Position numbers and translations under genes: made by a program. Shown here piece by piece: positions 1 to 64,000 of a stretch of DNA of 64,000 nt. Every line of letters begins with the position of its first letter. Positions within the stretch are counted from its first letter, which is position 1. The stretch is from a bacterium (GTDB taxonomy: Bacteria > Chloroflexota > Dehalococcoidia > Tepidiformales > Tepidiformaceae), in assembly GCA_003577245.1 (NCBI GenBank), contig QEVS01000001.1, positions 124,001 to 188,000 on the forward strand, written 5' to 3'. Below the pieces are notes generated by a model. The model saw only the letters and a program-made list of their open reading frames with translations. It did no database searches and was not told the origin of the DNA.

Positions 1-82
1 TCTCGTAGAGGAAGCGCTCAAGCTGTTCGGCCGGGAGCTCGGGCTCACCTGGCGCGCCGGTCACGGCGGTTTCCAGTGTCAT
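1..82 (-). CDS. Partial gene, probably 2-oxo acid dehydrogenase E1 alpha (N-terminus only)
   Basis: Only the first 27 codons are inside the window. They read MTLETAVTGAPGEP, then LPAEQLERFLYE. The second part resembles the helix that precedes the LIRRFE segment in E1 alpha subunits of pyruvate or branched-chain 2-oxo acid dehydrogenases. The ATG overlaps the TGA of the lipoamide dehydrogenase gene (ATGA), so the two genes are probably translationally coupled, as expected for subunits of one complex. The identification rests on a short motif plus the neighbour and is tentative. Confidence 0.45.
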   Translation of the reverse strand, partial: MTLETAVTGAPGEPELPAEQLERFLYE

Positions 83-1506
83 ACGGTCTTTGCCCCTTCC
101 CCGGCCGCGGATTTGCCCGCCTTCCGGTGAGCGATGTGGATCGCCTCGCCCGAAACCGCCAGGGCTGCTTCCTTGAGCGCCTCGGCCAGCGTCGGGTGGG
201 CGTGTACGGCGAAGCCCAGCTCCGTTGTCGTCGCCTCCAGGAGGGCCACCATCGTCGCCTCACCCAGGAGCTCGTTCACGTCGTGGCCAATCATGTGAAC
301 CCCGAGCACCTGCCCGGTTGATTCGTCCGCCACTACCTTCACAAAGCCCTCCGTCTCCCCGGTCGTGACCGCCTTGCCGAGCGCCGTGAAGGGGAATCGT
401 CCCGCCTTCACCGTGTAGCCCGCGTCTTTCGCCTGCTCCTCCGTGTAGCCGATCGAACCCACCTGTGGCTGGCAAAACGTCGCTCGCGGCATCTGCACGT
501 AGTCGAGCGCCGGTGTCTTGCGTCCTGCGATGTGCTCTGCCGCAATCACCCCTTGCTGCGAAGCCACGTGCGCCAGCATCAGCTTCCCGGTCACGTCGCC
601 CACCGCAGAGATCCCGGGCACGCTGGTCTCCATCCTATCGCCGATGGTGACGAACCCGCGCTGGGTGGTCACCCCTATTCCCTCAAGGTTCAGCCCCTGC
701 GTGTGCGGAACAAAGCCAATGGCCACCAGGACCACCCCCGCACTAATCGCTTGCTCACCGTCCGGTCCCGATACGGTCACTGTCGCCGCGCCGTCGGAAA
801 CCGCAACAGATTCCACCCGTGTCTTCAGCAGGCACTTCATTCCCCGCGCCTCGAACGACCGCTTCAGCTGGCGGCCAATGTCCGGGTCTTCGAGCGGCAG
901 GACTGAATCCAGCATCTCCACCAGGGTCACCTGCGAGCCGTAGCTCGCCCACGCGTGCGCGAACTCGACGCCCACGGGCCCCGCACCGATGATGACCGCC
1001 TGCTTCGGGGGAGTGCGCAGCTCCAGTGCCTCGCGGCTCGTGAGCACCACTCTGCCGTCCACTGCCACGCCCGGGAGCATCCGCGTCGAAGCGCCCGTGG
1101 CGATAATCGTGTTCCGTACCTCGTGGTCAGTGCCCTTGCACGTGATCGTGCCCGGCCTTGGGATCGTCGCTTCGCCGCCAATCACATCGACCCCGTTGTC
1201 CCGCAGCAGTCCCTCGATGCCGCCAACCAGCCGGTCGACGACTGCCCGGCTACGATCGATTGCCGCGCCCAGGTCGAAGCTCGCCTCACCCGTGGTGATG
1301 CCCCACTTCCCGGCATCGCGCACAAGATTCACGACGTCGGCGTTGCGGAGCACAGCCTTGGTGGGGATGCAGCCCCAGTTCAGGCAGAGTCCGCCCACCC
1401 GCTCGCGCTCGAAGAGGGCCACCCTGAGCCCCAGCTGCGCGCCGCGAATGGCAGCGACATACCCTCCGGGTCCAGCCCCGATAACGCCGATGTCGTAGGT
1501 TCCCAT
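79..1506 (-). CDS. lpdA: Dihydrolipoyl dehydrogenase (E3)
   Basis: FAD flavoprotein that reoxidises dihydrolipoamide on E2 subunits of 2-oxo acid dehydrogenase complexes, passing electrons to NAD+. The 475-aa protein has the N-terminal FAD-binding GxGxxG (residues 10-15, GAGPGG), the redox-active disulfide CLNWGC (Cys41/Cys46) followed by IPTK, a second GAGPVG nucleotide-binding loop for NAD, and the C-terminal HAHPTLAE segment carrying the catalytic His-Glu pair. Length matches the family. The start is an ATG behind a good GGAGA Shine-Dalgarno. The next gene overlaps its stop by 4 bp and looks like an E1 alpha, which supports a role in a pyruvate or branched-chain complex rather than a lone diaphorase. 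Confidence 0.95.
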   Translation of the reverse strand: MGTYDIGVIGAGPGGYVAAIRGAQLGLRVALFERERVGGLCLNWGCIPTKAVLRNADVVNLVRDAGKWGITTGEASFDLGAAIDRSRAVVDRLVGGIEGLLRDNGVDVIGGEATIPRPGTITCKGTDHEVRNTIIATGASTRMLPGVAVDGRVVLTSREALELRTPPKQAVIIGAGPVGVEFAHAWASYGSQVTLVEMLDSVLPLEDPDIGRQLKRSFEARGMKCLLKTRVESVAVSDGAATVTVSGPDGEQAISAGVVLVAIGFVPHTQGLNLEGIGVTTQRGFVTIGDRMETSVPGISAVGDVTGKLMLAHVASQQGVIAAEHIAGRKTPALDYVQMPRATFCQPQVGSIGYTEEQAKDAGYTVKAGRFPFTALGKAVTTGETEGFVKVVADESTGQVLGVHMIGHDVNELLGEATMVALLEATTTELGFAVHAHPTLAEALKEAALAVSGEAIHIAHRKAGKSAAGEGAKTV

Positions 1507-1604
1507 AGTCTTCTCCTAGACTACCATAGTCACAGACTCTAGGTAGATGTTCGGCCACTGCCCGCGTCCGGTCCAGCCTTGCCGCCCGGCATCGCTAGAT
1601 TAGG

Positions 1605-2293
1605 TCATCTCCCGCCGGTCGTGTTCACCACGCCGAATGGCGGAGTTGCCGGGCGCCGCAGCACATACATCGCGTGCGTCCGCAACGGAGGGATTGCCGC
1701 AAGGGGGCCGTAGAGCCATGGTGCATAGCGCCCCACGAACCGGGCAATGGGCGGTGCGAGCGTTATCGATCTCGTCCGCAACGGGCACTTCGGAAACCAC
1801 CTGCGGATGTCGTCCTCGGCCACCGGGTGCACATTGGGATTGCCGGGGCTCTGCCGCCGCATGTCGTAGACCACTATCAGGCCCCCGGCCGGGTTATCCG
1901 AAACAGCTCCCGGGCGATGCCCTGCGCCACATCCTCGTCGGGCACGCTGCTGAAGAGCGTGAACGCCAGGGCGAGGTCGAATTGCTGGTCCGGTTCGGGG
2001 ATGCGGTCCGCGCTCCCCGTGTGCACCCGGATCTCAGGCGAATTCCGGGAGCAATACGCTACAGTGGCCGGGTCGATGTCAATGCCGGCCAGCTCCGAAG
2101 GCCGCGCCCCCCATTGCACCATCAGGCGAAGGTTGTACCCGGTGGAGCACCCGGCCTCAAACGCCCGTAGTTCCTCCAGTGAATCGATCCCGTGCTTGTG
2201 AAGCAGTCGAGAGAGGAACCGCTCCCTCTCCTGGACCATCAGCAGGTTCCCCATCTGCAGGATAGAATGCCGGCTCATCTCGCCCCTCGCCAT
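1605..2293 (-). pseudogene. Class I SAM-dependent methyltransferase, frameshifted
   Basis: The N-terminal part (2293 down to 1877) reads as a Rossmann methyltransferase with a motif I variant AGCSTG, then GIDIDP (acidic loop) and ARELFRITRPG. It then hits TGA-TAG. Adding one G to the G5 run at 1884-1888 restores RPGGLIVVYDMR and continues in a second frame to 1605 with typical family C-terminal sequence (NPNVHPV, LAPPIAR, PLLRTH-like, YVLRRP). So one homologous gene of about 230 codons is split by a single-base loss in a G homopolymer. It may be a real pseudogene, a phase-variable tract or a sequencing error. The substrate cannot be deduced. It is divergent from the aminotransferase gene at 2400. 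Confidence 0.75.
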
Positions 2294-2399
2294 CTCTGCC
2301 TGTCACTGTAGCCGCTCTCGTAGATGTTGGGGAACATCCGCCGCGCTCTCCGCAGCGGCTGCCGCCACGGGCGCTATCATTTGCCTCAGGAGGAGTCTC

Positions 2400-3743
2400 A
2401 TGGGTATCGAACAGGCGTACGTAGATGCGCATCCCGCCTCGCGGGCGCTGTATGAGCGCGCGCGCCGTGTGGTCCCCAGCGGCGTAACCCACGACAGCCG
2501 TTACCTGCGGCCGTTTCCCATCTATGCCGCCCGTGCACAGGGCTCGCGCAAGTGGGACGTGGATGGGCACGAGTACATCGACTACGTGATGGGGCACGGC
2601 GCGCTCCTCCTCGGGCACAACCACCCTGCGGTCATGGGCCCCGCCGCGGAGCAGCTCTCCCGCGGGACGCACTACGGCGCCAGCCACCAAGCCGAGATCG
2701 AATGGGCCGAAGAGGTCATCCGGCTGGTGCCTTCGGCGGAGGCCGTGCGCTTTACCAGCTCCGGGACCGAGGCCACCCTCATGGCACTCCGCCTCGCTCG
2801 CGCGCATTCTGGCAGGCCCGCTGTGCTCAAGTTCGACCGGCACTTCCACGGCTGGCACGACTACGTTATTGGCAGTTCCCGCTATGGCGCCGCTGCCCCT
2901 CCCGGGGTGCCCGCCGCCACCCTCGATACCGTCGTGGTGGTCGCGCCCCAGATGCACGTCGTCCGCGAAACCGTTGCCGGCCGCGACGATATCGGGGCCG
3001 TCATCGTTGAACCGGCAGGCGCCTCTTCCGGAACCATCCCGCTGCCACGCGGGTTCCTGCAAGAGCTCGAAAGCTTCTGCCGACAGCGAGGGCTGCTCTT
3101 CATCATGGACGAAGTCGTCACCGGGTTCCGCTGGACCCCGGGCGGGATCCAGCAGGAAGAAGGCCTTTCCCCCGACCTCACCACGCTCGCCAAGATCCTG
3201 GCCGGTGGCTTCCCTGGTGGCGCCGTTGCCGGCCGCCGCGACCTCCTCGACCAGCTCGCCTTCCCGGCGCCCGGTGAACATGCGGAGAAAGTCGGTCACC
3301 CGGGGACCTTCAATGCGAACCCGCTCTCATCAGTCGCCGGCACGGCCTGCCTCCGCGAGATCGCCGATGGCAGGCACCAGTCGCGTTCGCGTGCCCTCGC
3401 CTCCCGCCTCCGGACCGGGATGAATGCCGAACTGCACCGCCTCGGCCTGCCGGGCTTTGTCTACGGCCAGGCGAGCGAGTTCCGCATCGTCCTCGGTGGC
3501 GACACCGTTCCCACGCCGCGCGACTATGACCCGCGTGATCTCCCCCTGGAACTCCTCTCCGCCGGGTCTTCGCGCGAAACTGAGAGACTCCTGAACCTCT
3601 CCCTGCTCACGCGCGGAGTCCATCTCTTCGGCAACGGCGGCACGACAAGCTCCGTCCACACCGAGGATGACCTTGCACAGACCGTTGAGGCATGGGCGGC
3701 CGCCCTCCAGGCGCTCTGCGACGAAAGCGTGCTCCCGTCGTGA
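2400..3743 (+). CDS. Class III PLP aminotransferase, glutamate-1-semialdehyde aminomutase-like
   Basis: Fold-type I PLP enzyme of 447 aa. The N-terminal VVPSGVTHDSR segment, TSSGTEATLMALRLAR (phosphate-binding loop), HFHGWHDY, FIMDEVVTGFR (the Asp that binds the pyridine nitrogen) and LAKILAGGFPGG with the Schiff-base Lys265 are all present, as in glutamate-1-semialdehyde 2,1-aminomutases and their relatives. True HemL is about 430 aa. No haem-biosynthesis gene is adjacent here, so this may be one of the many paralogues acting on other amino or keto substrates, and I give no symbol. The start ATG follows a strong AGGAGG at a normal distance. It stands alone between a divergent broken methyltransferase and a histidine kinase. 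Confidence 0.85.
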   Translation: MGIEQAYVDAHPASRALYERARRVVPSGVTHDSRYLRPFPIYAARAQGSRKWDVDGHEYIDYVMGHGALLLGHNHPAVMGPAAEQLSRGTHYGASHQAEIEWAEEVIRLVPSAEAVRFTSSGTEATLMALRLARAHSGRPAVLKFDRHFHGWHDYVIGSSRYGAAAPPGVPAATLDTVVVVAPQMHVVRETVAGRDDIGAVIVEPAGASSGTIPLPRGFLQELESFCRQRGLLFIMDEVVTGFRWTPGGIQQEEGLSPDLTTLAKILAGGFPGGAVAGRRDLLDQLAFPAPGEHAEKVGHPGTFNANPLSSVAGTACLREIADGRHQSRSRALASRLRTGMNAELHRLGLPGFVYGQASEFRIVLGGDTVPTPRDYDPRDLPLELLSAGSSRETERLLNLSLLTRGVHLFGNGGTTSSVHTEDDLAQTVEAWAAALQALCDESVLPS

Positions 3744-3964
3744 CGGCCCACTCCTTCGCGCCTCGCCTGCTTTGTTGACAGGGCATGTCCGGGCCCGGGC
3801 AAAGGGGTTTTCCCCTATTCTCTGTTGGGCCTTCCCGGGATGATGATCTGACGGATGGCTGCCGGCCGCCGGACTCCCTGGAGCGTGAATCGCGGGACGT
3901 TGGTTTTCCTGTCCGTCCTTGACCGGCTGCCAACGCCCCGCGCATCCGCAGCGGCCGGCCGGCG

Positions 3965-5488
3965 ATGAGCCCCCGGCAGCCGGACGAGGTCGAACGCCTC
4001 AGGGCGGAGCTTGCTGCCGTCAGGCGAGAGTACGACTACTTCCTCTACTTCATGCCCGCAATGATCGAAGCGGAAGTCGGGACCGCCCGCGTCACGTACA
4101 TGAACCGCATGGCGCGCATCCTCCTCGGCTTCGACGAAGCCGACCTGCAGGCCGGGCTCAACGGCTTCAGCCTTCTCGATGACGATGGTGTCCAGATGGT
4201 TGTCGAAGTCCGCGAGCGGCACCTGGCCGCCAGCACGGGAGCGGGCAAACGCTATGAGCACTCCCCGGCGCAGGAACTCTACGACGTTCGCATTCGCCGG
4301 AAGGACGGCGCCTGGCTCCCCTGCGAAGTCCAGGGGTCCTACCTGCTCGACGAACAGGGAAACCCGCACCGCATCAGGTTCCTCCTCCGTGACACCACCC
4401 AACGCAGGGAGGCAGAGGACGCCCTCGCTCGCAGCGAGCGGCGTCTGCGCACCCTCGCCGAGAATGCCCCGGTCATCCTCCTCCAGGTGAACCGTCACGG
4501 CGAGATTGTCCTCAGCGAAGGTAAGGGCCTGCGCGACCTCGGGGGCGCGCCCGGGCAGCTTGTCGGCCTGAACATTCATGCCCTTACGCTCGCCTTCACC
4601 CCCCTTGGCTCCATCTACGAACGGGTTCAGGCCGGCGAAGCCATCGCCGAACGCCTCCAGGTCGCGGACCGCACCCTCGACATCCGCGCCGAACCCCTGC
4701 AGTCCGGCGAGGGCGACTTCGACGGATTCGTGGCCGTCGCGACCGACGTCACCGACCTCGATGTCGCCGGCCGCGCGCTTGTTCAGTCGCAGAAAATGGA
4801 GAGCCTCGGCATCCTTGCCGGCGGCATCGCCCATGACTTCAACAACGTTCTTGCGACTATCCTGACCGTCGCCGGCGCGTTGCGCCGTTCCCCGGCTCTC
4901 GGGCCGGATGAGCGCGAGTACCTGGAGACAATCGATCTCGCTGCCCGCCGCGGTGCCGAAGTTGCGGGACGCGTCCTCGCGTTCGCCCGGGGTGGTACCG
5001 CCAACCTCATCCCGGCAGATCTCCGCGAGGTCATCACCGAGGTCGCAAACCTCGCCACCCCTGCATTGCGGCGCACAGCCGCCGTCCGAACCTCGATTCC
5101 ACCCGAACCCGTGGTCGTTGAGTGCGACCGGGGGCAGCTCACGCAAGCCCTCCTGAACATGGTGCTCAACGCTCGCGATGCCTTGCCCCGCGGCGGCGAG
5201 GTGCGGCTGGCCCTCACCTGCGTGGGCCGTCAGGCCGTCATCACCGTGGCCGACAACGGCCATGGCATGGACGAAGCCACGCGCGCCCGAATATTCGAGC
5301 CATTCTTCACCACGAAGCCTCCTGGCCAGGGCACCGGCCTTGGCCTCGCCGTCGCCCAGGGAATCGTGGCGAATCTCAACGGCGCCATCTCCGTAACGAG
5401 CTCCCCTGGAGAAGGAACCACCTTCATCATCTCGCTGCCGTGCTATCAGAACGGTCAGTGCCCATGCGCCTCGCAGGAGGTGGAATAG
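3965..5488 (+). CDS. PAS-domain sensor histidine kinase
   Basis: 507-aa cytoplasmic sensor kinase with no membrane segment. A short helical start (residues 1-20) leads into a PAS domain (about 21-145, ending with RDTTQRREAEDAL), a second PAS (about 150-270, ending VATDVTDL), a HisKA-like dimerisation helix with His290 in GGIAHDFNN, and an HATPase domain with N box NMVLNARDALP, ADNGHGM and the EPFFTTK and GTGLGLA loops. The GGIAHDFNN phosphorylation motif is typical of kinases paired with a receiver protein. No receiver domain is fused and no response regulator is adjacent, so its partner is unknown. The signal is probably small-molecule or redox sensing through PAS, but no ligand can be named. 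A weak stem-loop overlaps the stop codon. Confidence 0.9.
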   Translation: MSPRQPDEVERLRAELAAVRREYDYFLYFMPAMIEAEVGTARVTYMNRMARILLGFDEADLQAGLNGFSLLDDDGVQMVVEVRERHLAASTGAGKRYEHSPAQELYDVRIRRKDGAWLPCEVQGSYLLDEQGNPHRIRFLLRDTTQRREAEDALARSERRLRTLAENAPVILLQVNRHGEIVLSEGKGLRDLGGAPGQLVGLNIHALTLAFTPLGSIYERVQAGEAIAERLQVADRTLDIRAEPLQSGEGDFDGFVAVATDVTDLDVAGRALVQSQKMESLGILAGGIAHDFNNVLATILTVAGALRRSPALGPDEREYLETIDLAARRGAEVAGRVLAFARGGTANLIPADLREVITEVANLATPALRRTAAVRTSIPPEPVVVECDRGQLTQALLNMVLNARDALPRGGEVRLALTCVGRQAVITVADNGHGMDEATRARIFEPFFTTKPPGQGTGLGLAVAQGIVANLNGAISVTSSPGEGTTFIISLPCYQNGQCPCASQEVE

Positions 5489-5547
5489 CAGCCGTTGCTG
5501 CTGGGCGCCCCTCTCCCGCCTTCGCGGCGTGATCCCGCCGGGTTCCG

Positions 5548-5553
5548 TACAAT
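5548..5553 (+). promoter_or_regulatory. -10 element (TACAAT) of a leaderless aldo/keto reductase mRNA
   Basis: TACAAT matches the -10 consensus at 5 of 6 positions and ends 6 nt before the ATG at 5560. Transcription would therefore start at or next to the start codon, and no Shine-Dalgarno is present. No convincing -35 hexamer is seen. Confidence 0.45.
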
Positions 5554-5559
5554 CGCCCT

Positions 5560-6534
5560 ATGCAACACACCCGGCTTGGCGCTACCGGCCTCAGCGTCTC
5601 CCGCCTCTGCCTCGGCACCATGACCTTCGGCCTCCAGTGCGATGAGCCAACCTCCATCGCCATCCTCGACCGCGCCGCCGAAGCCGGCGTCACCTTCATC
5701 GATACCGCCGATGTCTATCCCATCGGCGGCTCCCTCGAGACCGTCGGCCGCACCGAAGAGATCGTCGGCCGCTGGCTGCGCGGGAAGCGCGACCGCTACG
5801 TCGTCGCCACCAAGTGCTTCGGCCGCATGGGACCGAACCGCTGGGACCAGGGGAGCTCGCGCAAGCACATCCTCGATGCCATCGATGGCTCCCTCCGCCG
5901 CCTCCAGACTGACTACGTCGACCTCTACCAGTTGCACCAGTTCGACCACTCCACCCCCATGGACGAGACCCTGCGGGCCCTTGAAGACGTGGTCCGGGCA
6001 GGCAAGGCGAGGTACGTGGGGTGCTCCAACTTCATGGCCTACCAGGTGGCGCGCGCCCTGGGCCGAAGCGAGACGCTCGGCCTGGTCCGGTTCGATTCCG
6101 TTCAGCCCCGTTACAACCTCCTCCACCGCGAAATAGAACGGGAGCTCCTCCCCCTTTGCTCCGAAGAGGGGGTCGGCGTCATCCCCTACAACCCCATCGC
6201 CGGCGGCCTCCTGACCGGGAAGCACCGTATTGACACTGGCCCTACCGAAGGGACGCGCTTTACCCTCGGCAGCGCCGCCGGGCGCTACCAGGACCGCTAC
6301 TGGCACGACGACATGTTCGAAACCGTCGGCCAGCTCGCTCCCCTTGCCGCCGAGGCCGGTCTCTCCCTGGCCACCATGGCTGTCTCCTGGGTCCTGGCCA
6401 ATCCCGCGGTGACTGCGCCGATCATCGGCGCCAGCCGCCCGGAACAGCTGGCCGGCACCCTCGCTGCCCTGGAAAGCCCGCTCGACCCGGCGCTGAAGAC
6501 GCGCCTCGACGAGCTAACTGCACGGTACCGCTGA
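5560..6534 (+). CDS. Aldo/keto reductase
   Basis: 324-aa NADPH-dependent (beta/alpha)8 oxidoreductase. The catalytic tetrad is visible: Asp48 and Tyr53 in FIDTADVY, Lys85 in VVATKCFG and His126 in LYQLHQFD. Late in the sequence IIGASRPEQL forms the cofactor-binding segment. It resembles the bacterial family related to Kv beta subunits and YajO/Tas-like reductases, which reduce a wide range of aldehydes and ketones. The substrate is unknown. The ATG lacks a Shine-Dalgarno but has a -10-like TACAAT six bases upstream, pointing to a leaderless transcript. The phosphatase gene starts 3 bp after its stop and is probably cotranscribed. Confidence 0.9.
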   Translation: MQHTRLGATGLSVSRLCLGTMTFGLQCDEPTSIAILDRAAEAGVTFIDTADVYPIGGSLETVGRTEEIVGRWLRGKRDRYVVATKCFGRMGPNRWDQGSSRKHILDAIDGSLRRLQTDYVDLYQLHQFDHSTPMDETLRALEDVVRAGKARYVGCSNFMAYQVARALGRSETLGLVRFDSVQPRYNLLHREIERELLPLCSEEGVGVIPYNPIAGGLLTGKHRIDTGPTEGTRFTLGSAAGRYQDRYWHDDMFETVGQLAPLAAEAGLSLATMAVSWVLANPAVTAPIIGASRPEQLAGTLAALESPLDPALKTRLDELTARYR

Positions 6535-6537
6535 ACC

Positions 6538-7302
6538 GTGAGCGAGCTCGCCAACCTGCTCGATATCGCACGCCGCGCTGCCGCTATCGCCGGCGAGGTC
6601 ATCATGCCGCTCTACAGCGCGGGAATCCCCGTCGAGCTGAAGGCCGACAGGACACCCGTCACCGATGCCGACCGGCGCGCCGAGCTGGCAATGCGGGAGT
6701 TCCTGCTGCGCGAATGCCCCAGCCACGCCATCCTTGGCGAGGAATTCGGCGAAACCCCCGGCGATGGCCGTCACCGCTGGATCCTGGACCCCATCGATGG
6801 CACGAAGTCGTTCATCCACCACGTGCCGCTCTTTGGCACCCTCGTTGCCCTGGAGCTTGATGGCGAACCCGTGGCCGGCGTCATCGCCTGCCACGCCGCC
6901 GGCGAGACCGCCTATGCGGCCAGGGGCACGGGCGCCTTCATCAACCAGTCCCCGGCCCGCGTATCAGAAACGGCCGACCTCCACGACGCAACCGTGCTGA
7001 TGACCAGCTTCAAGCGCCTCCCTGAACGGCACCCCGGCGCCTTCCAGCGGCTGACCGCCGGCGCGGGCCTGCTCCGAACGTGGGGCGACTGCTACGGCTA
7101 CCTCGCCGTTGCCGGCGGCCGCGCCGACGTAATGCTGGACCCGGTGATGAATATCTGGGATGTGGCCGCGCTCTACCCCGTCATAACCGAAGCCGGTGGC
7201 AGGCTCACCACCTGGGATGGCTCCCGCTCCGTAGGCGATAGCGCCGTGGCCACAAACGGCGCCCTTCACGACAGGGTCATCAGCCTCCTGCACGAGCAGT
7301 AG
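6538..7302 (+). CDS. hisN: Inositol-monophosphatase-family phosphatase, probably histidinol-phosphatase
   Basis: 254-aa Mg2+-dependent phosphatase of the FIG superfamily. Metal ligands are visible in GEEFGE (Glu68) and DPIDGTKSF (Asp84, Asp87), with the WDVAAL motif near residue 205. The segment GDCYGYLAVAGGRADVMLDP before it is characteristic of HisN-type histidinol-phosphatases, which remove phosphate from L-histidinol phosphate in histidine synthesis. An inositol or other sugar-phosphate substrate cannot be excluded. It starts with GTG three bases after the reductase stop and ends just before a strong stem-loop shared with the convergent gene. Confidence 0.75.
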   Translation: MSELANLLDIARRAAAIAGEVIMPLYSAGIPVELKADRTPVTDADRRAELAMREFLLRECPSHAILGEEFGETPGDGRHRWILDPIDGTKSFIHHVPLFGTLVALELDGEPVAGVIACHAAGETAYAARGTGAFINQSPARVSETADLHDATVLMTSFKRLPERHPGAFQRLTAGAGLLRTWGDCYGYLAVAGGRADVMLDPVMNIWDVAALYPVITEAGGRLTTWDGSRSVGDSAVATNGALHDRVISLLHEQ

Positions 7303-7321
7303 TGCCGGCTCGCGGGAGAAC

Positions 7322-7358
7322 GAAAAGAGGCGCGGTCCACGGAGTCGCGCCTCTTTTC
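7322..7358. terminator. Bidirectional intrinsic-type terminator
   Basis: A perfect 13-bp stem GAAAAGAGGCGCG / CGCGCCTCTTTTC encloses an 11-nt loop. The A-rich 5' end and T-rich 3' end make it work in both directions. It sits between the convergent phosphatase (+) and zinc-ribbon gene (-). Confidence 0.85.
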
Positions 7359-7376
7359 ACCGCGCTGTGTCCGCTC

Positions 7377-7517
7377 CTAGGCTTTTCCGATCTTGAACAT
7401 CCTGGTGCCACAGGTCGGGCACGTGCCTTCAGTGGCGGGCTTGCCGTTCTTCATCGTGATCGGCTTCGGACTCTTCATCTCGCGCTTGGTCCTGCACTTC
7501 AGACAGTACGCTTCCAT
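7377..7517 (-). CDS. Small zinc-ribbon protein (DUF5679-like)
   Basis: 46-aa protein with two CxxC pairs, Cys5-Cys8 in AYCLKC and Cys33-Cys36 in GTCPTCG, separated by a basic stretch (KREMKSPKPITMKNGKPATEG has this character). This is the compact pattern of DUF5679 proteins found in Actinobacteria and Chloroflexota. Their function is unknown; the basic ribbon suggests nucleic-acid or ribosome contact, but that is inference. The ATG was chosen over longer frames because AGGAGG lies 6 nt upstream and the protein is colinear with the family from its first residue. It has its own strong promoter and a roughly 97-nt leader. Confidence 0.8.
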   Translation of the reverse strand: MEAYCLKCRTKREMKSPKPITMKNGKPATEGTCPTCGTRMFKIGKA

Positions 7518-7530
7518 TTCTTCCTCCTCT

Positions 7531-7554
7531 GGTTGCCGCCTGGTCAGCGCAACC
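7531..7554 (-). promoter_or_regulatory. Stem-loop in the leader of the zinc-ribbon gene
   Basis: GGTTGC (7531-7536) pairs with GCAACC (7549-7554), 6 bp with a 12-nt loop, ending directly beside the AGGAGG ribosome-binding site. It lies within the roughly 97-nt untranslated leader. It could affect ribosome access or RNA stability; a regulatory role is inference. Confidence 0.35.
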
Positions 7555-7620
7555 CGGGGGGCCCCAAAAAGAATTGATCTAGCGTCTACGCACTTGCGCA
7601 CCCGCTGAGGGCCCAAAGGC

Positions 7621-7648
7621 AGAATACACCCGCTTTTCAGCCTGTCAA
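7621..7648 (-). promoter_or_regulatory. Sigma-70-type promoter for the zinc-ribbon gene
   Basis: On the minus strand TTGACA (7643-7648, perfect -35) is followed after 16 bp by TATTCT (7621-7626, -10). The predicted start is near 7614, which leaves a leader of about 97 nt before the ATG at 7517. Confidence 0.65.
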
Positions 7649-7689
7649 CCCCCTTCTCAGGATTGCAAGCAGACATAACGCGTCGCGAC

Positions 7690-8580
7690 CTAATCCGGGA
7701 GCATCTTCAGCGGCCAAATCCGGCCACTCTCATCAACTCTCGTTACTCCCAGGAAGCTCCCCCCGGCGTCGTAGACCCGTGCCGCTGCCGCTGGCCACGA
7801 TTCCCGCGCTACCGGCGGCAACGTGACCCCGTGGCGCAGCCGCTGCCCCCGCTCGACTGTCACGATAGCCGCGCCTGAGCCGGCCAATCCCTCGTCCGGC
7901 GCCAGGATCACCTCCTCCACGAGGCCTGCCTGCGCCAGCGTTTCCAGCTCTTGAAGCGTCACGGCGCTCTCCACCCGGAAGCTTCCGCTGGCAGTCCGCC
8001 GCAGGGCCGCCAGGTGCGCCCCGCACCCGATCGCCTCGCCAATGTCGCGGGCGAGGCTTCGCACGTACGTGCCCGGGCCGCAGTGCACGCGCACCGAGAG
8101 GAGCCCCGGGCCAGCTGGTTCCAGCCTCAGGTCATGCACGGCCACCCGGCGCTCGGCCAGCCCCGGCACGCCCCCGCGCCGGGCCACCGCGTACGCCCGC
8201 TGGCCGGCGACCTTCACCGCGCTGTAGGCCGGCGGCCGTTGCTGCAGCTCTCCCATGAACCCCCGTTCGAGTTCTCTCAGTCGCTCGTCACTCAGCACCG
8301 GTACCGGCCTGCTCGCCAGGATCTCCCCTTCCGCGTCGTCCGTGGCTGTTGTTGCCCCCAGGGCGATTAGCCCCTCGTAATGCTTGTCGTGGCTCACCAT
8401 GTACTCCACCAGCCTCGTCGCGCTCCCCAGGCAGAGCACAAGCAGCCCCGTCGCCATGGGGTCGAGCGTCCCCGTATGCCCGATCTTGCGCTGGCCCGTC
8501 AGTCGCCTTGCCTTCGCAACTACATCGTGACTGGTCCAACCGCCCTGTTTGTCGACCAGCAGAATCCCGTTCAGCGCCAC
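7690..8580 (-). CDS. truB: tRNA pseudouridine(55) synthase
   Basis: 296-aa enzyme that converts U55 in the T-loop of tRNAs to pseudouridine. The N-terminus reads GILLVDKQGGWTSHDVV and the catalytic motif GHTGTLDPMATG carries the nucleophilic Asp40. RRTASGSF and the PUA-like C-terminus (ending GRIWPLKMLPD) complete the family pattern. Starts with GTG 3 bp after the rbfA stop. It is the last gene of the nusA-rnpM-infB-rbfA-truB block, the usual position in many bacteria. Confidence 0.96.
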   Translation of the reverse strand: MALNGILLVDKQGGWTSHDVVAKARRLTGQRKIGHTGTLDPMATGLLVLCLGSATRLVEYMVSHDKHYEGLIALGATTATDDAEGEILASRPVPVLSDERLRELERGFMGELQQRPPAYSAVKVAGQRAYAVARRGGVPGLAERRVAVHDLRLEPAGPGLLSVRVHCGPGTYVRSLARDIGEAIGCGAHLAALRRTASGSFRVESAVTLQELETLAQAGLVEEVILAPDEGLAGSGAAIVTVERGQRLRHGVTLPPVARESWPAAAARVYDAGGSFLGVTRVDESGRIWPLKMLPD

Positions 8581-8583
8581 CTG

Positions 8584-8943
8584 TTAGCTGCCCGGTCCTG
8601 GCCCGGCCACATCGCTGATCAGCGAGGCCAGGCGCGCGCCCCGCTCTATCGAGGGGTCGAAGCGAAACAGCAGCTCCGGCACGCTCCGCATCTTGAGCCG
8701 GTGCATGAGCTCCGTGTGGAGGAAGTGCGCGGCTGCGTTCAGCCCGCGGAGCGCCTCCTCCCTTTCTCCGGAGTCACCCAGGTGCGACACATACACCGTG
8801 GCATGCCGCAGATCCGGCGAAACCTGCACCTCGGTGATCGATACCAGGCCCCGGGCCACCCGCGGGTCCTTCACCTCGCGCTGGATAAGCTCGCTCAACT
8901 GCTCGCGCAGCAGGTCATTGACGCGTTCGGTGCGCCTGCTCAT
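8584..8943 (-). CDS. rbfA: Ribosome-binding factor A
   Basis: 119-aa single KH-like domain protein needed for late 30S subunit maturation and 16S rRNA 5'-end processing. Family signatures: RVNDLLREQLSELIQREVKDPRV at the N-terminus, then VQVSPDLRHATVYVS and the C-terminal PELLFRFDPSIERG. Lies between infB and truB with very short gaps, so it is cotranscribed with them. Confidence 0.95.
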   Translation of the reverse strand: MSRRTERVNDLLREQLSELIQREVKDPRVARGLVSITEVQVSPDLRHATVYVSHLGDSGEREEALRGLNAAAHFLHTELMHRLKMRSVPELLFRFDPSIERGARLASLISDVAGPGPGS

Positions 8944-8966
8944 CGCTGTCTCCCCGCGGCCAGGGG

Positions 8967-10742
8967 CTAGTTGGCTCGTTCTTCGTGGAAGAACTCGAGC
9001 ACGTCGCCCTCAGCGAACTTCTCAAAGCCGCTGACGACCACGCCGCATTCGTAGCCCGTCTGCACCTCGCGCACATCGTCCTGGAAGCGCTTGAGGCCCT
9101 CACACCGGCCCTTGGCCATCTCCTGCCCGCCGCGCAGCACCCGCACGTGCAGCCCCCTGCGGATCGTCCCGTCCGTCACGTAGCACCCGGCAATGCCACC
9201 AACCCTGCTCGACTTGAATACCTGCCGAACCTCCGCATGGCCGTCTATCACGACGTTGAAGACGGGCTCGTACATCCCCGCGAGCGCCTTCTCGATGTCT
9301 TCGAGAAGCTGGTAGATGATGCCATAGGAGCGGATGTCCACCCCCGTAGCGTCCGACCGCTTCCGCGCCGATGGGTCCACCTTCGTGTTGAACGCCAGGA
9401 TGAGCCCGTTCGAAGCTTCCGCCAGCATCACATCGGAATCGTTCACGTTCCCTGTCGAAGAGTGGATTACCTTGACCTTCACTTCCGAAGTGCTCAGGCG
9501 CTCCACGGCCGCGCGAATCGCCTCCGCGCTGCCCCGCACATCGGCCTTCAGAACGATGATCAATTCCTTCAGCTTGCCCGCGCTGATCTCGTTGAAGAGC
9601 GAATCGAGGTTGACGTGGGCGTGTGCCGTCTGCTCCGAAGCTTCGCGCGCCCTCCGGCGCTCTTCAACCAGTTGCCGGGCCGTCTTCTCGTCGGCAATCA
9701 CGCGTACCCGCTCGCCCGCCTCGGGAACTTCTTCGAGGCCCATGACCACTACCGGCGCCGATGGCCCCGCCTCCCGGATGCGTTCTCCCCGGTCATCGAA
9801 CATCGCCTTCACTCGCCCGCTGATCTCCCCCGCCACAATCGCATCGCCCTGCCGGAGAGTGCCGTTCTTCACAAGCAGCGTGGCCAGGGGGCCGCGGCTC
9901 GAATCCATCTCAGCTTCAACCACAACGGCCAACGCAGGCCGGTCCGGGTTGGCCTTCAACTCCGAGATCTCGGCCACCAGGTTGATTGACTCCAGGAGGT
10001 CGTCAATCCCGGTGCCCTTGGTCGCCGACACCGGCACCGTGACGATGTCGCCGCCGTAGTCCTCAACCACCACGTTGTGTTCGGTGAGCTGCTGCTTGAT
10101 GCGGTCCGGGTTCGCCCCCGGCAGGTCAATCTTGTTGATCGCGACGATCATCGGCACGCCCGCCGCCTGCGCGTGGCTGATCGCCTCGATGGTCTGCGGC
10201 ATCACGCCGTCGTCAGCCGCCACCACAAGCACGGCAATGTCCGTCACCTGGGCCCCGCGCGCTCGCATCGCCGTGAAGGCCGCGTGCCCCGGGGTGTCGA
10301 TGAAGGTGATCTTCTTGCCGTCCCGCACCACCTGGTAGGCGCCGACGTGCTGCGTGATGCCCCCGGCCTCTCCCTCGGCCACGCGTGTCTTGCGAATCGC
10401 GTCGAGCAGGCTCGTCTTCCCGTGATCGACATGCCCGAGGATGGTCACCACCGGCGGCCGCTCCTGCAGCTTCGCAGGATCGTCGGCCTCCTCTTCCTCC
10501 ACCGGGGGGGGAGCCGGCGCAGTCTCCACCGCCTCCTCTTCCTGCGGGTCCCATCCCAGTTCCACCGCCACCACGGCCGCCGTCTCGTAGTCGATTGTCT
10601 GGTTCATCGAGGCCATGACCCCGTTGGTCATGAGCCGCTTGATGACCTCGACAGGAGACACCGTGAGCAGGTCGCCCAGTTCCTTCACGGTTAGCGCCAT
10701 CGGTATCGTCACCGGCCGGGTCGAAGAGGTTTGTGCCGACAT
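8967..10742 (-). CDS. infB: Translation initiation factor IF-2
   Basis: 591-aa GTPase that delivers fMet-tRNA to the 30S subunit. A short IF2-N domain (residues 15-65) and an acidic proline-rich linker precede the G domain: G1 GHVDHGKT (103-110), G3 DTPGH, G4 NKID. Domains II-IV follow. The N-terminal region is much shorter than in enterics (about 890 aa) but typical of compact lineages. Its ATG overlaps the rnpM stop (ATGA), so translation is coupled. Confidence 0.97.
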
Positions 10743-11047
10743 CAGGTTTCGCTTTCTTCAGCCGGCAACGACATACCGTAGGCTTGCAACGCCTCGACGT
10801 CTTCTTTCGCCGGGGTGAACTTGAGTGCGTGAGTTATCGTACCGCGTTTCAGCGCTTTCTCCCAGCAGGGCCGGCTGGCGTGCAGGTAGGCCCCCCTCCC
10901 GTTCGCCTTTCCCGTTGGGTCAACCAGCAAACGCTGTTCCGGTGTTCGCACAATGCGGATCAAGGCCCGCTTGCCCGCCTCTTCCCTGCAGCCGATGCAC
11001 GTGCGCTGCGGTACGTGCCGGGGACGTGCTCCCTTCGCTGCCATCAT
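10742..11047 (-). CDS. rnpM: YlxR family RNA-binding protein (RnpM)
   Basis: 101-aa basic protein with the YlxR signature RTCIGC near residue 15, then RIVRTPE, DPTGKANGRGAYLH and the C-terminal ALKRGTITHALK. In Bacillus the family member binds RNase P RNA and modulates its activity, hence RnpM. It occupies the standard slot between nusA and infB and overlaps the infB start by 4 bp. The ribosomal L7Ae-like gene often found next to it is absent here. Confidence 0.9.
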   Translation of the reverse strand: MMAAKGARPRHVPQRTCIGCREEAGKRALIRIVRTPEQRLLVDPTGKANGRGAYLHASRPCWEKALKRGTITHALKFTPAKEDVEALQAYGMSLPAEESET

Positions 11048-11057
11048 CGCCCCGTCC

Positions 11058-12575
11058 CTAGTGAATGCGGCCCGAGTAGTCCACGTCCTCCATCTCCTCT
11101 TCCTCTTCGAACCGCGCCGCGCGCTTCACCTTCTTCGTTGAAGCTTTCTTGGCTTCCGGCGTCTCCTCCGCTACCTTCGGCAGGACATCTTCGGCAAAGC
11201 GAATGGTGGTCGGCCGCGCTTCGGGCGCAACCATCGTGGGCACCTCATACTCCTCTTCTTCCTCCTCCTCCTCGTACTCGTCGCCGTAGTCCTCTGACTC
11301 GCGCTCCTCGCCCCGGGGAATGGGCATCCCGGCAAGCGCATCGGCAAACGAAGTGACCTCTTCCTCCACCACTTCCGCCTGTGCTGGCGGCGCAATCGGC
11401 GGAGCAACGTGCACTGGCTCCTCCGCCACCTCCACGACTGCCTCTTCCACCTCGTGGATGATGTCAATATCCGGGACTTCACCGGGGGCGAACGCCTCGA
11501 ATGAGCTCGGTTGTTCCTCTTCACCCCGGGCCCGCGCCTCCGCGGCCGACTGGCTGAGAATGTCAATCCGCCAGCCCGTCAGCTTCGCCGCCAGGCGCGC
11601 GTTCTGCCCTTCCTTGCCAATCGCCAGCGAGAGCATCCGGTCGGGCACCACCAGGGTGGCTCGCCTCTCTTCCGGGTCGACCTCAACGTCCACCACCTGG
11701 GCCGGGCTGAGCGCGTTCGAAACAAAGTTCGCCGCGTCCGGATCCCACTTGATGACATCGATCCGCTCGCCACCCAGCTCGTTCACGATGTTCTGGATCC
11801 GTGAACCGCGCATGCCCACGCAGGCGCCTATCGGGTCGATGCTCGGCACGCGCGAATGGACCGCGACCTTGCTCCGGTACCCGCCATCGCGCGCGATCGA
11901 CTTTATCTCCACCGTGCCGCTTGCAATCTCGGGCACTTCCGTTTCGAAGAGCCGCCGCAGGAGGTTCCGGTGCGTACGGCTGACGATGATCTGGGGGCCC
12001 TTCACCGCCTTCTGCACTTCAAGGAGCAGCACCTTCACGCGTTGTCCCGAGCGCAGGTGCTCGTTCCTCACCTGCTCGCTGAACGGCAGGACCGCTTCTG
12101 TCCCCCGGCCCAGTTCGAGAATGATCTGGCGCGGCTCGATGCGCTGCACCGTGCCGATTACCACCTCGTTCTCGCGACCCGCATACTCGTCGAAAACCGC
12201 GTCGCGCTCTGCCTCACGCAGACGCTGGAGCACCACCTGCTTCGCCGTCTGCGCAGCGATCCGTCCCGCATGGTCTGGAATCTTGATCTCGAAGTCGAGC
12301 ACATCGCCCGGGGCCACGCTGGCCTTGTAGCGCCTTGCCTCCGTAAGAGCGATCTCGATGTTCGGCTCTTCAACCTCTTCGACAACCGTCTTCTGCATGT
12401 ACGCGTGGATATCGCCCGACTCCGCGTCGATCTTCGCGTAGATGTTGGGAGCGTTCTCGCCCTCTCGCCTGTAAGCGGAAGTCAGCGCCGCCTCAACCGC
12501 CTCGAAGACGATCTCCTTCGGCAGGTTCTTCTCCGCGGCCAGCTGGCCTATGGCAAGCAGAAACTCGTTCTTCAT
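11058..12575 (-). CDS. nusA: Transcription termination/antitermination factor NusA
   Basis: 505-aa RNA-polymerase-associated factor. The N-terminal domain ([21 protein letters not shown]), S1 domain (about 130-200), and tandem KH domains with [25 protein letters not shown] and [20 protein letters not shown] are all clear. The C-terminus carries an unusual, very acidic Glu-rich extension of about 140 residues ([14 protein letters not shown] and [12 protein letters not shown]). I chose the ATG at 12575 because family alignment begins there. An upstream in-frame GTG would translate through the promoter and hairpin. No rimP precedes it; proS does. A terminator-like hairpin ends 16 nt upstream of the ATG. 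Confidence 0.95.
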
Positions 12576-12584
12576 AACCTCAAC

Positions 12585-12608
12585 AAAAAAGTGGACCCGA
12601 GGGCCCAC
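12585..12608 (-). terminator. Intrinsic terminator / possible attenuator in the nusA leader
   Basis: On the minus strand GTGGGCC pairs with GGTCCAC (one G-U pair) around a 4-nt CTCG loop, followed at once by TTTTTTGTT. This is a textbook intrinsic terminator. It lies downstream of a good promoter (12635-12663) and just before the nusA ATG, so it would stop most transcripts before nusA. In Bacillus subtilis NusA limits its own operon through a NusA-dependent leader terminator, and this could be the equivalent. It would also catch read-through from proS. Confidence 0.7.
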
Positions 12609-12634
12609 TCCCGAAAGGAATGCGTTCCCTGCGA

Positions 12635-12663
12635 AGTATAGCACGCGCCGCCCGCAGGGCTAA
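12635..12663 (-). promoter_or_regulatory. Promoter of the nusA-rnpM-infB-rbfA-truB block
   Basis: On the minus strand TATACT (12635-12640) is preceded by TGC, an extended -10. A 17-bp spacer separates it from TTAGCC (12658-12663), a weak -35. The predicted start near 12628 gives a leader of about 53 nt that contains the terminator-like hairpin. Confidence 0.6.
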
Positions 12664-12685
12664 CGCCCGGAGCGGAACCCGTGTC

Positions 12686-14392
12686 TCAGACGCGCGCTCC
12701 TCGCAGAGCCGCCACTACCTCTCCCGCCAGCTCTCGGAGCGCGACGATCCGTGTCTCGCCCGTGCGCCGCGCGCGAAACTCCACGCCCCCCTTCTCCAGC
12801 GCCCGAGGGCTCACGGTGATGCGAACCGGCATGCCCAGCAGGTCCGCGTCCTTGAACTTGATCCCGGCGGAATCGTCGCGGTCGTCGATGAGGGCCGATA
12901 GCCCGGCCTCCGCGAGCGCCGCCTCGAGGGCGGCGAGCGCCTCGGCCACTGGCGCCTGGTCGAGGTTGAGGGCGACGATGTGGACGTCGTAGGGCGCGAC
13001 TTCCGGTGGCCAGGTGATGCCGTTCTCATCGTGGTTCGCCTCGATGGCTGCCGCCAGCATCCTCTCCAGGCCGATGCCGTAGCAGCCCATCACAACGGGC
13101 TGGCGTTCACCCTTCTCATCGAGATACGAAACTCCCATCGACTCCGCGTAGACGGTGCCGAGCTTGAACACATGGCCCATCTCGATTCCCCGGCGCGTCT
13201 CCAGCGCGGCCCCGCAGTTGAGGCAGGCATCACCCGCCCGTGCGAGAGCAAGGTCAGCGATGGCACCGGCACTCCAGTCGCGCCCGTGATTCACGTTCCG
13301 GTAATGCTGGCCGTCCTCGTTTGCCCCGGCGACGAGGTTGGGGGCGCCAGTCACGCTGGCGTCTGCCACTATCTCCAGCCCCGTGAGGCCAACGGGCCCG
13401 GCCGAACCCGGGACGAGCCCCACAGCGCGAGCCGCCACGTCGTCCAGTGGTTCGATCTCCCGCGCCTTGAGCAGGTTCTTCAGCTTCGTTTCGTTCACAT
13501 CCAGGTCGCCCCGAATCGCCACGAAGACTGGCCTGCCGTCTACCCGGTAGAAGACCGCCTTGCACGTTTGCCTGCGTTCGACTCCCAGGAATGCCGCGAG
13601 GCCGGCAATCGTCTTCTGGCCCGGCGTCGCCACCTTCTCAAGCGGGGCCGCATCTCCGGGCAGCGGTGGTGGAGGCTGGAACTCCGCCTTCTCCGCATTC
13701 GCCGCGTACCCGCAGCCCGGGCAGAGCAGCACCTCATCCTCCCCCATCTCCGAAAGAAAGACGAACTCCTGGCTGTCCTTGCCGCCAATTGCCCCCGAAT
13801 CCGCTGCCACGGGGATTACTGGCACCCCGGCCCGCGCAAAGATCCGCACATACGCCTCGAAAGCCAGCTGGTACGACTCGTCGAGCGCCTCCCAGCCCGC
13901 ATCGAAGCTGTAAGCGTCCTTCATGATGAACTCCCGCAGGCGGATGAGCCCCCCTCGGGGGCGTGCCTCGTCGCGGAACTTCGTCTGGATCTGGTAGAGC
14001 GTCACCGGGAGGTCGCGGTAACTCTGGATCGAGCGTGAGGCAAGGAAGCTAACCGCCTCCTCATGCGTGGGTCCAAGCGCAAACCCCCGCTCCTTGCGGT
14101 CGGCCAGGCGAAACAGAGTCTGCCCCATGGCCTCGGCCCGGCCGCTCTGTTCCCACAGCTCGATAGGGTGCAGCGCCGGCAGGTGGATCTCCTGCGCGCC
14201 GCTTCGGTCCATCTCCTCGCGGATGATGGCCTCAATGCGGCGCACCGTGCGCCAGCCAAGCGGCGTGAAACAGTAGAGCCCCGCCGCCAGCGGCATCACC
14301 AGGCCGGCGCGCAACAGAAGCCGGTGGCTCGGTAGCTCGGCATCGGCCGGCGGTTCGCGCAGGGTCTTCAGGAGCAGCTTGCTCATCCGCAT
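12686..14392 (-). CDS. proS: Prolyl-tRNA synthetase, bacterial type with editing domain
   Basis: 568-aa class II synthetase that charges tRNA-Pro. Motif 2 (TKFRDEARPRGG, then LREFIMKDAYSFD), motif 3 (GCYGIGLERMLAA) and the C-terminal anticodon-binding domain are present. Between motifs 2 and 3 is the INS/YbaK-type domain (about residues 225-370, containing CKAVFYRVDGRPVFVAIRGD) that hydrolyses Ala-tRNA-Pro. Two in-frame ATGs (14392 and 14386) are possible; the second gives MSKLLLKTLRE, the usual family start. It lies 60 bp from dtd on the same strand, giving a translation quality-control pair. Confidence 0.95.
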   Translation of the reverse strand: MRMSKLLLKTLREPPADAELPSHRLLLRAGLVMPLAAGLYCFTPLGWRTVRRIEAIIREEMDRSGAQEIHLPALHPIELWEQSGRAEAMGQTLFRLADRKERGFALGPTHEEAVSFLASRSIQSYRDLPVTLYQIQTKFRDEARPRGGLIRLREFIMKDAYSFDAGWEALDESYQLAFEAYVRIFARAGVPVIPVAADSGAIGGKDSQEFVFLSEMGEDEVLLCPGCGYAANAEKAEFQPPPPLPGDAAPLEKVATPGQKTIAGLAAFLGVERRQTCKAVFYRVDGRPVFVAIRGDLDVNETKLKNLLKAREIEPLDDVAARAVGLVPGSAGPVGLTGLEIVADASVTGAPNLVAGANEDGQHYRNVNHGRDWSAGAIADLALARAGDACLNCGAALETRRGIEMGHVFKLGTVYAESMGVSYLDEKGERQPVVMGCYGIGLERMLAAAIEANHDENGITWPPEVAPYDVHIVALNLDQAPVAEALAALEAALAEAGLSALIDDRDDSAGIKFKDADLLGMPVRITVSPRALEKGGVEFRARRTGETRIVALRELAGEVVAALRGARV

Positions 14393-14452
14393 CGGCAGGG
14401 AGCCCTCGTGCCTTGGTGTGTTTCGAACGTTGCGGCCGCGGCGCCATTGCGG

Positions 14453-14917
14453 TCAAGCCCGGCGCGGACGGTCGAGCTCCTCCGTATCGATGATTAGCGT
14501 CACCGGCCCCTGGTTCACGAGCTCAACTCCCATGTGCGCGCCGAATTCCCCCCGCTCGCAGCGAATCCCTTCGCCCTCGATGGCGGCGCAGAACGCCTCA
14601 TAGAGCTCCCGCGCCACCACCGGGGATGCAGCCCGGTCAAACGAAGGGCGCTTCCCTCGCCGGACATCTCCGTAGAGCGTGAACTGGCTGATCCCCAGCA
14701 CGGCGCCACCGGCATCGGCAAGCGAGAGGTTCATCTTCCCCGCCGTATCTTCGAAGACGCGGAGCCCGGCCACCTTCGCTGCGAGCCTCACAGCGTCGGA
14801 TTCTGTGTCTGAAGCAGATACGCCGAGCAACACGACGAACCCCGCTCCTATCTCTCCCACAGTTCGCCCGGCCACGGTCACCCTGGCGCAGGAAACGCGC
14901 TGTACTACTGCTCGCAC
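14453..14917 (-). CDS. dtd: D-aminoacyl-tRNA deacylase
   Basis: About 154-aa homodimeric enzyme that removes D-amino acids mischarged on tRNA. Signatures are VRAVVQRVS at the N-terminus, [10 protein letters not shown] with the active-site Gln-Phe-Thr, and VNQGPVTL for the Gly-cisPro motif that rejects L-amino acids (SGPVT or NQGPVT in the family). I set the start at the GTG of VRAVVQ because family members begin there and GAGGGG lies just upstream; an ATG six codons earlier is possible. It overlaps the end of the upstream TetR gene by 13 bp and precedes proS. Confidence 0.93.
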
Positions 14918-15600
14918 GGCCCCTCGGCAGTGCATGCCCTCCCCAGGGGAAACATCGTGCGGGCCATCGCCTTTGCCCGGTCGCGAAACGCCGGGTCGCG
15001 AATCACATCGGCCGTGCCGCTGCCATGGTCAATCTGGGTGTTCATGTAGATGCCGTGAATGAGCATGGCAAGCGAGTCAGCCATCGCGGCCGATTCTTCG
15101 GCGCTGAATGCTGTCTCAAAGTGCCGCGCCATGTACTGCCTCCAGACAGTCATAGTCTGGCTGCGAAGCGCCATGGCTGTCCGGTCGCGCGCCAGCACCT
15201 GGCGCGCCATCAGGCGAAGGAATCCATCCCGTGCCACTGCACCGTCGAACATGACGTCGACCAGGTGTTCCAGCACCTCGGGCCCCATTGCCTCACCGGA
15301 CGGAACGTCGCCCAGCATCCTCGATTCCGGGATCTGCCAGACGGCATCGAGAATTTCGCGCTTGGAGCGGAAGTGGTAGTAGAGCGCGGCGTCGGTGAGG
15401 CCCGCCTTTGCGCCTATGTCCTTCACCGTGGTCCCGTCGAACCCCCTGGTGGCGAACAGCTCATGCGCCGCTTCGAGAATGCGCGTGCGCGTCGCATCGC
15501 CCCCTCGTTTCGCCGCACCCGCGCCAGCACGCGGGTCGGCGGCTCCGGCTCCTGTTTCCGGGCGGGCCGGGGTTACCGCTGGCTGTCGGGAGGCTGGCAT
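14905..15600 (-). CDS. TetR-family transcriptional regulator
   Basis: 231-aa regulator. A low-complexity Ala/Pro/Gly-rich tail (residues 1-35) precedes a TetR helix-turn-helix ([20 protein letters not shown], then [21 protein letters not shown]). A variable ligand domain follows. The start at 15600 was chosen because the reading frame upstream runs through the neighbouring gene and is not family-like. It overlaps the end of the upstream TetR gene by 28 bp and the start of dtd by 13 bp, so it is cotranscribed with both. Its HTH is close to that of its neighbour (both end [13 protein letters not shown]), suggesting an old tandem duplication. The ligand is unknown. Confidence 0.88.
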
Positions 15601-16187
15601 GGCAGAGCCTGCTTGATGATGCGGCGCAGGCGCCGGCGGTACGAATCCTGGTTCACCACCTCCCGGAACTCGTCGCCGTGCTGCAGGACGGTGTCGTAGA
15701 GAAGACCGCACACGGCGTGGAAAACAGTATCGAGGACGAGCTCCCCGGCTTCGCCGTAGAGAGCCTGCGCCGAAGGCAGAGTCCCCGCCCGGAACCGGTC
15801 GAGGAGCCCCTGGCGGAAACCAGTCGCGCACGTGTCTCCGCTCAGCACCTGTTCGAGCAGGATTCGCAGGTGTGCCCAGCTTCGTGCCCACGCGTAGAAG
15901 CGCTCTTCGATGTCGTCCGCCAGCTCGTCCTGCGAGAGGCTGGACTCATGCAGCACCGGCACCATGTCGGCCGGCACGCAGGTCCAGATGGCATCCAGGA
16001 TTTCGCGCTTGGAGCGAAAGTGGTAGTAGAGCGCCGGGTCCGTGATGTTGCAGCGCTCGGCGATCGCCTTGACCGTCGTGGCTTCGTACCCATCTCTCGC
16101 GAAAAGCTCAGTGGCAGCGCGAACAATCAGGGCGCGCGTGATGGCGCCACTCCCCAACCGCTCCCGGTTTCGCGCGGGCTGAGCCAT
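15573..16187 (-). CDS. TetR-family transcriptional regulator
   Basis: 204-aa repressor-type protein with the HTH at residues 17-65 ([38 protein letters not shown]). The C-terminal helical domain has no recognisable ligand signature. It begins a minus-strand run with a second TetR gene, dtd and proS. A -10 TATACT ends 9 nt before the ATG and lies inside an inverted repeat TTACCG-N10-CGGTAA, which looks like an autoregulatory operator. The transcript would have almost no leader. Confidence 0.9.
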   Translation of the reverse strand: MAQPARNRERLGSGAITRALIVRAATELFARDGYEATTVKAIAERCNITDPALYYHFRSKREILDAIWTCVPADMVPVLHESSLSQDELADDIEERFYAWARSWAHLRILLEQVLSGDTCATGFRQGLLDRFRAGTLPSAQALYGEAGELVLDTVFHAVCGLLYDTVLQHGDEFREVVNQDSYRRRLRRIIKQALPCQPPDSQR

Positions 16188-16209
16188 TTACCGGGCAGTA
16201 TAGCGGTAA
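16188..16209 (-). promoter_or_regulatory. TetR promoter with overlapping operator candidate
   Basis: TTACCG (16188-16193) and CGGTAA (16204-16209) form a perfect inverted repeat with a 10-bp spacer. The -10 hexamer TATACT (minus strand, 16197-16202) lies in the centre. A TTGAGC (16222-16227) is a possible -35 at 19 bp. The layout fits self-repression of the TetR gene that starts at 16187. Confidence 0.5.
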
Positions 16210-16263
16210 GAGGCGTCCCATGCTCAAGCGGCAAATCGCCTATTCAGTTACGAACATCATTCG

Positions 16264-16278
16264 ATCGTGAATCACGAT
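16264..16278. repeat. 15-bp palindrome at the end of the FmdB-type gene
   Basis: ATCGTGA-A-TCACGAT is a perfect inverted repeat with a single central base. It overlaps the stop codon of the zinc-ribbon gene and lies about 77 bp upstream of the TetR gene at 16187. It may be an operator or a short hairpin. No run of T follows. Confidence 0.4.
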
Positions 16279-16550
16279 GCAGCAGCGGCCTCGGAACTCG
16301 AGTCTGCAGGCGGCGCCTCGCTCTTGCCTGCGCCTTCTGTCGAGGGTGTGTCGGAAACCGACGTCGAGCGGCTCTTGCCGTCGGTCGCGTAAAAGCCGCT
16401 GCCCTTGAACACCACCCGCGGAGCGTGGAGCACCCGCTTGGCAATCCCCTTGCCGCACTCCTCGCAGGTGTGCGTGGTTTCGGCGGAAAAGCTCTGCTGG
16501 AGGTCGTAGGTGGCCTTGCACGCAGGGCAGTGGTATTCGTACGTCGGCAT
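16272..16550 (-). CDS. FmdB-family zinc-ribbon protein
   Basis: 92-aa protein with the FmdB signature: start MPTYEYHCPAC, then a second cysteine pair TCEECGK, and VFKGSGFYATDGKS. The two CxxC pairs would hold a zinc ribbon. The last 30 residues are a Ser/Ala/Glu-rich tail. First described as a regulator of formamidase and amidase genes in Methylophilus; its role in most bacteria is unknown. The start at 16550 is the family start; an upstream extension of the frame is not family-like. Confidence 0.88.
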   Translation of the reverse strand: MPTYEYHCPACKATYDLQQSFSAETTHTCEECGKGIAKRVLHAPRVVFKGSGFYATDGKSRSTSVSDTPSTEGAGKSEAPPADSSSEAAAAS

Positions 16551-16692
16551 CGGCAATCCCTGCACCCGCTGAATGGCTGGCTCCCTCAGGTAACCCGCGG
16601 GTGGGCTGTGACTCAAATTGTTCCGGCCTTGGCACTCGCCTGTCAACAGTGCTAAGAGCAGAAAACCGTTAGTGCCACGCCCGCGGCAGTCC

Positions 16693-16698
16693 CATAAT
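16693..16698 (+). promoter_or_regulatory. -10 element of tRNA-Ser
   Basis: CATAAT matches the -10 consensus at 5 of 6 positions and ends 7 nt before the first tRNA base, so the transcript would start almost at the mature 5' end. A TTAGTG 18 bp upstream is a weak -35. Confidence 0.4.
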
Positions 16699-16705
16699 GG
16701 AAGGC

Positions 16706-16795
<90 letters not shown>

Positions 16796-16828
16796 CCACC
16801 GCCTCTACCGGTTACCGCCACCCGCTGG

Positions 16829-16834
16829 TAGGCT
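16829..16834 (+). promoter_or_regulatory. -10 element upstream of sucC
   Basis: TAGGCT resembles the -10 hexamers seen at other promoters in this window (TAGGCT, TAGACT, TAGAAT). It lies 30 nt before the TTG start at 16864. No clear -35 is visible. Transcription could also continue from tRNA-Ser. Confidence 0.3.
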
Positions 16835-16863
16835 TGGCTCGCACACCCCTCCCGGAGACCAGC

Positions 16864-18126
16864 TTGAAAATCCACGAATACCAGGCCCGCGACCTGCTCG
16901 CGAAGCATGGCGTCCCCGTCCCCCGCGGCCGCGTCGCCGCCACCCCCGCCGAAGCGCGCGCCATTGCCCAGGAGCTCGGCGGCAAAGTGGTGGTCAAGGC
17001 CCAGATCCATGCCGGGGGCCGCGGCAAGGGCCGCCTCGTCGCCTCGAATGAGACGGCCGCCATGTTCCAGCGCCTTGTCGCAGACCCCGCGAACAACTCC
17101 GGGCAGGTCAAGGGCGATCGCGTGGGCGGAGTGCGCCTCGCCGATACCCCGGCCGAAGCCGAAGCGGCGGCGGCTGCCATCCTCGGCAAACACCTCGTCT
17201 CGGTACAGACCGGTCCCGAAGGGAAGCTCGTCAAGCATGTGCTCGTCGCCGAGCAGACAGACGTGGCGAAGGAGTACTACCTGGCCATCATCATAGATGG
17301 CGGAGCGGCCGCCCCCCTCATCATGGCCTCCACGGAGGGTGGCCAGGAGATCGAGGTCGTTGCCCACAACAACCCCAATGCCATCGTTCGCGTCAGCGTG
17401 AACCCCGGCGCCGGCCTTCAGCCCTACGTTGGCCGCCGGCTCGCTACCCGGCTCGGATTCAAGGACGACCAGGCGGCCCAGTTCGGAAAGCTGATCGAGG
17501 CTCTCTACCGGGCCTTCGAAGCCAGCGACGCCAGCATGGTCGAAGTCAACCCCCTGGTGGTCACCACCGATGGCCGCGTGGTTGCCCTCGATGCCAAGGT
17601 CAACGTCGATGACAACGCCCTCTTCCGCCAGAAGGAAATCGCCGCGCTACGCGACAAGGACGAAGAAGACCCCCTCGAGGTGATGGCGGGCGACCTCGGC
17701 GTCGCCAACTTCATCAAGCTCGATGGCAACATCGGCTGCGTCGTCAACGGCGCCGGCCTCGCCATGGCCACCATGGACACCATCAAGCTGGCGGGCGGCG
17801 AACCGGCGAACTTCCTCGACATCGGCACCGTCAACGACCCCCAGCGCGTGGTCAGCGCGCTCAAAGTCATTATCGAAGACCCCTCGGTCAAGGCCATCCT
17901 CGTCAACATCTTTGGCGGCATGGCGCGCGTCGACATCATCGCCCAGGGTGTCATCGAAGCCAGCAAGCAGCTCGACCTGAAAGTCCCCGTGGTCATGCGG
18001 CTGATCGGCACCAACCTCGCCGAAGGTGAGAAGCTGCTCGAAGAGTCGGGCCTCAAGGTCATCCGCGCTCGCGAACTCGCCGACGCGGCGAAGAAGGCCG
18101 TTGAGGCTGCGAACTCCGCCGCGTGA
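16864..18126 (+). CDS. sucC: Succinyl-CoA synthetase beta subunit (ADP-forming type)
   Basis: 420-aa ATP-grasp subunit that, with SucD, interconverts succinyl-CoA and succinate with substrate-level phosphorylation. Family segments: KIHEYQARDLLAKHGVPVP, KAQIHAGGRGKG, MASTEGGQEIE, EVNPLVV, DGNIGCVVNGAGLAMATMD and VNIFGGMARVD. Start is TTG behind GGAGA because family homology begins at KIHEYQ. Two oddities: an insert of about 25 residues after KGRLVASNE (NNSGQVKGDRVGG region), and the normally invariant LDVGGGA loop reads LDIGTVND (residues 319-325). sucD is not adjacent; the next gene is convergent. It could therefore be a divergent acyl-CoA ligase subunit. Confidence 0.88.
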   Translation: MKIHEYQARDLLAKHGVPVPRGRVAATPAEARAIAQELGGKVVVKAQIHAGGRGKGRLVASNETAAMFQRLVADPANNSGQVKGDRVGGVRLADTPAEAEAAAAAILGKHLVSVQTGPEGKLVKHVLVAEQTDVAKEYYLAIIIDGGAAAPLIMASTEGGQEIEVVAHNNPNAIVRVSVNPGAGLQPYVGRRLATRLGFKDDQAAQFGKLIEALYRAFEASDASMVEVNPLVVTTDGRVVALDAKVNVDDNALFRQKEIAALRDKDEEDPLEVMAGDLGVANFIKLDGNIGCVVNGAGLAMATMDTIKLAGGEPANFLDIGTVNDPQRVVSALKVIIEDPSVKAILVNIFGGMARVDIIAQGVIEASKQLDLKVPVVMRLIGTNLAEGEKLLEESGLKVIRARELADAAKKAVEAANSAA

Positions 18127-18163
18127 CCCCCTGCGCCGCGCGCATCCTTCCCACGTAGCCCCG

Positions 18164-18196
18164 TCCAAGGGCGGCTGTCCGTAGGCCGCCCTTGGA
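18164..18196. terminator. Stem-loop terminator between convergent genes
   Basis: TCCAAGGGCGGC (18164-18175) pairs perfectly with GCCGCCCTTGGA (18185-18196), 12 bp with a 9-nt loop. It lies between sucC (+) and the FTR catalytic gene (-). It lacks a T run, so termination may be partial or protein-aided. Confidence 0.6.
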
Positions 18197-18209
18197 TACG
18201 AGTAGCGGG

Positions 18210-18659
18210 CTACTCCGCTCCCTGCTGCTTCTGCAAGGCGTGCCAGAGGCCGCGACCCTGGCCGGGCGTGGGGTCCTTCACCAGGCCGTAGATCTCCCGG
18301 CCTTCGTGGTCCTCCGGCAGATACTCGGTGATTGGCAGCCCCTCTTCCGTTACGAAGAGCAGACAGTGGCAGTACTTGTAGATCTGCATCTCGTCGCACG
18401 CGCAAATCCACGTCCGGCGTTTCGCTTCCTCTTCCCTCGGCAGGTAGAGACCCTCCGGCCACGTGCCGTCCGCGTCCTTTGAGGGGTAGAAGTTACACGG
18501 GCAAATCGGCCGCCCGTACTGGTCGATGTTCGCTGCAAGGCCCAGGACCACGCCTTCGGTGATGAACCGGTCAGGGTGCAGAAACGTACCCGACTTGGCG
18601 GCGTACTTCTCGGCGTAGTTCCACATCTTGCGCATCGACTCCGGGCTTGGCTCGTTCAT
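18210..18659 (-). CDS. Ferredoxin-thioredoxin reductase catalytic subunit-like protein
   Basis: 149-aa [4Fe-4S] disulfide reductase subunit. The cysteine pattern is CPC (53-55), CAC (86-88), eight residues, then CHC (97-99) followed by LLF, as in FTR catalytic subunits. These pass electrons from ferredoxin through the cluster to a thioredoxin disulfide. The gap between CPC and CAC is 30 residues rather than the 16 of plant and cyanobacterial enzymes (residues 56-85). No variable subunit, ferredoxin or thioredoxin gene is nearby, so it may work alone or with another partner. Start chosen at the ATG behind GGGGAG. Confidence 0.85.
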   Translation of the reverse strand: MNEPSPESMRKMWNYAEKYAAKSGTFLHPDRFITEGVVLGLAANIDQYGRPICPCNFYPSKDADGTWPEGLYLPREEEAKRRTWICACDEMQIYKYCHCLLFVTEEGLPITEYLPEDHEGREIYGLVKDPTPGQGRGLWHALQKQQGAE

Positions 18660-18718
18660 CTCTCCCCTTTGCTCCCTGCTCTTGTACGTGTGATTCTTCC
18701 CCGCGGGCGACGCCCGGG

Positions 18719-19243
18719 TCAGATTGTCAGCCCCCCGAGTCCCTGCACGCCGCGAACGTACTCGATCTCGCCCACGTGACGATAACCGTGCGTAAGGCAG
18801 ACCCCGAAGAGTCCGTTCCACAGCGACATCTCGCCCAGCGGCTTGATGGTCACCTTCAGCCGGTCGAACTCCTCGGCGGAAAGTCCCCCCAGGAACTCGT
18901 CAGTCGCCGCCCACACCTTCGACTGGTACTCGTGCCAGCCTCCGACGTCCGTGATCAGGATGGCATTCGCCTCGTCGCTGGTCATGCCCGTCCCCTGGCT
19001 CGTGCGCGGCAGCCCGAACCGCTCGTCATAGGCGCCCGCAAGCCAGACCGTGTTCCTGCGCTGCGCTACGTAGTTGACGATGTTGTCTTCCGTTCGCACA
19101 TAGTGCCAGAGGCTGAAGAAGGCGCTCACTCCACCTTCGGCCGGCCGAAAGTTCAGCTGGTCCGCGGTCATGCCATCGGCCACCGTGTCAAGCATCTTGT
19201 GCACGTCGCGCAGGCCGTTCCGAAGGATCTCGTGGGGTGTCAT
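18719..19243 (-). CDS. DinB-like four-helix metal-binding protein
   Basis: 174-aa protein with the DinB/YfiT-like pattern: His47 in FSLWHYVR on helix 2, and His152 plus His156 in CLTHGYRHVGEIEYVRG on helix 4 form the expected metal triad. Family members bind Ni or Zn; some are thiol S-transferases and most are uncharacterised. The ATG follows GGGAGG at 6 nt. It lies upstream of the FTR gene on the same strand (59-bp gap), so the two may be cotranscribed; a link to thiol redox chemistry is only suggestive. Confidence 0.8.
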   Translation of the reverse strand: MTPHEILRNGLRDVHKMLDTVADGMTADQLNFRPAEGGVSAFFSLWHYVRTEDNIVNYVAQRRNTVWLAGAYDERFGLPRTSQGTGMTSDEANAILITDVGGWHEYQSKVWAATDEFLGGLSAEEFDRLKVTIKPLGEMSLWNGLFGVCLTHGYRHVGEIEYVRGVQGLGGLTI

Positions 19244-19353
19244 CAGCGCCTCCCTGTCCCACCGATCATTGCCGCCCGGTGAATCTGCTGTCCACCCCGG
19301 CGGCCCGCGTGCTAGCCTTCGCTTCCAGCACGCCCGGTCTTGGGAGGATCGAG

Positions 19354-19929
19354 ATGACGGCCGGCCCGTCAATCCAGGTGCATCCACTCACGCCCGAACG
19401 GTGGGACCATCTCGTGCAGCTCTTCGGCGCTCACGGCGCCAGCAGCGGCTGCTGGTGCATGTGGTGGCGACAGACCGCGTCCGAGTTTGCTGCAAAGGCC
19501 GGCGAGAAGAACCGCGAGGAGTTCCGTGCCATCGTCGCGAGCGAACGCGTCCCCGGTCTCCTCGCCTACGAAAAAGGCGTCCCCGTTGGCTGGTGCTCTA
19601 TCGGCCCCCGCGAGGATTTCGGCCGCCTCAACCGGTCTCCCACGCTCAAGCGCGTCGATGACTCCCCCGCCTGGTCAATCGTTTGCTTCTACATCAAACC
19701 GCGGAGCCGCGGGAAGGGTGTGGGCGCCGCTCTGCTCCAGGCTGCCGTGGCGCACGCCGTCTCCCGGGGGGCGAGTGTGGTCGAAGGCTACCCCCTCGAC
19801 GAATCAACCGGCCCCGTGACCAACGCCGGCGCCTTCACCGGCGTGCTCGCCATGTTCCGCGAGGCCGGCTTCAAAGAAGTGGCCCGCCGCTCTGCGCGCC
19901 GGCCCATCATGCGGCGCGAAATCAGTTAG
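19354..19929 (+). CDS. GNAT-family N-acetyltransferase
   Basis: 191-aa acetyl-CoA-dependent acyltransferase. The acetyl-CoA loop is visible in FYIKPRSRGKGVGAALLQAAVAHA (R/Q-x-x-G-x-G/A type), preceded by VGWCSIGPRE on strand 4 and followed by MFREAGFKEVARR. The N-terminal part has a Cys/Trp cluster (SGCWCMWWRQ). The start was set at the ATG behind GGGAGGATCGAG. The substrate is unknown. It is divergent from the DinB-like gene and converges on the response regulator with a 3-bp gap. Confidence 0.85.
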   Translation: MTAGPSIQVHPLTPERWDHLVQLFGAHGASSGCWCMWWRQTASEFAAKAGEKNREEFRAIVASERVPGLLAYEKGVPVGWCSIGPREDFGRLNRSPTLKRVDDSPAWSIVCFYIKPRSRGKGVGAALLQAAVAHAVSRGASVVEGYPLDESTGPVTNAGAFTGVLAMFREAGFKEVARRSARRPIMRREIS

Positions 19930-19932
19930 CCG

Positions 19933-20700
19933 TCACGCCGCCCTCGGTGGCGCCTCCAGCGCGTATCCCGAGCCCCAGCGATTGACGATGTAGACGGGAT
20001 GGCTCGGGTCGTCTTCCAGCTTCTGCCTCAAGTAGCGGACATAAAGACGCAGGTAGTGTGTCTCGCTCGAGTACTGGTTTCCCCATACCCGGGCAATCAG
20101 CGCCTTCGACGGGACCACCTCTCCCGGGTGCTCGGCCAGCGTCATGAGCAGCCTGAATTCCGTCGGTGAAAGCGGAACCACCGTTCCCCGCTTGCGTACC
20201 ACCTGGCCCGCCGGGTCGATTTCTATCTCCCCGACGCTGAGAATCGCCCTCTCCTCCGCCTGGCGCGGCCGGTCCTCATTCGAGTGCCGGTCCATTCGCC
20301 GGAATGCCGCTCGCAGGCGGAGGTCGATCTCCTCGGTGTGGCAGTTGGGGCGGGCATACGTATCGGCGCCGGCCTCGAAGCACCGAAGCATCTCTCCCAG
20401 TGCCCCCGTGCAGCCAACAACGATCAAGGCTGCCTCGCTCACCTCACGGATTCGAGCGGTTACTTCCGCCGGGAACCCCACCTCGCGCCCGAGGTCCACC
20501 ACCACCGCGTGGGGCTCCAGCTCGGCCACGAAACCGGGCGCCCCGCCGGGGTCGCCGCAGGCCGCCACCCGGTATCCCATCTCCTCCAGCCCGCGAGCAC
20601 GGTCATAGGCCCGTTCGAGACCCTCCGACACCACCACCGCACGCATTCCGACCAACGGTGGCAGGCCAGGCCCTTCGACAGATGTCTTGACGCGCTCCAT
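19933..20700 (-). CDS. OmpR-type response regulator with atypical receiver
   Basis: 255-aa protein: receiver-like domain (about residues 18-130) and a C-terminal winged helix (about 150-250; LSPTEFRLLMTLAEHPGEVV, YLRLYVRYLRQKLEDDP, VNRWGSGYAL). The receiver keeps an Asp (about 69, in VVVDLG), but the N-terminal acidic pair is reduced to one Glu (VVVSEG) and the conserved Lys of the K-P motif is Arg (YARPN). Phosphorylation is therefore doubtful, as in atypical OmpR regulators that act without a kinase. No kinase is adjacent. The ATG at 20700 has GGAGG at 7 nt; a GTG one codon earlier is possible. Confidence 0.85.
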   Translation of the reverse strand: MERVKTSVEGPGLPPLVGMRAVVVSEGLERAYDRARGLEEMGYRVAACGDPGGAPGFVAELEPHAVVVDLGREVGFPAEVTARIREVSEAALIVVGCTGALGEMLRCFEAGADTYARPNCHTEEIDLRLRAAFRRMDRHSNEDRPRQAEERAILSVGEIEIDPAGQVVRKRGTVVPLSPTEFRLLMTLAEHPGEVVPSKALIARVWGNQYSSETHYLRLYVRYLRQKLEDDPSHPVYIVNRWGSGYALEAPPRAA

Positions 20701-20771
20701 CACTCAGCCTCCCCGCGAACTCGGGCAAATCCCCAATGTGCTGCACGGCTCCCCCATTCGACAGCTACTGC

Positions 20772-21512
20772 ATGAGGGTTCTTACACCCTTCGGCGCGGT
20801 CCTCCTTTGCGGTGCGCTCAGTTCCGCTCTGGTGGCCGGTCGCGCCTGGCTGCCTGCCGGTGCCGTGCAGGCCAATGAGCCCGCATCTGTAGCATCGGCA
20901 GCCACGCCCCCAAACCCGCGTTTCTCCAACGCGATTCCAACATCTGTCACCAACGTGCAACCGGCTCCCGAGACCCCGGTGAGCCAGGCGCCGTCGCCGG
21001 ATCCGTCTCCTGCTGCCACGGCGCCTTCCCCCGCCCTCCCTCTCCCGCAGCAGGTCGAACCCGCCCGTGAGGTTCAGCCGCTCAGCACCGGTATCGCCCC
21101 CACCACCGGCCCGGCTTCATCACCCGAAAAGAGCGACGAGCTCATAAGGCTCATGAACGGCGCACGTGAGCGGGAAGGCCGGGAACCCTTCGTTCGCGAC
21201 CCCGAACTCGATGAGGTGGCGCTCGTCCGGGCGCGCGACCTCGTGGCCAACCAGTATTTCGACCACTACGGGCCCGATGGTTCCAGCGCCTTCTCGGAGC
21301 TCGCCCTTCGCGGCCGGCGCTACCAGTTGGCCGGCGAAAACCTCGCCCGCAACAACTACCCGGGAACGCGCTCCGTCCCGGCCGCATTCGACGGGCTCAT
21401 GGCCAGCCCGGGCCACCGCGCGAACATCCTTGAGGAGCGCTTCGGAAGGGTGGGCGTGGCCGTTGTCCCCAGCGGGCGCCTCTGGGTCTACGTCACCGTC
21501 TTCACGGATTGA
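20772..21512 (+). CDS. Exported CAP/SCP-domain protein
   Basis: About 246 aa. An N-terminal hydrophobic stretch (LTPFGAVLLCGALSSALVAG) acts as signal peptide or anchor. Then comes a Pro/Ala/Thr-rich linker (about residues 35-120) and a C-terminal CAP domain (about 125-246) with LIRLMNGAREREG, YFDHYGPDG, AGENLARNN and SPGHRANILEERFGRVGV. This is the bacterial YkwD-like branch; the domain is widespread on bacterial surfaces and its activity is mostly unknown. An ATG 12 codons upstream is an alternative; I prefer 20772 because the signal peptide starts there. Confidence 0.85.
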   Translation: MRVLTPFGAVLLCGALSSALVAGRAWLPAGAVQANEPASVASAATPPNPRFSNAIPTSVTNVQPAPETPVSQAPSPDPSPAATAPSPALPLPQQVEPAREVQPLSTGIAPTTGPASSPEKSDELIRLMNGAREREGREPFVRDPELDEVALVRARDLVANQYFDHYGPDGSSAFSELALRGRRYQLAGENLARNNYPGTRSVPAAFDGLMASPGHRANILEERFGRVGVAVVPSGRLWVYVTVFTD

Positions 21513-21542
21513 CCCTGCCCGCGAACCGCCGCCAGTGGTAGA

Positions 21543-21619
21543 TGGTGGGCGATGAGGGGCTCGAACCCCCGACCCCCTCGGTGTAAACGAGGTGCTCTGA
21601 CCGGCTGAGCTAATCGCCC
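21543..21619 (-). tRNA. tRNA-Val (anticodon UAC)
   Basis: 77 nt with encoded CCA. Acceptor GGGCGAT pairs with ATCGCCC, discriminator A. The D arm starts TAGCTCAG, the anticodon stem CCTCG/CGAGG holds TTTACAC with anticodon TAC, and the T arm is GGGGGTTCGAGCCCCT. Confidence 0.97.
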
Positions 21620-21849
21620 CGGGGCCCAGTGTATCGCCATCCGCCCCAGCGGTCGCTTGCACAAAGACCGTTCTCCGATTCATGATGCGCATCGAGGTTA
21701 GCCCGCCGCCGCTTTAAGCTGGGTCAATTGTCCATATTCAAGATGGTTGCCCGGCTGCGAGTGATCCGCGGGTTGCCCTTTTCCGGGGGATGAATCATGA
21801 AGCAGGTTGTCGCCGCCAGGCTCTCCCCGCCCCGACGAGGTCTGTGGCT

Positions 21850-22623
21850 GTGAGACGGCATGTAATCGCAGCGGTTGCGGTCTGGGTAGTTCTGACTGCC
21901 ATCGGAGAGACGCTCGCCCTTGCCGACCTCTACCCCACCGTGGGGTCGAGCGAAGCCGAGGATTTCGACCGGATCTTCCGGATCCTCATCGTCATGGGCA
22001 TGCCCGTCTTCACCTTCGTCATTGCCGTGCTGTTCTACTGCGTCATCCGCTTCGGCAGCTTTGGCAAACCCTCGGAAGATGGTCCCGCCTACCGCGGCGC
22101 CGGGCTCGGTCCACGGGTCTGGCTGGCGGTCACGGGGTCACTCGCCCTGACGGTCATGATCTTCCCGGGGCTCACCGGCCTGGCCGAGCTTCAGCCCGAC
22201 AAGAGCGGCTACGGCTGGGGCGAATCCAATGCCGAGCTCGTCGTTCGTGTCGTTGGCTTTCGCTGGTCCTGGACCATGGAATACGCCGATGCAGGCGTCA
22301 CCGTCAGCACCGCCCAGGGCAAGGAGCTGGTGCTGCCCGTCGACACCCACGTGAAGTTCGAGATTGAGTCGACCGACGTCATCCATTCCTTCTGGATCCC
22401 CGCCTTCCGGATGAAGATCGACGCCCTCCCCGGGCGCACGACCCACATGACCGTGAAGACGACCGCGCTGGGCCGCTTCGAAGACGACGACGCCTACCGC
22501 GTGCAATGCGCCGAACTTTGCGGGCTCGACCACTCAACCATGACCTTCCCCGTGCGCGTCGTGCCCCGCGCTGAGTTCGAACAGTGGCTGCAAAGCCAGA
22601 AGCCCGCCGCAACGGCCCAGTAG
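21850..22623 (+). CDS. coxB: Cytochrome c oxidase subunit II
   Basis: About 257 aa. Two transmembrane helices (AAVAVWVVLTAIGETLAL and IVMGMPVFTFVIAVLFYCVI) lead to an external cupredoxin domain. The binuclear CuA ligands are visible: a His in STDVIHSFWIPAF, then CAELCGLDHSTM giving Cys-x-Glu-x-Cys, His and Met. It receives electrons from cytochrome c or another donor and passes them to haem a in subunit I. No cytochrome c domain is fused. I prefer the GTG at 21850 (GAGG 9 nt upstream); an ATG at 21790 in frame would add 20 residues that do not look like a family N-terminus. Confidence 0.92.
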   Translation: MRRHVIAAVAVWVVLTAIGETLALADLYPTVGSSEAEDFDRIFRILIVMGMPVFTFVIAVLFYCVIRFGSFGKPSEDGPAYRGAGLGPRVWLAVTGSLALTVMIFPGLTGLAELQPDKSGYGWGESNAELVVRVVGFRWSWTMEYADAGVTVSTAQGKELVLPVDTHVKFEIESTDVIHSFWIPAFRMKIDALPGRTTHMTVKTTALGRFEDDDAYRVQCAELCGLDHSTMTFPVRVVPRAEFEQWLQSQKPAATAQ

Positions 22624-22632
22624 GAGGAATAG

Positions 22633-24480
22633 ATGTACGCACTCTTTTCCGTCGCCAGTGGCCTTGGCACCGGGCTGATCGGCTTCTACCTCGGCCTTGG
22701 TCTTGTCGCCATTGTGCGCGGCCTGACGGGCCACGATGCCTACGACGAACAGGTGAGCATCACCTTCGGCTACGTCTTCGGTCTCATCGGCTGGCTCATG
22801 GGCGTCGGCATGTGGGGAGCCTGGGGGAGGGAATGGTTCGGCCTGCGCACCTACTGGCGTAAGGCGCCCGGCTGGCAGCGCTACTTCACCTTCAGCCCCG
22901 ACCACAAGGTCATCGGCCTCCAGTACCTGGTCACCTTCATCATCGTCTTCCTCCTCGCCGGGCTCGGGGCCATGCTCATGCGCTGGGAGCTCATGGAAAG
23001 CGGCATGCAGCTCTTCAACCACGACCAGTACAACGCCGTCATGGGGCTCCACGGGATCCTTATGGTGGCCGTGGCGGTCGCTGCCGTCGTCGGCGGGCTC
23101 GGCAACTACTTCGTCCCGCTCATGATCGGCGCCGAAGATATGGCCTTCCCGCGCCTCAACGCCCTCACCTACTGGCTCATTCCTCCCGTCGCCGCGATGC
23201 TCCTGTCCACCCCGTTCCTCGGTGGCATCGAGCACGGCTGGACCGCCTACCCGCCCCTGTCCGTTGTCACCGATAGCTCCCAGGTCCTCTTCGGCCTCGC
23301 CGTCATCACCTTCGGCCTCACGTCCATCCTGGGCGGCCTCAACTTCATCATCACCATCATCTACATGCGCGCTCCCGGCCTAACCTGGGGCAAGCTCCCC
23401 ATCTTCGTCTGGTCAATGTTCGTGACCTCCTGGATGGCACTCCTCTACACCCAGGGCTTCGCCGTCGCCCTCCTCATGGTCCTGCTCGATCGCATCGCCG
23501 GCATGAGCTTCTTCAACGCCGAAACGGGCGGCGACCCGCTCCTCTACCAGCACGTCTTCTGGTTCTACTCCCACCCGGCCGTCTACATCATGGTCCTCCC
23601 CGGGTTCGGCATCGCCCTCGAAGTGATCAGCCACTTCTCTCGCAAGCCCCTCTTTGCCTACCGCTATGCCGTCGGTGGCCTGCTCGGAATCCTTGGCCTT
23701 GGCGGAGTCGTCTGGGCCCATCACATGTTCACCTCGGGCATGCCCAACTACCTCCACGGCCCCTTCCTCGTCGCCACCGAGGCCATCTCCATCCCCACCG
23801 GGCTCGTGTTCCTCGCCGCCCTGGGCACCATCTGGATGGGCAGGCTCTGGCTCCGCACGCCGATGCTCTTCGGCCTCGCCGTCATCTTCAACTTCGCCTG
23901 CGGTGGCGTCACCGGCATCTTCCTTGCCGATGTCCCGACCGACATCCACCTGCAGGACACCTACTTCGTTGTGGCCCACTTCCACTACACCATCGTGGGC
24001 GGAGAGATCTTCGGCCTCTTCGCCGGCATCTACTACTGGTTCCCCAAGATGACCGGCCGCATGTACAACGAGAAGCTGGCCCAGCTCCACTTCTGGTGGA
24101 TGTTCATCAGCTTCAACGTCACCTTCTTTGTGATGCATTGGCCCGGCATCCAGGGAATGAACCGTCGCATCGCCGACTACCCGGAATCCCTGGAGAACGT
24201 GAACCTCTTCGTCAGCATCTCCGCCTTCCTTCTGGGCGCCAGCTTCATCGTCTTCGTCTACAACATGGTCTACTCCTGGATCCGCGGCCCGGTTGCCGAG
24301 GCCAACCCCTGGGCCGCACGAACCATCGAGTGGCAGATCCCCTCGCCACCTCCCGTCGAGAACTTCCCCGAGCCGCCCCTGGTCAAGGGCCATCCTTACG
24401 ACTACGGGGTGCCCGGCTCAGTGCACGCCGTCTTCCCGGGCGCGGCAACCCTCCCCGCTGGCGGCGGAGGCGGTCAGTGA
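22633..24480 (+). CDS. coxA: Cytochrome c oxidase subunit I, A2 type
   Basis: 615-aa haem-copper oxidase core. An extra N-terminal two-helix region (residues 1-75) precedes the canonical start (FTFSPDHKVIGLQYL). Haem a ligands are His140 (GLHGILM) and His451; haem a3 ligand is His449 (AHFHYTIVGG). CuB ligands are His314 in FYSHPAVY and His363-His364 in WAHHMFTSG, with Tyr318 as the cross-linked tyrosine. The Glu of the usual GHPEV proton-channel motif is replaced by the YSHPAV form that defines A2-type oxidases. Preceded by a strong AGGAGG and 9 bp from coxB. Confidence 0.96.
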   Translation: MYALFSVASGLGTGLIGFYLGLGLVAIVRGLTGHDAYDEQVSITFGYVFGLIGWLMGVGMWGAWGREWFGLRTYWRKAPGWQRYFTFSPDHKVIGLQYLVTFIIVFLLAGLGAMLMRWELMESGMQLFNHDQYNAVMGLHGILMVAVAVAAVVGGLGNYFVPLMIGAEDMAFPRLNALTYWLIPPVAAMLLSTPFLGGIEHGWTAYPPLSVVTDSSQVLFGLAVITFGLTSILGGLNFIITIIYMRAPGLTWGKLPIFVWSMFVTSWMALLYTQGFAVALLMVLLDRIAGMSFFNAETGGDPLLYQHVFWFYSHPAVYIMVLPGFGIALEVISHFSRKPLFAYRYAVGGLLGILGLGGVVWAHHMFTSGMPNYLHGPFLVATEAISIPTGLVFLAALGTIWMGRLWLRTPMLFGLAVIFNFACGGVTGIFLADVPTDIHLQDTYFVVAHFHYTIVGGEIFGLFAGIYYWFPKMTGRMYNEKLAQLHFWWMFISFNVTFFVMHWPGIQGMNRRIADYPESLENVNLFVSISAFLLGASFIVFVYNMVYSWIRGPVAEANPWAARTIEWQIPSPPPVENFPEPPLVKGHPYDYGVPGSVHAVFPGAATLPAGGGGGQ

Positions 24481-24534
24481 CCCCGTTCACCATCTCTGCA
24501 ATGCCGGCCCCAGGCCGGGTAGGGGGCATCATCA

Positions 24535-24731
24535 ATGGGTAGCTACAGGATTGGCTGGATCATGGCAGTGTGGCTGCTGGTCCTGATCGCCGTCGACTTC
24601 TCCATTGCCCAGTGGGTCGACCACAAGCAGCTTCGCTTCTCGCTGCTCACCATCGGCACCTTCGCCGAAGCCGTACCCATTGCCTACTACTTCATGCACA
24701 TCTCACGCGTCTGGCGCGGGGAGGTCCACTG

Positions 24732-24732
<1 letters not shown>
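24535..24732 (+). CDS. Small cytochrome c oxidase subunit IV-like membrane protein
   Basis: 65-aa protein with two predicted helices (IGWIMAVWLLVLIAVDFSIA and LLTIGTFAEAVPIAYYFMHI) and ends HISRVWRGEVH. Size, topology, the YYFMHI-type second helix and position between coxA and coxC match prokaryotic subunit IV, thought to help assembly or stability. The stop TGA shares its A with the coxC start, so translation is coupled. Confidence 0.8.
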
Positions 24733-25286
<554 letters not shown>

Positions 25287-25302
25287 GGGCGGAGCGCCGG
25301 CC

Positions 25303-25827
25303 GTGAGCGAAAGCGCGAAGCCTGGTGAGAAGCTCGCCGGCCTGCGCTTCTGGGCAGGCTGGTTGGGCGCCGGCCTTGCCCTGGGGTTTCTTCTCAGCAT
25401 CATCTGGTGGGCCCTCCTCGAACCTGCCGCCGCCGGCAACGACGTCGCCGAGCTCACCATTCCAGCCGGAACCGCCGCCGCCGTGGCTCGCGGCGAACCG
25501 GCGCCCTTCATCCCCAACTCCCTTTCCCTGGGCCGCAACCGCGAGCTCGTGGTCCGCAACAATGATGTCGCCGGCCACAAGGTCGGGGCCTGGACGGTCC
25601 CCCCGGGGGGCGTCGCCGTCATCAAGGCGGCAGCCGGGACCGGAGACCTCATCTGCTCCGTGCACCCGTCGGGATACCTGGACATCCAGATCGACAGTCG
25701 CCCCGCCTTCGCCACGGTCCTCCTGCAGTCGGCCCTCGTCGGCCTTCCCTTCGGACTTGCTGCCGCTATTGCCGTTCGCGTCGGCAGGCGCCTGCAGATG
25801 GACGAACAGGCGGCCGGCAGCGCGTAA
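25303..25827 (+). CDS. Membrane-anchored cupredoxin-like protein
   Basis: 174-aa protein not matching a standard oxidase subunit. One helix lies near the N-terminus (about 14-38, LRFWAGWLGAGLALGFLLSI) and a second at the C-terminus (about 137-160). Between them is a beta-rich domain that reads like a cupredoxin: IPAGTAAAV, RNRELVVRNNDVAGHKVG (His92), VPPGG, then DLICSVHPSGYLD (Cys118, His121). A His...Cys-x2-His set could bind copper. The gene follows coxC by 16 bp with GTG start and belongs to the cox operon. It might be an electron donor or a copper carrier for CuA/CuB assembly. Function is inference. Confidence 0.7.
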   Translation: MSESAKPGEKLAGLRFWAGWLGAGLALGFLLSIIWWALLEPAAAGNDVAELTIPAGTAAAVARGEPAPFIPNSLSLGRNRELVVRNNDVAGHKVGAWTVPPGGVAVIKAAAGTGDLICSVHPSGYLDIQIDSRPAFATVLLQSALVGLPFGLAAAIAVRVGRRLQMDEQAAGSA

Positions 25828-25839
25828 GGGCCCGCGCGC

Positions 25840-28755
25840 CTACCCTGCGAAACCCCTTCGCACCGTGTTCTCCGTGATCACCCGCGCGAACATGAACTGC
25901 TGCAGGTAATCGCGCCCGCCCGCCTTGTCCCCCGCCCCCGACATCGCAAACCCGCCAAAGGGCTGCCTGCCCACTTTCGCCCCGGTAATGCCGCGGTTGA
26001 TGTAGAGATTCCCTGTGCGAAACCCCCGGCGGGCGAGCGCGATGTGCCGCGGATTGCGCGAGAACACGCCCCCGGTGAGCGCAAACGGCGAGTCCAGCGC
26101 CAGCGCCAGAGCCTCCTCGAACGAGCCCGCCCGGAACATCGCCAGCACGGGCCCGAAGACCTCCTCCCGGGCCAATCGTGAATCCGCTGGCACCCCTTCG
26201 AAAACATGCGGCGTCACGTAGTGCCCGCCTTCCCCCGCCGGACCACGGGCAACCAGCCTGCCCTCTGCCAGCCCAATGGCAATGTAGCTCTCGATCTTCC
26301 CCCGCGCCTCTGCCGAAATCACGGGCGGCACGAACGTGTACGGGTCCTCCGACGGTCCCACAACCAGGCTCTCCACCGCGGCCGCCAGCCTCGAACGGAA
26401 CTCCTCGTACGCTGATCCAATCACTATCACGCGGCTACACGCGCTGCACTTCTGACCCGCGTAACCGAACGCCGAAGCCGCCACTCCCGCCACCGCCTGG
26501 TCCAGGTCCGCATCGTCGTCCACGATGATGGCGTTCTTCCCACCCATCTCCGCGATGACACGCTTCACATTTCGCTGACCCGGCCGGACCTTCGCCGCCG
26601 TCTCCATGATTCGCAGTCCCACCGCGTTGCTCCCGGTGAAGGCAATCACGTCCACTCCCGGGTGCTCCACCAGCGCCTGCCCCGTCTCGCTTCCCGGGCC
26701 CGGCAGGTACTGCGCCACTCCGCCGGGCACGCCCGCTTCCTGCAGCAGCCGCACGAGCATCGATGCCACCACCGGTGACTGGGCGGCCGGCTTCAGGATG
26801 GCCGCGCACCCCGCCGCCAGCGCAGCCGAGCTCATTCCCGCGATGATCGCAAGCGGGAAGTTCCACGGCGCGATGACCGCTGCCACACCGCGTGCTTCAT
26901 ACAGGCACGTGTTGGTCTCCCCGGGCGGCTCCACCAGCGGCTGGCCCCCGGCCAGGCGCTCGGCTTCGTCTGCGTAGTAGCAGAGGTAGTCGATGGCCTC
27001 GCAGACATCCGCGTCGGCTTCCCGCCACGGCTTGGCGCTCTCGAAGACCATCGTCGCTGCGAAATCAAACCTGCGCCGGTCCAGCATGGTGGCCGCCCGC
27101 CTGAGGACCGTCGCCCGCTCGGCCGCTGTCCTGTCGCGCCAGCCCGGGAACCCCGCTCTCGCTGCCTCCACCGCCTGTTCAACCTGCTCCGCGCCCGCCC
27201 GTGCCACCAGCCCCATCACGGTTGCAGGCTCGGATGGGCAGCGCACGCCATCTTCACCCTGCGTCTGCACCTCCGCCCCGTTAATGAGAAGCGGGTAGTG
27301 CGAGCCAAAGCGCTTCCGCGCGGCCGCGAGGGCCGCCTCCATCTCCCGCCGAGGGCCGGGCAGGTGGAATTCCGCCGCCGGGTGATTCGCGAACGCCTCC
27401 GAAGCCGACCGTTGAACCTCCTCAGCCGCGGCGGGAGGGGCCAGCGCCATGCCGGCGTCGCCCTCTTCGTGCCGGTGCATGAACCAGGATTCGTTCGAGG
27501 TGTTCTCCAGCAGCCGCCGCACGAGGTACGCCATGCCGGGGATGATCTCCCCCGCCGGGACGTAGACCCGCGTTCGATAGCCCATCCCCGCTACCGCCTT
27601 CCGCAATCCCTCGGCCATCCCGAACAGGAACTGGAATTCGATGTCTTCGCGCGGGATTCCCGCGGCTTCGCAGCGCACCATCGCCTGGGCAATGCTGCGC
27701 GGGTTGTGTGTTCCAAAGGCAGGCCGGAGCGCCGGATACGCGGCCGCGAGCAGCTCGCTGCAGCGTTCGTAGCTCGCGTCGGTCGCTGGTTTCGCCTCGA
27801 ACACCGGGACAGGGTGGCCCTCCTGCCCCGCGACAATCACCTCCTCGTCCCAGTAGGCGCCCTTCACGAGCCGGATTGTGAGCGGCGCGCCACGCTGTTC
27901 GGCAAGGGACCGGAGTCGCCTTACGTCGTCCTCCGCCGAGCGCAGGTAGGCCTGCACCACGATCCCGGCGCCGTCCCAGTCCCGGAGCTCTCCCGTGGTC
28001 AGCGCGTCCTCGGCAATCGTGTGGCTCAAGTCCTTGAACCGGAACTGCTCCATATCAATGTTCACGAAGATGCCCAGCGCACGCGCGCCCACCAGCAGCG
28101 GCAGCAACCGTCGCCTCACCGCCTCGGACGTGGCTCGCGGCGCCGCCGGCTCGAAGCGCGCGGTGAACGCCGAGAGCTTCAGCGAAACGTTCGGCTGGCG
28201 AATCTCCCGCGGGGCGGCGCTATCGACGCTGTCCCGTGCCAGGACTTCCATCAGCTCCAGGTAGCGGGCCCCATACGCGTCCGCCTCTGCCTCCGAAAGC
28301 GTCGCCTCGCCCAGCAGGTCGATCGTGTACGCCGTTCCCTGCCGCCCAAGCTCCCGCAGCCGCGGAAGCGCTTCCCGCGGGGTCGCCCCCGCTATGAACC
28401 GCCCCGACATCGCGAACACCCCTTGCCGTACCACCCGCGAAAGGACCGGCCGGAAAGGCCCTGCGCCAGCCATCGCCGACCCCATGCGCACCGGCAGCGG
28501 CGACTCGTCCCGGAAGTACTGCCGCACGTGGTCGGCCACAGCCGCGCTCGTGCGCAGGGCAGGCAGAACGTCCACAAAACGCAGGAGCTTGACGCGAAAC
28601 TCCGGGTCGTTCCCGGCCCACTCCATGAGCCGTTCCTGCCACCACCCCGGGCTCAGAACGATGAGCCTTTCGGGTTCCACCGCGGCGAGCAGCTCCCGCC
28701 CTCGCTCCTGGATGGCTGCCTCAATCAAGTGACTGTCAGACCCGCCCGCTGTCAC
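25840..28755 (-). CDS. putA: Bifunctional proline dehydrogenase / L-glutamate gamma-semialdehyde dehydrogenase
   Basis: 971-aa enzyme that oxidises proline to glutamate in two steps. The FAD-dependent proline dehydrogenase barrel (about residues 80-430) shows VNIDMEQF, RLVKGAYWDEE and EFQFLFGMAEGLR. The NAD-dependent aldehyde dehydrogenase domain (about 490-960) has APWNFPLAI, FTGSNAVGLRI, IAEMGGKNAIIVD (general-base Glu), GYAGQKCSACSR (nucleophile Cys) and EEVFGPVLA. It lacks the ribbon-helix-helix DNA-binding domain and the C-terminal extension of long PutA proteins, so it is an enzyme only. Starts with GTG; divergent from dxr with 63 bp between them. Confidence 0.93.
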   Translation of the reverse strand: MTAGGSDSHLIEAAIQERGRELLAAVEPERLIVLSPGWWQERLMEWAGNDPEFRVKLLRFVDVLPALRTSAAVADHVRQYFRDESPLPVRMGSAMAGAGPFRPVLSRVVRQGVFAMSGRFIAGATPREALPRLRELGRQGTAYTIDLLGEATLSEAEADAYGARYLELMEVLARDSVDSAAPREIRQPNVSLKLSAFTARFEPAAPRATSEAVRRRLLPLLVGARALGIFVNIDMEQFRFKDLSHTIAEDALTTGELRDWDGAGIVVQAYLRSAEDDVRRLRSLAEQRGAPLTIRLVKGAYWDEEVIVAGQEGHPVPVFEAKPATDASYERCSELLAAAYPALRPAFGTHNPRSIAQAMVRCEAAGIPREDIEFQFLFGMAEGLRKAVAGMGYRTRVYVPAGEIIPGMAYLVRRLLENTSNESWFMHRHEEGDAGMALAPPAAAEEVQRSASEAFANHPAAEFHLPGPRREMEAALAAARKRFGSHYPLLINGAEVQTQGEDGVRCPSEPATVMGLVARAGAEQVEQAVEAARAGFPGWRDRTAAERATVLRRAATMLDRRRFDFAATMVFESAKPWREADADVCEAIDYLCYYADEAERLAGGQPLVEPPGETNTCLYEARGVAAVIAPWNFPLAIIAGMSSAALAAGCAAILKPAAQSPVVASMLVRLLQEAGVPGGVAQYLPGPGSETGQALVEHPGVDVIAFTGSNAVGLRIMETAAKVRPGQRNVKRVIAEMGGKNAIIVDDDADLDQAVAGVAASAFGYAGQKCSACSRVIVIGSAYEEFRSRLAAAVESLVVGPSEDPYTFVPPVISAEARGKIESYIAIGLAEGRLVARGPAGEGGHYVTPHVFEGVPADSRLAREEVFGPVLAMFRAGSFEEALALALDSPFALTGGVFSRNPRHIALARRGFRTGNLYINRGITGAKVGRQPFGGFAMSGAGDKAGGRDYLQQFMFARVITENTVRRGFAG

Positions 28756-28818
28756 ACTCCCATGATACGCGCGGCGGCCGCGCTGCAGTGGACGCGCGCA
28801 ACGAGATACGATGGATGC

Positions 28819-29976
28819 GTGACTCCAGGGGTCAAGCGCATCGCCGTTCTTGGTTCCACCGGCTCTATCGGGCGCCAGGCGCTTGATGTCATCCGGCAGC
28901 TCCCCGGCCGGTTCGAAGTCGTCGCCCTCGCAGCCGGCAGGAATGTCGACGAGCTCTGTCGCCAGGTCATCGAGTTCTCCCCCGCCTACGTGTGGTCCGA
29001 AAACGACTCGCTTCCCCTGCGCGATGCGCTCGCCGTCACGGGCACCGAATGGCTCCCCATGGCCGAGATGGCCGCAGCCCCAAACGTGGACCTCCTGCTC
29101 GTCGCCACTGCCGGCGCCGCTGGGCTCCTGCCCACGCTAACAGCGCTCGAAGCGGGCAGGCCCGTCGCCATTGCCAACAAGGAAGCCCTCGTCATGGCCG
29201 GTCATCTCGTGCGCGGAGCCATGGCCCGTGGAGGCGGCGACCTGCGCCCGGTCGATAGCGAGCACTCCGCTATCTGGCAGTGCCTCTGGGGCGAAGACGG
29301 CCACGAGATCCGGCGCATCCTGCTCACGGCCAGCGGCGGCGCCTTCCGCGACTTCAACCGCGACCAGCTTGCCGCCGTAACCGCTGAACAGGCGCTTAAC
29401 CACCCCACGTGGAAGATGGGACCGAAGATCACCGTCGATAGCGCCACCCTCATGAACAAGGGCATGGAGACGATCGAAGCCATGTGGCTCTTCGATGTCC
29501 CCATGGAGAAGGTCGAAGTCATTACCCACCGGGAATCAATCATCCATTCCCTCGTCGAATTCAGCGATGGCAGCGTGAAGGCTCAGCTCGGGCTCCCCGA
29601 TATGCGCCTCCCCATTCAGCTCGCCCTTTCCTACCCTGAAAGGATGCCCGTGCCGCCCGCTCCCCCGCTCGACCTCGCCAGCATCGGCACCCTCCACTTC
29701 GGCGCCCCCGATATCCGGCGCTTCCCGTGCCTCTCGCTAGCGATGGCGGCAGGCCGCAGCGGAGGGACCATGCCCGCCGTGATGGCCGCCGCCGATGAGG
29801 TGGCCGTCGCTAATTTCCTTGCCGGGGGCCTCGGCTTCCTCGATATCCCCGCCGTTATTGAGAAGGTGATGGATTCCCACGACCCGGTTAGTGAGCCGGG
29901 CCTCGATGCCGTCCTGGAGGCCGATGCATGGGCCCGGAAGGCCGCATCCGAGGCGTCCCGCGCGGTGATGGCATGA
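28819..29976 (+). CDS. dxr: 1-deoxy-D-xylulose 5-phosphate reductoisomerase
   Basis: 385-aa NADPH- and metal-dependent enzyme that makes 2-C-methyl-D-erythritol 4-phosphate, the committed step of the MEP isoprenoid pathway. Signatures: AVLGSTGSIG (NADPH), ANKEALVMAG, VDSEHSAIWQCL (metal ligands), LTASGGAF, and HPTWKMGPKITVDSATLMNKG. I place the start at GTG 28819 because the family begins at TPGVKRIAVLGSTG; the much longer open frame upstream is antisense to putA. A -10-like TACGAT ends 6 nt before the GTG and no Shine-Dalgarno is seen. Overlaps rseP by 4 bp. Confidence 0.95.
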   Translation: MTPGVKRIAVLGSTGSIGRQALDVIRQLPGRFEVVALAAGRNVDELCRQVIEFSPAYVWSENDSLPLRDALAVTGTEWLPMAEMAAAPNVDLLLVATAGAAGLLPTLTALEAGRPVAIANKEALVMAGHLVRGAMARGGGDLRPVDSEHSAIWQCLWGEDGHEIRRILLTASGGAFRDFNRDQLAAVTAEQALNHPTWKMGPKITVDSATLMNKGMETIEAMWLFDVPMEKVEVITHRESIIHSLVEFSDGSVKAQLGLPDMRLPIQLALSYPERMPVPPAPPLDLASIGTLHFGAPDIRRFPCLSLAMAAGRSGGTMPAVMAAADEVAVANFLAGGLGFLDIPAVIEKVMDSHDPVSEPGLDAVLEADAWARKAASEASRAVMA

Positions 29977-31163
29977 GCGTTCTCTTCCTCCAGATAGACC
30001 CCGTTGGCATCTTCCGCGGAGGAGGAAGCTTCCTCCTCCTCCTTGTTCCCCTTGTCATCATCCACGAGCTTGGACACTTCTTCGCCGCCAAGGCCTTCGG
30101 CATCAAGGTCCTCGAATTCGGCATCGGCTTCCCGCCCCGCATCAAGTCGCTCGTCTGGAAACGCGGAGAGACCGAGTACACCATCAACTGGTTGCCCATC
30201 GGTGGTTTTGTTCGCCTGCTCGGTGAAGAGGACCCCACCGACCCCCGCTCGCTCGCCGCGGCCGCGCGCTGGAAGCGCCTCACCGTGATGTTCGCCGGTG
30301 TGGCCATGAACGTCGTCCTCGCCGTCGCGCTGCTCGCCATTGGGCTCATGATCCCCCGCGAGCGGGACCTGAGCATGGCCCAGGTCACCGAAGTCGCCGC
30401 CGGTTCGCCTGCTGCTGAGGCGCGCATCACCGGCGCCATGCGCGATGGGAGCGAGCCCCAGCAGGGCCTCCAGCCCGGCGACATGGTGCTGGAAGTCGAG
30501 GGACACGAGGTCCGCAACACCGGTGAGCTCGTCTATGCCACCCGCCTGAACATCGGCGAGACCCAGAAATGGGTCATCAACCGCGGCGGCTCCACCCTCA
30601 CCGCTCACGTGTACGCGCGCTGGCACCCGCCCGAAGGCCAGGGGCCCACCGGCATCCGCATCGGCGCCCCGGTCGTCTGCGGCGACATCGACGCCGAGGG
30701 CAATCCCATCAACTGCCAGCTGCGGTACCCCTTTACGGAGAGCGTCTGGTACATGCCCTGGGAGGCCTTCCCGAAGGCCGTGACCTCCCTGGCCGAGACG
30801 CTCATCCTCACCAAGAACGAAATCCAGGTTCGCATCGGCGGGGGCGGCGGCGCCGCCGATGACCAGCCTGCCTTCACCGGGCCCGTGGGCATCGCCGACA
30901 CCACCGGCAACCTCATCAAGGAGCAGGGTTGGCGCCCCCTCATCGAGTTCAGCGCACTCCTCAGCCTCAACCTCGCCATCTTCAACGCCCTGCCCCTGCC
31001 CATGCTCGATGGTGGCCGCATGTTCTTCGTGCTCGTCGAGATCATCCGTGGGGGTCGCCGCATCGCGCCCGAGAAAGAGGCGCTCGTTCATCTCACCGGA
31101 TTCGCCCTGCTCCTCCTCGGCGTGCTCATCGTCACCTACTTCGATATCGTGCGGCTTGTCTAG
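29973..31163 (+). CDS. rseP: Site-2 intramembrane zinc metalloprotease
   Basis: 396-aa M50-family protease. The catalytic HELGH (31-35) lies in the first membrane helix. The sequence continues with FGIGFPPRI, TEYTINWLPIGGFVRL, a PDZ-type region (about 140-230, LQPGDMVLEVEGHEV) and the distal zinc-ligand motif NALPLPMLDGGRMF. It cleaves membrane-embedded regulators such as anti-sigma factors and remnant signal peptides. ATGA overlap with dxr is the arrangement seen in many bacteria. The next small membrane protein gene starts 3 bp after its stop. Confidence 0.93.
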   Translation: MSVLFLQIDPVGIFRGGGSFLLLLVPLVIIHELGHFFAAKAFGIKVLEFGIGFPPRIKSLVWKRGETEYTINWLPIGGFVRLLGEEDPTDPRSLAAAARWKRLTVMFAGVAMNVVLAVALLAIGLMIPRERDLSMAQVTEVAAGSPAAEARITGAMRDGSEPQQGLQPGDMVLEVEGHEVRNTGELVYATRLNIGETQKWVINRGGSTLTAHVYARWHPPEGQGPTGIRIGAPVVCGDIDAEGNPINCQLRYPFTESVWYMPWEAFPKAVTSLAETLILTKNEIQVRIGGGGGAADDQPAFTGPVGIADTTGNLIKEQGWRPLIEFSALLSLNLAIFNALPLPMLDGGRMFFVLVEIIRGGRRIAPEKEALVHLTGFALLLLGVLIVTYFDIVRLV

Positions 31164-31166
31164 GAC

Positions 31167-31469
31167 GTGCTCTTCGACGCCATCTTCCTCACGCTGTTCG
31201 TGACCGGCTGGGCTCTTTGCGGGCTTGCCCCCTGGCTGGCGCTCTCCGTCTGGACCCGCGGGGCAGCAGGGCTCCACTACCTGCCGCTGGCCGTGTTCAC
31301 CGGCGTCGTTGGGGGGCTCGCCGTTCCCATCCTCGGCCGCGAGGACGCAACCGGGATCTGGCTGAGCTTCATCGTTGCCGTCGCCGCGCCAACGCTCCTG
31401 CTGGCAGCACGGCGCTTCAGCCTCGGCGGCCTGCCCCACGCCGGCGTTAGGGGGAAGCCAACAGAATGA
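31167..31469 (+). CDS. Small membrane protein of unknown function
   Basis: 100 aa with three predicted hydrophobic segments (LFDAIFLTLFVTGWALCGLAPW, YLPLAVFTGVVGGLAVPI, IWLSFIVAVAAPTLLLAA) and a short basic tail. I do not recognise the family. It starts with GTG 3 bp after rseP and its stop overlaps the next ATG by 4 bp (ATGA), so it is certainly translated as part of the dxr-rseP run. A role linked to the protease is possible but unsupported. Confidence 0.7.
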   Translation: MLFDAIFLTLFVTGWALCGLAPWLALSVWTRGAAGLHYLPLAVFTGVVGGLAVPILGREDATGIWLSFIVAVAAPTLLLAARRFSLGGLPHAGVRGKPTE

Positions 31470-32386
31470 AAGCCCTAGCGCTCTCGACCATGTTCGCCCA
31501 GCAGGACCGCTTCGCCCACGGGGGCGACTTCGCCCGGTTCGCCGCCGAGGCGGGATACGACTCCATCGAGGTCAGCCACTCCACCCGCGAGGAAACACTG
31601 CGCCAGGTGCTCGAAGCGAACGTCCTGCCCGTCACTTCGGTGCACCAGCCCGCGCCGTGGGTCCAGCACCACGATGGCCGTGGCAACTCCCACCTCAACC
31701 TCGCCTCCACTGACCCCGGCGAGCGTCGCGCTGCCGTCGATTACGCCCGCGCGAGCATCGAATGGGCCGGGCGCATCGGCGCCTCCAGCGTCGTCGTCCA
31801 CCTGGGACAGGTCACCGGCCTGCCCGCCATGTTCCCCGAAGAACACCGGCTCCGCCGGCTCATCGATTCCGGCATCGCCGACGACGCACAGGCCGCCGCG
31901 CTCCGTCACGCGGCCATCGCCGCCCGGCGAAGTGAAGCTGAACCCCACCTGGCCGCCGCTCGCGCATCGCTCCTTGAGCTTGTCAGGGCCGCCGAACCGT
32001 GGCGAATCGCTCTCGGCCTTGAGAACCGCTACCACTTCCACGAGATCCCGCTCCCCCACGAGTACGACCAGCTCCTCGCCGGCCTCGTCCCCGCGCAGGC
32101 CGGCTACTGGCACGACATGGGCCACGCCGAAGTCCTCCACCGCCTCGGCTTCGTGGACCGCCACGCCTGGTTCGCGGCCAACGGCCGGCGCACCATCGGC
32201 GCGCACATCCACGACGTGAGCGGCATCGGCGATCACCGCGCGCCCGGCAGAGGCGATGTCGATTGGGAGTACATCGTCGCCGGGCTCGGTCATCTGCCGC
32301 GCTACACCCTCGAAATCAACCAGCACGAACCCGACGAAGGCGTCCGCGGCGTGCGCGCCTTTCTCACCAGTGTCGGGTTGGTCTGA
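31466..32386 (+). CDS. Sugar phosphate isomerase/epimerase (xylose isomerase-like TIM barrel)
   Basis: 306-aa protein of the AP endonuclease 2 superfamily. Metal-binding positions are visible: Glu in IALGLENRYHFHEIP, Asp/His in YWHDMGHAEVL, His in IGAHIHDVSGIGDHR and Glu in LEINQHEP. Such proteins isomerise or epimerise sugars, or cleave DNA at abasic sites; the short form with HIHD and no DNA-repair signature favours a sugar or keto-acid substrate. Translationally coupled to the small membrane protein upstream and convergent with the acyl-CoA dehydrogenase gene. Confidence 0.8.
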   Translation: MKALALSTMFAQQDRFAHGGDFARFAAEAGYDSIEVSHSTREETLRQVLEANVLPVTSVHQPAPWVQHHDGRGNSHLNLASTDPGERRAAVDYARASIEWAGRIGASSVVVHLGQVTGLPAMFPEEHRLRRLIDSGIADDAQAAALRHAAIAARRSEAEPHLAAARASLLELVRAAEPWRIALGLENRYHFHEIPLPHEYDQLLAGLVPAQAGYWHDMGHAEVLHRLGFVDRHAWFAANGRRTIGAHIHDVSGIGDHRAPGRGDVDWEYIVAGLGHLPRYTLEINQHEPDEGVRGVRAFLTSVGLV

Positions 32387-32389
32387 GCG

Positions 32390-33544
32390 TCAGACCGGGG
32401 AAAAGCACCCCATCTCGCGCGCGATGATGTGCTTCTGGATCTCGCTCGTGCCTTCCGCGATCGTGAGCGCCCGTACATCCCGGTAGAAGCGCGACACCGG
32501 CGTCTCATCCATGAACCCCAGCCCGCCGAAGACCTGCACCCCGTGGTCGGCGGCCCGTTTGGCCATCTCGGTGCAGTACAGCTTTGCCATGGCCGCCTCC
32601 TTTGCATAAGGAAGGTCGGCTTCGTGCATCCGGCAGGCCTTGTCGCGAAGCATCCGCCCCGCTTCGAGCTCCACCGCGGTCTCCACCAGCATCGCCTGGA
32701 CGTGCTGGAACCGGGAGATGGTGCGCTTGAATGCACTCCGCGACCGCGCGTGAGCCAGCGCCAGGTCCAGGCATTCCGCCGCCGCGCCCACCCCGTTCGA
32801 CGCGATGTAGATGCGGGTGAGCGCAAACCCCCCGCCTACGATCGCCGCCCGGCCAGACCCCCGTCCACCGAGAAGGTGCGTGGCAGGAATACGGCAATCA
32901 TCGAACCAGAGTTCGCGCGTGTCCGATGAGCGGAGGCCCATCTTCCGGAGCGGTGGCCCCATGCGGAAGCCCTGCGTGCCCTTCGGCACCAGGAATAGGC
33001 CGAAGCCCTCATCGGTGCGGCAGAGAGGTGTTACGAAGCCGCAGTTCTCCAGCCCCGCGTTGCTGATGAAGATCTTCGCCCCGTTCAACACCCACTCGTC
33101 TCCATCCAGCACCGCCGTCGTGCGAATCGCAGCCGTGTCGGAACCGGCGTCCGGTTCGGTGATCGCGCCCGCGCCGACCATCTCTCCGCGCACTGTTGGC
33201 AAAACGAAACGCTCCCTCCACGCTTCGCGCCGTTCGTCATGCAGGCGTGAAAGGGTCTGGGCCCCCTGCGTTCCAACCCACATCGTGAGCGCCAGCGCCA
33301 CATCCGCCCGGCTCAGCTCCTCGATGGCGAGGCAGAACGAGAGATGGTCCGCGCCGCTTCCGCCGAACTCTCCGGGGAAGAGCATTCCGGGGACTCCAAG
33401 GGCCCCGAGCTTCCGATAGAGGCCGTAATCGAACTGCGAAAGCCGGTCGCGCTCCTCCGCGCCCGACGCCACTTCGCGGCGCGCAAAGTCGCGCACCGTG
33501 CGCTGAATCTGGAGCTGCGCCTCGCCGTAGCCGTACGGGTCCAT
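32390..33544 (-). CDS. Acyl-CoA dehydrogenase
   Basis: 384-aa FAD flavoprotein of beta-oxidation type. GAGAITEPDAGSDTAAI and WVLNGAKIFISNAG are the two family signatures; RSAFKRTISRFQHVQAMLVETAVELEA forms helix G/H, and ALTIAEGTSEIQKHIIAREMG contains the catalytic Glu of the EGT motif. Chain-length specificity cannot be read. The ATG follows GAGGAGGAGATAG. It is monocistronic, transcribed away from the broken kinase. An electron-transfer flavoprotein must act downstream but is not in this window. Confidence 0.9.
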   Translation of the reverse strand: MDPYGYGEAQLQIQRTVRDFARREVASGAEERDRLSQFDYGLYRKLGALGVPGMLFPGEFGGSGADHLSFCLAIEELSRADVALALTMWVGTQGAQTLSRLHDERREAWRERFVLPTVRGEMVGAGAITEPDAGSDTAAIRTTAVLDGDEWVLNGAKIFISNAGLENCGFVTPLCRTDEGFGLFLVPKGTQGFRMGPPLRKMGLRSSDTRELWFDDCRIPATHLLGGRGSGRAAIVGGGFALTRIYIASNGVGAAAECLDLALAHARSRSAFKRTISRFQHVQAMLVETAVELEAGRMLRDKACRMHEADLPYAKEAAMAKLYCTEMAKRAADHGVQVFGGLGFMDETPVSRFYRDVRALTIAEGTSEIQKHIIAREMGCFSPV

Positions 33545-33600
33545 CTATCTCCTCCTCGCCGAGGCCGGCCGTCGCCGGTCCCCCGCGAAGTCTAACCCGG

Positions 33601-33776
33601 CAACGGTGCAAGAGTTCCAACGCCCGTCACTTCGAGTTAACGCAGGAGGAACAGTATCGCGTACTGACACTATGTGAATGAAGCAATTTGATCTTGCTGT
33701 AAGGGCTGGACTTTCTGAATCACAGACATTAACTTCCTGACATCTAATTACCAACATCGCCGGGCGCAGGTGGAGA
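33601..33776. other. AT-rich intergenic stretch
   Basis: Between the acyl-CoA dehydrogenase start and the broken kinase the base composition falls visibly below the surroundings (for example 33655-33760). No open frame with family character and no convincing hairpin is seen. It must hold the promoters of both divergent genes, but I cannot place -35/-10 pairs with confidence. Confidence 0.4.
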
Positions 33777-34150
33777 ATGAGTGACACTGACATGCAGGTT
33801 GGCGACTCAGTCGCTCGGGGTGGTATCGCAGAGGACCCGGGCGACGCCACCGGCCGGCCGGCGCCATTCCGCTCCACGCCATCCTCGCCGTCGCTGTTGC
33901 CCAGGCGGCCGAAGCCGTCATGGTCACCGCCCCGGACGGCACCATCATCTACGTCAACCCGGCCTTCGAAAGGCTGACTGGCTAAAGTGCCGATGAGGTC
34001 GCCGGCCAGAACCCCCGCATCCTCAAGTCGGGCAGGCACGACAACGCCTTCTACGCACAGTTCTGGAACACCATCAACTCGGGCAGGCCCTTTCGCGCCG
34101 ATGTCACCAACCGCCGAAAGGACGGCCGCCTCTATACCGAAGAGCACACC
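33777..34150 (+). pseudogene. Broken N-terminal PAS region of the hybrid histidine kinase
   Basis: An ATG at 33777 behind AGGTGGAGA opens MSDTDMQVGDSVARGG in one frame. By about 33870 homology has moved to another frame: AILAVAVAQAAEAVMVTAPDG, then YVNPAFERLTG. There the codon expected for Tyr (family GYSADEV) is TAA at 33983-33985, after which SADEVAGQNPRILKSG continues in frame into the intact downstream sequence. So the first PAS domain carries one frameshift (around 33860-33872) and one nonsense codon. Confidence 0.75.
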
Positions 34151-36283
34151 GTGACGCCGGTCCGCGCCGCCTCCGGCGAAATCGCCTGCTTCATAAGCAT
34201 TGCCACCGATGTGACCGAGAGGCGCCGCGCCGAGCGGGAGGTGAACCTCCTCGTTGCCCTCATGAAGGCCATCGCCGAAGCAGAAGACTTCGATTCGGCC
34301 CTTGCCGTCGCCATCAGTGAGATCTGCCAGGCAACGGGCTGGGAATACGGCGAGGTGTGGGTTCCCGCTGCCGGCAACGAGGCATTGGTCCTCAGCCCCG
34401 TGTGGTACGGCTCCGGGCCGGCCAGCAGTGCTTTCCGCGAGCGCACCCTCGGCTACACCTTCGCCAGGGGTCACGGGCTGCCCGGAACCGTCTGGGAGCG
34501 GCGTGCGCCCGCCTGGCACGAGGACACCTCTGCCCTCTCTGCCGACGTCTTCCCCCGGTCGGCTATCGCCGCCACCCTTGGCATCCGGGCCGGGTTCGGC
34601 GTCCCCATCATCGACCGGGGAGACGTGCTCGCGGTTCTTGGCTTCTTCCTGCTCGAAACGCGAGAGCAGGACGCCGAGATGGTCGCCATCGTTTCCGCCG
34701 TCGCCGCCGAGCTCGGCGCCCTCGTCCGGCGCAAACGCATCGAGCAGCAGCTGGCCGAAACCACCGAGCGCCTGGCCGTGACCCTTCAGTCCATCGGCGA
34801 TGGCGTCATCACGACAGACCGGCACGGCATGGTAGAGCGCCTCAACCCCGTGGCCGAGTCCCTGACCGGCTGGGACCAGGCCTCCGCCGCAGGCCGGCCG
34901 CTCTCCGAAGTCTTCAGCATCGTCAACGAGTTCAGCCGTGAACCATGCGAAAGCCCCGTGGTGAGAGTCCTCACCACCGGTCGCGTCGCCGGGCTCGCCA
35001 ACCACACCGTGCTTCTGAGTCGCGGGGGCCCCGAGTACGTGCTAAACGATAGCGCCGCTCCTATCCGCGACCGCGACGGCAACATCCACGGGGTCGTCCT
35101 CGTGTTCCGAGACGTGACGGCCGAGAAGCGGCTCGAAGAAGAGCTCCAGAAAGCGAGCCAGCTGGAGTCCCTCGGCGTGCTCGCCGGCGGAATCGCACAC
35201 GACTTCAACAACTCGCTTGCGGCCGTCGTTGCCCACATCGGCCTGGTTCGCCTGTCCTTCCCCGAAGGTAGCGAGGCCGCCCACAAGCTCCTTGGAGCCG
35301 AGCAGGCCTGTCTGCGCGCCACCAGCCTCACGCGCCAGCTGTTGACGTTCTCCAGGGGTGGCGCACCATTGCGCAAGGCCGCGGCCATTCCTCAACTTGT
35401 CCGCCAGTCAGCTACCTTCGCCCTCACCGGCAGCAACGTTACCTGCGAGTTCGACTTTCCTCGCGGCCTCTGGCACGCCCTGGTCGACGAAGGCCAGGTA
35501 GGCCAGGTCATCAGCAACCTGGCCATCAACGCCCAGCAGGCCATGCCCGCCGGCGGCGCCATCCGCATATCCGCCGAAAACGTCGAGTTCGAGCGTGAAG
35601 GCCAGGTCCCCGGCGTCCCGCTCGGGCCCGGGCGCTTCGTGCGCATCACCGTTTGCGACGACGGCGTCGGCATCCCCGCCGAGATCATCGGCCGGGTGTT
35701 CGACCCGTACTTCACCACCAAGCAGAAAGGCAGCGGCCTCGGCCTGGCAGCCTCGTACTCTATCGTCCGCAACCACGATGGACATATCGCAGTCGAATCC
35801 GAGCCGGGCCGGGGGGCGTGCTTCCACCTCTACTTCCCGGCCGCCGGGCAGCCCGCCACCTCGGAGGCCGTTCCCGAAAGCGCGCCAACGCCCGCGACCG
35901 GCCGTATCCTGTTCATGGACGACGAAGAGTCCATCAGGCGCGTCATTGGCGAGCTCCTCCGCCGCTTCGGGCACGAAGTTGTCCTTGCCCGCGATGGCGC
36001 TGAGACGGTTGAGCTCTATTCCAGGGCCCTTGAAACCGGCCGGCCCTTCGACCTCGTGCTTCTCGACCTCACCGTGCCGGCAGGCGTAGGCGGCAAGGCT
36101 GCCATGGAGAAGCTGCTGTCAATCGACCCCGGGGTTCGGGCCCTTGTTTCCAGCGGGTATTCGAACGACCCCGTGATGGCCAACTTCCAGAGCTACGGCT
36201 TCAAGGGCGTGATCGCCAAGCCCTACACCCCCGATGAGCTCCTTCGCATCGTGAACCAGTCACTGGCCGGAACCGCCCCCTGA
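34151..36283 (+). CDS. Hybrid sensor histidine kinase with GAF, PAS and receiver domains (5'-truncated)
   Basis: The open part encodes 710 aa from a GTG that is the first usable start after the TAA. Order: end of a PAS domain (1-30), GAF (about 40-200), PAS (about 205-335), HisKA with His350 in GGIAHDFNN, HATPase (VCDDGVGIP, FTTKQKGSGLGLA) and a C-terminal receiver with phospho-acceptor Asp639 in VLLDLTV, acidic pair MDDEES and KPY. All core residues are intact, so the kinase may still work without its first sensor domain, or the lesion may be recent. No Shine-Dalgarno is seen before the GTG. Confidence 0.75.
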   Translation: MTPVRAASGEIACFISIATDVTERRRAEREVNLLVALMKAIAEAEDFDSALAVAISEICQATGWEYGEVWVPAAGNEALVLSPVWYGSGPASSAFRERTLGYTFARGHGLPGTVWERRAPAWHEDTSALSADVFPRSAIAATLGIRAGFGVPIIDRGDVLAVLGFFLLETREQDAEMVAIVSAVAAELGALVRRKRIEQQLAETTERLAVTLQSIGDGVITTDRHGMVERLNPVAESLTGWDQASAAGRPLSEVFSIVNEFSREPCESPVVRVLTTGRVAGLANHTVLLSRGGPEYVLNDSAAPIRDRDGNIHGVVLVFRDVTAEKRLEEELQKASQLESLGVLAGGIAHDFNNSLAAVVAHIGLVRLSFPEGSEAAHKLLGAEQACLRATSLTRQLLTFSRGGAPLRKAAAIPQLVRQSATFALTGSNVTCEFDFPRGLWHALVDEGQVGQVISNLAINAQQAMPAGGAIRISAENVEFEREGQVPGVPLGPGRFVRITVCDDGVGIPAEIIGRVFDPYFTTKQKGSGLGLAASYSIVRNHDGHIAVESEPGRGACFHLYFPAAGQPATSEAVPESAPTPATGRILFMDDEESIRRVIGELLRRFGHEVVLARDGAETVELYSRALETGRPFDLVLLDLTVPAGVGGKAAMEKLLSIDPGVRALVSSGYSNDPVMANFQSYGFKGVIAKPYTPDELLRIVNQSLAGTAP

Positions 36284-36289
36284 CCCGCC

Positions 36290-36952
36290 TCACCTCGCCG
36301 CCGGCCGCCTGAACGACCCGATCAGGCGGACCACCTCGTTCGCCAGCTCCTCCCGGAATCCCGGGTCCGCAAACGCCACCGGCTCGGGCCCGTGCCTTAT
36401 CAGCAACAGGCGGTCCATGTACGCCCCGAACGAGAGACTGACCACCAGGCGCGCGACGAGAGGCGCATCGGCGGGGTCCGCTTCGCCTCGCCCGGCGTAG
36501 ATGAGGAACAGACGCTCTATCCCGCGGCGCCACCGGCTCATCAGCTCGAGGTGCGCGTCTAGCGCCATCGCATCGGCAATGAGCGCCTCCGTAAAAATCA
36601 CCCGGAGGAAGTCGGCATTCGCTTCCCAGAGGCCCGTGCTCGCGATGGTGTTGCGCCGGAACTGCTCTTCGAAGCCCGGCTTTCCGCTCAGGCTCTCCAG
36701 CTCATCCATCGCGCGGAAGAAGCCCCGCTCCTCGTAGAGCACCTCCAGGATCTCGCGCTTGGATTCGAAGTGCTTGTAGAGTGCCGCATCGGTGACTCCA
36801 ACGGCGCCCGCGATCTCCCGCATCGAAGTGCGCGCATAGCCCCGGTCGGCAAACAGCCGCTCGGCCGCCGAGAGGATGCTCTTCCGCCTGCCGCCGCCCC
36901 GTCCCCGGCCGTTCGCCCGCGATGGCTCGCTATCCCGCGTGGTCAACGTCAC
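36290..36952 (-). CDS. TetR-family transcriptional regulator of the adjacent CoA operon
   Basis: 220-aa regulator. The N-terminal arm is Gly/Arg-rich, then the HTH (SILSAAERLFADRGYARTSM, VGVTDAALYKHFESKREILEVLY) and a helical ligand domain. It is transcribed away from the ten-gene acyl-CoA operon starting at 37092, the classic layout for a repressor that responds to a CoA thioester or free acid. Start is GTG with AAGGA directly before it. Its own weak promoter may be TTGCTC-17-TAGTCT (36999-36971). The shared intergenic region contains an inverted repeat over the operon -35. Confidence 0.88.
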   Translation of the reverse strand: MTLTTRDSEPSRANGRGRGGGRRKSILSAAERLFADRGYARTSMREIAGAVGVTDAALYKHFESKREILEVLYEERGFFRAMDELESLSGKPGFEEQFRRNTIASTGLWEANADFLRVIFTEALIADAMALDAHLELMSRWRRGIERLFLIYAGRGEADPADAPLVARLVVSLSFGAYMDRLLLIRHGPEPVAFADPGFREELANEVVRLIGSFRRPAAR

Positions 36953-37031
36953 TCCTTGAAGGCCATCCTCAGACTATTAGCCACCTGCCCGCTGAGCAAC
37001 GCGGCTGCTGGCCGAAAGTCGCCTGCTGGTA

Positions 37032-37060
37032 TTGACAGTCGCCGCCTGTCAGAGTAGATG
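37032..37060 (+). promoter_or_regulatory. Operon promoter with TetR operator candidate
   Basis: TTGACA (37032-37037, perfect -35), 17-bp spacer, TAGATG (37055-37060, weak -10). The inverted repeat TGACAG-N7-CTGTCA (37033-37038 and 37046-37051) overlaps the -35 and spacer. A second imperfect symmetry, GTTA-N8-TAAC, follows at about 37060-37075. Binding of the divergent TetR protein here would block the ligase operon. Confidence 0.6.
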
Positions 37061-37091
37061 TTAGTGAGCGATAACTTTCCGGGGAAGACCC

Positions 37092-38642
37092 ATGATCACA
37101 AGCCCCTGGTACTCATTGCACCCCTACCCCGAAGTTCCCCTCTTCCGCTACCTCGAAGAGGCCGCCACGCGCCACCCGGCCCGCCCCTGCCTTATCACCC
37201 CGGGCGGCCCGGCCCTCAGCTTCGCCCAGGTCAACGAGGCCGCCCGCCGCGCCTCTCGCCTGCTCCGTGCCGACGTCGCACACGGCGATCGCGTGGTGTT
37301 CCTCGCCCCCAACTCCACCGCCTACGCGGTCGCCCTCTACGGCGCGATGATGGCCGGCGCCACCGTCGTCCCCGTCAACCCGCTCCTGCTCCCGGCCGAG
37401 CTCGAACCGGTCCTCCGCGATGCCGAGCCCACCGTCGCCTTCGTCTCCGCCGAAACCCGTCCCGTCATCGAGGCCCTCCGGCCCGGCACCCCTTCCCTGC
37501 GTGCCGTCCACGTCCTCGATGACCTCTGGACCGCCCTCGACTCGCTCCCCGGCGGCGCTGATCCCGTTGCCATCGCTCCCCGCGACGACATCGCCGCACT
37601 CGTCCTTTCCAGCGGCACCACCGGCTCCCCCAAGGGGGTCATGCTCTCGCACTTCAACCTGGTGGCAAACCTTCGCCAGACCCTCGCCGCGGGCATGAGT
37701 CCCCCGTACTCCGGCCTCCTCAACTACATGCCCTTCTTCCACGTCTATGGCTTCGCCGCCATCATGGGGCAGGCCTTCGCCATGGGCCTTCCGCAGGTCA
37801 TCATCCCGCGCTTCGACCCTGCCCTCATCCTCCAGCTTTCCGGCGAATACAGGGTCCACACCCTCTTCTCCCCGCCGCCGGCCCTCCGCGGTCTCATCGC
37901 CGCCCGCAAGGCCGGCGCTCCTTCGCTCACGAGCTACACCCGGCTCATCATCACCGGTGCGGCCGCGACGCCTCCTGACCTCTGGGACGAAGCCGAGTCC
38001 GTCTTCGGAATCCCCGTTTGCCAGCCTTACGGCCTCTCTGAAGCAACCGCTGCCGCCAACATCAACCCCATCCACCGCATCAAGCGCGGAACCGTGGGCC
38101 CACCCCTCCCGGACACCGAGCAGCGCCTGGTCGATCTTGAGACCGGGCAGGATGTGCCTCCCGGCGGCCAGGGTGAGGTCTGGGTGCGCGGCCCCCAGGT
38201 GATGCGCGGCTACTGGCGCCGCCCTGAGGCCACCGCCGATTGCCTCATGCCCGATGGCTGGCTCCGCACCGGTGACCTCGGCCGCTTCGACGAGGACGGC
38301 TATCTCACCATCGTCGACCGCCTCAAGGAGATGATCCGCTACAAGGCCCACCAGGTTGCGCCTTCTGACCTCGAGGCAGTCCTGCTCACCCACCCTGCCG
38401 TCGCCGACGTGGCTGTCATCCCCCGCGCCGATGCCGAGGCGGGCGAAATCCCTCTTGCCTGCGTGGTCCTGGGCCCCGGCGCCACCGCCGGCGCCGATGA
38501 CCTGCTCTCCTACGTCAATTCACGCGTCAACCCCATCCATCACGTGCGCGCGCTGGCCTTTGTCGACGCTATCCCGCGCAACCCATCCGGGAAGATCCTG
38601 CGCCGTCTCCTCATCGAAAAAGAACGGTCCGGTTCGCTCTAA
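37092..38642 (+). CDS. Acyl-CoA synthetase (AMP-forming), 4-coumarate-CoA ligase-like
   Basis: 516-aa ANL-superfamily enzyme that activates a carboxylic acid to its CoA thioester via an acyl-adenylate. Motifs: LVLSSGTTGSPKGVMLSH (P-loop), QPYGLSEATAAANIN, GWLRTGDLGRFDEDGYLTIVDR with the hinge, and the C-terminal NPSGKILRR with the catalytic Lys. No membrane segment. It is the first gene of a ten-gene run and so likely sets the entry substrate: an aromatic, cyclic or medium-chain acid. The exact substrate cannot be read. Confidence 0.9.
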   Translation: MITSPWYSLHPYPEVPLFRYLEEAATRHPARPCLITPGGPALSFAQVNEAARRASRLLRADVAHGDRVVFLAPNSTAYAVALYGAMMAGATVVPVNPLLLPAELEPVLRDAEPTVAFVSAETRPVIEALRPGTPSLRAVHVLDDLWTALDSLPGGADPVAIAPRDDIAALVLSSGTTGSPKGVMLSHFNLVANLRQTLAAGMSPPYSGLLNYMPFFHVYGFAAIMGQAFAMGLPQVIIPRFDPALILQLSGEYRVHTLFSPPPALRGLIAARKAGAPSLTSYTRLIITGAAATPPDLWDEAESVFGIPVCQPYGLSEATAAANINPIHRIKRGTVGPPLPDTEQRLVDLETGQDVPPGGQGEVWVRGPQVMRGYWRRPEATADCLMPDGWLRTGDLGRFDEDGYLTIVDRLKEMIRYKAHQVAPSDLEAVLLTHPAVADVAVIPRADAEAGEIPLACVVLGPGATAGADDLLSYVNSRVNPIHHVRALAFVDAIPRNPSGKILRRLLIEKERSGSL

Positions 38643-38664
38643 CACCACCACGGAAGGAACTCAA

Positions 38665-39465
38665 TTGCCCACCTACAACGACTATCGCTACATCACCGTT
38701 GAGCGCCGCGAAAACGACGTGGCCCTCGTCACCCTCAACCGGCCCGAACGCCGCAACGCCATCGACAACGACATGCACAGCGAGCTCGAACGCGTCTTCC
38801 ATGAGCTGGGCAGCGACGAATCGTTCCGGGCCATCGTCCTCACAGGCGCCGGGCGCGCCTTCTGCGCCGGGGGCGATGCCCGCTCCATGGACGACGGCTC
38901 ATTCCTGCCGAAGGGGCCGGTAACCCCCTTCCGCGCCGTGCGCACGCTCATGCACAACCTGCTCGAAGTCGAACAGCCCATCGTTGCCGCCGTTAACGGC
39001 GACGCCGCCGGCCTTGGCGCCACCATCGCCCTCTGCTGCGACATCATCATTGCCGGTGAAGAGGCTCGCTTCGCCGACACCCACACCAAGATGGGACTCG
39101 TCGCCGGCGATGGCGGCGTCATCATTTGGCCCATGCTCATCGGCTGGGCCCGCGCCAAGGAGTACCTCCTCCTCGGCGACTGGATCACCGGCGCCGAAGG
39201 CGAGCGCCTGGGCCTCGTCAACCGCGCCGTCCCGCAGGACCAGGTTCTTTCCACCGCGCTCGCCTGGGCCGATCGCCTTGCCCTCGCCGCGCCCAAGGCC
39301 ATCCGCTGGACCAAGTACTCCATGAACCGGATCCTCCGCGCCCAGGTCGACCAGGCCCTGGACGCCTCCACCTTCCTGGAAGCCATCTCCATGGACAGCG
39401 ATGACCTCCGCGAAGCCGCCGCCGCTTTCATCGAAAAGCGCCAGCCCAGGTTCACGGGCCAGTAG
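38665..39465 (+). CDS. Crotonase-fold (enoyl-CoA hydratase/isomerase family) protein
   Basis: 266-aa crotonase. FCAGGDARSM supplies the first oxyanion-hole segment and NGDAAGLGATIALCCD the second. The two catalytic glutamates of true enoyl-CoA hydratase are replaced: the first region reads GLGATIA and the second THTKMGLVAGDGG. It may therefore act as an isomerase, hydrolase or ring-opening enzyme instead. A close relative is at 59816. TTG start with AAGGA at 7 nt, 22 bp after the ligase. Confidence 0.85.
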   Translation: MPTYNDYRYITVERRENDVALVTLNRPERRNAIDNDMHSELERVFHELGSDESFRAIVLTGAGRAFCAGGDARSMDDGSFLPKGPVTPFRAVRTLMHNLLEVEQPIVAAVNGDAAGLGATIALCCDIIIAGEEARFADTHTKMGLVAGDGGVIIWPMLIGWARAKEYLLLGDWITGAEGERLGLVNRAVPQDQVLSTALAWADRLALAAPKAIRWTKYSMNRILRAQVDQALDASTFLEAISMDSDDLREAAAAFIEKRQPRFTGQ

Positions 39466-39474
39466 GAGGCCGCC

Positions 39475-40428
39475 ATGCGTACCGCCATCACCGAAATGCT
39501 CGGAATCGAACACCCAATCATCCTCGCCGGGATGGGCACCGTCTCCTCATCCAGCCTCGTCGCCGCCGTTTCTAATGCGGGCGGGCTTGGCATCCTGGGA
39601 GCGGCCTTCTGGCCCCCGTCCCAGCTCCGCGACGAGATCCAGCGCGTCCGCTCGCTCACCGGCCGGCCCTACGGAGTCGACCTGCTCCTCGCCGAAGGCG
39701 CCCCGGGCGTCGACGAGCTCATGCAGGTCATCTTCGATGAAAACGTCCCCATCTTCGTCTCAGGTCTCGGCAGCCCCGGCCCTCTTGTCGAAGAGATGCA
39801 CCGGCGTGGCATGAAGGTCCTTGCCATGATCGGCAACGTTCGCCAGGCCGTGCGCTGTGCCGAGGCCGGTGTCGATATCGTCGTCGCCCAGGGCACCGAA
39901 GCCGGCGGGCACACCGGCCGGGTGGCCACCTTCCCCCTTGTGCCTGCCGTTGTCGATGCCATCAGGCCTGTTCCCGTGGCTGCCGCCGGGGGCATCGCCG
40001 ATGGCCGCGGCCTCGTCGCCGCCCTCGCCCTCGGAGCTTCGGCCGCCGTGGTCGGAACGCGCTTCGTCGCCACGCGCGAAGCCGCCGGACACCAGAACTA
40101 CAAGGAAGGCATCGTCAAAGCCAGCGAGGAGGACACCGTCGTCACGCGCGTCTACACCGGCAAGACCGCGCGCGTCATCAAGAACCCCTATACCGAACAG
40201 TGGGCCGGCCGCGAAGCCGAGATCGACCGCTTCCCCATCCAGCTCCAGAAGAACTGGGAAAACGTCCAGGCGGCCGTCGAAGGCGGAAACACCGAGCGCG
40301 GCATGATGCCTGCCGGGCAGGTCTCGGGCGTCATCCACTCCATCGAAGGCGCGGCCGACGTGGTTCGCTCCATGGCAGCCGAGGCCGATGCGGTCCTCGC
40401 CCGCCTGGCCGGCGTCGGCGCGCGTTAG
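39475..40428 (+). CDS. Nitronate monooxygenase-family flavoprotein
   Basis: 317-aa FMN-dependent TIM-barrel enzyme. Family features: HPIILAGMGTVSS at the N-terminus, SNAGGLGILGAAF, the active-site segment QGTEAGGHTGRVATFPLVP with the conserved His, and AAGGIADGRGLVAALALGA for FMN phosphate. Members include nitronate monooxygenases and FabK-type enoyl reductases. Inside a CoA-thioester operon it may be a flavin reductase or oxidase acting on an acyl intermediate instead of on nitroalkanes. ATG 9 bp after the crotonase stop. Confidence 0.85.
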   Translation: MRTAITEMLGIEHPIILAGMGTVSSSSLVAAVSNAGGLGILGAAFWPPSQLRDEIQRVRSLTGRPYGVDLLLAEGAPGVDELMQVIFDENVPIFVSGLGSPGPLVEEMHRRGMKVLAMIGNVRQAVRCAEAGVDIVVAQGTEAGGHTGRVATFPLVPAVVDAIRPVPVAAAGGIADGRGLVAALALGASAAVVGTRFVATREAAGHQNYKEGIVKASEEDTVVTRVYTGKTARVIKNPYTEQWAGREAEIDRFPIQLQKNWENVQAAVEGGNTERGMMPAGQVSGVIHSIEGAADVVRSMAAEADAVLARLAGVGAR

Positions 40429-40442
40429 CGGAGGCCCACGAA

Positions 40443-41486
40443 TTGGCAGGCACCATGCTGGCCGCGCGTCTGCACGAACCCGGGAAGCCCCTCAGCCTGG
40501 ACCAGGTTCCCATCCCCGAACCCGGACACGGGCAGGTCCTGGTGAAGGTCCACGCCTGCGGCGTCTGTGGCTCCGATGTCCACTTCGTCGAGGGACACTC
40601 ACCCGTTGCCCGCACCCCTATCACCCTCGGCCATGAACCTGCGGGAGTGGTCCACCAGGCTGGGCCCGGCGTCGAAGGCGCCGCGCCCGGCCAACGCGTC
40701 GCCGTGCGCCCGGGTACCCGCTGCGGCGAATGCGAGCCCTGCTCCCTTGGCCGCGACAACATCTGCGAACAGTCACAGGTGCTGGGGATGCACGTCGACG
40801 GCGGCCTCGCCGAGTACGTTGCCGTCCCCGCGCAGGACCTCATCCCCATTCCCGAAGGCGTCTCCTTTGCCCAGGCCGCCATCGCCGGCGATGCCATCGC
40901 CACCCCCTACCACGCCCTCATCGAGCGTGGCCAGCTACGTGCCGGCGAGACGGTCGCGGTCTTCGGCTGCGGTGGCCTCGGCATCCACGCCATCAGGCTC
41001 GCCCGTCTCGCCGGCGCGGCCACCGTTGTCGCCGTCGATGTCCAGCCCGGAGCCCTCGAGCGGGCGAAACGCGCCGGCGCGGACCTCGGCATCAACGCTG
41101 CCGAAGAGCGCCCTTCCCGTGCTATCCGCAGAGCAATCGGGGGCGCCGATCTCGCCGTCGAGTGCGTCGGCCACCCCGACAGCATCGCCGAGGCCGCGCG
41201 CAGCCTGAAACGCGGCGGCCGCGCCGTCATCGTCGGCATGGGCGACCAGCCCATTGCCCTTCCCCCGCCGAACGCCTTCACGTGGAGCGAAAACGCCCTC
41301 ATCGGCTCCTTTGGCAGCTCCGCAGGGACCGTGCGCCGTATCCTCGCAATGGCCGCCGCGGGCAGGCTGGATCTCTCCGAGTCAGTCTCGGCCGTCCTCC
41401 CCCTGGGCGACGTCAATCGCGCGCTCGACATGCTCCGCGCCCCCGGCCGCGAAGTTGTTCGCGTCGTCATCGAGCCGGGAAGGTAG
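40443..41486 (+). CDS. Zinc-dependent medium-chain alcohol dehydrogenase
   Basis: About 347-aa MDR enzyme. Catalytic zinc ligands: Cys in CGVCGSD and the GHEPAG motif. Structural zinc cysteines: CGECEPCSLGRDNIC. The Rossmann loop is VAVFGCGGLGIHAIRLA, and ADLAVECVGHPDS follows. It would oxidise a hydroxy or hydroxyacyl intermediate with NAD(P). The TTG at 40443 has GGAGG at 8 nt; ATG 40455 is the alternative start. Confidence 0.87.
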   Translation: MAGTMLAARLHEPGKPLSLDQVPIPEPGHGQVLVKVHACGVCGSDVHFVEGHSPVARTPITLGHEPAGVVHQAGPGVEGAAPGQRVAVRPGTRCGECEPCSLGRDNICEQSQVLGMHVDGGLAEYVAVPAQDLIPIPEGVSFAQAAIAGDAIATPYHALIERGQLRAGETVAVFGCGGLGIHAIRLARLAGAATVVAVDVQPGALERAKRAGADLGINAAEERPSRAIRRAIGGADLAVECVGHPDSIAEAARSLKRGGRAVIVGMGDQPIALPPPNAFTWSENALIGSFGSSAGTVRRILAMAAAGRLDLSESVSAVLPLGDVNRALDMLRAPGREVVRVVIEPGR

Positions 41487-41492
41487 CCCTTA

Positions 41493-42365
41493 GTGTCCAG
41501 GTTCGAATTGCACCTCCCCGCCCGCCACATTGGCCAGTACATGGAGAGCGGCGACTGGAGCGACTACTGGCGCACCGCCATCAGCCGCGCCACCTCGGGC
41601 GAAATCCTCGTTCGCGGCTACCCCATCGAGGAAATCATCGAGAAGCTCACCTCCACCGAGGCCCACTGGCTCTTGCTCCAGGGCGAGCTCCCAACGCCGC
41701 AACAGGCCGATATCTTCGATGTCCTCCTGCGCAGCGGGATGGACCAGCAGTTCATCAGCTCGGCCGCATCTGCTACCCGCTTCGCCGCCTCCGCTTCGCG
41801 CAACCCCGTGAGCGCCGTTGCCGCCGGCATGCTCGCGACCGGCGTCGTCACCGGCTCTCCCCGGCCCGCCATGGAGATGCTCTACGCCGCCGCCGAGAGC
41901 ATGACTGCCCGTGGGACAGACCTCGCCACCACGGCGCAGGCCGTCGTCGCCGGCTACCGTTCGCGCAAAGAACCCGTCCCGGGCCTTGGCCACCCAACGC
42001 ACCGGGGCGGCATTGAGCCGCGCGCCGAAGCCGTTCGGAAGGCCGTTGCCGCCAGGGGCGGTTGGGGCCTGCATTGCCAGCTCCTTGAAGCCATCCATGC
42101 CGCCCTCGAAGAGGCCCTGGAACGAACCGTGACCGTCAACCTCGCCGGCATGATCGCGGCCGTCTACTGCGACCTGGATTTCGACCCGCTCGTCGCCGAG
42201 GGCGTTTCCGTCCTCGAATACGGCTGGGCCCTCATCGCTCACGCCGTCGAGGAGATTCGCGATGGCGTGCCCCTCCGCATCATCCCCGACGCCCTGGGCA
42301 CGGTTTACACCGGGCCCGCCGAACGCCATATCCCCGACCGCCAGAACCGCACAGGAGCCCAGTGA
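41493..42365 (+). CDS. Citrate synthase-fold / citryl-CoA lyase-like protein with altered active site
   Basis: 290-aa all-helical protein of the citrate synthase superfamily, of the short citryl-CoA lyase size. The central His motif is kept (PGLGHPTHRGGIEPRAEA, His167). The loop that normally reads HGGA is TGSP (120-123), and the NVDG-type loop that carries the catalytic Asp is NLAG (216-219). So two of the three classical catalytic residues appear missing. It may catalyse a different C-C bond or CoA-ester reaction, or have lost activity. Its place in the middle of the operon with GTG start and overlap to the next gene argues for a real function. Confidence 0.75.
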   Translation: MSRFELHLPARHIGQYMESGDWSDYWRTAISRATSGEILVRGYPIEEIIEKLTSTEAHWLLLQGELPTPQQADIFDVLLRSGMDQQFISSAASATRFAASASRNPVSAVAAGMLATGVVTGSPRPAMEMLYAAAESMTARGTDLATTAQAVVAGYRSRKEPVPGLGHPTHRGGIEPRAEAVRKAVAARGGWGLHCQLLEAIHAALEEALERTVTVNLAGMIAAVYCDLDFDPLVAEGVSVLEYGWALIAHAVEEIRDGVPLRIIPDALGTVYTGPAERHIPDRQNRTGAQ

Positions 42366-43153
42366 CCATGCCCTACAAGAACATCCTGCTGGAAGAAGAC
42401 GGCCCCATTCGCACCATCGTCTTCAATCGCCCGGAGCGTATGAACTCCATCAGCGTGGAGACCGTCCCCGAACTCCTCGATGCCCTCCAGCAAGTCGCGG
42501 CCGACCCCGGTGCCCGCGTGCTCGTCTTCACCGGCGCCGGCGACCGCGTCTTCTGTGCCGGCGCCGATATCAACGACATGGTCAGGCGCCCCGCCGGCGA
42601 AACCGACCACATCGTCACCATCTACCTCGATTACGTCCGCGCCATCCGCGAGCTTTCCATTCCCGTGATTGCAAAGGTGAACGGAGTCGCGGCCGGGGGA
42701 GGGGCCTGCACGGCCCTCGCCGCCGATTTCCGCATCGCCTCCGACCGCGCCCGCTTTGGCTTCGTGTTTGTGGGGGTGGGCCTCTCGGGCGCCGACATGG
42801 GTTCGAGCTACTACCTCCCCCGCATGGTGGGCTTTGGCAAGGCCACCGAGCTCCTGATGACCGGTGAAGTCATCGATGCCGCCGAGGCGTTGCGCATCGG
42901 CCTCGTCAACCGCGTGGTGCCCCACGATGAGCTCGACGCCACCGTCGATGCACTGGCGAAAAAGCTCGCCGCCGGGCCGCCCCTGGCCCTGAAGATGACC
43001 AAGCGCGCCCTCAACGTCAGCCTCGAACTGGGCCGCGACGCCGAGTTCGACTTCGAGACCTACGCACAGACCATGTGCCTCCTCTCCGACGACCACATCG
43101 AAGGCGCTACCGCCTTCAAGGAAAAGCGCGCCCCCGTCTACACCGGGCGCTGA
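42362..43153 (+). CDS. Enoyl-CoA hydratase/isomerase family protein
   Basis: 263-aa crotonase with FCAGADINDM and NGVAAGGGACTALAAD forming the oxyanion hole, then FVGVGLSGADMGSSYYLPR. The first catalytic Glu position is not Glu; the GADMG segment provides an Asp, as in dienoyl-CoA isomerases and related enzymes. The GTG start overlaps the previous stop (GTGA); an ATG two codons later is possible. C-terminal EGATAFKEKRAPVYTGR is typical of the family. Confidence 0.87.
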   Translation: MTMPYKNILLEEDGPIRTIVFNRPERMNSISVETVPELLDALQQVAADPGARVLVFTGAGDRVFCAGADINDMVRRPAGETDHIVTIYLDYVRAIRELSIPVIAKVNGVAAGGGACTALAADFRIASDRARFGFVFVGVGLSGADMGSSYYLPRMVGFGKATELLMTGEVIDAAEALRIGLVNRVVPHDELDATVDALAKKLAAGPPLALKMTKRALNVSLELGRDAEFDFETYAQTMCLLSDDHIEGATAFKEKRAPVYTGR

Positions 43154-43163
43154 GGGACGATTC

Positions 43164-44306
43164 GTGATCGGCTTTTCACTCACCGAAGAACAGAAGCTCT
43201 TCCAGGAGGCCATCCGCAACTTCGCCCAGCGCGAAGTCGCGCCCATCGCCCGCGAATACGACGAGCGCGAAGAGTACCCCGTGCAGGTGCTCCGGCGAAT
43301 GGGTGAGCTGGGTTACCTCGGCGTGCCTTTCTCCGAAGAGCTCGGTGGCGGGGGCGGCGACAGCATCATGGCTGCCCTCATGTCCGAGGAAATGGGCTAC
43401 ATCTCCGCCGGCATCTACCTCGGGGTCTATGTCCACGTCTTCCTTGCCCTGAACGCCATCGCCCGCTTCGGCCGCGAAAGCCAGCTGCGCGACTACCTCC
43501 GGCCCGGGATTGCCGGCCAGAAGATCGGCGCCTGGGCCTTTGCCGAGCCCGACGCCGGCTCCGACCCCGGCTCCATGACCACCCGCGCCGTGCGCGACGG
43601 CGATGACTTCGTCATCGATGGAACCAAGATGTACATAACGAACGGCTCCATCGCCGACTTCGTGGTGCTCACCGCCATCACCGACCCTGCCCAGGGCATG
43701 AAAGGGCTCAGCCTCTTCATTGTCGATACCACCACGCCCGGGTTCACGGTTGCGCGCACCCTGCGCAAGCTCGGCGTGCGTGCCTCCGATACGGCCGAGC
43801 TCTCCTTCACCGGCTGCCGCGTCCCCGCCGACGCACTCCTCGGCGCCGAGAACGTCGGCTTCATGAACGCCATGCGCGTGCTCACTGCCGGCCGCATCGT
43901 CTCTGCCGGCTTCGCGCTTGGTACCGCGCGCGCCGCCTTCGACCAGTCCTTGCGCCACGTCAAGGAACGCCGTGCCTTTGGGCAGGCGGTTGGCGACTTC
44001 CAGGGAATCCAGTGGCAGTTCGCCGACATGGCCCTCGAGCTCGAATGCGCCAGGCTGCTCGCGTGGCAGGCCGCCTGGCTCTCCGACCAAGGGCTTCCCC
44101 ACATCAAGGAAGCCTCCATGGCCAAGCTCTATGCTACCGAGATGTGCGCCCGCATCACCGGGCAGGCCGTACTCCTGCATGGCGCTTCCGGCTACATGGC
44201 CGACTCCGACGTCCAGCGCTTCTACCGCGATGTCAAGGTAATGGAGATCGGCGAAGGCACCTCGCACATCCAGCGCAACACCATCGCCCGCCAGCTGGGG
44301 CTCTAG
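43164..44306 (+). CDS. Acyl-CoA dehydrogenase
   Basis: 380-aa FAD enzyme. AWAFAEPDAGSDPGSM and FVIDGTKMYITNGS are the family signatures; RRAFGQAVGDFQGIQWQFADMALE is helix G, and VMEIGEGTSHIQRNTIARQLG has the catalytic Glu of EGT. It introduces a double bond into the acyl-CoA made by the ligase. GTG start 10 bp after the crotonase. Sequence between the acyl-CoA dehydrogenases of this window differs widely, so they are unlikely to be redundant. Confidence 0.9.
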   Translation: MIGFSLTEEQKLFQEAIRNFAQREVAPIAREYDEREEYPVQVLRRMGELGYLGVPFSEELGGGGGDSIMAALMSEEMGYISAGIYLGVYVHVFLALNAIARFGRESQLRDYLRPGIAGQKIGAWAFAEPDAGSDPGSMTTRAVRDGDDFVIDGTKMYITNGSIADFVVLTAITDPAQGMKGLSLFIVDTTTPGFTVARTLRKLGVRASDTAELSFTGCRVPADALLGAENVGFMNAMRVLTAGRIVSAGFALGTARAAFDQSLRHVKERRAFGQAVGDFQGIQWQFADMALELECARLLAWQAAWLSDQGLPHIKEASMAKLYATEMCARITGQAVLLHGASGYMADSDVQRFYRDVKVMEIGEGTSHIQRNTIARQLGL

Positions 44307-44334
44307 TCTGTATTCGAGAGGGAGTAACCGAACC

Positions 44335-44997
44335 GTGGCCTATCAACTCGTCACCCTTGAGCGCGATGGCAACATCGCCGTCCTCACTCTGAACCGGCCC
44401 GACAAGCGGAACGCGCTCAACACCGCCCTGCGCGACGAGGTTCGCGCCGCACTCGAAGAGCTGGAAGCCGACGATTCCGTAGCCGTTGCCATCATCACCG
44501 GCGCCGGCCCCGTCTTCTGCGCCGGTTTCGATACGAGCGAGTTTGCCACCATCCCGCCCGCCGAGGTGTTCCACGGCGAGTCTGCCGTCCGTTACCACCA
44601 CCGGCTCCAGCACTTTGCCAAACCGCTGGTCGCGGCCATCAACGGCTCTGCCATGGGAGGCGGGTTCGACATCGCCGTGCTTGCCGATGTCCGCATCTGC
44701 ATTGAAGGCGCCTCCTTCGGCCACCCGGAGATCAAGTTCGGGGCCCCCACGCTCTTCGGCCCGTTGGCCGCTGTCATCGGTGGAGGCCTCGCCCGCGACC
44801 TCTGCCTCTCCGGACGCAGGATCGATGCCAGCGAAGCCTACCGCATCGGCCTCGTTAGCCAGGTGGTGGCTCCCGGCAGGCTGCTCGAGGAGGCAAAGGC
44901 GGCTGCCCGCGTCATCGCTGAAGCCCCTGTCGCGACCCTCAAGGAAGTCAAGTCGCAGATCATCGCCGCCGCCCCCACGCACTTCCCCGAGCGCTGA
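44335..44997 (+). CDS. Enoyl-CoA hydratase/isomerase family protein, short form
   Basis: 220-aa crotonase, about 40 residues shorter than usual because the C-terminal helices are reduced. FCAGFDTSEF and NGSAMGGGFDIAVLAD form the oxyanion hole; Asp stands at the first acid position and HPEIKFG keeps the second Glu. GTG start. In the operon this is the third crotonase, so the pathway needs several hydration, isomerisation or hydrolysis steps. Confidence 0.85.
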   Translation: MAYQLVTLERDGNIAVLTLNRPDKRNALNTALRDEVRAALEELEADDSVAVAIITGAGPVFCAGFDTSEFATIPPAEVFHGESAVRYHHRLQHFAKPLVAAINGSAMGGGFDIAVLADVRICIEGASFGHPEIKFGAPTLFGPLAAVIGGGLARDLCLSGRRIDASEAYRIGLVSQVVAPGRLLEEAKAAARVIAEAPVATLKEVKSQIIAAAPTHFPER

Positions 44998-45003
44998 AGC
45001 ACC

Positions 45004-46188
45004 ATGCTGCCGCTCGAAGGCGTGCGCGTCTGCGACCTCACAATCGCCCAGTTCGGCGCCCACGCCACCATGATGCTCGCCGACATGGGCGCCGAGGTCA
45101 TCAAGATCGAGTCGCCCCGCGGCGGCGACCCCGGGCGCGGTGTTGCACTCCAGCCCAACGGCATCTCCCCCTTTTTCCAGGCGCACAACCGCGGCAAGAA
45201 GAGCATCACGGTCAACCTGCGCCGTCCCGAAGGGAAGGAGATAGTCCGCCGCCTGGCCGCCCGCTCCGAAGTTTTCGTGCAGAGTTGGAAGCCGGGCGTC
45301 ATCGAACGCCTGGAGCTCGATTACGAGCACATCCGCGCGGCAAACCCCGCCATCATCTACGCCTCGGCCACAGGATTCGGCCCGAAGGGTCCCCGTGCCC
45401 ACCTCGCCGCCATGGACATGGTTGCCCAGGCCGCGGGTGGCTTCGCCTGGGCCAATTCACCCCCCGGAGCACAGGAACCCAACCCTGCCGGTCCCACTAT
45501 CGCCGACCAAGCGGGCTCCCTGGTGCTTGCCTACGGCATTCTCGCCGCGTACGTCCATCGCCTGCGCGCCGGCGAAGGCCAGCAGGTCGATGTCTCCCTC
45601 CTCGGCTCCCAAATGACCATGCAGGCATGGAATATCGCCAGCTTCTTCCTGAGCGGTGAGCAGGTCCGGGGAGGTCGCGCCGGCGCGAATTCGCCCATCT
45701 TCACGCTCTACCGCGCCAGCGACGGCTGGTTCGGCATCGCCATCATCGATGAGCGCCAGTGGCCGTTGCTCTGCCAGGTCATTGGCCAGCCAGGTCTCGC
45801 GGACGACCCGCGTTTCAACGGGCGGGCGCCCCGCGAGGCCAACCGGGCGGACCTCACCGCCGTCCTGGAGTCCGCCTTCGCCGGCCGTTCCCGGGCGGAA
45901 TGGCTCTCCGCCATGGAAGCCCACGACATCCCCTGTGGCCCCGCAAACTCCTACGCCGACCTCGCCTCGGACCCGCAGGTCCGGGCCAACGGCTACCTCG
46001 TGGAAGTCGATATCCCCGGCGCGGGCAAGCTCACCGAGGTCGGGCCTCCCGTCGCTCTCGGTGGCGCACCGCCCCCGGTTCGCTCCGCGGCTCCTGAGCT
46101 GGGCCAGCACACCGAGCAGGTGCTCCTGGACCTCGGCTACAACTGGGACGATATCGCGAGTCTCCGCGAGAGCCGCGTCATCCTCTGA
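45004..46188 (+). CDS. Family III CoA-transferase (CaiB/BaiF type)
   Basis: 394-aa enzyme that moves CoA between carboxylates. The N-terminal LEGVRVCDLTIAQFG, ADMGAEVIKIESPRGGD and the catalytic Asp in HLAAMDMVAQAAGG are family hallmarks; ANPAIIYASATGFGPKGP precedes it. It would conserve the thioester bond by charging the entry acid with CoA from a product such as succinyl-CoA. Begins 6 bp after the crotonase stop. Confidence 0.9.
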   Translation: MLPLEGVRVCDLTIAQFGAHATMMLADMGAEVIKIESPRGGDPGRGVALQPNGISPFFQAHNRGKKSITVNLRRPEGKEIVRRLAARSEVFVQSWKPGVIERLELDYEHIRAANPAIIYASATGFGPKGPRAHLAAMDMVAQAAGGFAWANSPPGAQEPNPAGPTIADQAGSLVLAYGILAAYVHRLRAGEGQQVDVSLLGSQMTMQAWNIASFFLSGEQVRGGRAGANSPIFTLYRASDGWFGIAIIDERQWPLLCQVIGQPGLADDPRFNGRAPREANRADLTAVLESAFAGRSRAEWLSAMEAHDIPCGPANSYADLASDPQVRANGYLVEVDIPGAGKLTEVGPPVALGGAPPPVRSAAPELGQHTEQVLLDLGYNWDDIASLRESRVIL

Positions 46189-46274
46189 GCTCCCCCCCGG
46201 AGACCATGACCGCCCTCATTGGCCGGGACCTCCGCGACGTGCCAGAATCTCGGCGAAGCCCGGAGGGAGATGCC

Positions 46275-47147
46275 ATGGAACGGCCCGTAAGCTACTTCTC
46301 GGAAGGGACCCGCGTCAGCGCCGTTCTCTATCTTCCCGATGGGCAGAAGTCCGGCGAACGCGTGCCCGGGGTCGTGCTCTGCCACGGCTTCACCGCCATC
46401 AAGGAGCTCATACTTCCCGACTACGGTCGCCGATTTGCCGCTGCCGGCATCGCCGCCCTGGCTTTTGATTACCGCGGCTTTGGTGAAAGCGATGGAACGC
46501 GCGGCCGCCTCATCTGGCGTGACCAGGTGCAGGACATCCGCAACAGCATCACCTTCCTCGAGACCGTTCCCGAAATCGACCCCGGCCGCATCGGCCTCTG
46601 GGGAACGAGCTACGGGGGCGCCAACGTTATCTACACCGCCGGAATCGAACCGCGGGCGAAATGCGTGGTCGCGCAGGTCGGCTTCGGCGATGGCGGCCGC
46701 CGTCAGCGCGAGGCGCCCCCCGAACAGACCGCCCCCATGCGCGCCATCATCAGTGCTGAGCGCCAGAAGCGCGTGCTCACCGGAGAGAGCACCATGGTCG
46801 ACCCGTTCACCATCCTCAGCGAACCCGATTCGGTCGCCTTCTTCGCCGAAGCGATGAAGACGCATGCGCGTCTCAAGACCGAAATCCCGCTCGAATTCAT
46901 CGAGGCCACCCAGGAGTACGTCCCCGAGGAGATGGCTCCCCGCATCGCCCCCCGGGCCCTGCTGGTGATCGCCGCCGAGAACGACGCCACCACACCCGCC
47001 GATGAGTTCCGGTCCGTCTACGAGAAAGCGGGCGAGCCGAAGAAGCTCGTCATCATTGAAGGCATCCGCCACTACGAGATCTATGGTGGCGAGCCTCTCG
47101 AGCGTTCGGCCCGCGAGGCCGCCGACTGGTTCAAGCGCTACCTGTAG
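46275..47147 (+). CDS. Alpha/beta hydrolase
   Basis: 290-aa serine hydrolase. The HG oxyanion segment is VVLCHGFTAIKE, the nucleophile elbow GTSYGG, and the acid and His are likely in AENDATTPAD and GIRHYEIYGG. It resembles cytosolic hydrolases of the BAAT/dienelactone type. As last gene of the operon it may be a thioesterase or lactonase. The ATG at 46275 (GGAGGGAG upstream) is preferred to 46206, whose extra 23 residues look unnatural. Confidence 0.85.
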   Translation: MERPVSYFSEGTRVSAVLYLPDGQKSGERVPGVVLCHGFTAIKELILPDYGRRFAAAGIAALAFDYRGFGESDGTRGRLIWRDQVQDIRNSITFLETVPEIDPGRIGLWGTSYGGANVIYTAGIEPRAKCVVAQVGFGDGGRRQREAPPEQTAPMRAIISAERQKRVLTGESTMVDPFTILSEPDSVAFFAEAMKTHARLKTEIPLEFIEATQEYVPEEMAPRIAPRALLVIAAENDATTPADEFRSVYEKAGEPKKLVIIEGIRHYEIYGGEPLERSAREAADWFKRYL

Positions 47148-47156
47148 GGTCCGCCG

Positions 47157-48302
47157 TCAGGCCTGGAACCCCTCCATGCCGGTGAGGATGCGAAGCATCA
47201 CCTCATCGGCTCCACCGCCGATTGATGCCAGGCGGCTATCCCTGAAGTAGCGGCTCGTCCACATGTCATCCATGTAGCCGGCCCCACCGTGGAACTGCAG
47301 GCACTGGTCCGCGACGCGGCGGCCAAGGCGCCCGGCCTTCAGCTTCGCCATCGTCGCCAGCCGCGTGACATCTTCGCCGCGCACGATCTGCTCGCAGCAG
47401 GCGTGCCCCAGGTAGCGCAGCGCCTCGATTTCCGTCACCAGCTCGGCCAGGGTGTACTGGATGTACTGGTTGTTCATCAGCGGCTGCCCGAACGCCTGGC
47501 GTTGCTTGAGATACGCCACCGTGCGCTCAATGGCCCGCGTCATCGCCCCTACGGCGGTGTACACCGCGATCATCCGCTCCTTCTGGAACTGCTGCATCTG
47601 CAGCTGGAAGCCGCGACCCTCGGGCCCAATCCGGTTTGTTACCGGCACGCGCACGTCGTCGAAGGCGAGTTCCCCCGTGTCCGAACAATGGTTGCCCATC
47701 TTGTCCAGCTTGCGGATGACCTGGAAACCGGGACGGTCCGTCGGCACCACGATGAGCGACATGCCCTTGTAGCCACCCTCGTCAGACGTGCGCGCGAGCA
47801 CCACCAGGAAGTCCGCCTGGATGCTGTTGGTGATGAAGATCTTGCGGCCGTTGATCACGTAATCGTCGCCGTCGCGGCGAGCCGTCGTCTTCAGTCCCGC
47901 GACGTCGGAGCCCGCATCCGGCTCGGTCACTGCAATGCCGCAGATCTTCTCGCCGCGGCAGGCAGGGGCCAGGTACTCCATCTTCAGTTCATGGCTGCCC
48001 CACCGGGCCAGCGCCGGTGTGGCCATGTCCGTCTGAACGGTGATCGCCATCGGAACCCCACCGCCTTCCGCCCGTCCCAGCTCCTCGGCGAAGATCAGCG
48101 TGTACGAGTGGTCCACCCCGCCCCCGCCGTACTGCGGCTCATATTCAAGCCCCAGCATGCCAAGGTCGCCGAGCTTCTTGAAGAGCTCGTGCCCCGGGAA
48201 GATGGCAGCCTTCTCCCACTCGTCAACGTGCGGGTTGATCTCTTTCTCTACAAAGTCCCGCACCGTCTTCCGGAACATGTTGTGCGCTTCGGTGAACTCC
48301 AT
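47157..48302 (-). CDS. Acyl-CoA dehydrogenase (AtuD-like)
   Basis: 381-aa FAD enzyme with CGIAVTEPDAGSDVAGL and YVINGRKIFITNSI. The C-terminal motif is GGGADEVMLRIL rather than EGT, so the base must sit elsewhere, as in long-chain and isovaleryl-CoA type dehydrogenases. RQAFGQPLMNNQYIQYTLAELVTEIEA is helix G. Downstream of an AtuA-type gene, it is probably the citronellyl/branched acyl-CoA dehydrogenase of that set. It converges on the hydrolase of the CoA operon with a 9-bp gap. Confidence 0.88.
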   Translation of the reverse strand: MEFTEAHNMFRKTVRDFVEKEINPHVDEWEKAAIFPGHELFKKLGDLGMLGLEYEPQYGGGGVDHSYTLIFAEELGRAEGGGVPMAITVQTDMATPALARWGSHELKMEYLAPACRGEKICGIAVTEPDAGSDVAGLKTTARRDGDDYVINGRKIFITNSIQADFLVVLARTSDEGGYKGMSLIVVPTDRPGFQVIRKLDKMGNHCSDTGELAFDDVRVPVTNRIGPEGRGFQLQMQQFQKERMIAVYTAVGAMTRAIERTVAYLKQRQAFGQPLMNNQYIQYTLAELVTEIEALRYLGHACCEQIVRGEDVTRLATMAKLKAGRLGRRVADQCLQFHGGAGYMDDMWTSRYFRDSRLASIGGGADEVMLRILTGMEGFQA

Positions 48303-48363
48303 CTCCTTCTCTCCTTAAGCTCGTGACGGCTGGCTCGCGCGCCACCCGTTCTTGTGCCCTGCC

Positions 48364-50127
48364 CTACAACAGCGCTGCCGGTACCTCCACCACCTTCGCC
48401 CTGACGTACTCGCCGAGGCTTTTCGCCTGCGGGTCGGCCCTGGTTGAGGATGCCACTCCCTCACCAAGCAGGCCAACCACAACGAAGTTGATGGCACGGA
48501 TGCGAGGCAGCTCGTAGCGCCGCACCTCCAGGTCACGCGCCTCCGCAATCAGCTCCTTGAACCGCTCCACGGTCAGGTGCTCTCTCAACCACGCGTACCC
48601 CTCGTCTGTCCGTGCCCACAGCCCGGCGTTGGCGTTCCCGCCCTTGTCGCCCGACCGCGCGCCGATGACCCGCCCCAGCGGCGCCCGAACCGTTGGCCCA
48701 CCCGGCGCCGCGGGCAGCGGTGCCTCTTCCACCACCACCTCCGGGCCCGTGCGCTGGCGCGTGGGCGGAATCGGAGTCTCCCGGCCGTCGGCCGCGACCA
48801 CCACCTCGTGGACCTCCTCCGCCGGTACGAGTGCCGGCCAGTAGACGCCATAGGCATCCTCCGACCCCGGCACCGAGGTCATGTGGAATCCCGGGTAGAT
48901 CCCGAGCCCTATCTCCACCGCCTTCCCCGAAAATGCCCTGCCGACCTTGCGCGGGTCACGATCCTTCACAATCACGCGCAGGAAGGCGCTCGCCTCCTCA
49001 TTCGAGTCCGGGTCCTCGCGGTCGGAGCGCGTCAACGTGACCTTGACCTCGTCAAACTGTTCCCGCCCTCCGAGTTCATGGAACAGCGAATCGAGCGTGA
49101 GGTTGGCCTTCTCCTCGATGTCGAGGCCCGTAAGCACGAAGGTCATCGAGTTACGGAACCCCCCCGCATAGTTGATGCAAACCTTCGTCGTCTCGGGCGC
49201 GGGCTCGCCGCGCACGCCACTGACGCGCACCCGGTCGGGCCCCTGTTGCTCCAGCGCGATCGTGTCGAAGCGGGCAACCACGTCCGGGTTCAGGTAGCGC
49301 GGGCTGCCGATTTCGTAGAGCAGCTGCTCCGTCACCGTACCTATCGTGACGGCGCCGTTCGTCCCGGGGTGCTTGGTGATGACCGAGCTCCCATCGGCAT
49401 GAACCTCGGCAATCGGGAACCCCGGGTGCCGGAGGGTTGGCACTTCCTTGAAGAATGAGTAGTTGCCGCCCGTTGCCTGCGTTCCACACTCGATGATGTG
49501 CCCTGCGACTACCGCGCCCGCCAGCTGGTCCCAGTCGTCACGCTTCCAGCCGTGCCAGTAGGCCGCCGGGCCCACCACCAGCGAAGCGTCCGTTACCCGG
49601 GGACAGATCACAACGTCGGCCCCGCCGTTGAGCGCCTCCACGATGCCCCAGCCTCCCAGGTAGGCGTTCGCGGCAATGGGGTGCACGCCTGCCTCCGCGA
49701 GGGGCCGCCCACTATCGAGATGTGCCAGGGCGATGCCCTTCTGCTGCAGCTCAGGAATCCGTGCCAGCAGGTCGTCACCTTCGATATGGGCGATGTTCGC
49801 CTGGAGGCCCAGGCGGTCGGCAATCTCGCGCATGCGCGCCGCGCAGGCCGCCGGATTGAGCCCGCCCGCGTTGGTGACCACCTTGATGCCCTTCTCCAGG
49901 CACGTCCCCAGCACCTCCTCCATCTGCCGCAGGTAGGTGGTGGCGTAGCCCAGGTTCGAATCCTTCTGTTGCGCTTTCCAGAGAATCAGGAGCGTCAGTT
50001 CGGCCAGGTAGTCGCCCGTAAGGAAGTCAATCGGCCCCCCTTCGACCATCTCCCGCGCCGCCGCCAGGCGATCGCCGTAGAACCCCGAACAGTTGGCGAT
50101 GAGCACTGGCTGCCGGGCAGCGGTCAT
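48364..50127 (-). CDS. AtuA-like acyclic terpene utilisation protein (DUF1446)
   Basis: 587-aa protein with DUF1446 features: VLIANCSGFYGDRLAAAREMV, PIDFLTGDYLAELTLLI, TNAGGLNP, VICPRVTDASLVVGP, ECGTQATGGNYSFF, and a C-terminal domain with GARSGDKGGNANAGLWAR. The last is the AtuA/RcpA-like domain often encoded separately. AtuA is required for citronellol/geraniol catabolism in Pseudomonas; its chemistry is unsettled. The start at 50127 overlaps the crotonase stop (ATGA). The longer frame upstream is antisense noise. Confidence 0.87.
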   Translation of the reverse strand: MTAARQPVLIANCSGFYGDRLAAAREMVEGGPIDFLTGDYLAELTLLILWKAQQKDSNLGYATTYLRQMEEVLGTCLEKGIKVVTNAGGLNPAACAARMREIADRLGLQANIAHIEGDDLLARIPELQQKGIALAHLDSGRPLAEAGVHPIAANAYLGGWGIVEALNGGADVVICPRVTDASLVVGPAAYWHGWKRDDWDQLAGAVVAGHIIECGTQATGGNYSFFKEVPTLRHPGFPIAEVHADGSSVITKHPGTNGAVTIGTVTEQLLYEIGSPRYLNPDVVARFDTIALEQQGPDRVRVSGVRGEPAPETTKVCINYAGGFRNSMTFVLTGLDIEEKANLTLDSLFHELGGREQFDEVKVTLTRSDREDPDSNEEASAFLRVIVKDRDPRKVGRAFSGKAVEIGLGIYPGFHMTSVPGSEDAYGVYWPALVPAEEVHEVVVAADGRETPIPPTRQRTGPEVVVEEAPLPAAPGGPTVRAPLGRVIGARSGDKGGNANAGLWARTDEGYAWLREHLTVERFKELIAEARDLEVRRYELPRIRAINFVVVGLLGEGVASSTRADPQAKSLGEYVRAKVVEVPAALL

Positions 50128-50912
50128 CGCCCGGCCTCCTGCCACCGCGGCGGCCGCTTCTCGGCAAAGGCCGTCATCCCTTCTCTCGCTTCCTCCGAAG
50201 CGAACATCCTCGCCGAGCGTTCCGCCATCGTGTGCAGCATCTCCGCGACAGGCTTCCCCGGCACGTCCCGCACGAGCCGCTTGCACGCCGCCAGTGCGTT
50301 CGGCCCTCCTTTGAGCAGCGACTCCACGTAGCGGCCAACGGCTGCGTCCAGCTCCGCCGCGGGGACGGCCGCGTTGATCAGCCCCATCGCGGCCGCGTCT
50401 CTCGCCGTGAACGTATCGCCGGTGAGGAAGAGCTCCATCGCCTTCGTAATCCCTATCTTCGGGATAGTCACCACCGAGATGATGGCCGGGGCCACTCCAA
50501 TGCGAACCTCGCTGAACGAGAATGTCGCTTCTTCCACCGCGATCGCCAGGTCGCACGCTCCCAGCAGCCCGATTCCACCCGCCCGCGCGTGGCCGTTAAT
50601 CCGCGCCAGCACCGGCTTCGGCGACTCCCAGATGTCGTTGAGCATGTCCGGCATGCTCGCCGCGTTCAGAGTCGAACCTTCGCGCGCCTCGTTCGCCGAT
50701 CGCTGCTCCTTCAGGTCTGCCCCCGCGCAGAAGACGGACCCCGTACCGGTCAGGACCACAGCACGCGCACGTGAGTCCGCCAGGGCCGCGTCCAGGTGGC
50801 CCTTGAGGTCCGACATCAGCCTCCGCGAAAGCGCGTTGCGGTTCTCGGGCGAATCGAGCGTGATCGTTGCCACGCCGCCGCTCACTTCCAGGTGTACCAG
50901 CTCGCTGCCCAT
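50124..50912 (-). CDS. Enoyl-CoA hydratase, methylglutaconyl-CoA hydratase-like
   Basis: 262-aa crotonase. FCAGADLKEQ and NGHARAGGIGLLGACD make the oxyanion hole, and FSFSEVRIGVAPAIIS keeps the second catalytic Glu. This combination (Gly at the first position, FSEVRIG motif) resembles LiuC/AtuE and AUH hydratases of leucine and terpene breakdown. Overlaps AtuA by 4 bp and follows the metal-binding protein by 3 bp. Confidence 0.87.
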   Translation of the reverse strand: MGSELVHLEVSGGVATITLDSPENRNALSRRLMSDLKGHLDAALADSRARAVVLTGTGSVFCAGADLKEQRSANEAREGSTLNAASMPDMLNDIWESPKPVLARINGHARAGGIGLLGACDLAIAVEEATFSFSEVRIGVAPAIISVVTIPKIGITKAMELFLTGDTFTARDAAAMGLINAAVPAAELDAAVGRYVESLLKGGPNALAACKRLVRDVPGKPVAEMLHTMAERSARMFASEEAREGMTAFAEKRPPRWQEAGR

Positions 50913-50915
50913 CAG

Positions 50916-51722
50916 CTAACTCTCCTTCCCGAATTCGCCCGGCTGCCTGCCCTGTCCCGGTGGTCCCGCGAAGGCCTGCGCGATGGACATCCATTCTCGC
51001 GCCGCTTCGCCTTCCACCACGAGGTTCGTGTCGGCAAGGTGCCTTCGCTGGGTCACGAGGCGGCAGAAGTCGGTCGCCGTGCCGGAAATCCGATTCGCCG
51101 CACCTGCCTCGCCGAATTCCCATGTCTCTCCTGATGGCGCTGTGACCACAACAAGGATCGGGTCAGTGGGAGGCGTCATGCCCCGCGTGAGATACGAGTA
51201 ACCCCTCGTCCGCACGCCGAGCGTGGCCACGTGCTTCAGACGGTCTGTGTCCGGCCGGGCAATGCCCACCACGTCCACCACGTCGAGGCCATGCGACCAG
51301 GTCTCCATCAGCCGCGCGGTCACGAACGATGCACCGCTCATGTCCGGCCCGTACCATGGCATCCGCGTCTTCGCATCAAGCGGCCGCGCCGCCCGGATGA
51401 GGTCAGAGCTCGCCTTTCGCCACCAGTCGAGCACCTCACGCGTGGTCATTGCCCGGTCCCGGGCTATGTACCCCTGCTCGACGTTCCCCAGTTCCCCCGC
51501 CAACGTCTTTGCCACCTCGTCGCGGAAAGCGTCAGGGTCGTTGATGGCGAAGGCCGCCTTCTCGTCGAAATACGCCAGGTGGGCAACCTGGTCGCGGACC
51601 AGCCAGCCCGGCGCATGCGTCTGCAGGTCCCATGCGCTCTCAGGCATCTGCTCCAGCACGCGCCCGATAGCCGCCTGTTCGGCCTCCAGGTCATCCACCA
51701 GCTGGTCGTAATCAAGACTCAT
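50916..51722 (-). CDS. TIGR03084-type DinB-like metal-binding protein
   Basis: 268-aa protein similar to mycothiol-dependent maleylpyruvate isomerases. His48 (QVAHLAYFDE), Glu140 and His144 (METWSHGLDV) form the predicted metal triad. LQTHAPGWLVRDQVAHL is the family N-terminus. Members occur beside AtuA, crotonase and acyl-CoA dehydrogenase genes; their reaction is unknown. First gene of the four-gene minus-strand set. Confidence 0.8.
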   Translation of the reverse strand: MSLDYDQLVDDLEAEQAAIGRVLEQMPESAWDLQTHAPGWLVRDQVAHLAYFDEKAAFAINDPDAFRDEVAKTLAGELGNVEQGYIARDRAMTTREVLDWWRKASSDLIRAARPLDAKTRMPWYGPDMSGASFVTARLMETWSHGLDVVDVVGIARPDTDRLKHVATLGVRTRGYSYLTRGMTPPTDPILVVVTAPSGETWEFGEAGAANRISGTATDFCRLVTQRRHLADTNLVVEGEAAREWMSIAQAFAGPPGQGRQPGEFGKES

Positions 51723-51910
51723 GTTTCCCTCCTCGGTTGGCCCCCCGGCAAACTGCCCGCCCTCGTGAACGTAGTAGACAGGATTGGCCGTGTTCTCGCC
51801 ACGCCACCGGGAAGATTAGCGTGAAACTAAGCACTGTACCTCACTTCGAGAGCCGCAGGGTGTGACCCTTGTCGCATTCCTGGCCGCGCCCGGGCAGCGA
51901 CAATTGGAGA

Positions 51911-53260
51911 ATGACGGCCCACCGCACGGGAGACATCGAGCTCGAGGTTGTCCACGCTCCCGTTGCCCGCGCTCACGTTCCCCGGCGTCCCGCACCCCCG
52001 GCTGCTCCCTGGCTTTTTGCCGCCGCCATGGCAGCATCGGCCTCCGTTGCCGTCCTTGGCGGCCTCGTGCTCGGCTTCCTCGCCGCCACCGAGACCGCCT
52101 TCGGGGAGAACCATTGGACCGAGGCCGTCCAGGCCCACGGCCGTCTCCAGCTGGTCGGCTGGACGGCCGTCTTTGTTGCTTCCCTGGCGTTTGAGTTCAT
52201 CGTTCGGCTCAACCAGCGTGGCCCCCTCCCTTTTCTCCCGCGGCTGCTTGTGCTCTGCGGCCTTGGCACGGGAGCGCTCCTCGAGGCTGTGGCCCAGGTT
52301 TGGAACGACCCCCTGGGTTTCGCCTGGCTCCCGGGCGCTGCCATCACCTTCGCGGCATCAGCCGGTTTCGCGACCCTCATCTGGCGAGTCCGCGCAGCCT
52401 TTCCTTTCCGGCTTGATCTTCAGCCGGTCTTCTTTCGCATTGGCGCCACCTGGCTCGCCGTGGCAGGCGCGGTCTCCCTGCTCGCCGTCCTTCGTGCCGA
52501 TGATGGCGTCGTCCGCGTGGGAGATGCCCATCTTGCTGTGGAACTCATCGCCCGCGGGTTCGTCCTCAATACCATCCTTGGCGTGGCGCTGCGGGCATTC
52601 CCCGGTCACCTTGGCCTTGAGCCACTTCCCGTGCGGCGCCAGGCAAATGTCATGGGGATTCTCAATGGCGCTCTCCTTGCCTGGGCGGCCGGCTCGGGTG
52701 CGTTCGGCCTCCCCGACGAGGCGGTTGTTCGTTCCTTCGCCAACGTTGCATTGGCCGTCGGGCTGGTGCTCTTCACCATCTGGATGGGCGTTCTCTCGCC
52801 GCTCCGTAACCCCGCAGGCGGGCCGAACTACCGCGTGCTTGTTCCTCTCGCGTGGCTGGGCCTCGTCGCCTATGCCCTTGCGCTCGCCGGCACCGCAGTG
52901 GCGGAGTTCGATTCGGACCTCGGCCTCTACCAGGACGGGGCGGTTCGCCACATTTTCCTGCTCGGCTTCATGGCGCCCCTCATGGCGGCCATGGCCCACA
53001 TCGTCCTTGCCCGCTTCGGCACCGGGCGCGTCCGCTGGGAACCGCTTCTAACGGCCTCTTTCGCGGGGCTGATGCTCGCGTGGCCGCTCAGGGTTCTGCC
53101 CGTGCTTTTCACCAACAACCCCGGCACCATGGGGCGGAGCATTCTCGGCACGGCAGCGGTCATCGCCGCTGCCTCGCTGGCGGCCATGGCGGTCGTGGCC
53201 GGGCGCAACGCTCTTGCCATCCGTGAGCTGGTCAAGGAGATAAACCGCTCCCGCGCCTGA
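51911..53260 (+). CDS. NnrS-like polytopic membrane protein
   Basis: 449 aa with about 12 hydrophobic helices. Conserved-looking His residues lie in AHGRLQLVGWTAVF, FPGHLGLEP and HIFLLGFMAPLMAAMAHIV, as in NnrS, a haem- and copper-containing membrane protein linked to nitric-oxide stress. The match is partial and the His-rich helices could also fit another haem-binding family. No nitrite or NO reductase genes are nearby. Start at ATG 51911 after TTGGAGA. Confidence 0.55.
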   Translation: MTAHRTGDIELEVVHAPVARAHVPRRPAPPAAPWLFAAAMAASASVAVLGGLVLGFLAATETAFGENHWTEAVQAHGRLQLVGWTAVFVASLAFEFIVRLNQRGPLPFLPRLLVLCGLGTGALLEAVAQVWNDPLGFAWLPGAAITFAASAGFATLIWRVRAAFPFRLDLQPVFFRIGATWLAVAGAVSLLAVLRADDGVVRVGDAHLAVELIARGFVLNTILGVALRAFPGHLGLEPLPVRRQANVMGILNGALLAWAAGSGAFGLPDEAVVRSFANVALAVGLVLFTIWMGVLSPLRNPAGGPNYRVLVPLAWLGLVAYALALAGTAVAEFDSDLGLYQDGAVRHIFLLGFMAPLMAAMAHIVLARFGTGRVRWEPLLTASFAGLMLAWPLRVLPVLFTNNPGTMGRSILGTAAVIAAASLAAMAVVAGRNALAIRELVKEINRSRA

Positions 53261-53282
53261 GCAGCCGGACCGCGGACGTCCG

Positions 53283-53465
53283 TTAGAGGATGCCCGTATT
53301 CGCAACCGCCCGGGCGTCGGGAACATGCTCGGGCCAATCTTGCGCCTGGCTGCGTGTGCGGATGCGCCGCAACAGCCGCTCCCGGCCGGCCTCCGGGAGG
53401 GCTGCGAAGAGCCCCTCCACGACCTCCCGTTCCTGGGCCGCATGCGGATGGTCGCGCAGAGCCAT
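53283..53465 (-). CDS. Small protein, paralogue of its upstream neighbour
   Basis: 60 aa: MALRDHP at the start, a variable middle, then IRTRSQAQDWPEHVPDARAV. The last part repeats the pattern of the 57-aa protein encoded 7 bp upstream (VRTLSQANDWYEHIADVRRY). Unknown function, no membrane segment. ATG preceded by AGGTG. Confidence 0.6.
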   Translation of the reverse strand: MALRDHPHAAQEREVVEGLFAALPEAGRERLLRRIRTRSQAQDWPEHVPDARAVANTGIL

Positions 53466-53472
53466 CACCTGG

Positions 53473-53646
53473 CTAGACCGGCGGCGTAATGTAGCGGCGC
53501 ACGTCGGCGATGTGCTCATACCAGTCGTTCGCCTGGCTCAGTGTCCGCACCTTGTGCGCCGGACCTCCGTGGCCAGAAGGATGGGCCTCGAAGAGCTGCT
53601 GTATGCGGGCCCTTTCGGCCTCGGTCAGTGGGCGGTCACGCAACAT
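53473..53646 (-). CDS. Small protein, paralogue of its downstream neighbour
   Basis: 57 aa: MLRDRPLTEAERARIQQLFEA, a short linker, then VRTLSQANDWYEHIADVRRY. Aligns with the adjacent 60-aa protein over its whole length (LRD-P, hydrophobic helix, V/IRT-SQA-DW-EH--D-R). Helix-rich. Unknown function. A longer start upstream cannot be excluded. Confidence 0.6.
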   Translation of the reverse strand: MLRDRPLTEAERARIQQLFEAHPSGHGGPAHKVRTLSQANDWYEHIADVRRYITPPV

Positions 53647-53680
53647 CGCTCTGCCATTCTCGGCCTGCCGGCGCCACCCG

Positions 53681-53980
53681 CTATATGACCTGCGCCATAC
53701 TTCGCCGCTTCGCCCGGGAGCGGACCAGGTGCCCGGCATGCGCCGCAGGGCTCGGACGAAGCGCTGTCTGCCGCCGCCGGCCATTCACGGACCCGACCCG
53801 CAGCCGGGGAGCGGCAATCGCACGCGGATGCGTCTCAGCCGCGCTCATGCCCACTCGCCGCCGGCGGCCCACCAGCGCGGCACGACCGTCCATGTACTCC
53901 TTTATCATGCTCCCAATCACGACTGACGCCGCCGCGACGAGGAAGATCTGGAATGCAACCGTGAGCGCCGGGTTGACCAT
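53681..53980 (-). CDS. Small single-pass membrane protein, unknown
   Basis: 99 aa with one N-terminal hydrophobic helix (ALTVAFQIFLVAAASVVIGSMI) followed by a long basic Arg-rich tail with no recognisable domain. Start at the ATG of MVNPALTV, 34 nt downstream of a promoter-like TACTAT. Its tail may be partly non-conserved. Possibly cotranscribed with the two small proteins downstream. Confidence 0.5.
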   Translation of the reverse strand: MVNPALTVAFQIFLVAAASVVIGSMIKEYMDGRAALVGRRRRVGMSAAETHPRAIAAPRLRVGSVNGRRRQTALRPSPAAHAGHLVRSRAKRRSMAQVI

Positions 53981-54013
53981 GGTCAGCACATCCGTTCGGA
54001 AAGTTCCGTCAGG

Positions 54014-54040
54014 ATAGTAGAACAAACGTACGCATGTCAA
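54014..54040 (-). promoter_or_regulatory. Promoter of the small membrane protein gene
   Basis: Minus strand TTGACA (54035-54040) and TACTAT (54014-54019), with a rather short 15-bp spacer. An ACATATGT palindrome (54042-54049) lies just upstream. Confidence 0.45.
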
Positions 54041-54107
54041 CACATATGTTCTGCGACGGATCCGCCTGCCAGTCATTGAGCACCATGCGCGACAACTCCT
54101 GTCGGCA

Positions 54108-54137
54108 TTGACGGCCTCTGCCCGGCCTCGTCAGAAT
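54108..54137 (+). promoter_or_regulatory. Promoter of comM, leaderless layout
   Basis: TTGACG (54108-54113), 18-bp spacer, CAGAAT (54132-54137). The GTG start of comM is 7 nt further on, so the mRNA would begin at the start codon. No Shine-Dalgarno is present. Confidence 0.55.
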
Positions 54138-54144
54138 CCGCCCC

Positions 54145-55674
54145 GTGCTGGCCCGGGTCTACAGCTGTGCCGTCATTGGCCTCGAAGGCGAGCTCGTCGA
54201 GGTCGAGGTCGACATCACTCGCGCCCAGAACCCGACGACCGCCGTGGTAGGGTTGCCCGATACCGCCGTCCAGGAATCGAAAGAACGCGTTCGTGCAGCC
54301 GTCCGCAACAGCGGCCTGACCTGGCCCTTTAACTCCCGCATCATCGTCAACCTCGCTCCCGCCGACCTGCGCAAAGAAGGCCCCGCCTACGACCTTCCCA
54401 TCGCCGTCGGCGTGCTGGCCGCGAGCGGGCAACTCGTCGCGGACCTCGAAGATGCCGTGTTTGTGGGCGAACTCTCCCTCGACGGAGATGTGAGGCCCGT
54501 TCATGGCGCCTTACCCATGGTCGCCCTCGCCAGGAAACGTGGAAAGCGGCGCGCCTTTGTCCCAACCGCAAACGCAGGCGAGGCCGCCCTGGTCTCGGAG
54601 ATTGACGTCTATCCAGTTGAGAGCCTTGCCAGCCTCGCTGCCCATCTCCTCGGCGCAGCCCCCCTGGCGCCCGCTGCTCCTGGCGCCGAAACGAGCGCCG
54701 AACCAGTCTTCCCGGGTACCGGCTTCGCCGACATCGTCGGGCAGGAACACGTCAAGCGCGCTCTCGAGGTGGCCGCGGCAGGCGGGCACAACGTCATCAT
54801 GCGGGGCCCGCCCGGGAGCGGGAAGACGCTGCTCGCCCGCGCTGTGCCATCCATCCTCCCCGCCATGACCGTCGACGAAGCGCTCGAAGTCACCCGCATC
54901 TACAGCGTCGCCGGGTTGCTCCTACCCGGCTCGGGGATGATCGGCGCCCGCCCCTTTCGGGCGCCGCACCACACCATCTCCCACGCTGGCCTGGTGGGCG
55001 GCGGCACCGTTCCCCGTCCCGGCGAGATAACCCTCTGCCACCGGGGCGTTCTCTTCCTCGACGAGCTTCCCGAGTTCGGCCCCCAGGTGCTCGAGGTCCT
55101 CCGGCAGCCCCTTGAAGACCGCCTCGTCACCATCAGCCGCGCCCGCATGTCTGTCACGTTCCCCGCCAACTTCGCCCTCATCGCCGCCATGAACCCCTGC
55201 CCCTGCGGTTACTATGGCGACCCCGTCCGCGACTGCACCTGCGCTCCGCCCCTCGTCTCCCGCTACCAGCGGCGCATCTCCGGACCCCTCCTCGACCGCA
55301 TCGACCTCTTCGTCGATGTCCCGCGCGTGGCTTACGACAAGCTTGCATCAACCGTGCGCAGCGAAGCTTCGGCTGCGGTCCGGGAGCGCGTCGAACGCGC
55401 CCGGGCTGTTCAGCGCGAGCGTTTCAAGTCCCACCCGGGGACGGTGCTCAACTCCGAAATGAACCCCACCCTCGTGCGCGAATTCGCCCAGCTTCTCCTC
55501 GCTGATGGCGCCGGCGGCCTCCTCAAGCTCGCCGTCGAGCAGCTCAACCTCTCCGCCCGCGCCTTCCACCGCGTCCTCAAGCTCGCCCGCACCATTGCCG
55601 ACCTCGATTCCAGCGAACGCATCGAAAGCCAGCACCTTGCCGAGAGCATCCAGTACCGCGAGCGGATGGAGTAA
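54145..55674 (+). CDS. comM: YifB/ComM-family Mg-chelatase-like AAA+ ATPase
   Basis: 509-aa helicase of the MCM/chelatase clade; ComM promotes branch migration during natural transformation. N-terminal domain VYSCAVIGLEGELVEVEVDI, VGLPDTAVQESKERVRAA and NLAPADLRKEGPAYDLPIA; Walker A GPPGSGKT (about 220-227); Walker B VLFLDELPEF; MNPCPCGYYGD and DCTC cysteines for zinc; and C-terminal LSARAFHRVLKLARTIADL. Complete length. A stem-forming perfect palindrome follows its stop. Confidence 0.94.
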   Translation: MLARVYSCAVIGLEGELVEVEVDITRAQNPTTAVVGLPDTAVQESKERVRAAVRNSGLTWPFNSRIIVNLAPADLRKEGPAYDLPIAVGVLAASGQLVADLEDAVFVGELSLDGDVRPVHGALPMVALARKRGKRRAFVPTANAGEAALVSEIDVYPVESLASLAAHLLGAAPLAPAAPGAETSAEPVFPGTGFADIVGQEHVKRALEVAAAGGHNVIMRGPPGSGKTLLARAVPSILPAMTVDEALEVTRIYSVAGLLLPGSGMIGARPFRAPHHTISHAGLVGGGTVPRPGEITLCHRGVLFLDELPEFGPQVLEVLRQPLEDRLVTISRARMSVTFPANFALIAAMNPCPCGYYGDPVRDCTCAPPLVSRYQRRISGPLLDRIDLFVDVPRVAYDKLASTVRSEASAAVRERVERARAVQRERFKSHPGTVLNSEMNPTLVREFAQLLLADGAGGLLKLAVEQLNLSARAFHRVLKLARTIADLDSSERIESQHLAESIQYRERME

Positions 55675-55688
55675 CTATTCCGGCTGCT

Positions 55689-55708
55689 GGTTGTGACGCG
55701 TCACAACC
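55689..55708. repeat. Perfect 20-bp palindrome after comM
   Basis: GGTTGTGACGCGTCACAACC is a perfect inverted repeat 14 bp past the comM stop. As RNA it forms an 8-bp stem with a CGCG loop, so it may terminate comM, though no T run follows. As DNA the TGTGA-N4-TCACA half-sites recall CRP/FNR-family operators. Confidence 0.6.
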
Positions 55709-56111
55709 GGCGCGATCGGATGGGCCATCCTCGCGCTCGCTGTGACCGCCTGTTCGGGACTGGCCCCGAGACGGGGTCGGAACCGGGAGCGGATTTCGGC
55801 CGTCGTGACCGCCGCACCACACGTTGTCAACGGGCAGAGGAGGGGCCGGCATACTGCCGTTGGCGCGGGGTCGCCATTTTGTCCCGACCAATCCCCTGGG
55901 CCCGCGATGGACGGCCCATCTGCGGGACCATTCCCCGTAGGTCCCAACCCACCCGGCTAACCATAGGCAACGCCTTTTCGCTCCATCGAAACTTCACACA
56001 TCCGGCCTTCCCCTCATTGTGCCGCGTTCGCCAACCCCCGACAGTGAATCCAGAGGACGTTCGCGCCGCGGGTTGTGGACGCGCCAGAAAGCGGGAGGGC
56101 TGCAGGAGGAC
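55709..56111. other. Gene-poor stretch between comM and the MFS gene
   Basis: About 400 bp with no open frame that looks coding on either strand, no tRNA and no strong hairpin. Short frames exist but have noise-like composition. It presumably holds the promoter of the MFS gene; I could not place it. Confidence 0.4.
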
Positions 56112-57419
56112 GTGGCGCGTTCGGGCGCGGCTGACCGGTTGGACCAGGTAGTTTTCTTCACCTCTCGAGCCCTCTCCCAGGCCGGGCAGGCACTGTTCCT
56201 TGTCGTCCTCGTCATAACCTCCGGTTCCGGCTCGTCGGTTGCCTTCGGCCTGAGCAGCGTGATGGCCGCGACAATGGCAGGCCCCCTGCTCTTTGGCCTC
56301 CTTGCCGGGAGCCTGGCTGACCGCCTGGGGCCCGCGCGCGCCTACCTCCTTGGCACCCTCGGCAGGCTCTCCGTCATCACTGCGGGGTTCCTTGTCCTTG
56401 GCCGTCCCGAACTCGCCTGGGCGGTTGCCCTCGGGTATTCGTCCGTTTCCCAGCTTTACTCCCCTGCCGAAATGGCCATGGTCCCCCTGGTGGAGCGGCG
56501 CTCCCCCGCTCGCACCCATGCCCTGCTCGTGGTGCTCCAGTATGTCGCCCAGGGCCTTGCCGTTCTGCTCCTTGCCCCGGTCCTACTCCTCACCGCGGGC
56601 GCAGCCGCGCTGCTCGCTCTTGCAGTGACCATCTACCTGGCCGTACTTGTGCTCGCCCTGGTGCTGAACGTGCGCGTTCGCCCGCGAGAGCCCGAATACC
56701 GGGCGCCGTCCCGTCAGGCCTTCTCCTTCCGGCGGACCGCATCATTCCTCACCGGTGACCACCGCGCCACCTACGCCTTCGGATCGTTGGCCTTCGTCGA
56801 TGTGGTGGCGAAATGCGTCATCGTGGCGCTCCCGGCCTACCTCCTGGCGATTGCTGGCCCGGGGCGCGCAGGCTTCATCGCCGTGGCCATCCCGGCCGCT
56901 GTGGGCGCCGTCCTCGGTATGCTGTGGGCCGGTACGCAATTCCGGCTTCCAGAAGCGCAACGAGTCATGAGGGCCACCCTCCTTGGCGCCATCGTTTCGC
57001 TCTTTGCCCTTGCCGGCCTCGAAAGCGGGCTTGGCCTCGCCGGTATCGTTCTCCAGGCGGCCAATGTCACCACCAGCGGAGTGGGCTTCGATGCGGACCT
57101 CGCGCTGGTGCTTCCCGTCGCACTCCTGTTCGGCGCCTCAATTTCCATTGCGCCCATCGCTGCCCGGGCTGTTCTCTCGGCCACGGCGCCCCACGGTCAG
57201 CAGGCGCGCGTCTTTGCATCGCAGTCAACCCTTTCTGAGATCCTGGGAATCGTCCCCCTCCTTCTCGCCGGCCTTGGTACAGAGGTAGCGGGTCCACAGC
57301 CCACGCTGGGGCTCGTGGCCGTGGCCGGCCTGGGCCTCTTGCTCGTGCTCGAAGGCAACTCCACCGCCCTTGCCCCTCATCAGGCAGCCCCCGCTCCCGC
57401 TGAGTCCGCGGCCAGCTAG
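56112..57419 (+). CDS. Major facilitator superfamily transporter
   Basis: About 435-aa membrane protein with 10-12 predicted helices. Features: first helix VFFTSRALSQAGQALFLVVLVI, an MFS loop 2-3 motif variant GLLAGSLADRLGPARAYLLG, a central basic loop (NVRVRPREPEYRAPSRQ) and a low-complexity Ala/Pro tail. The substrate is unknown; drug or metabolite export is typical. The GTG at 56112 has AGGAGG only 2 nt away, so the start is uncertain; a longer frame to 56019 is open. A TetR gene lies downstream on the same strand. Confidence 0.8.
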   Translation: MARSGAADRLDQVVFFTSRALSQAGQALFLVVLVITSGSGSSVAFGLSSVMAATMAGPLLFGLLAGSLADRLGPARAYLLGTLGRLSVITAGFLVLGRPELAWAVALGYSSVSQLYSPAEMAMVPLVERRSPARTHALLVVLQYVAQGLAVLLLAPVLLLTAGAAALLALAVTIYLAVLVLALVLNVRVRPREPEYRAPSRQAFSFRRTASFLTGDHRATYAFGSLAFVDVVAKCVIVALPAYLLAIAGPGRAGFIAVAIPAAVGAVLGMLWAGTQFRLPEAQRVMRATLLGAIVSLFALAGLESGLGLAGIVLQAANVTTSGVGFDADLALVLPVALLFGASISIAPIAARAVLSATAPHGQQARVFASQSTLSEILGIVPLLLAGLGTEVAGPQPTLGLVAVAGLGLLLVLEGNSTALAPHQAAPAPAESAAS

Positions 57420-57469
57420 CTTTCCAGCATTCCCGCTCGTTCCTTTTCCAGGACAGGGCGTGCCGGGGG

Positions 57470-57522
57470 TTGACGTGCCCCCTTTGCGCGCGATAGACTG
57501 AGAATAGTGAAACACTGTTCAC
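57470..57522 (+). promoter_or_regulatory. Promoter and operator candidate of the TetR gene at 57524
   Basis: TTGACG (57470-57475), 18-bp spacer, TAGACT (57494-57499). The inverted repeat GTGAA-N6-TTCAC (57507-57522) lies at the expected transcription start and ends 1 nt before the ATG, where a repressor would block transcription. Confidence 0.55.
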
Positions 57523-57523
57523 A

Positions 57524-58165
57524 ATGGTTGCCATGAGACAGCGTGCCCCCAAGCGCCCCGCAGCCGAACGCAAGCGCCTCATCATTGAGAGTGCCCAGTC
57601 TGTCTTCGCCGCCTCCGGGTATGCCAACGCCGGCACCGACGAGGTTGCACGAGGCGCCGGCGTGGCTCCATCCGCCATCTACCGCTACTTCCCCAGCAAG
57701 CGCCACCTCTACCTGGCCACTCTCAGGGACGCCGGCCCAAGGCTCGTCGCTCTCTGGCGAGAGGCCGCCGGGCGTGCCGGCGACCCACTCGAGACGATCT
57801 GGGAGATCGGCCTCCAGTACTACGACCACGTCAACACCCGTTCGCCCTTCACCCACCTCTGGTTCACCGCTCTCGGCGATACCTCCGACCCCGAGGTGCA
57901 GTCCATCATGGCCAGCAGCTACCTCGCAATGATCGGCGTGATTACCGGCCTCCTCGAAGATGGCCAGCAGCGCGGACTCGTTCGCACCGATGTCGACCCA
58001 CGCACCGCCGCCTGGCACTTCATGTCCATTGGCGCCACCTTTGACCTCGTTCACCAGCTCGGCCTCGACAGCGAGCTCGACCGCCCCCGCGTGGAGGCAT
58101 GGGGCCGGCTCTACATCGAATCCCTGCGAAAGGCGCCCCATGGAACGGCCGCAGCCAGCCTCTGA
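57524..58165 (+). CDS. TetR-family transcriptional regulator
   Basis: 213-aa regulator with HTH at about residues 15-65 (RLIIESAQSVFAASGYANAG, GVAPSAIYRYFPSKRHLYLATL) and a ligand domain ending ESLRKAPHGTAAASL. No Shine-Dalgarno; two ATGs (57524 and 57533) are possible. An inverted repeat over the start of transcription suggests autoregulation. The likely targets are the following acyl-CoA dehydrogenase and crotonase genes, or the MFS gene upstream. It overlaps the next small gene by 26 bp. Confidence 0.88.
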   Translation: MVAMRQRAPKRPAAERKRLIIESAQSVFAASGYANAGTDEVARGAGVAPSAIYRYFPSKRHLYLATLRDAGPRLVALWREAAGRAGDPLETIWEIGLQYYDHVNTRSPFTHLWFTALGDTSDPEVQSIMASSYLAMIGVITGLLEDGQQRGLVRTDVDPRTAAWHFMSIGATFDLVHQLGLDSELDRPRVEAWGRLYIESLRKAPHGTAAASL

Positions 58166-58331
58166 TTGCGCCTCCGACGAGCGCTGCCTCTGCGGCGCCC
58201 TTGTTGCGCGAACCACGCCCCTCGGCGTCGAGATCCTCTGCCGGCGCTGCCGCCGCGTGCATCGCATCCCCTGGGAACGCGTTGGCGAAACAGGGCGAAC
58301 GCGTGGGAGGCCCACTTCCGCGCATACCTGA
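58140..58331 (+). CDS. Small Com-like zinc-finger protein
   Basis: 63 aa. Two cysteine pairs, CLCG near residue 17 and CRRC near residue 35, are joined by a basic segment (ALVARTTPLGVEILCRRCRR). This is the layout of Com-type translational regulators (phage Mu Com) and small zinc ribbons: C-x-C/CxxC, about 15 residues, I-x-C-x-x-C. It begins within the TetR gene and ends before a terminator, so it shares the TetR mRNA. Role unknown. Confidence 0.5.
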   Translation: MERPQPASDCASDERCLCGALVARTTPLGVEILCRRCRRVHRIPWERVGETGRTRGRPTSAHT

Positions 58332-58359
58332 GACCCGGAGGCCAGAGGTCAGGAACCCA

Positions 58360-58397
58360 GAGCCCGGACAGTCCGCACCCGCGGTACGTCCGGGCTC
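58360..58397 (+). terminator. Terminator of the TetR/zinc-finger transcript
   Basis: GAGCCCGGAC (58360-58369) pairs perfectly with GTCCGGGCTC (58388-58397), 10 bp with an 18-nt loop, followed by TTCACATTCT. Sits between the zinc-finger gene and the acyl-CoA dehydrogenase gene. Confidence 0.65.
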
Positions 58398-58463
58398 TTC
58401 ACATTCTAGAAGCAAGGAGGCTCCGCCTCTCCCGGGTTCGCTCGAGAGGCACCAACATCCACC

Positions 58464-59630
58464 ATGGAACAGACACCCACCCTCGACTTCACACCCCTCC
58501 GCCAGGCTCTCCGCCGCTACGTCACCGCCGAAGTCATCCCCCTCGAACGAGAGAACAACCTCTCGTGGGATGTCGCGCCCCCGAAAGACCTTCGCCGCCA
58601 GGTGCGCGTGCGCGCCCGGGAGCTCGGCCTCTACGCCCCCGACATGCCCCAGGAAGTCGGGGGTGGCGGGCTCTCCTTCCTCGGCCGCTGCGTCCTCGAG
58701 ATGGAGCTCCATTCCCACGACACCGTTTTCTTCGAAGACGTGCTCGGCGGCGGCGGCGGCCCCTCGTCGATCATGCTCCATGCCAGCGAGGCCCAGCGCG
58801 CCCGCTGGCTCGCCCCCCTCATGGCGGGCGAAACCACCACCTGCTTCGCGCTTTCCGAAGCCGACGCCGGCTCCGATGCAAGCGCCCTCCAGACGCGCGC
58901 TGTCGTCGACGACGCCGGGTTCGCCCTCAGCGGCTCCAAGAGCATCGTGAGCAACGGGCCCCACGCCGACTTCGCCACCGTCTTCGCTGTTGTCCAGGGG
59001 CCAGAGGGCACGCCCGCGGGCGTCACTGCCTTCTTGGTCGATGCCGAAACTCCCGGCTACCTTCGCGCACGCGACCACACCTGCATGGGCTTCACCGGCT
59101 TCCAGGGCGAGCTTGCCTTCGACAACGTCCGCCTCGGCGAAGAGAACGTCCTCGGCCAGGTAGGCGCCGGCTTCCCCATGGCTCTCGCATGGATCAATGG
59201 CAACCGTGTTCGCACCGCGGCCATGACCGTCGGCGTCGCCCGTCGCGCACTCGCCCGGAGTGCTGGCTACGCCGCCAGCCGCCAGCAGTTCGGCCAGCCA
59301 ATCGCCAGCTTCCAGGCCATCCAGCTCAAGCTTGCCGACATGGCCACCGAACTCTATGCCGCCGAGCTCATGGTCGAACGCACGGCCGCCATGCTCGACC
59401 AGGGCCTCGACATCCGCAAGGAAGGCGCCATGACCAAGCTCTTCTGCTCTGAAATGGTCAACCGCGCCGCTTACGAAGCTATCCAGGTCCACGGCGGCAT
59501 CGGATGCCTCGCCGAAACGGGCATCGAGCGCATCTACCGCATGGTGCGCATCTTCACCATCCTCGAAGGCACCTCCGAAATGCAGCGCGTCACCATCGCC
59601 GGCCGGCTCATGCGCGAGCTCGCCCGCTAG
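58464..59630 (+). CDS. Acyl-CoA dehydrogenase
   Basis: 388-aa FAD enzyme: CFALSEADAGSDASAL, FALSGSKSIVSNGP, RQQFGQPIASFQAIQLKLADMA (helix G) and FTILEGTSEMQRVTIAGRLM with the catalytic Glu. It carries an Asp-rich N-terminal start typical of the family. The ATG has only a distant GAGAGG. Followed by a strong GC stem-loop, so it forms its own transcription unit next to the crotonase and SDR genes. Confidence 0.9.
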   Translation: MEQTPTLDFTPLRQALRRYVTAEVIPLERENNLSWDVAPPKDLRRQVRVRARELGLYAPDMPQEVGGGGLSFLGRCVLEMELHSHDTVFFEDVLGGGGGPSSIMLHASEAQRARWLAPLMAGETTTCFALSEADAGSDASALQTRAVVDDAGFALSGSKSIVSNGPHADFATVFAVVQGPEGTPAGVTAFLVDAETPGYLRARDHTCMGFTGFQGELAFDNVRLGEENVLGQVGAGFPMALAWINGNRVRTAAMTVGVARRALARSAGYAASRQQFGQPIASFQAIQLKLADMATELYAAELMVERTAAMLDQGLDIRKEGAMTKLFCSEMVNRAAYEAIQVHGGIGCLAETGIERIYRMVRIFTILEGTSEMQRVTIAGRLMRELAR

Positions 59631-59664
59631 CCCCTCGCCGGGTAGCTGCGCATGGCCCTCCTGT

Positions 59665-59691
59665 GGGGCCCGGGTCCCTCGCCCGGGCCCC
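59665..59691 (+). terminator. Terminator after the acyl-CoA dehydrogenase gene
   Basis: GGGGCCCGGG (59665-59674) pairs perfectly with CCCGGGCCCC (59682-59691), 10 bp with a 7-nt loop, followed by CTTCTGTTGTAT, which is T-rich for this genome. Confidence 0.75.
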
Positions 59692-59782
59692 CTTCTGTTG
59701 TATCCCCGTCAATGGGCCCCTGGAGGTACGCCAGCCGGGGGGCGACTCATCGCGGCCGCTCGCCCTTCGGCCAGTGCAAGCC

Positions 59783-59788
59783 TAGAAT
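59783..59788 (+). promoter_or_regulatory. -10 element of the crotonase gene at 59816
   Basis: TAGAAT, 5 of 6 matches to consensus, gives a leader of about 20-25 nt that includes GGAGG (59803-59807). No clear -35. Confidence 0.45.
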
Positions 59789-59815
59789 CCGGGCACTTCC
59801 CCGGAGGTCTCTGCC

Positions 59816-60631
59816 TTGGACTACCAGCGATACCAGCACCTGCTCATCGACGTTCGCGACGGTGTCGCGCTGGTCACCATCAACCGCCCCGAGGTGATGA
59901 ACGCTACCAACAACCGCCTCCACTGGGAGCTGACACAGATCTGGGGCGATATCGACCGCGACCCGTCAGTGCGCGTGGCCGTCGTCACCGGCGCCGGCGA
60001 CAAGGCCTTCAGCGCGGGTGGCGACCTTGTGGACATGGGGGATCGGCAGGCGCTCACCCGCCAGGCAAGGTTCGATGCCCTCGTCGCCCTTATGAAGGAA
60101 GCCGAGGAAGTCGTCTACTCGATGGTGCGCTGCGAGAAGGTCATTATCTCGGCGATCAACGGGGTTGCCGTTGGGGCCGGCCTCGCCGTAGCCCTCATGG
60201 CCGACATCTCGATCATCGCCGACGAGGCCCGGCTCACCGACGGTCATGCGCGGCTCGGGGTCGCTGCCGGTGACCACGCCGCCATGATCTGGCCCCTGCT
60301 CTGCGGCATGGCGAAGGCGAAGTACTACCTCCTCACCTGCGAATTCGTCGACGGACGCGAGGCGGAGAGGATCGGGCTCGTGAGCAAAGCCGTCCCCCGC
60401 GCTGACCTGATGGATGAGGCGATGCGCATCGCAAGGCAGCTGGCCGCAGGTTCGCAACCCGCCCTCCGTTTCACCAAGCGCGCTCTGAACCAGTGGCTCA
60501 AGCTCGGTGGCATCACCGCCTTCGACTACTCGGCGGCCCTGGAGATCATGGGGTTCTTCAGCGAAGACCCCGCCGAAGGGGCCCGTGCCATCCTGGAGCG
60601 CCGCCCACCTTCCTTCCCGTCCGGACTCTAG
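59816..60631 (+). CDS. Crotonase-fold (enoyl-CoA hydratase/isomerase family) protein
   Basis: 271 aa. FSAGGDLVDM and NGVAVGAGLAVALMAD form the oxyanion hole. Like the protein at 38665 it lacks both catalytic glutamates (GAGLAVA; GHARLGVAAGDHAA) and shares the AGD and IWPLL segments with it, so the two are paralogues with a function other than simple hydration. TTG start with GGAGG at 8 nt. Neighbours are an acyl-CoA dehydrogenase and a BadH-like dehydrogenase. Confidence 0.85.
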   Translation: MDYQRYQHLLIDVRDGVALVTINRPEVMNATNNRLHWELTQIWGDIDRDPSVRVAVVTGAGDKAFSAGGDLVDMGDRQALTRQARFDALVALMKEAEEVVYSMVRCEKVIISAINGVAVGAGLAVALMADISIIADEARLTDGHARLGVAAGDHAAMIWPLLCGMAKAKYYLLTCEFVDGREAERIGLVSKAVPRADLMDEAMRIARQLAAGSQPALRFTKRALNQWLKLGGITAFDYSAALEIMGFFSEDPAEGARAILERRPPSFPSGL

Positions 60632-60646
60632 GTGCCCCGGTCAGGC

Positions 60647-61408
60647 TCAGCCGGCCATCGTGAGGCCACCGCTTACGCTCAAGACCTGGCCCGTGCAGAA
60701 CGCGGAGTCGTCCCCCGCGAAGAAGGCCACCGCTCCGGCGATATCCTCCGGTTCGCCCAGCCGCCTGAAGGGCACACCGCGCACCATCGCATCGATGATC
60801 GCCGCCCCCGTCTCGCCCCCGGTGATCTCGTTGAGGAGCGCCGTACGTGTGGGGCCGGGGCAGACAACGTTCACCCTGATGCGATGCCGTGCCACTTCCC
60901 GCGCGATGGTCTTGCTGAATCCGATGATCCCGGCCTTGCAGGCTGAATAGACGGCCTCGCCGCTCGATCCCACCCTGCCCGCATCGGAGCTGATGCTCAC
61001 AATCGAGCCGCTTCCCTGCTCCACCATTGCCGGCAGCACGGCGGCAAAGCAGTTGATGGGCCCCCGCAAGTTGATGGCGATCACCCGGTCCCACGTCTCC
61101 GGGCCGCTCTGCATGAACGGCTCCATGCGGTCCCACCCGGCATTGTTGACCAGCACGTCGATGCGACCCCAGCGTTGGCGGAGATCCCCCGCCAGGCGGC
61201 GGACCGCTTCAAGGTCCGTGATATCGCATTCGACTGCCCATGCCTCGCCAGGCGCCCCGCCGGCAAGGCTAACGGTCTCGTGAGCGGCGGCCACATTAAT
61301 GTCGGCGACCGCTACCCGGGCGCCATCCTGCGCCAGCCGCAGGCAGATTGCCCTGCCGATGCCGCTCCCCCCGCCCGTGACGATTGCGGTCTTCCCTTCG
61401 AGGCCCAT
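60647..61408 (-). CDS. Short-chain dehydrogenase, BadH-like hydroxyacyl-CoA dehydrogenase
   Basis: 253-aa SDR. Cofactor loop TGGGSGIGRA, NNAG, catalytic Ser in VSISSDAGRVG, and Tyr-Lys in YSACK; VNVVCPGPTRT closes the site. NNAGWDRMEPF, AINLRGPINC and SDAGRVGSSGEAVYSACKAGII are strikingly like BadH, the 2-hydroxycyclohexanecarboxyl-CoA dehydrogenase of alicyclic acid degradation. Substrate inferred, not shown. It converges on the crotonase with a 15-bp gap. Confidence 0.85.
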   Translation of the reverse strand: MGLEGKTAIVTGGGSGIGRAICLRLAQDGARVAVADINVAAAHETVSLAGGAPGEAWAVECDITDLEAVRRLAGDLRQRWGRIDVLVNNAGWDRMEPFMQSGPETWDRVIAINLRGPINCFAAVLPAMVEQGSGSIVSISSDAGRVGSSGEAVYSACKAGIIGFSKTIAREVARHRIRVNVVCPGPTRTALLNEITGGETGAAIIDAMVRGVPFRRLGEPEDIAGAVAFFAGDDSAFCTGQVLSVSGGLTMAG

Positions 61409-61503
61409 GGTCGCCCTCCCGCGCGCGATTCTACGCGTCAGCAGGGGCTTGTGGGCGAATCAGGGGAGTCTCCCGCTCATACCCGATCTCGCGGGCGGAC
61501 TAC

Positions 61504-61580
61504 TGGTAGCAGGGGGGAGACTTGAACTCCCGACCTCACGATTATGAGTCGTGCGCTCTGACCGGCTGAGCTACCCTGCC
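61504..61580 (-). tRNA. tRNA with CAU anticodon (elongator Met, or Ile2)
   Basis: 77 nt with encoded CCA. Acceptor GGCAGGG pairs with CCCTGCT (one G-U), discriminator A. The anticodon stem CACGA/TCGTG holds CTCATAA, anticodon CAT. The D arm starts TAGCTCAG; the T arm is GGGAGTTCAAGTCTCCC. It lacks the C-A mismatch end of an initiator tRNA. Elongator tRNA-Met is likelier, but tRNA-Ile with lysidine cannot be excluded. Confidence 0.9.
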
Positions 61581-61734
61581 CCGAACCTCCAATCTAACAA
61601 TCACTCCTCGTCGGGGCAATGAACAGCCGCCTTTCTCCCGGCCTGGGCCGCAAGGTCCGGTTCTTGCCGAACCGCCGCCGGGAGCGTACCTTTGGCGCCT
61701 CTATCGCAGGGCAGGGTGAAGCCGTGCATGGTCC

Positions 61735-63471
61735 GTGGCGATGACTCGGGCCCTCCTCCTTTCAGCGGCCGTCGCCGTCGCTGCCTTCGCAGGGACGCTG
61801 CTCCCCGCGTCGTCTCCCCTCGCACCCCTTCGTGCACTGGCGTTCGACTGCGCTGAACCCCCCAACGACGACGTCAACGACCTGTTTAACATCACCCCCG
61901 CACCGGCCGCCGACGGCACTGTCTCGGGCACCGCGCCCCTGCTCGTTTCGGTCGGCGTCCGCGGGGGCGTGGTCATCTTCGAATCCGACCTCGTCGGCGC
62001 CACCCTCAACTGGGGCGACGGCACCGGTGCTTCCACCGTGGCGGCCACACCCTGCGGCGATGGCGGGAGCTACTGGCCCGAGCAGACCCTGACCCATACG
62101 TACACCGCGCCCGGCGCCTACCAGCCCACCTGGACGTTCACGCTGGCCACCACCACATATACCGTGCCCGCCGGCCTGGTGCAGGTGAACCCCGCGGCCC
62201 CGACTCCCCTCCCGACTCCGGCTGCCACGCCTGTTCCTCCGGAGCACTCTCCGACCGCCCAGGCGCCAGGAACCGCTACTCCAGAATCCCCGGCTGCCAC
62301 TCCTGCCGGCGCGACCACTACTTCGGCAACGCCACCCGGCGAAAGTTCAGCGACGCGATCGCCCACAGCCTCGCCGGCGGTGCAGGCGACCACCGTGGCC
62401 ACAGCCTCGCCCACGGCCGTTGCCGCCGCAGCCGTGAGCCCGGCCACGGGCCCCGGCCCTTCGCCCCGGGCGGACAGCGGGCGGTCGGAGATCGTCGATT
62501 CCATCGCCGTGCCCGGCGAAGTCTCGCGCGACCCTGACGTCGTCGTTACCAACCTCGCCATCGCCGGGGTCACCGTCTGGGTGCTCTTCAGCTCCGTGTT
62601 CCTCAACCAGGCGCTCCAGGACAACCGGACCGAGATCGAACGGCGAACGGCCTGGCTCGTGAGGCCGTGGCGCCGGCTGGCTGGCAGGGCCCGGCGCGAA
62701 TCCGGCGTCACGCATCTTGCCGCAGTGGCCGCTGTCCTCGTCATCACCGGGGCCGTCTACAGCGTTCTTGAGCCCGGCTTCGGCTGGAATCGCGCTACAG
62801 CAACCTTGTTCGCCGCCGCCGTGCTTGGCGTGGGCATCGTTACGTTCGTCGTTTCCGGCCTTGAGGCCTGGCGCACGCGGACCGTCCTCAGGGCGCCTGC
62901 CGCCGTCCGCGTCTTCCCGGCCTGCATGGCAATCGCGGTTCTCTCGGTCGCCATCTCCCGCGCCCTGTCGTTGCAGCCGGGAGTGATGTACGGCTTCGTC
63001 GCTTCATGCGCCGTGCTCGCTCCCGTGGACCCTTCCCCGCGCGACCAGGGGCGCATCGCCGCCGTCCCCGTTGTGGTCTCCATCGTGCTCGTGCTTGGCG
63101 CCTGGCTGCTCGCCTGGCCGCTTCGCTCGCTGGCGGATTCCAACCGCGCGTGGCCGGTTGAGGTGGCCGAAGCGACCACGATCGTGGTCTTCGTCGGCGG
63201 CATCGAAGGTGTGGTTGCGAACATGGTCCCCCTTTCCATGATGGATGGGGGCAAGGTGTTCAGGTGGAGCCGCGCGATGTGGTTCTCCTGCGCCGCGGTG
63301 GCCGCCTTCCTTGCCTGGCACGTCCTGTTCGGCCGCGAAAGAGAGTACTTCTCCGGCCTGCGCGAGGCTTCGTCCGTGGCCGTCCTGGCCCTCTTCCTCT
63401 CCTACTCCATTCTGACTGCCGCCATCTGGGCCTACTTCAGGTTCCGCAAGCCCCCGCCTGCGCAGGGGTGA
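61735..63471 (+). CDS. Exported PKD-domain membrane protein, FGLLP-motif type
   Basis: 578 aa in three parts: signal peptide (1-20) and PKD-like domain (about 40-155, with LNWGDGTG and LTHTYTAPGAY); a Pro/Thr/Ala/Ser-rich linker (about 155-250); and a C-terminal module of about seven helices. Its GGIEGVVANMVPLSMMDGGKVFRWSR-like stretch (kept here as two blocks, GGIEGVV and VPLSMMDGGKVF) matches the position of the FGLLP motif of FGLLP-containing membrane proteins, but the motif is altered. Function unknown; perhaps surface sensing or adhesion. GTG 61735 or ATG 61741 start. Confidence 0.65.
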   Translation: MAMTRALLLSAAVAVAAFAGTLLPASSPLAPLRALAFDCAEPPNDDVNDLFNITPAPAADGTVSGTAPLLVSVGVRGGVVIFESDLVGATLNWGDGTGASTVAATPCGDGGSYWPEQTLTHTYTAPGAYQPTWTFTLATTTYTVPAGLVQVNPAAPTPLPTPAATPVPPEHSPTAQAPGTATPESPAATPAGATTTSATPPGESSATRSPTASPAVQATTVATASPTAVAAAAVSPATGPGPSPRADSGRSEIVDSIAVPGEVSRDPDVVVTNLAIAGVTVWVLFSSVFLNQALQDNRTEIERRTAWLVRPWRRLAGRARRESGVTHLAAVAAVLVITGAVYSVLEPGFGWNRATATLFAAAVLGVGIVTFVVSGLEAWRTRTVLRAPAAVRVFPACMAIAVLSVAISRALSLQPGVMYGFVASCAVLAPVDPSPRDQGRIAAVPVVVSIVLVLGAWLLAWPLRSLADSNRAWPVEVAEATTIVVFVGGIEGVVANMVPLSMMDGGKVFRWSRAMWFSCAAVAAFLAWHVLFGREREYFSGLREASSVAVLALFLSYSILTAAIWAYFRFRKPPPAQG

Positions 63472-63483
63472 GCGGGGCGCTTG

Positions 63484-63512
63484 TTCACTGCTGACTCCGG
63501 CGGGAGTAGGCT
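63484..63512 (+). promoter_or_regulatory. Promoter of dut
   Basis: TTCACT (63484-63489), 17-bp spacer, TAGGCT (63507-63512), followed by a leader of about 28 nt containing a GGGGG-type weak ribosome-binding site. Confidence 0.5.
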
Positions 63513-63545
63513 GTCCACTATCCCAGGTTCCGGGGGTCCTGCTTC

Positions 63546-63983
63546 ATGAGTGCCGCGCTGATCCGCGTCCGCCTGCTCCGCCCCGGCTCCCGGGTGCCCA
63601 TTCGCGCAAGCGAGCACGCCTCTGGTTTCGACCTCTACGCCTGCCTCGAGAACGAGCCCATCGAGGTTGGCCAGGTTCCCGTCCTGGTCGGCACCGGCGT
63701 GGCACTGGAAATCCCCCCCGGCTTCGATGCCCAGGTCCGCCCTCGCAGCGGCCTCGCGAAACAGGGAGTGCTCTCCACCTTCGGCACCATCGACTCCGAC
63801 TACCGCGGCGAGCTGATGGTCACCCTTTACACCGTGGCACCGGGAATGACCCATACGGTCCACCACGGCGACCGCATCGCCCAACTCGTCATCTCGCGCC
63901 TGGCCGATGTCGCGTTCGCCGAGGTCGAAGCGCTGGGCGCCACCGCTCGCGGCGAAGGCGGACACGGGAGCACCGGGCGATGA
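63546..63983 (+). CDS. dut: dUTP diphosphatase
   Basis: 145-aa trimeric dUTPase that keeps uracil out of DNA and supplies dUMP. All five motifs are present: ASGFDLYA, RPRSGLAKQG, GTIDSDYRGELMV (catalytic Asp), GDRIAQLVI, and C-terminal ARGEGGHGSTG. Full family length. The stop overlaps the next ATG by 4 bp. Confidence 0.96.
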   Translation: MSAALIRVRLLRPGSRVPIRASEHASGFDLYACLENEPIEVGQVPVLVGTGVALEIPPGFDAQVRPRSGLAKQGVLSTFGTIDSDYRGELMVTLYTVAPGMTHTVHHGDRIAQLVISRLADVAFAEVEALGATARGEGGHGSTGR

Positions 63984-64000
63984 CCTACGCCTACATCCTG
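63980..64000 (+). CDS. Start of a further gene, cut by the window edge
   Basis: ATG overlapping the dut stop (ATGA) opens MTYAYIL and runs off the window. Seven residues are too few to identify it; the overlap suggests an operon with dut. Confidence 0.35.

Follow-up and report, generated by a model that had tools for sequence, protein, structure and literature searches.

A two-helix cupredoxin-like protein encoded behind coxC in an A2 cytochrome oxidase operon of Chloroflexota

The cytochrome oxidase subunit CoxB is a membrane-held cupredoxin, and its CuA center requires the motif CxxxCxxxHxxM. The purple cupredoxin Nmar1307 of Nitrosopumilus maritimus (5fc9) was solved as a 95-residue chain with no flanking membrane helices; its study carries a title that speaks of an open binding site, and the protein is reportedly cited as oxidizing NO to nitrite. 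In auracyanin, copper is bound by two histidines, one cysteine and one methionine (PMC3150298, available portion). AcoP of Acidithiobacillus ferrooxidans is a membrane-held single cupredoxin that is encoded with cox genes and has been proposed to serve an aa3 oxidase (PMC4059628 and PMC5982212, available portions). As far as the available portion of PMC4059628 describes it, AcoP has 183 residues, one N-terminal helix, a long extra region and the ligands H85 and C159-X6-H166-X4-M171, and it sustains oxidase activity and has cytochrome c and the oxidase as binding partners.

The product of the gene described here, cup, may have its nearest functional analogue in AcoP, a likeness of description and gene place. 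Like AcoP, Cup is a single cupredoxin of a cox cluster and is predicted to be membrane held. However, it has two helices instead of one, and it carries CxxHPSG with no axial methionine; the C-X6-H-X4-M ligand loop reported for AcoP in the portion of PMC4059628 at hand is absent from Cup. Because both the ligand loop and the topology differ, Cup was not filed as AcoP. Cup shares with CoxB the character of a membrane-held cupredoxin of the same oxidase, but has one cysteine where CuA requires two, and it lacks the methionine of auracyanin. The two-helix family was found nowhere in the open-access (PMC) literature, a scope in which subscription journals are mostly not included. Cup is thus a variant among oxidase-dedicated cupredoxins that is previously undescribed in open-access literature.

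The window, the whole 64,000-nucleotide stretch of DNA under analysis, contains an operon of the A2 type that runs in one direction, on the forward strand, in the order coxB-coxA-coxIV-coxC-cup. Subunit II, with the CuA motif CAELCGLDHSTM, is encoded by coxB (21790..22623; COX2, E 2.9e-19; TIGR02866 over its cut-off), and its short tail lacks CxxCH, so that no domain is fused behind CuA (row L035). Subunit I is encoded by coxA (22633..24480; COX1, E 7.2e-137); its translation has an N-terminal extension of about 85 residues and contains YSHPAVY, which we take to be the mark of A2 oxidases. The 65-residue small subunit IV encoded by coxIV (24535..24732) matches COX4_pro at E 0.0014, short of the Pfam cut-off, and the gene keeps the same place in 20 of 23 genomes. 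Subunit III, of 184 residues, is encoded by coxC (24732..25286; COX3, E 2.1e-20). The open reading frame of cup (25303..25827) encodes 174 residues with a single cysteine, and begins at a GTG with GGAG 8 nt upstream. The successive intergenic gaps from coxB to cup are 9, 54, -1 and 16 bp, and the gene 3' of cup (25840-28755) is oriented the opposite way. The initial annotation had called cup the fifth gene of the operon, directly behind coxC: the count is correct because coxIV lies between coxA and coxC, and the 16-bp gap bears out the adjacency. A scan of 21600-25900 for promoters and terminators detected nothing above shuffled sequences.

Comparison of the window with the other genome of the same genus gave a dN/dS of 0.09 for cup and of 0.03 to 0.11 for the four cox genes. 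The value for cup indicates purifying selection, and together with homologues in 23 of 61 relatives it places the gene far beyond a chance reading frame in GC-rich DNA, an explanation that was ruled out.

Structure prediction with AlphaFold2, for which 20 family members served as input, yielded a model with a mean pLDDT of 86.5 and a pTM of 0.65. The model has an N-terminal helix at residues 7-38 (25321..25416), an eight-strand sandwich at residues 48-131 (25444..25695) and a C-terminal helix at residues 136-173 (25708..25821), all on the forward strand. Residues W35 and W36 of the first helix are kept at 90% or more in an alignment of 23 close homologues that includes the window. The predicted sandwich has the Greek-key arrangement of seven or eight strands that defines the cupredoxin superfamily, and the top Foldseek and VIA matches in the Protein Data Bank are cupredoxins (Foldseek: 4hci, E 4e-4; 5fc9, E 1e-3). 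A cupredoxin-like domain held between two helices, as had been proposed from the sequence, was therefore recovered by the prediction. A second model, of the HCQ homologue L131, kept the fold, although it was built on the same 20 sequences and is not independent of the first.

In sequence searches, the window protein matched no Pfam and no NCBIfam family, in line with the earlier statement that it is not CtaG, Sco or a standard oxidase subunit. It did not reach the curated Pfam cut-off of Copper-bind or Cupredoxin_1; Copper-bind was touched by one of the 20 family members of profile A3 (E 0.013). A direct sequence search of the Protein Data Bank with Cup gave chance-level matches only. Plastocyanin-like lipoproteins, which belong to Copper-bind and Cupredoxin_1, are homologous to Cup on the strength of a weak profile match (E 5.9e-6, G000:C3) and have the IPAG and CxxHP patterns in common with it, but they possess an axial methionine (CxxHPxM) and lack the C-terminal helix.

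The closest fold to residues 48-131 was that of Nmar1307 (VIA Z 8.6, rmsd 2.5, 81 residues aligned), at 15% identity; its sequence, with CSFHPW, also gave a weak match to the family profile (E 0.021). Since this best match is the protein said to oxidize NO, Cup might likewise react with NO or another small molecule at a type 1 copper that lies open beside the oxidase. We regard this as highly improbable: the match is generic for cupredoxins, with the next VIA matches at Z 7.8 and 7.7, and nothing seen among the genes of the window's operon connects it with nitrogen oxides.

Three residues of the sandwich are candidate type 1 copper ligands, as judged from the sequence: His92 (25576..25578), Cys118 (25654..25656) and His121 (25663..25665), all on the forward strand and all numbered correctly in the initial annotation. 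Among the 23 close homologues, Cys118 is invariant and each histidine is present in 22, the exceptions being His92 to Gln in G058 and His121 to Thr in G015. The full triad, in the order H...CxxH, is found in the window and in 21 of the 23 rows altogether, and in 21 of 22 members of the window's own family. No axial methionine or glutamine follows the second histidine: the residue six positions after the cysteine, Gly124 (25672..25674, forward strand), is glycine in 23 of 23 rows. It was assigned to the axial position of CxxHPxM cupredoxins by eye, through a gap-free alignment with the CDYHPQM proteins that the same genome encodes. Replacement of the axial methionine by a hydrophobic residue raises the potential of such a site (PMC4059628, available portion). 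Lack of conservation of the ligands in homologues had been named as an outcome that would refute the proposal, and the result was divided. The triad holds within the family, but many distant homologues have lost one ligand, and in those of the Anaerolineae type it decays to HCQ, HCK, HCV, HCR or HSH; the copper site is not universal in the wider family.

The distribution of cup follows that of one oxidase. By protein search, a homologue is present in 23 of 61 relatives, own genome counted, of which 22 belong to the window's own family and one (G058) to another family of the class; in all 23 it lies directly behind coxC. A CoxA of at least 64% identity is encoded by 24 of the 61 genomes, and cup by all of these except G040. 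No full-length homologue was found in the 37 genomes without this oxidase (0/37); a profile search there gave weak matches only, and those that were read were ordinary cupredoxins. Thus, cup is tightly linked to one A2 oxidase lineage.

Beyond these relatives, 80 named loci retrieved with CoxA as bait contained 19 cup homologues in 18 loci, from Dehalococcoidia, Anaerolineae and other Chloroflexi, and Actinomycetes or Acidimicrobiia. Whole-genome searches with profile A3 matched 66 of 400 genomes of the phylum at E 1e-5 and, at E 1e-6, 8 of 177 genomes in the class of G295 and 31 of 343 in the window's own class, the weakest of these matches being possibly ordinary cupredoxins. In one set of 20 stretches, cup lay beside cox genes in 13 and apart from them in 7 (L261, L262, L263, L268, L272, L273 and L275, of which L261 and L262 are short and ended by the contig end). 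In another set of 20, cox genes lay beside cup in 6 (L200 and L202-L206).

Several variants were seen in passing. Short relatives without the C-terminal helix occur outside cox operons (L187, L188 and L191-L197); His92 is gone from them and CxxH is retained in most. An Actinomycetes operon (L095) carries tandem cup copies at 3963-4550 and 4577-5107 on the forward strand, each of which has lost a different ligand (HCL and HTH). A lipoprotein-like cupredoxin stands directly behind coxC, with no cup, in 7 of 17 A2 loci read, which are other operons of this oxidase clade (L080, L081, L083, L084, L089, L091 and L092); four of the seven proteins were tested against Pfam, and two pass a cut-off. A type 1 cupredoxin (C..HP..M) is fused behind the CuA domain of CoxB in L023 (G058), L200 (G295) and L264-L267 (genomes G496, G452, G453 and G459).

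Small soluble cytochromes c seem to be scarce or absent in the cup-bearing bacteria. This scarcity was assessed with two Pfam models for cytochrome c, which gave few matches in the 23 searched genomes belonging to the window's family, nearly all of them in frames of at least 450 residues; the shorter frames have 116 residues in G012 and 402 and 77 in G004. The window's own genome, which is 72% complete, has a single match, a 526-residue complex III protein (L216:1342-2922, reverse strand, G000:C15). This protein combines a cytochrome c domain (residues 45-128) with three LysM domains and, at the C-terminus, a cupredoxin that ends in CDYHPDM; its gene closes a complex III operon that also includes genes for cytochrome b, a petD-like protein and a Rieske protein. 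G001 encodes a 526-residue subunit of the same domain make-up (L220:1387-2967, reverse strand). All 19 family genomes that were read have a cupredoxin at the C-terminus of their cytochrome c-bearing complex III subunit, the 17 beyond these two included; in one of the 17 (G007) the methionine is lost. The same open-access (PMC) literature, again with subscription journals mostly beyond its scope, held no description of a cytochrome c-LysM-cupredoxin subunit of complex III. The window's genome also encodes two plastocyanin-like lipoproteins. In G001, a 754-residue frame (L219:705-2969, reverse strand) has a CopC-like start, recognized by eye, and a cytochrome c match near its end.

We consider the chances about even that Cup is an oxidase-bound type 1 copper relay, an electron-entry subunit that is fed by cupredoxins and feeds CuA. 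Cup would be an accessory subunit of the A2 oxidase, its two membrane helices probably fixing the cupredoxin domain on the outer face beside CoxB. His92, Cys118 and His121 would bind one type 1 copper with no axial methionine. This copper would be reduced by the cupredoxin domain that ends the complex III subunit, or by plastocyanin-like lipoproteins, and would presumably pass the electrons on to CuA. The relay is supported by the near-perfect association of cup with this oxidase, by cytochrome c models that match almost exclusively long fusion frames, by the constant cupredoxin end of complex III and by the closest fold being that of a purple type 1 cupredoxin. Other operons of the clade, in which coxC is followed by a lipoprotein-like cupredoxin or CoxB is itself fused to a cupredoxin, point the same way. 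Against it, complex III has its cupredoxin independently of cup, which is present in twelve of the 17 further genomes and missing from five; complex III could hand electrons straight to CuA. The several family members outside cox operons also count against it.

The state of the copper site was compared with that of CoxB in 55 operons that had CoxA, CoxB and cup all within the stretch. Loci without both CoxA and CoxB, repeated identical CoxA stretches, and CoxA matches shorter than 420 residues or below 42% identity had been dropped beforehand. Where CoxB has no fused domain, the triad of Cup is intact in 28 of 30 operons; the two broken cases are L025 (HCT) and L095. None of the 19 operons with a cytochrome c fused to CoxB has an intact triad. 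Both the intact triads without a CoxB fusion, alongside the 21 of 22 in the window's family, and their absence beside cytochrome c argue for the relay. A rule that the site is intact exactly when CoxB lacks a fused redox domain nevertheless fails, because the site is broken in L025 and L095 although nothing is fused to CoxB there, and because CoxB with a fused type 1 cupredoxin is accompanied by an intact triad in four of six operons (broken in two); these exceptions count against the relay as well. On a CoxA tree of 65 rows, made by a quick method after omitting the near-duplicate L109 and adding 11 rows that lack cup, a minimum of five changes is required for the triad state and of two for the fusion state, and cytochrome c fusion and broken triad form only one independent pair. 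No significance can therefore be claimed: the pattern is striking, yet it is one historical event, and to that extent it also weighs against the relay.

Since members without the triad retain the fold and the operon place, some role of Cup needs no copper, and a structural role is for this reason the main rival. Cup may be a stabilizing subunit in the manner of AcoP, its own cupredoxin domain serving as a shield or brace for the CuA domain or for the face on which the donor docks, with copper optional and lost several times. The repeated triad changes on the CoxA tree, during which the predicted fold and the place behind coxC or Sco were kept, are in keeping with this role, as are the support of oxidase activity by AcoP and its binding to both partners (PMC4059628, available portion). 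However, the triad and Gly124 are nearly invariant in the window's family even though Cup falls to 32 to 49% identity with the window protein outside the genus, a constancy that pure structure would not ask for. We judge a structural or stabilizing role to be somewhat unlikely.

A more extended form of the relay is tentative, and we give it less credence than the relay itself: a wire from copper to copper that dispenses with a mobile cytochrome c and runs from heme c through two type 1 coppers to CuA across the cell envelope. In such a wire, a type 1 cupredoxin would be tethered to complex III, behind the cytochrome c and LysM domains, and the oxidase would have as its own part a type 1 copper subunit with two helices and an axial glycine. 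Where CoxB gained a cytochrome c, this subunit would have been retained as a copper-free scaffold.

Several established copper proteins were considered as identities for Cup and rejected. The copper site of Sco is CxxxC; Cup has a single cysteine, no CxxxC and no match to PF02630. CtaG (Caa3_CtaG) was rejected in the absence of a match to PF09678, and a CuA-bearing subunit II in the absence of CxxxCxxxHxxM and of a second cysteine. The PCuAC motif H(M)X10MX21HXM (PMC9145763) is likewise lacking, methionine occurring only at the start and near the C-terminus of Cup.

A role in CuA assembly was suggested by the gene order of five Anaerolineae-type operons (L107, L131, L141, L202 and L206), in which coxC, Sco, cup and SURF1 follow one another and, in four of the five, a CtaA-like gene comes next, with Sco, SURF1 and CtaA recognized by eye. 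This position of cup between the Sco and SURF1 genes suits an assembly role and counts against the relay. Cup would then be a membrane-held copper donor that loads CoxB, and an axial side without methionine is compatible with ligand exchange and would ease the transfer. However, in those same operons the second histidine of Cup is lost while the CuA motif of CoxB, which still has to be loaded, is kept; the site is broken where cup neighbors Sco, and this weakens the proposal. Cup also has one cysteine, no CxxxC and no methionine-rich motif, and the window's genome already encodes Sco and CtaG. We judge an assembly factor to be improbable.

The same genes bear on the remaining proposals of the initial annotation, that Cup might be a dedicated donor to CuA or a copper chaperone in a lineage whose usual ones are missing from the cluster. 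That Sco and CtaG are missing is true of the cluster, but Sco gives three strong matches and CtaG two elsewhere in the genome, away from the cox operon; on one contig, genes for a plastocyanin-like lipoprotein, CtaG and two Sco proteins lie within about 14 kb (L215, G000:C15:20000-38000). The idea that copper chaperones are missing from the organism was thereby ruled out, and a replacement chaperone is not needed. The dedicated donor, which the relay preserves, fits best, given the few small cytochromes c matched by the two Pfam models, the complex III cupredoxin and a site that is intact mostly where CoxB has no fusion; it does so with the reservation that the site is not universal in the wider family.

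As a relay, Cup would supply a concrete subunit and a testable site for electron transfer from complex III to the oxidase in the numerous uncultured Chloroflexota and Acidimicrobiia without obvious small cytochromes c. It fills an annotation gap, since no Pfam or NCBIfam model covers the family. It also offers a natural putative type 1 site with an invariant glycine at the position of the axial methionine and, to judge from the ligands lost, a lineage whose version of the subunit seems to have given up its copper.
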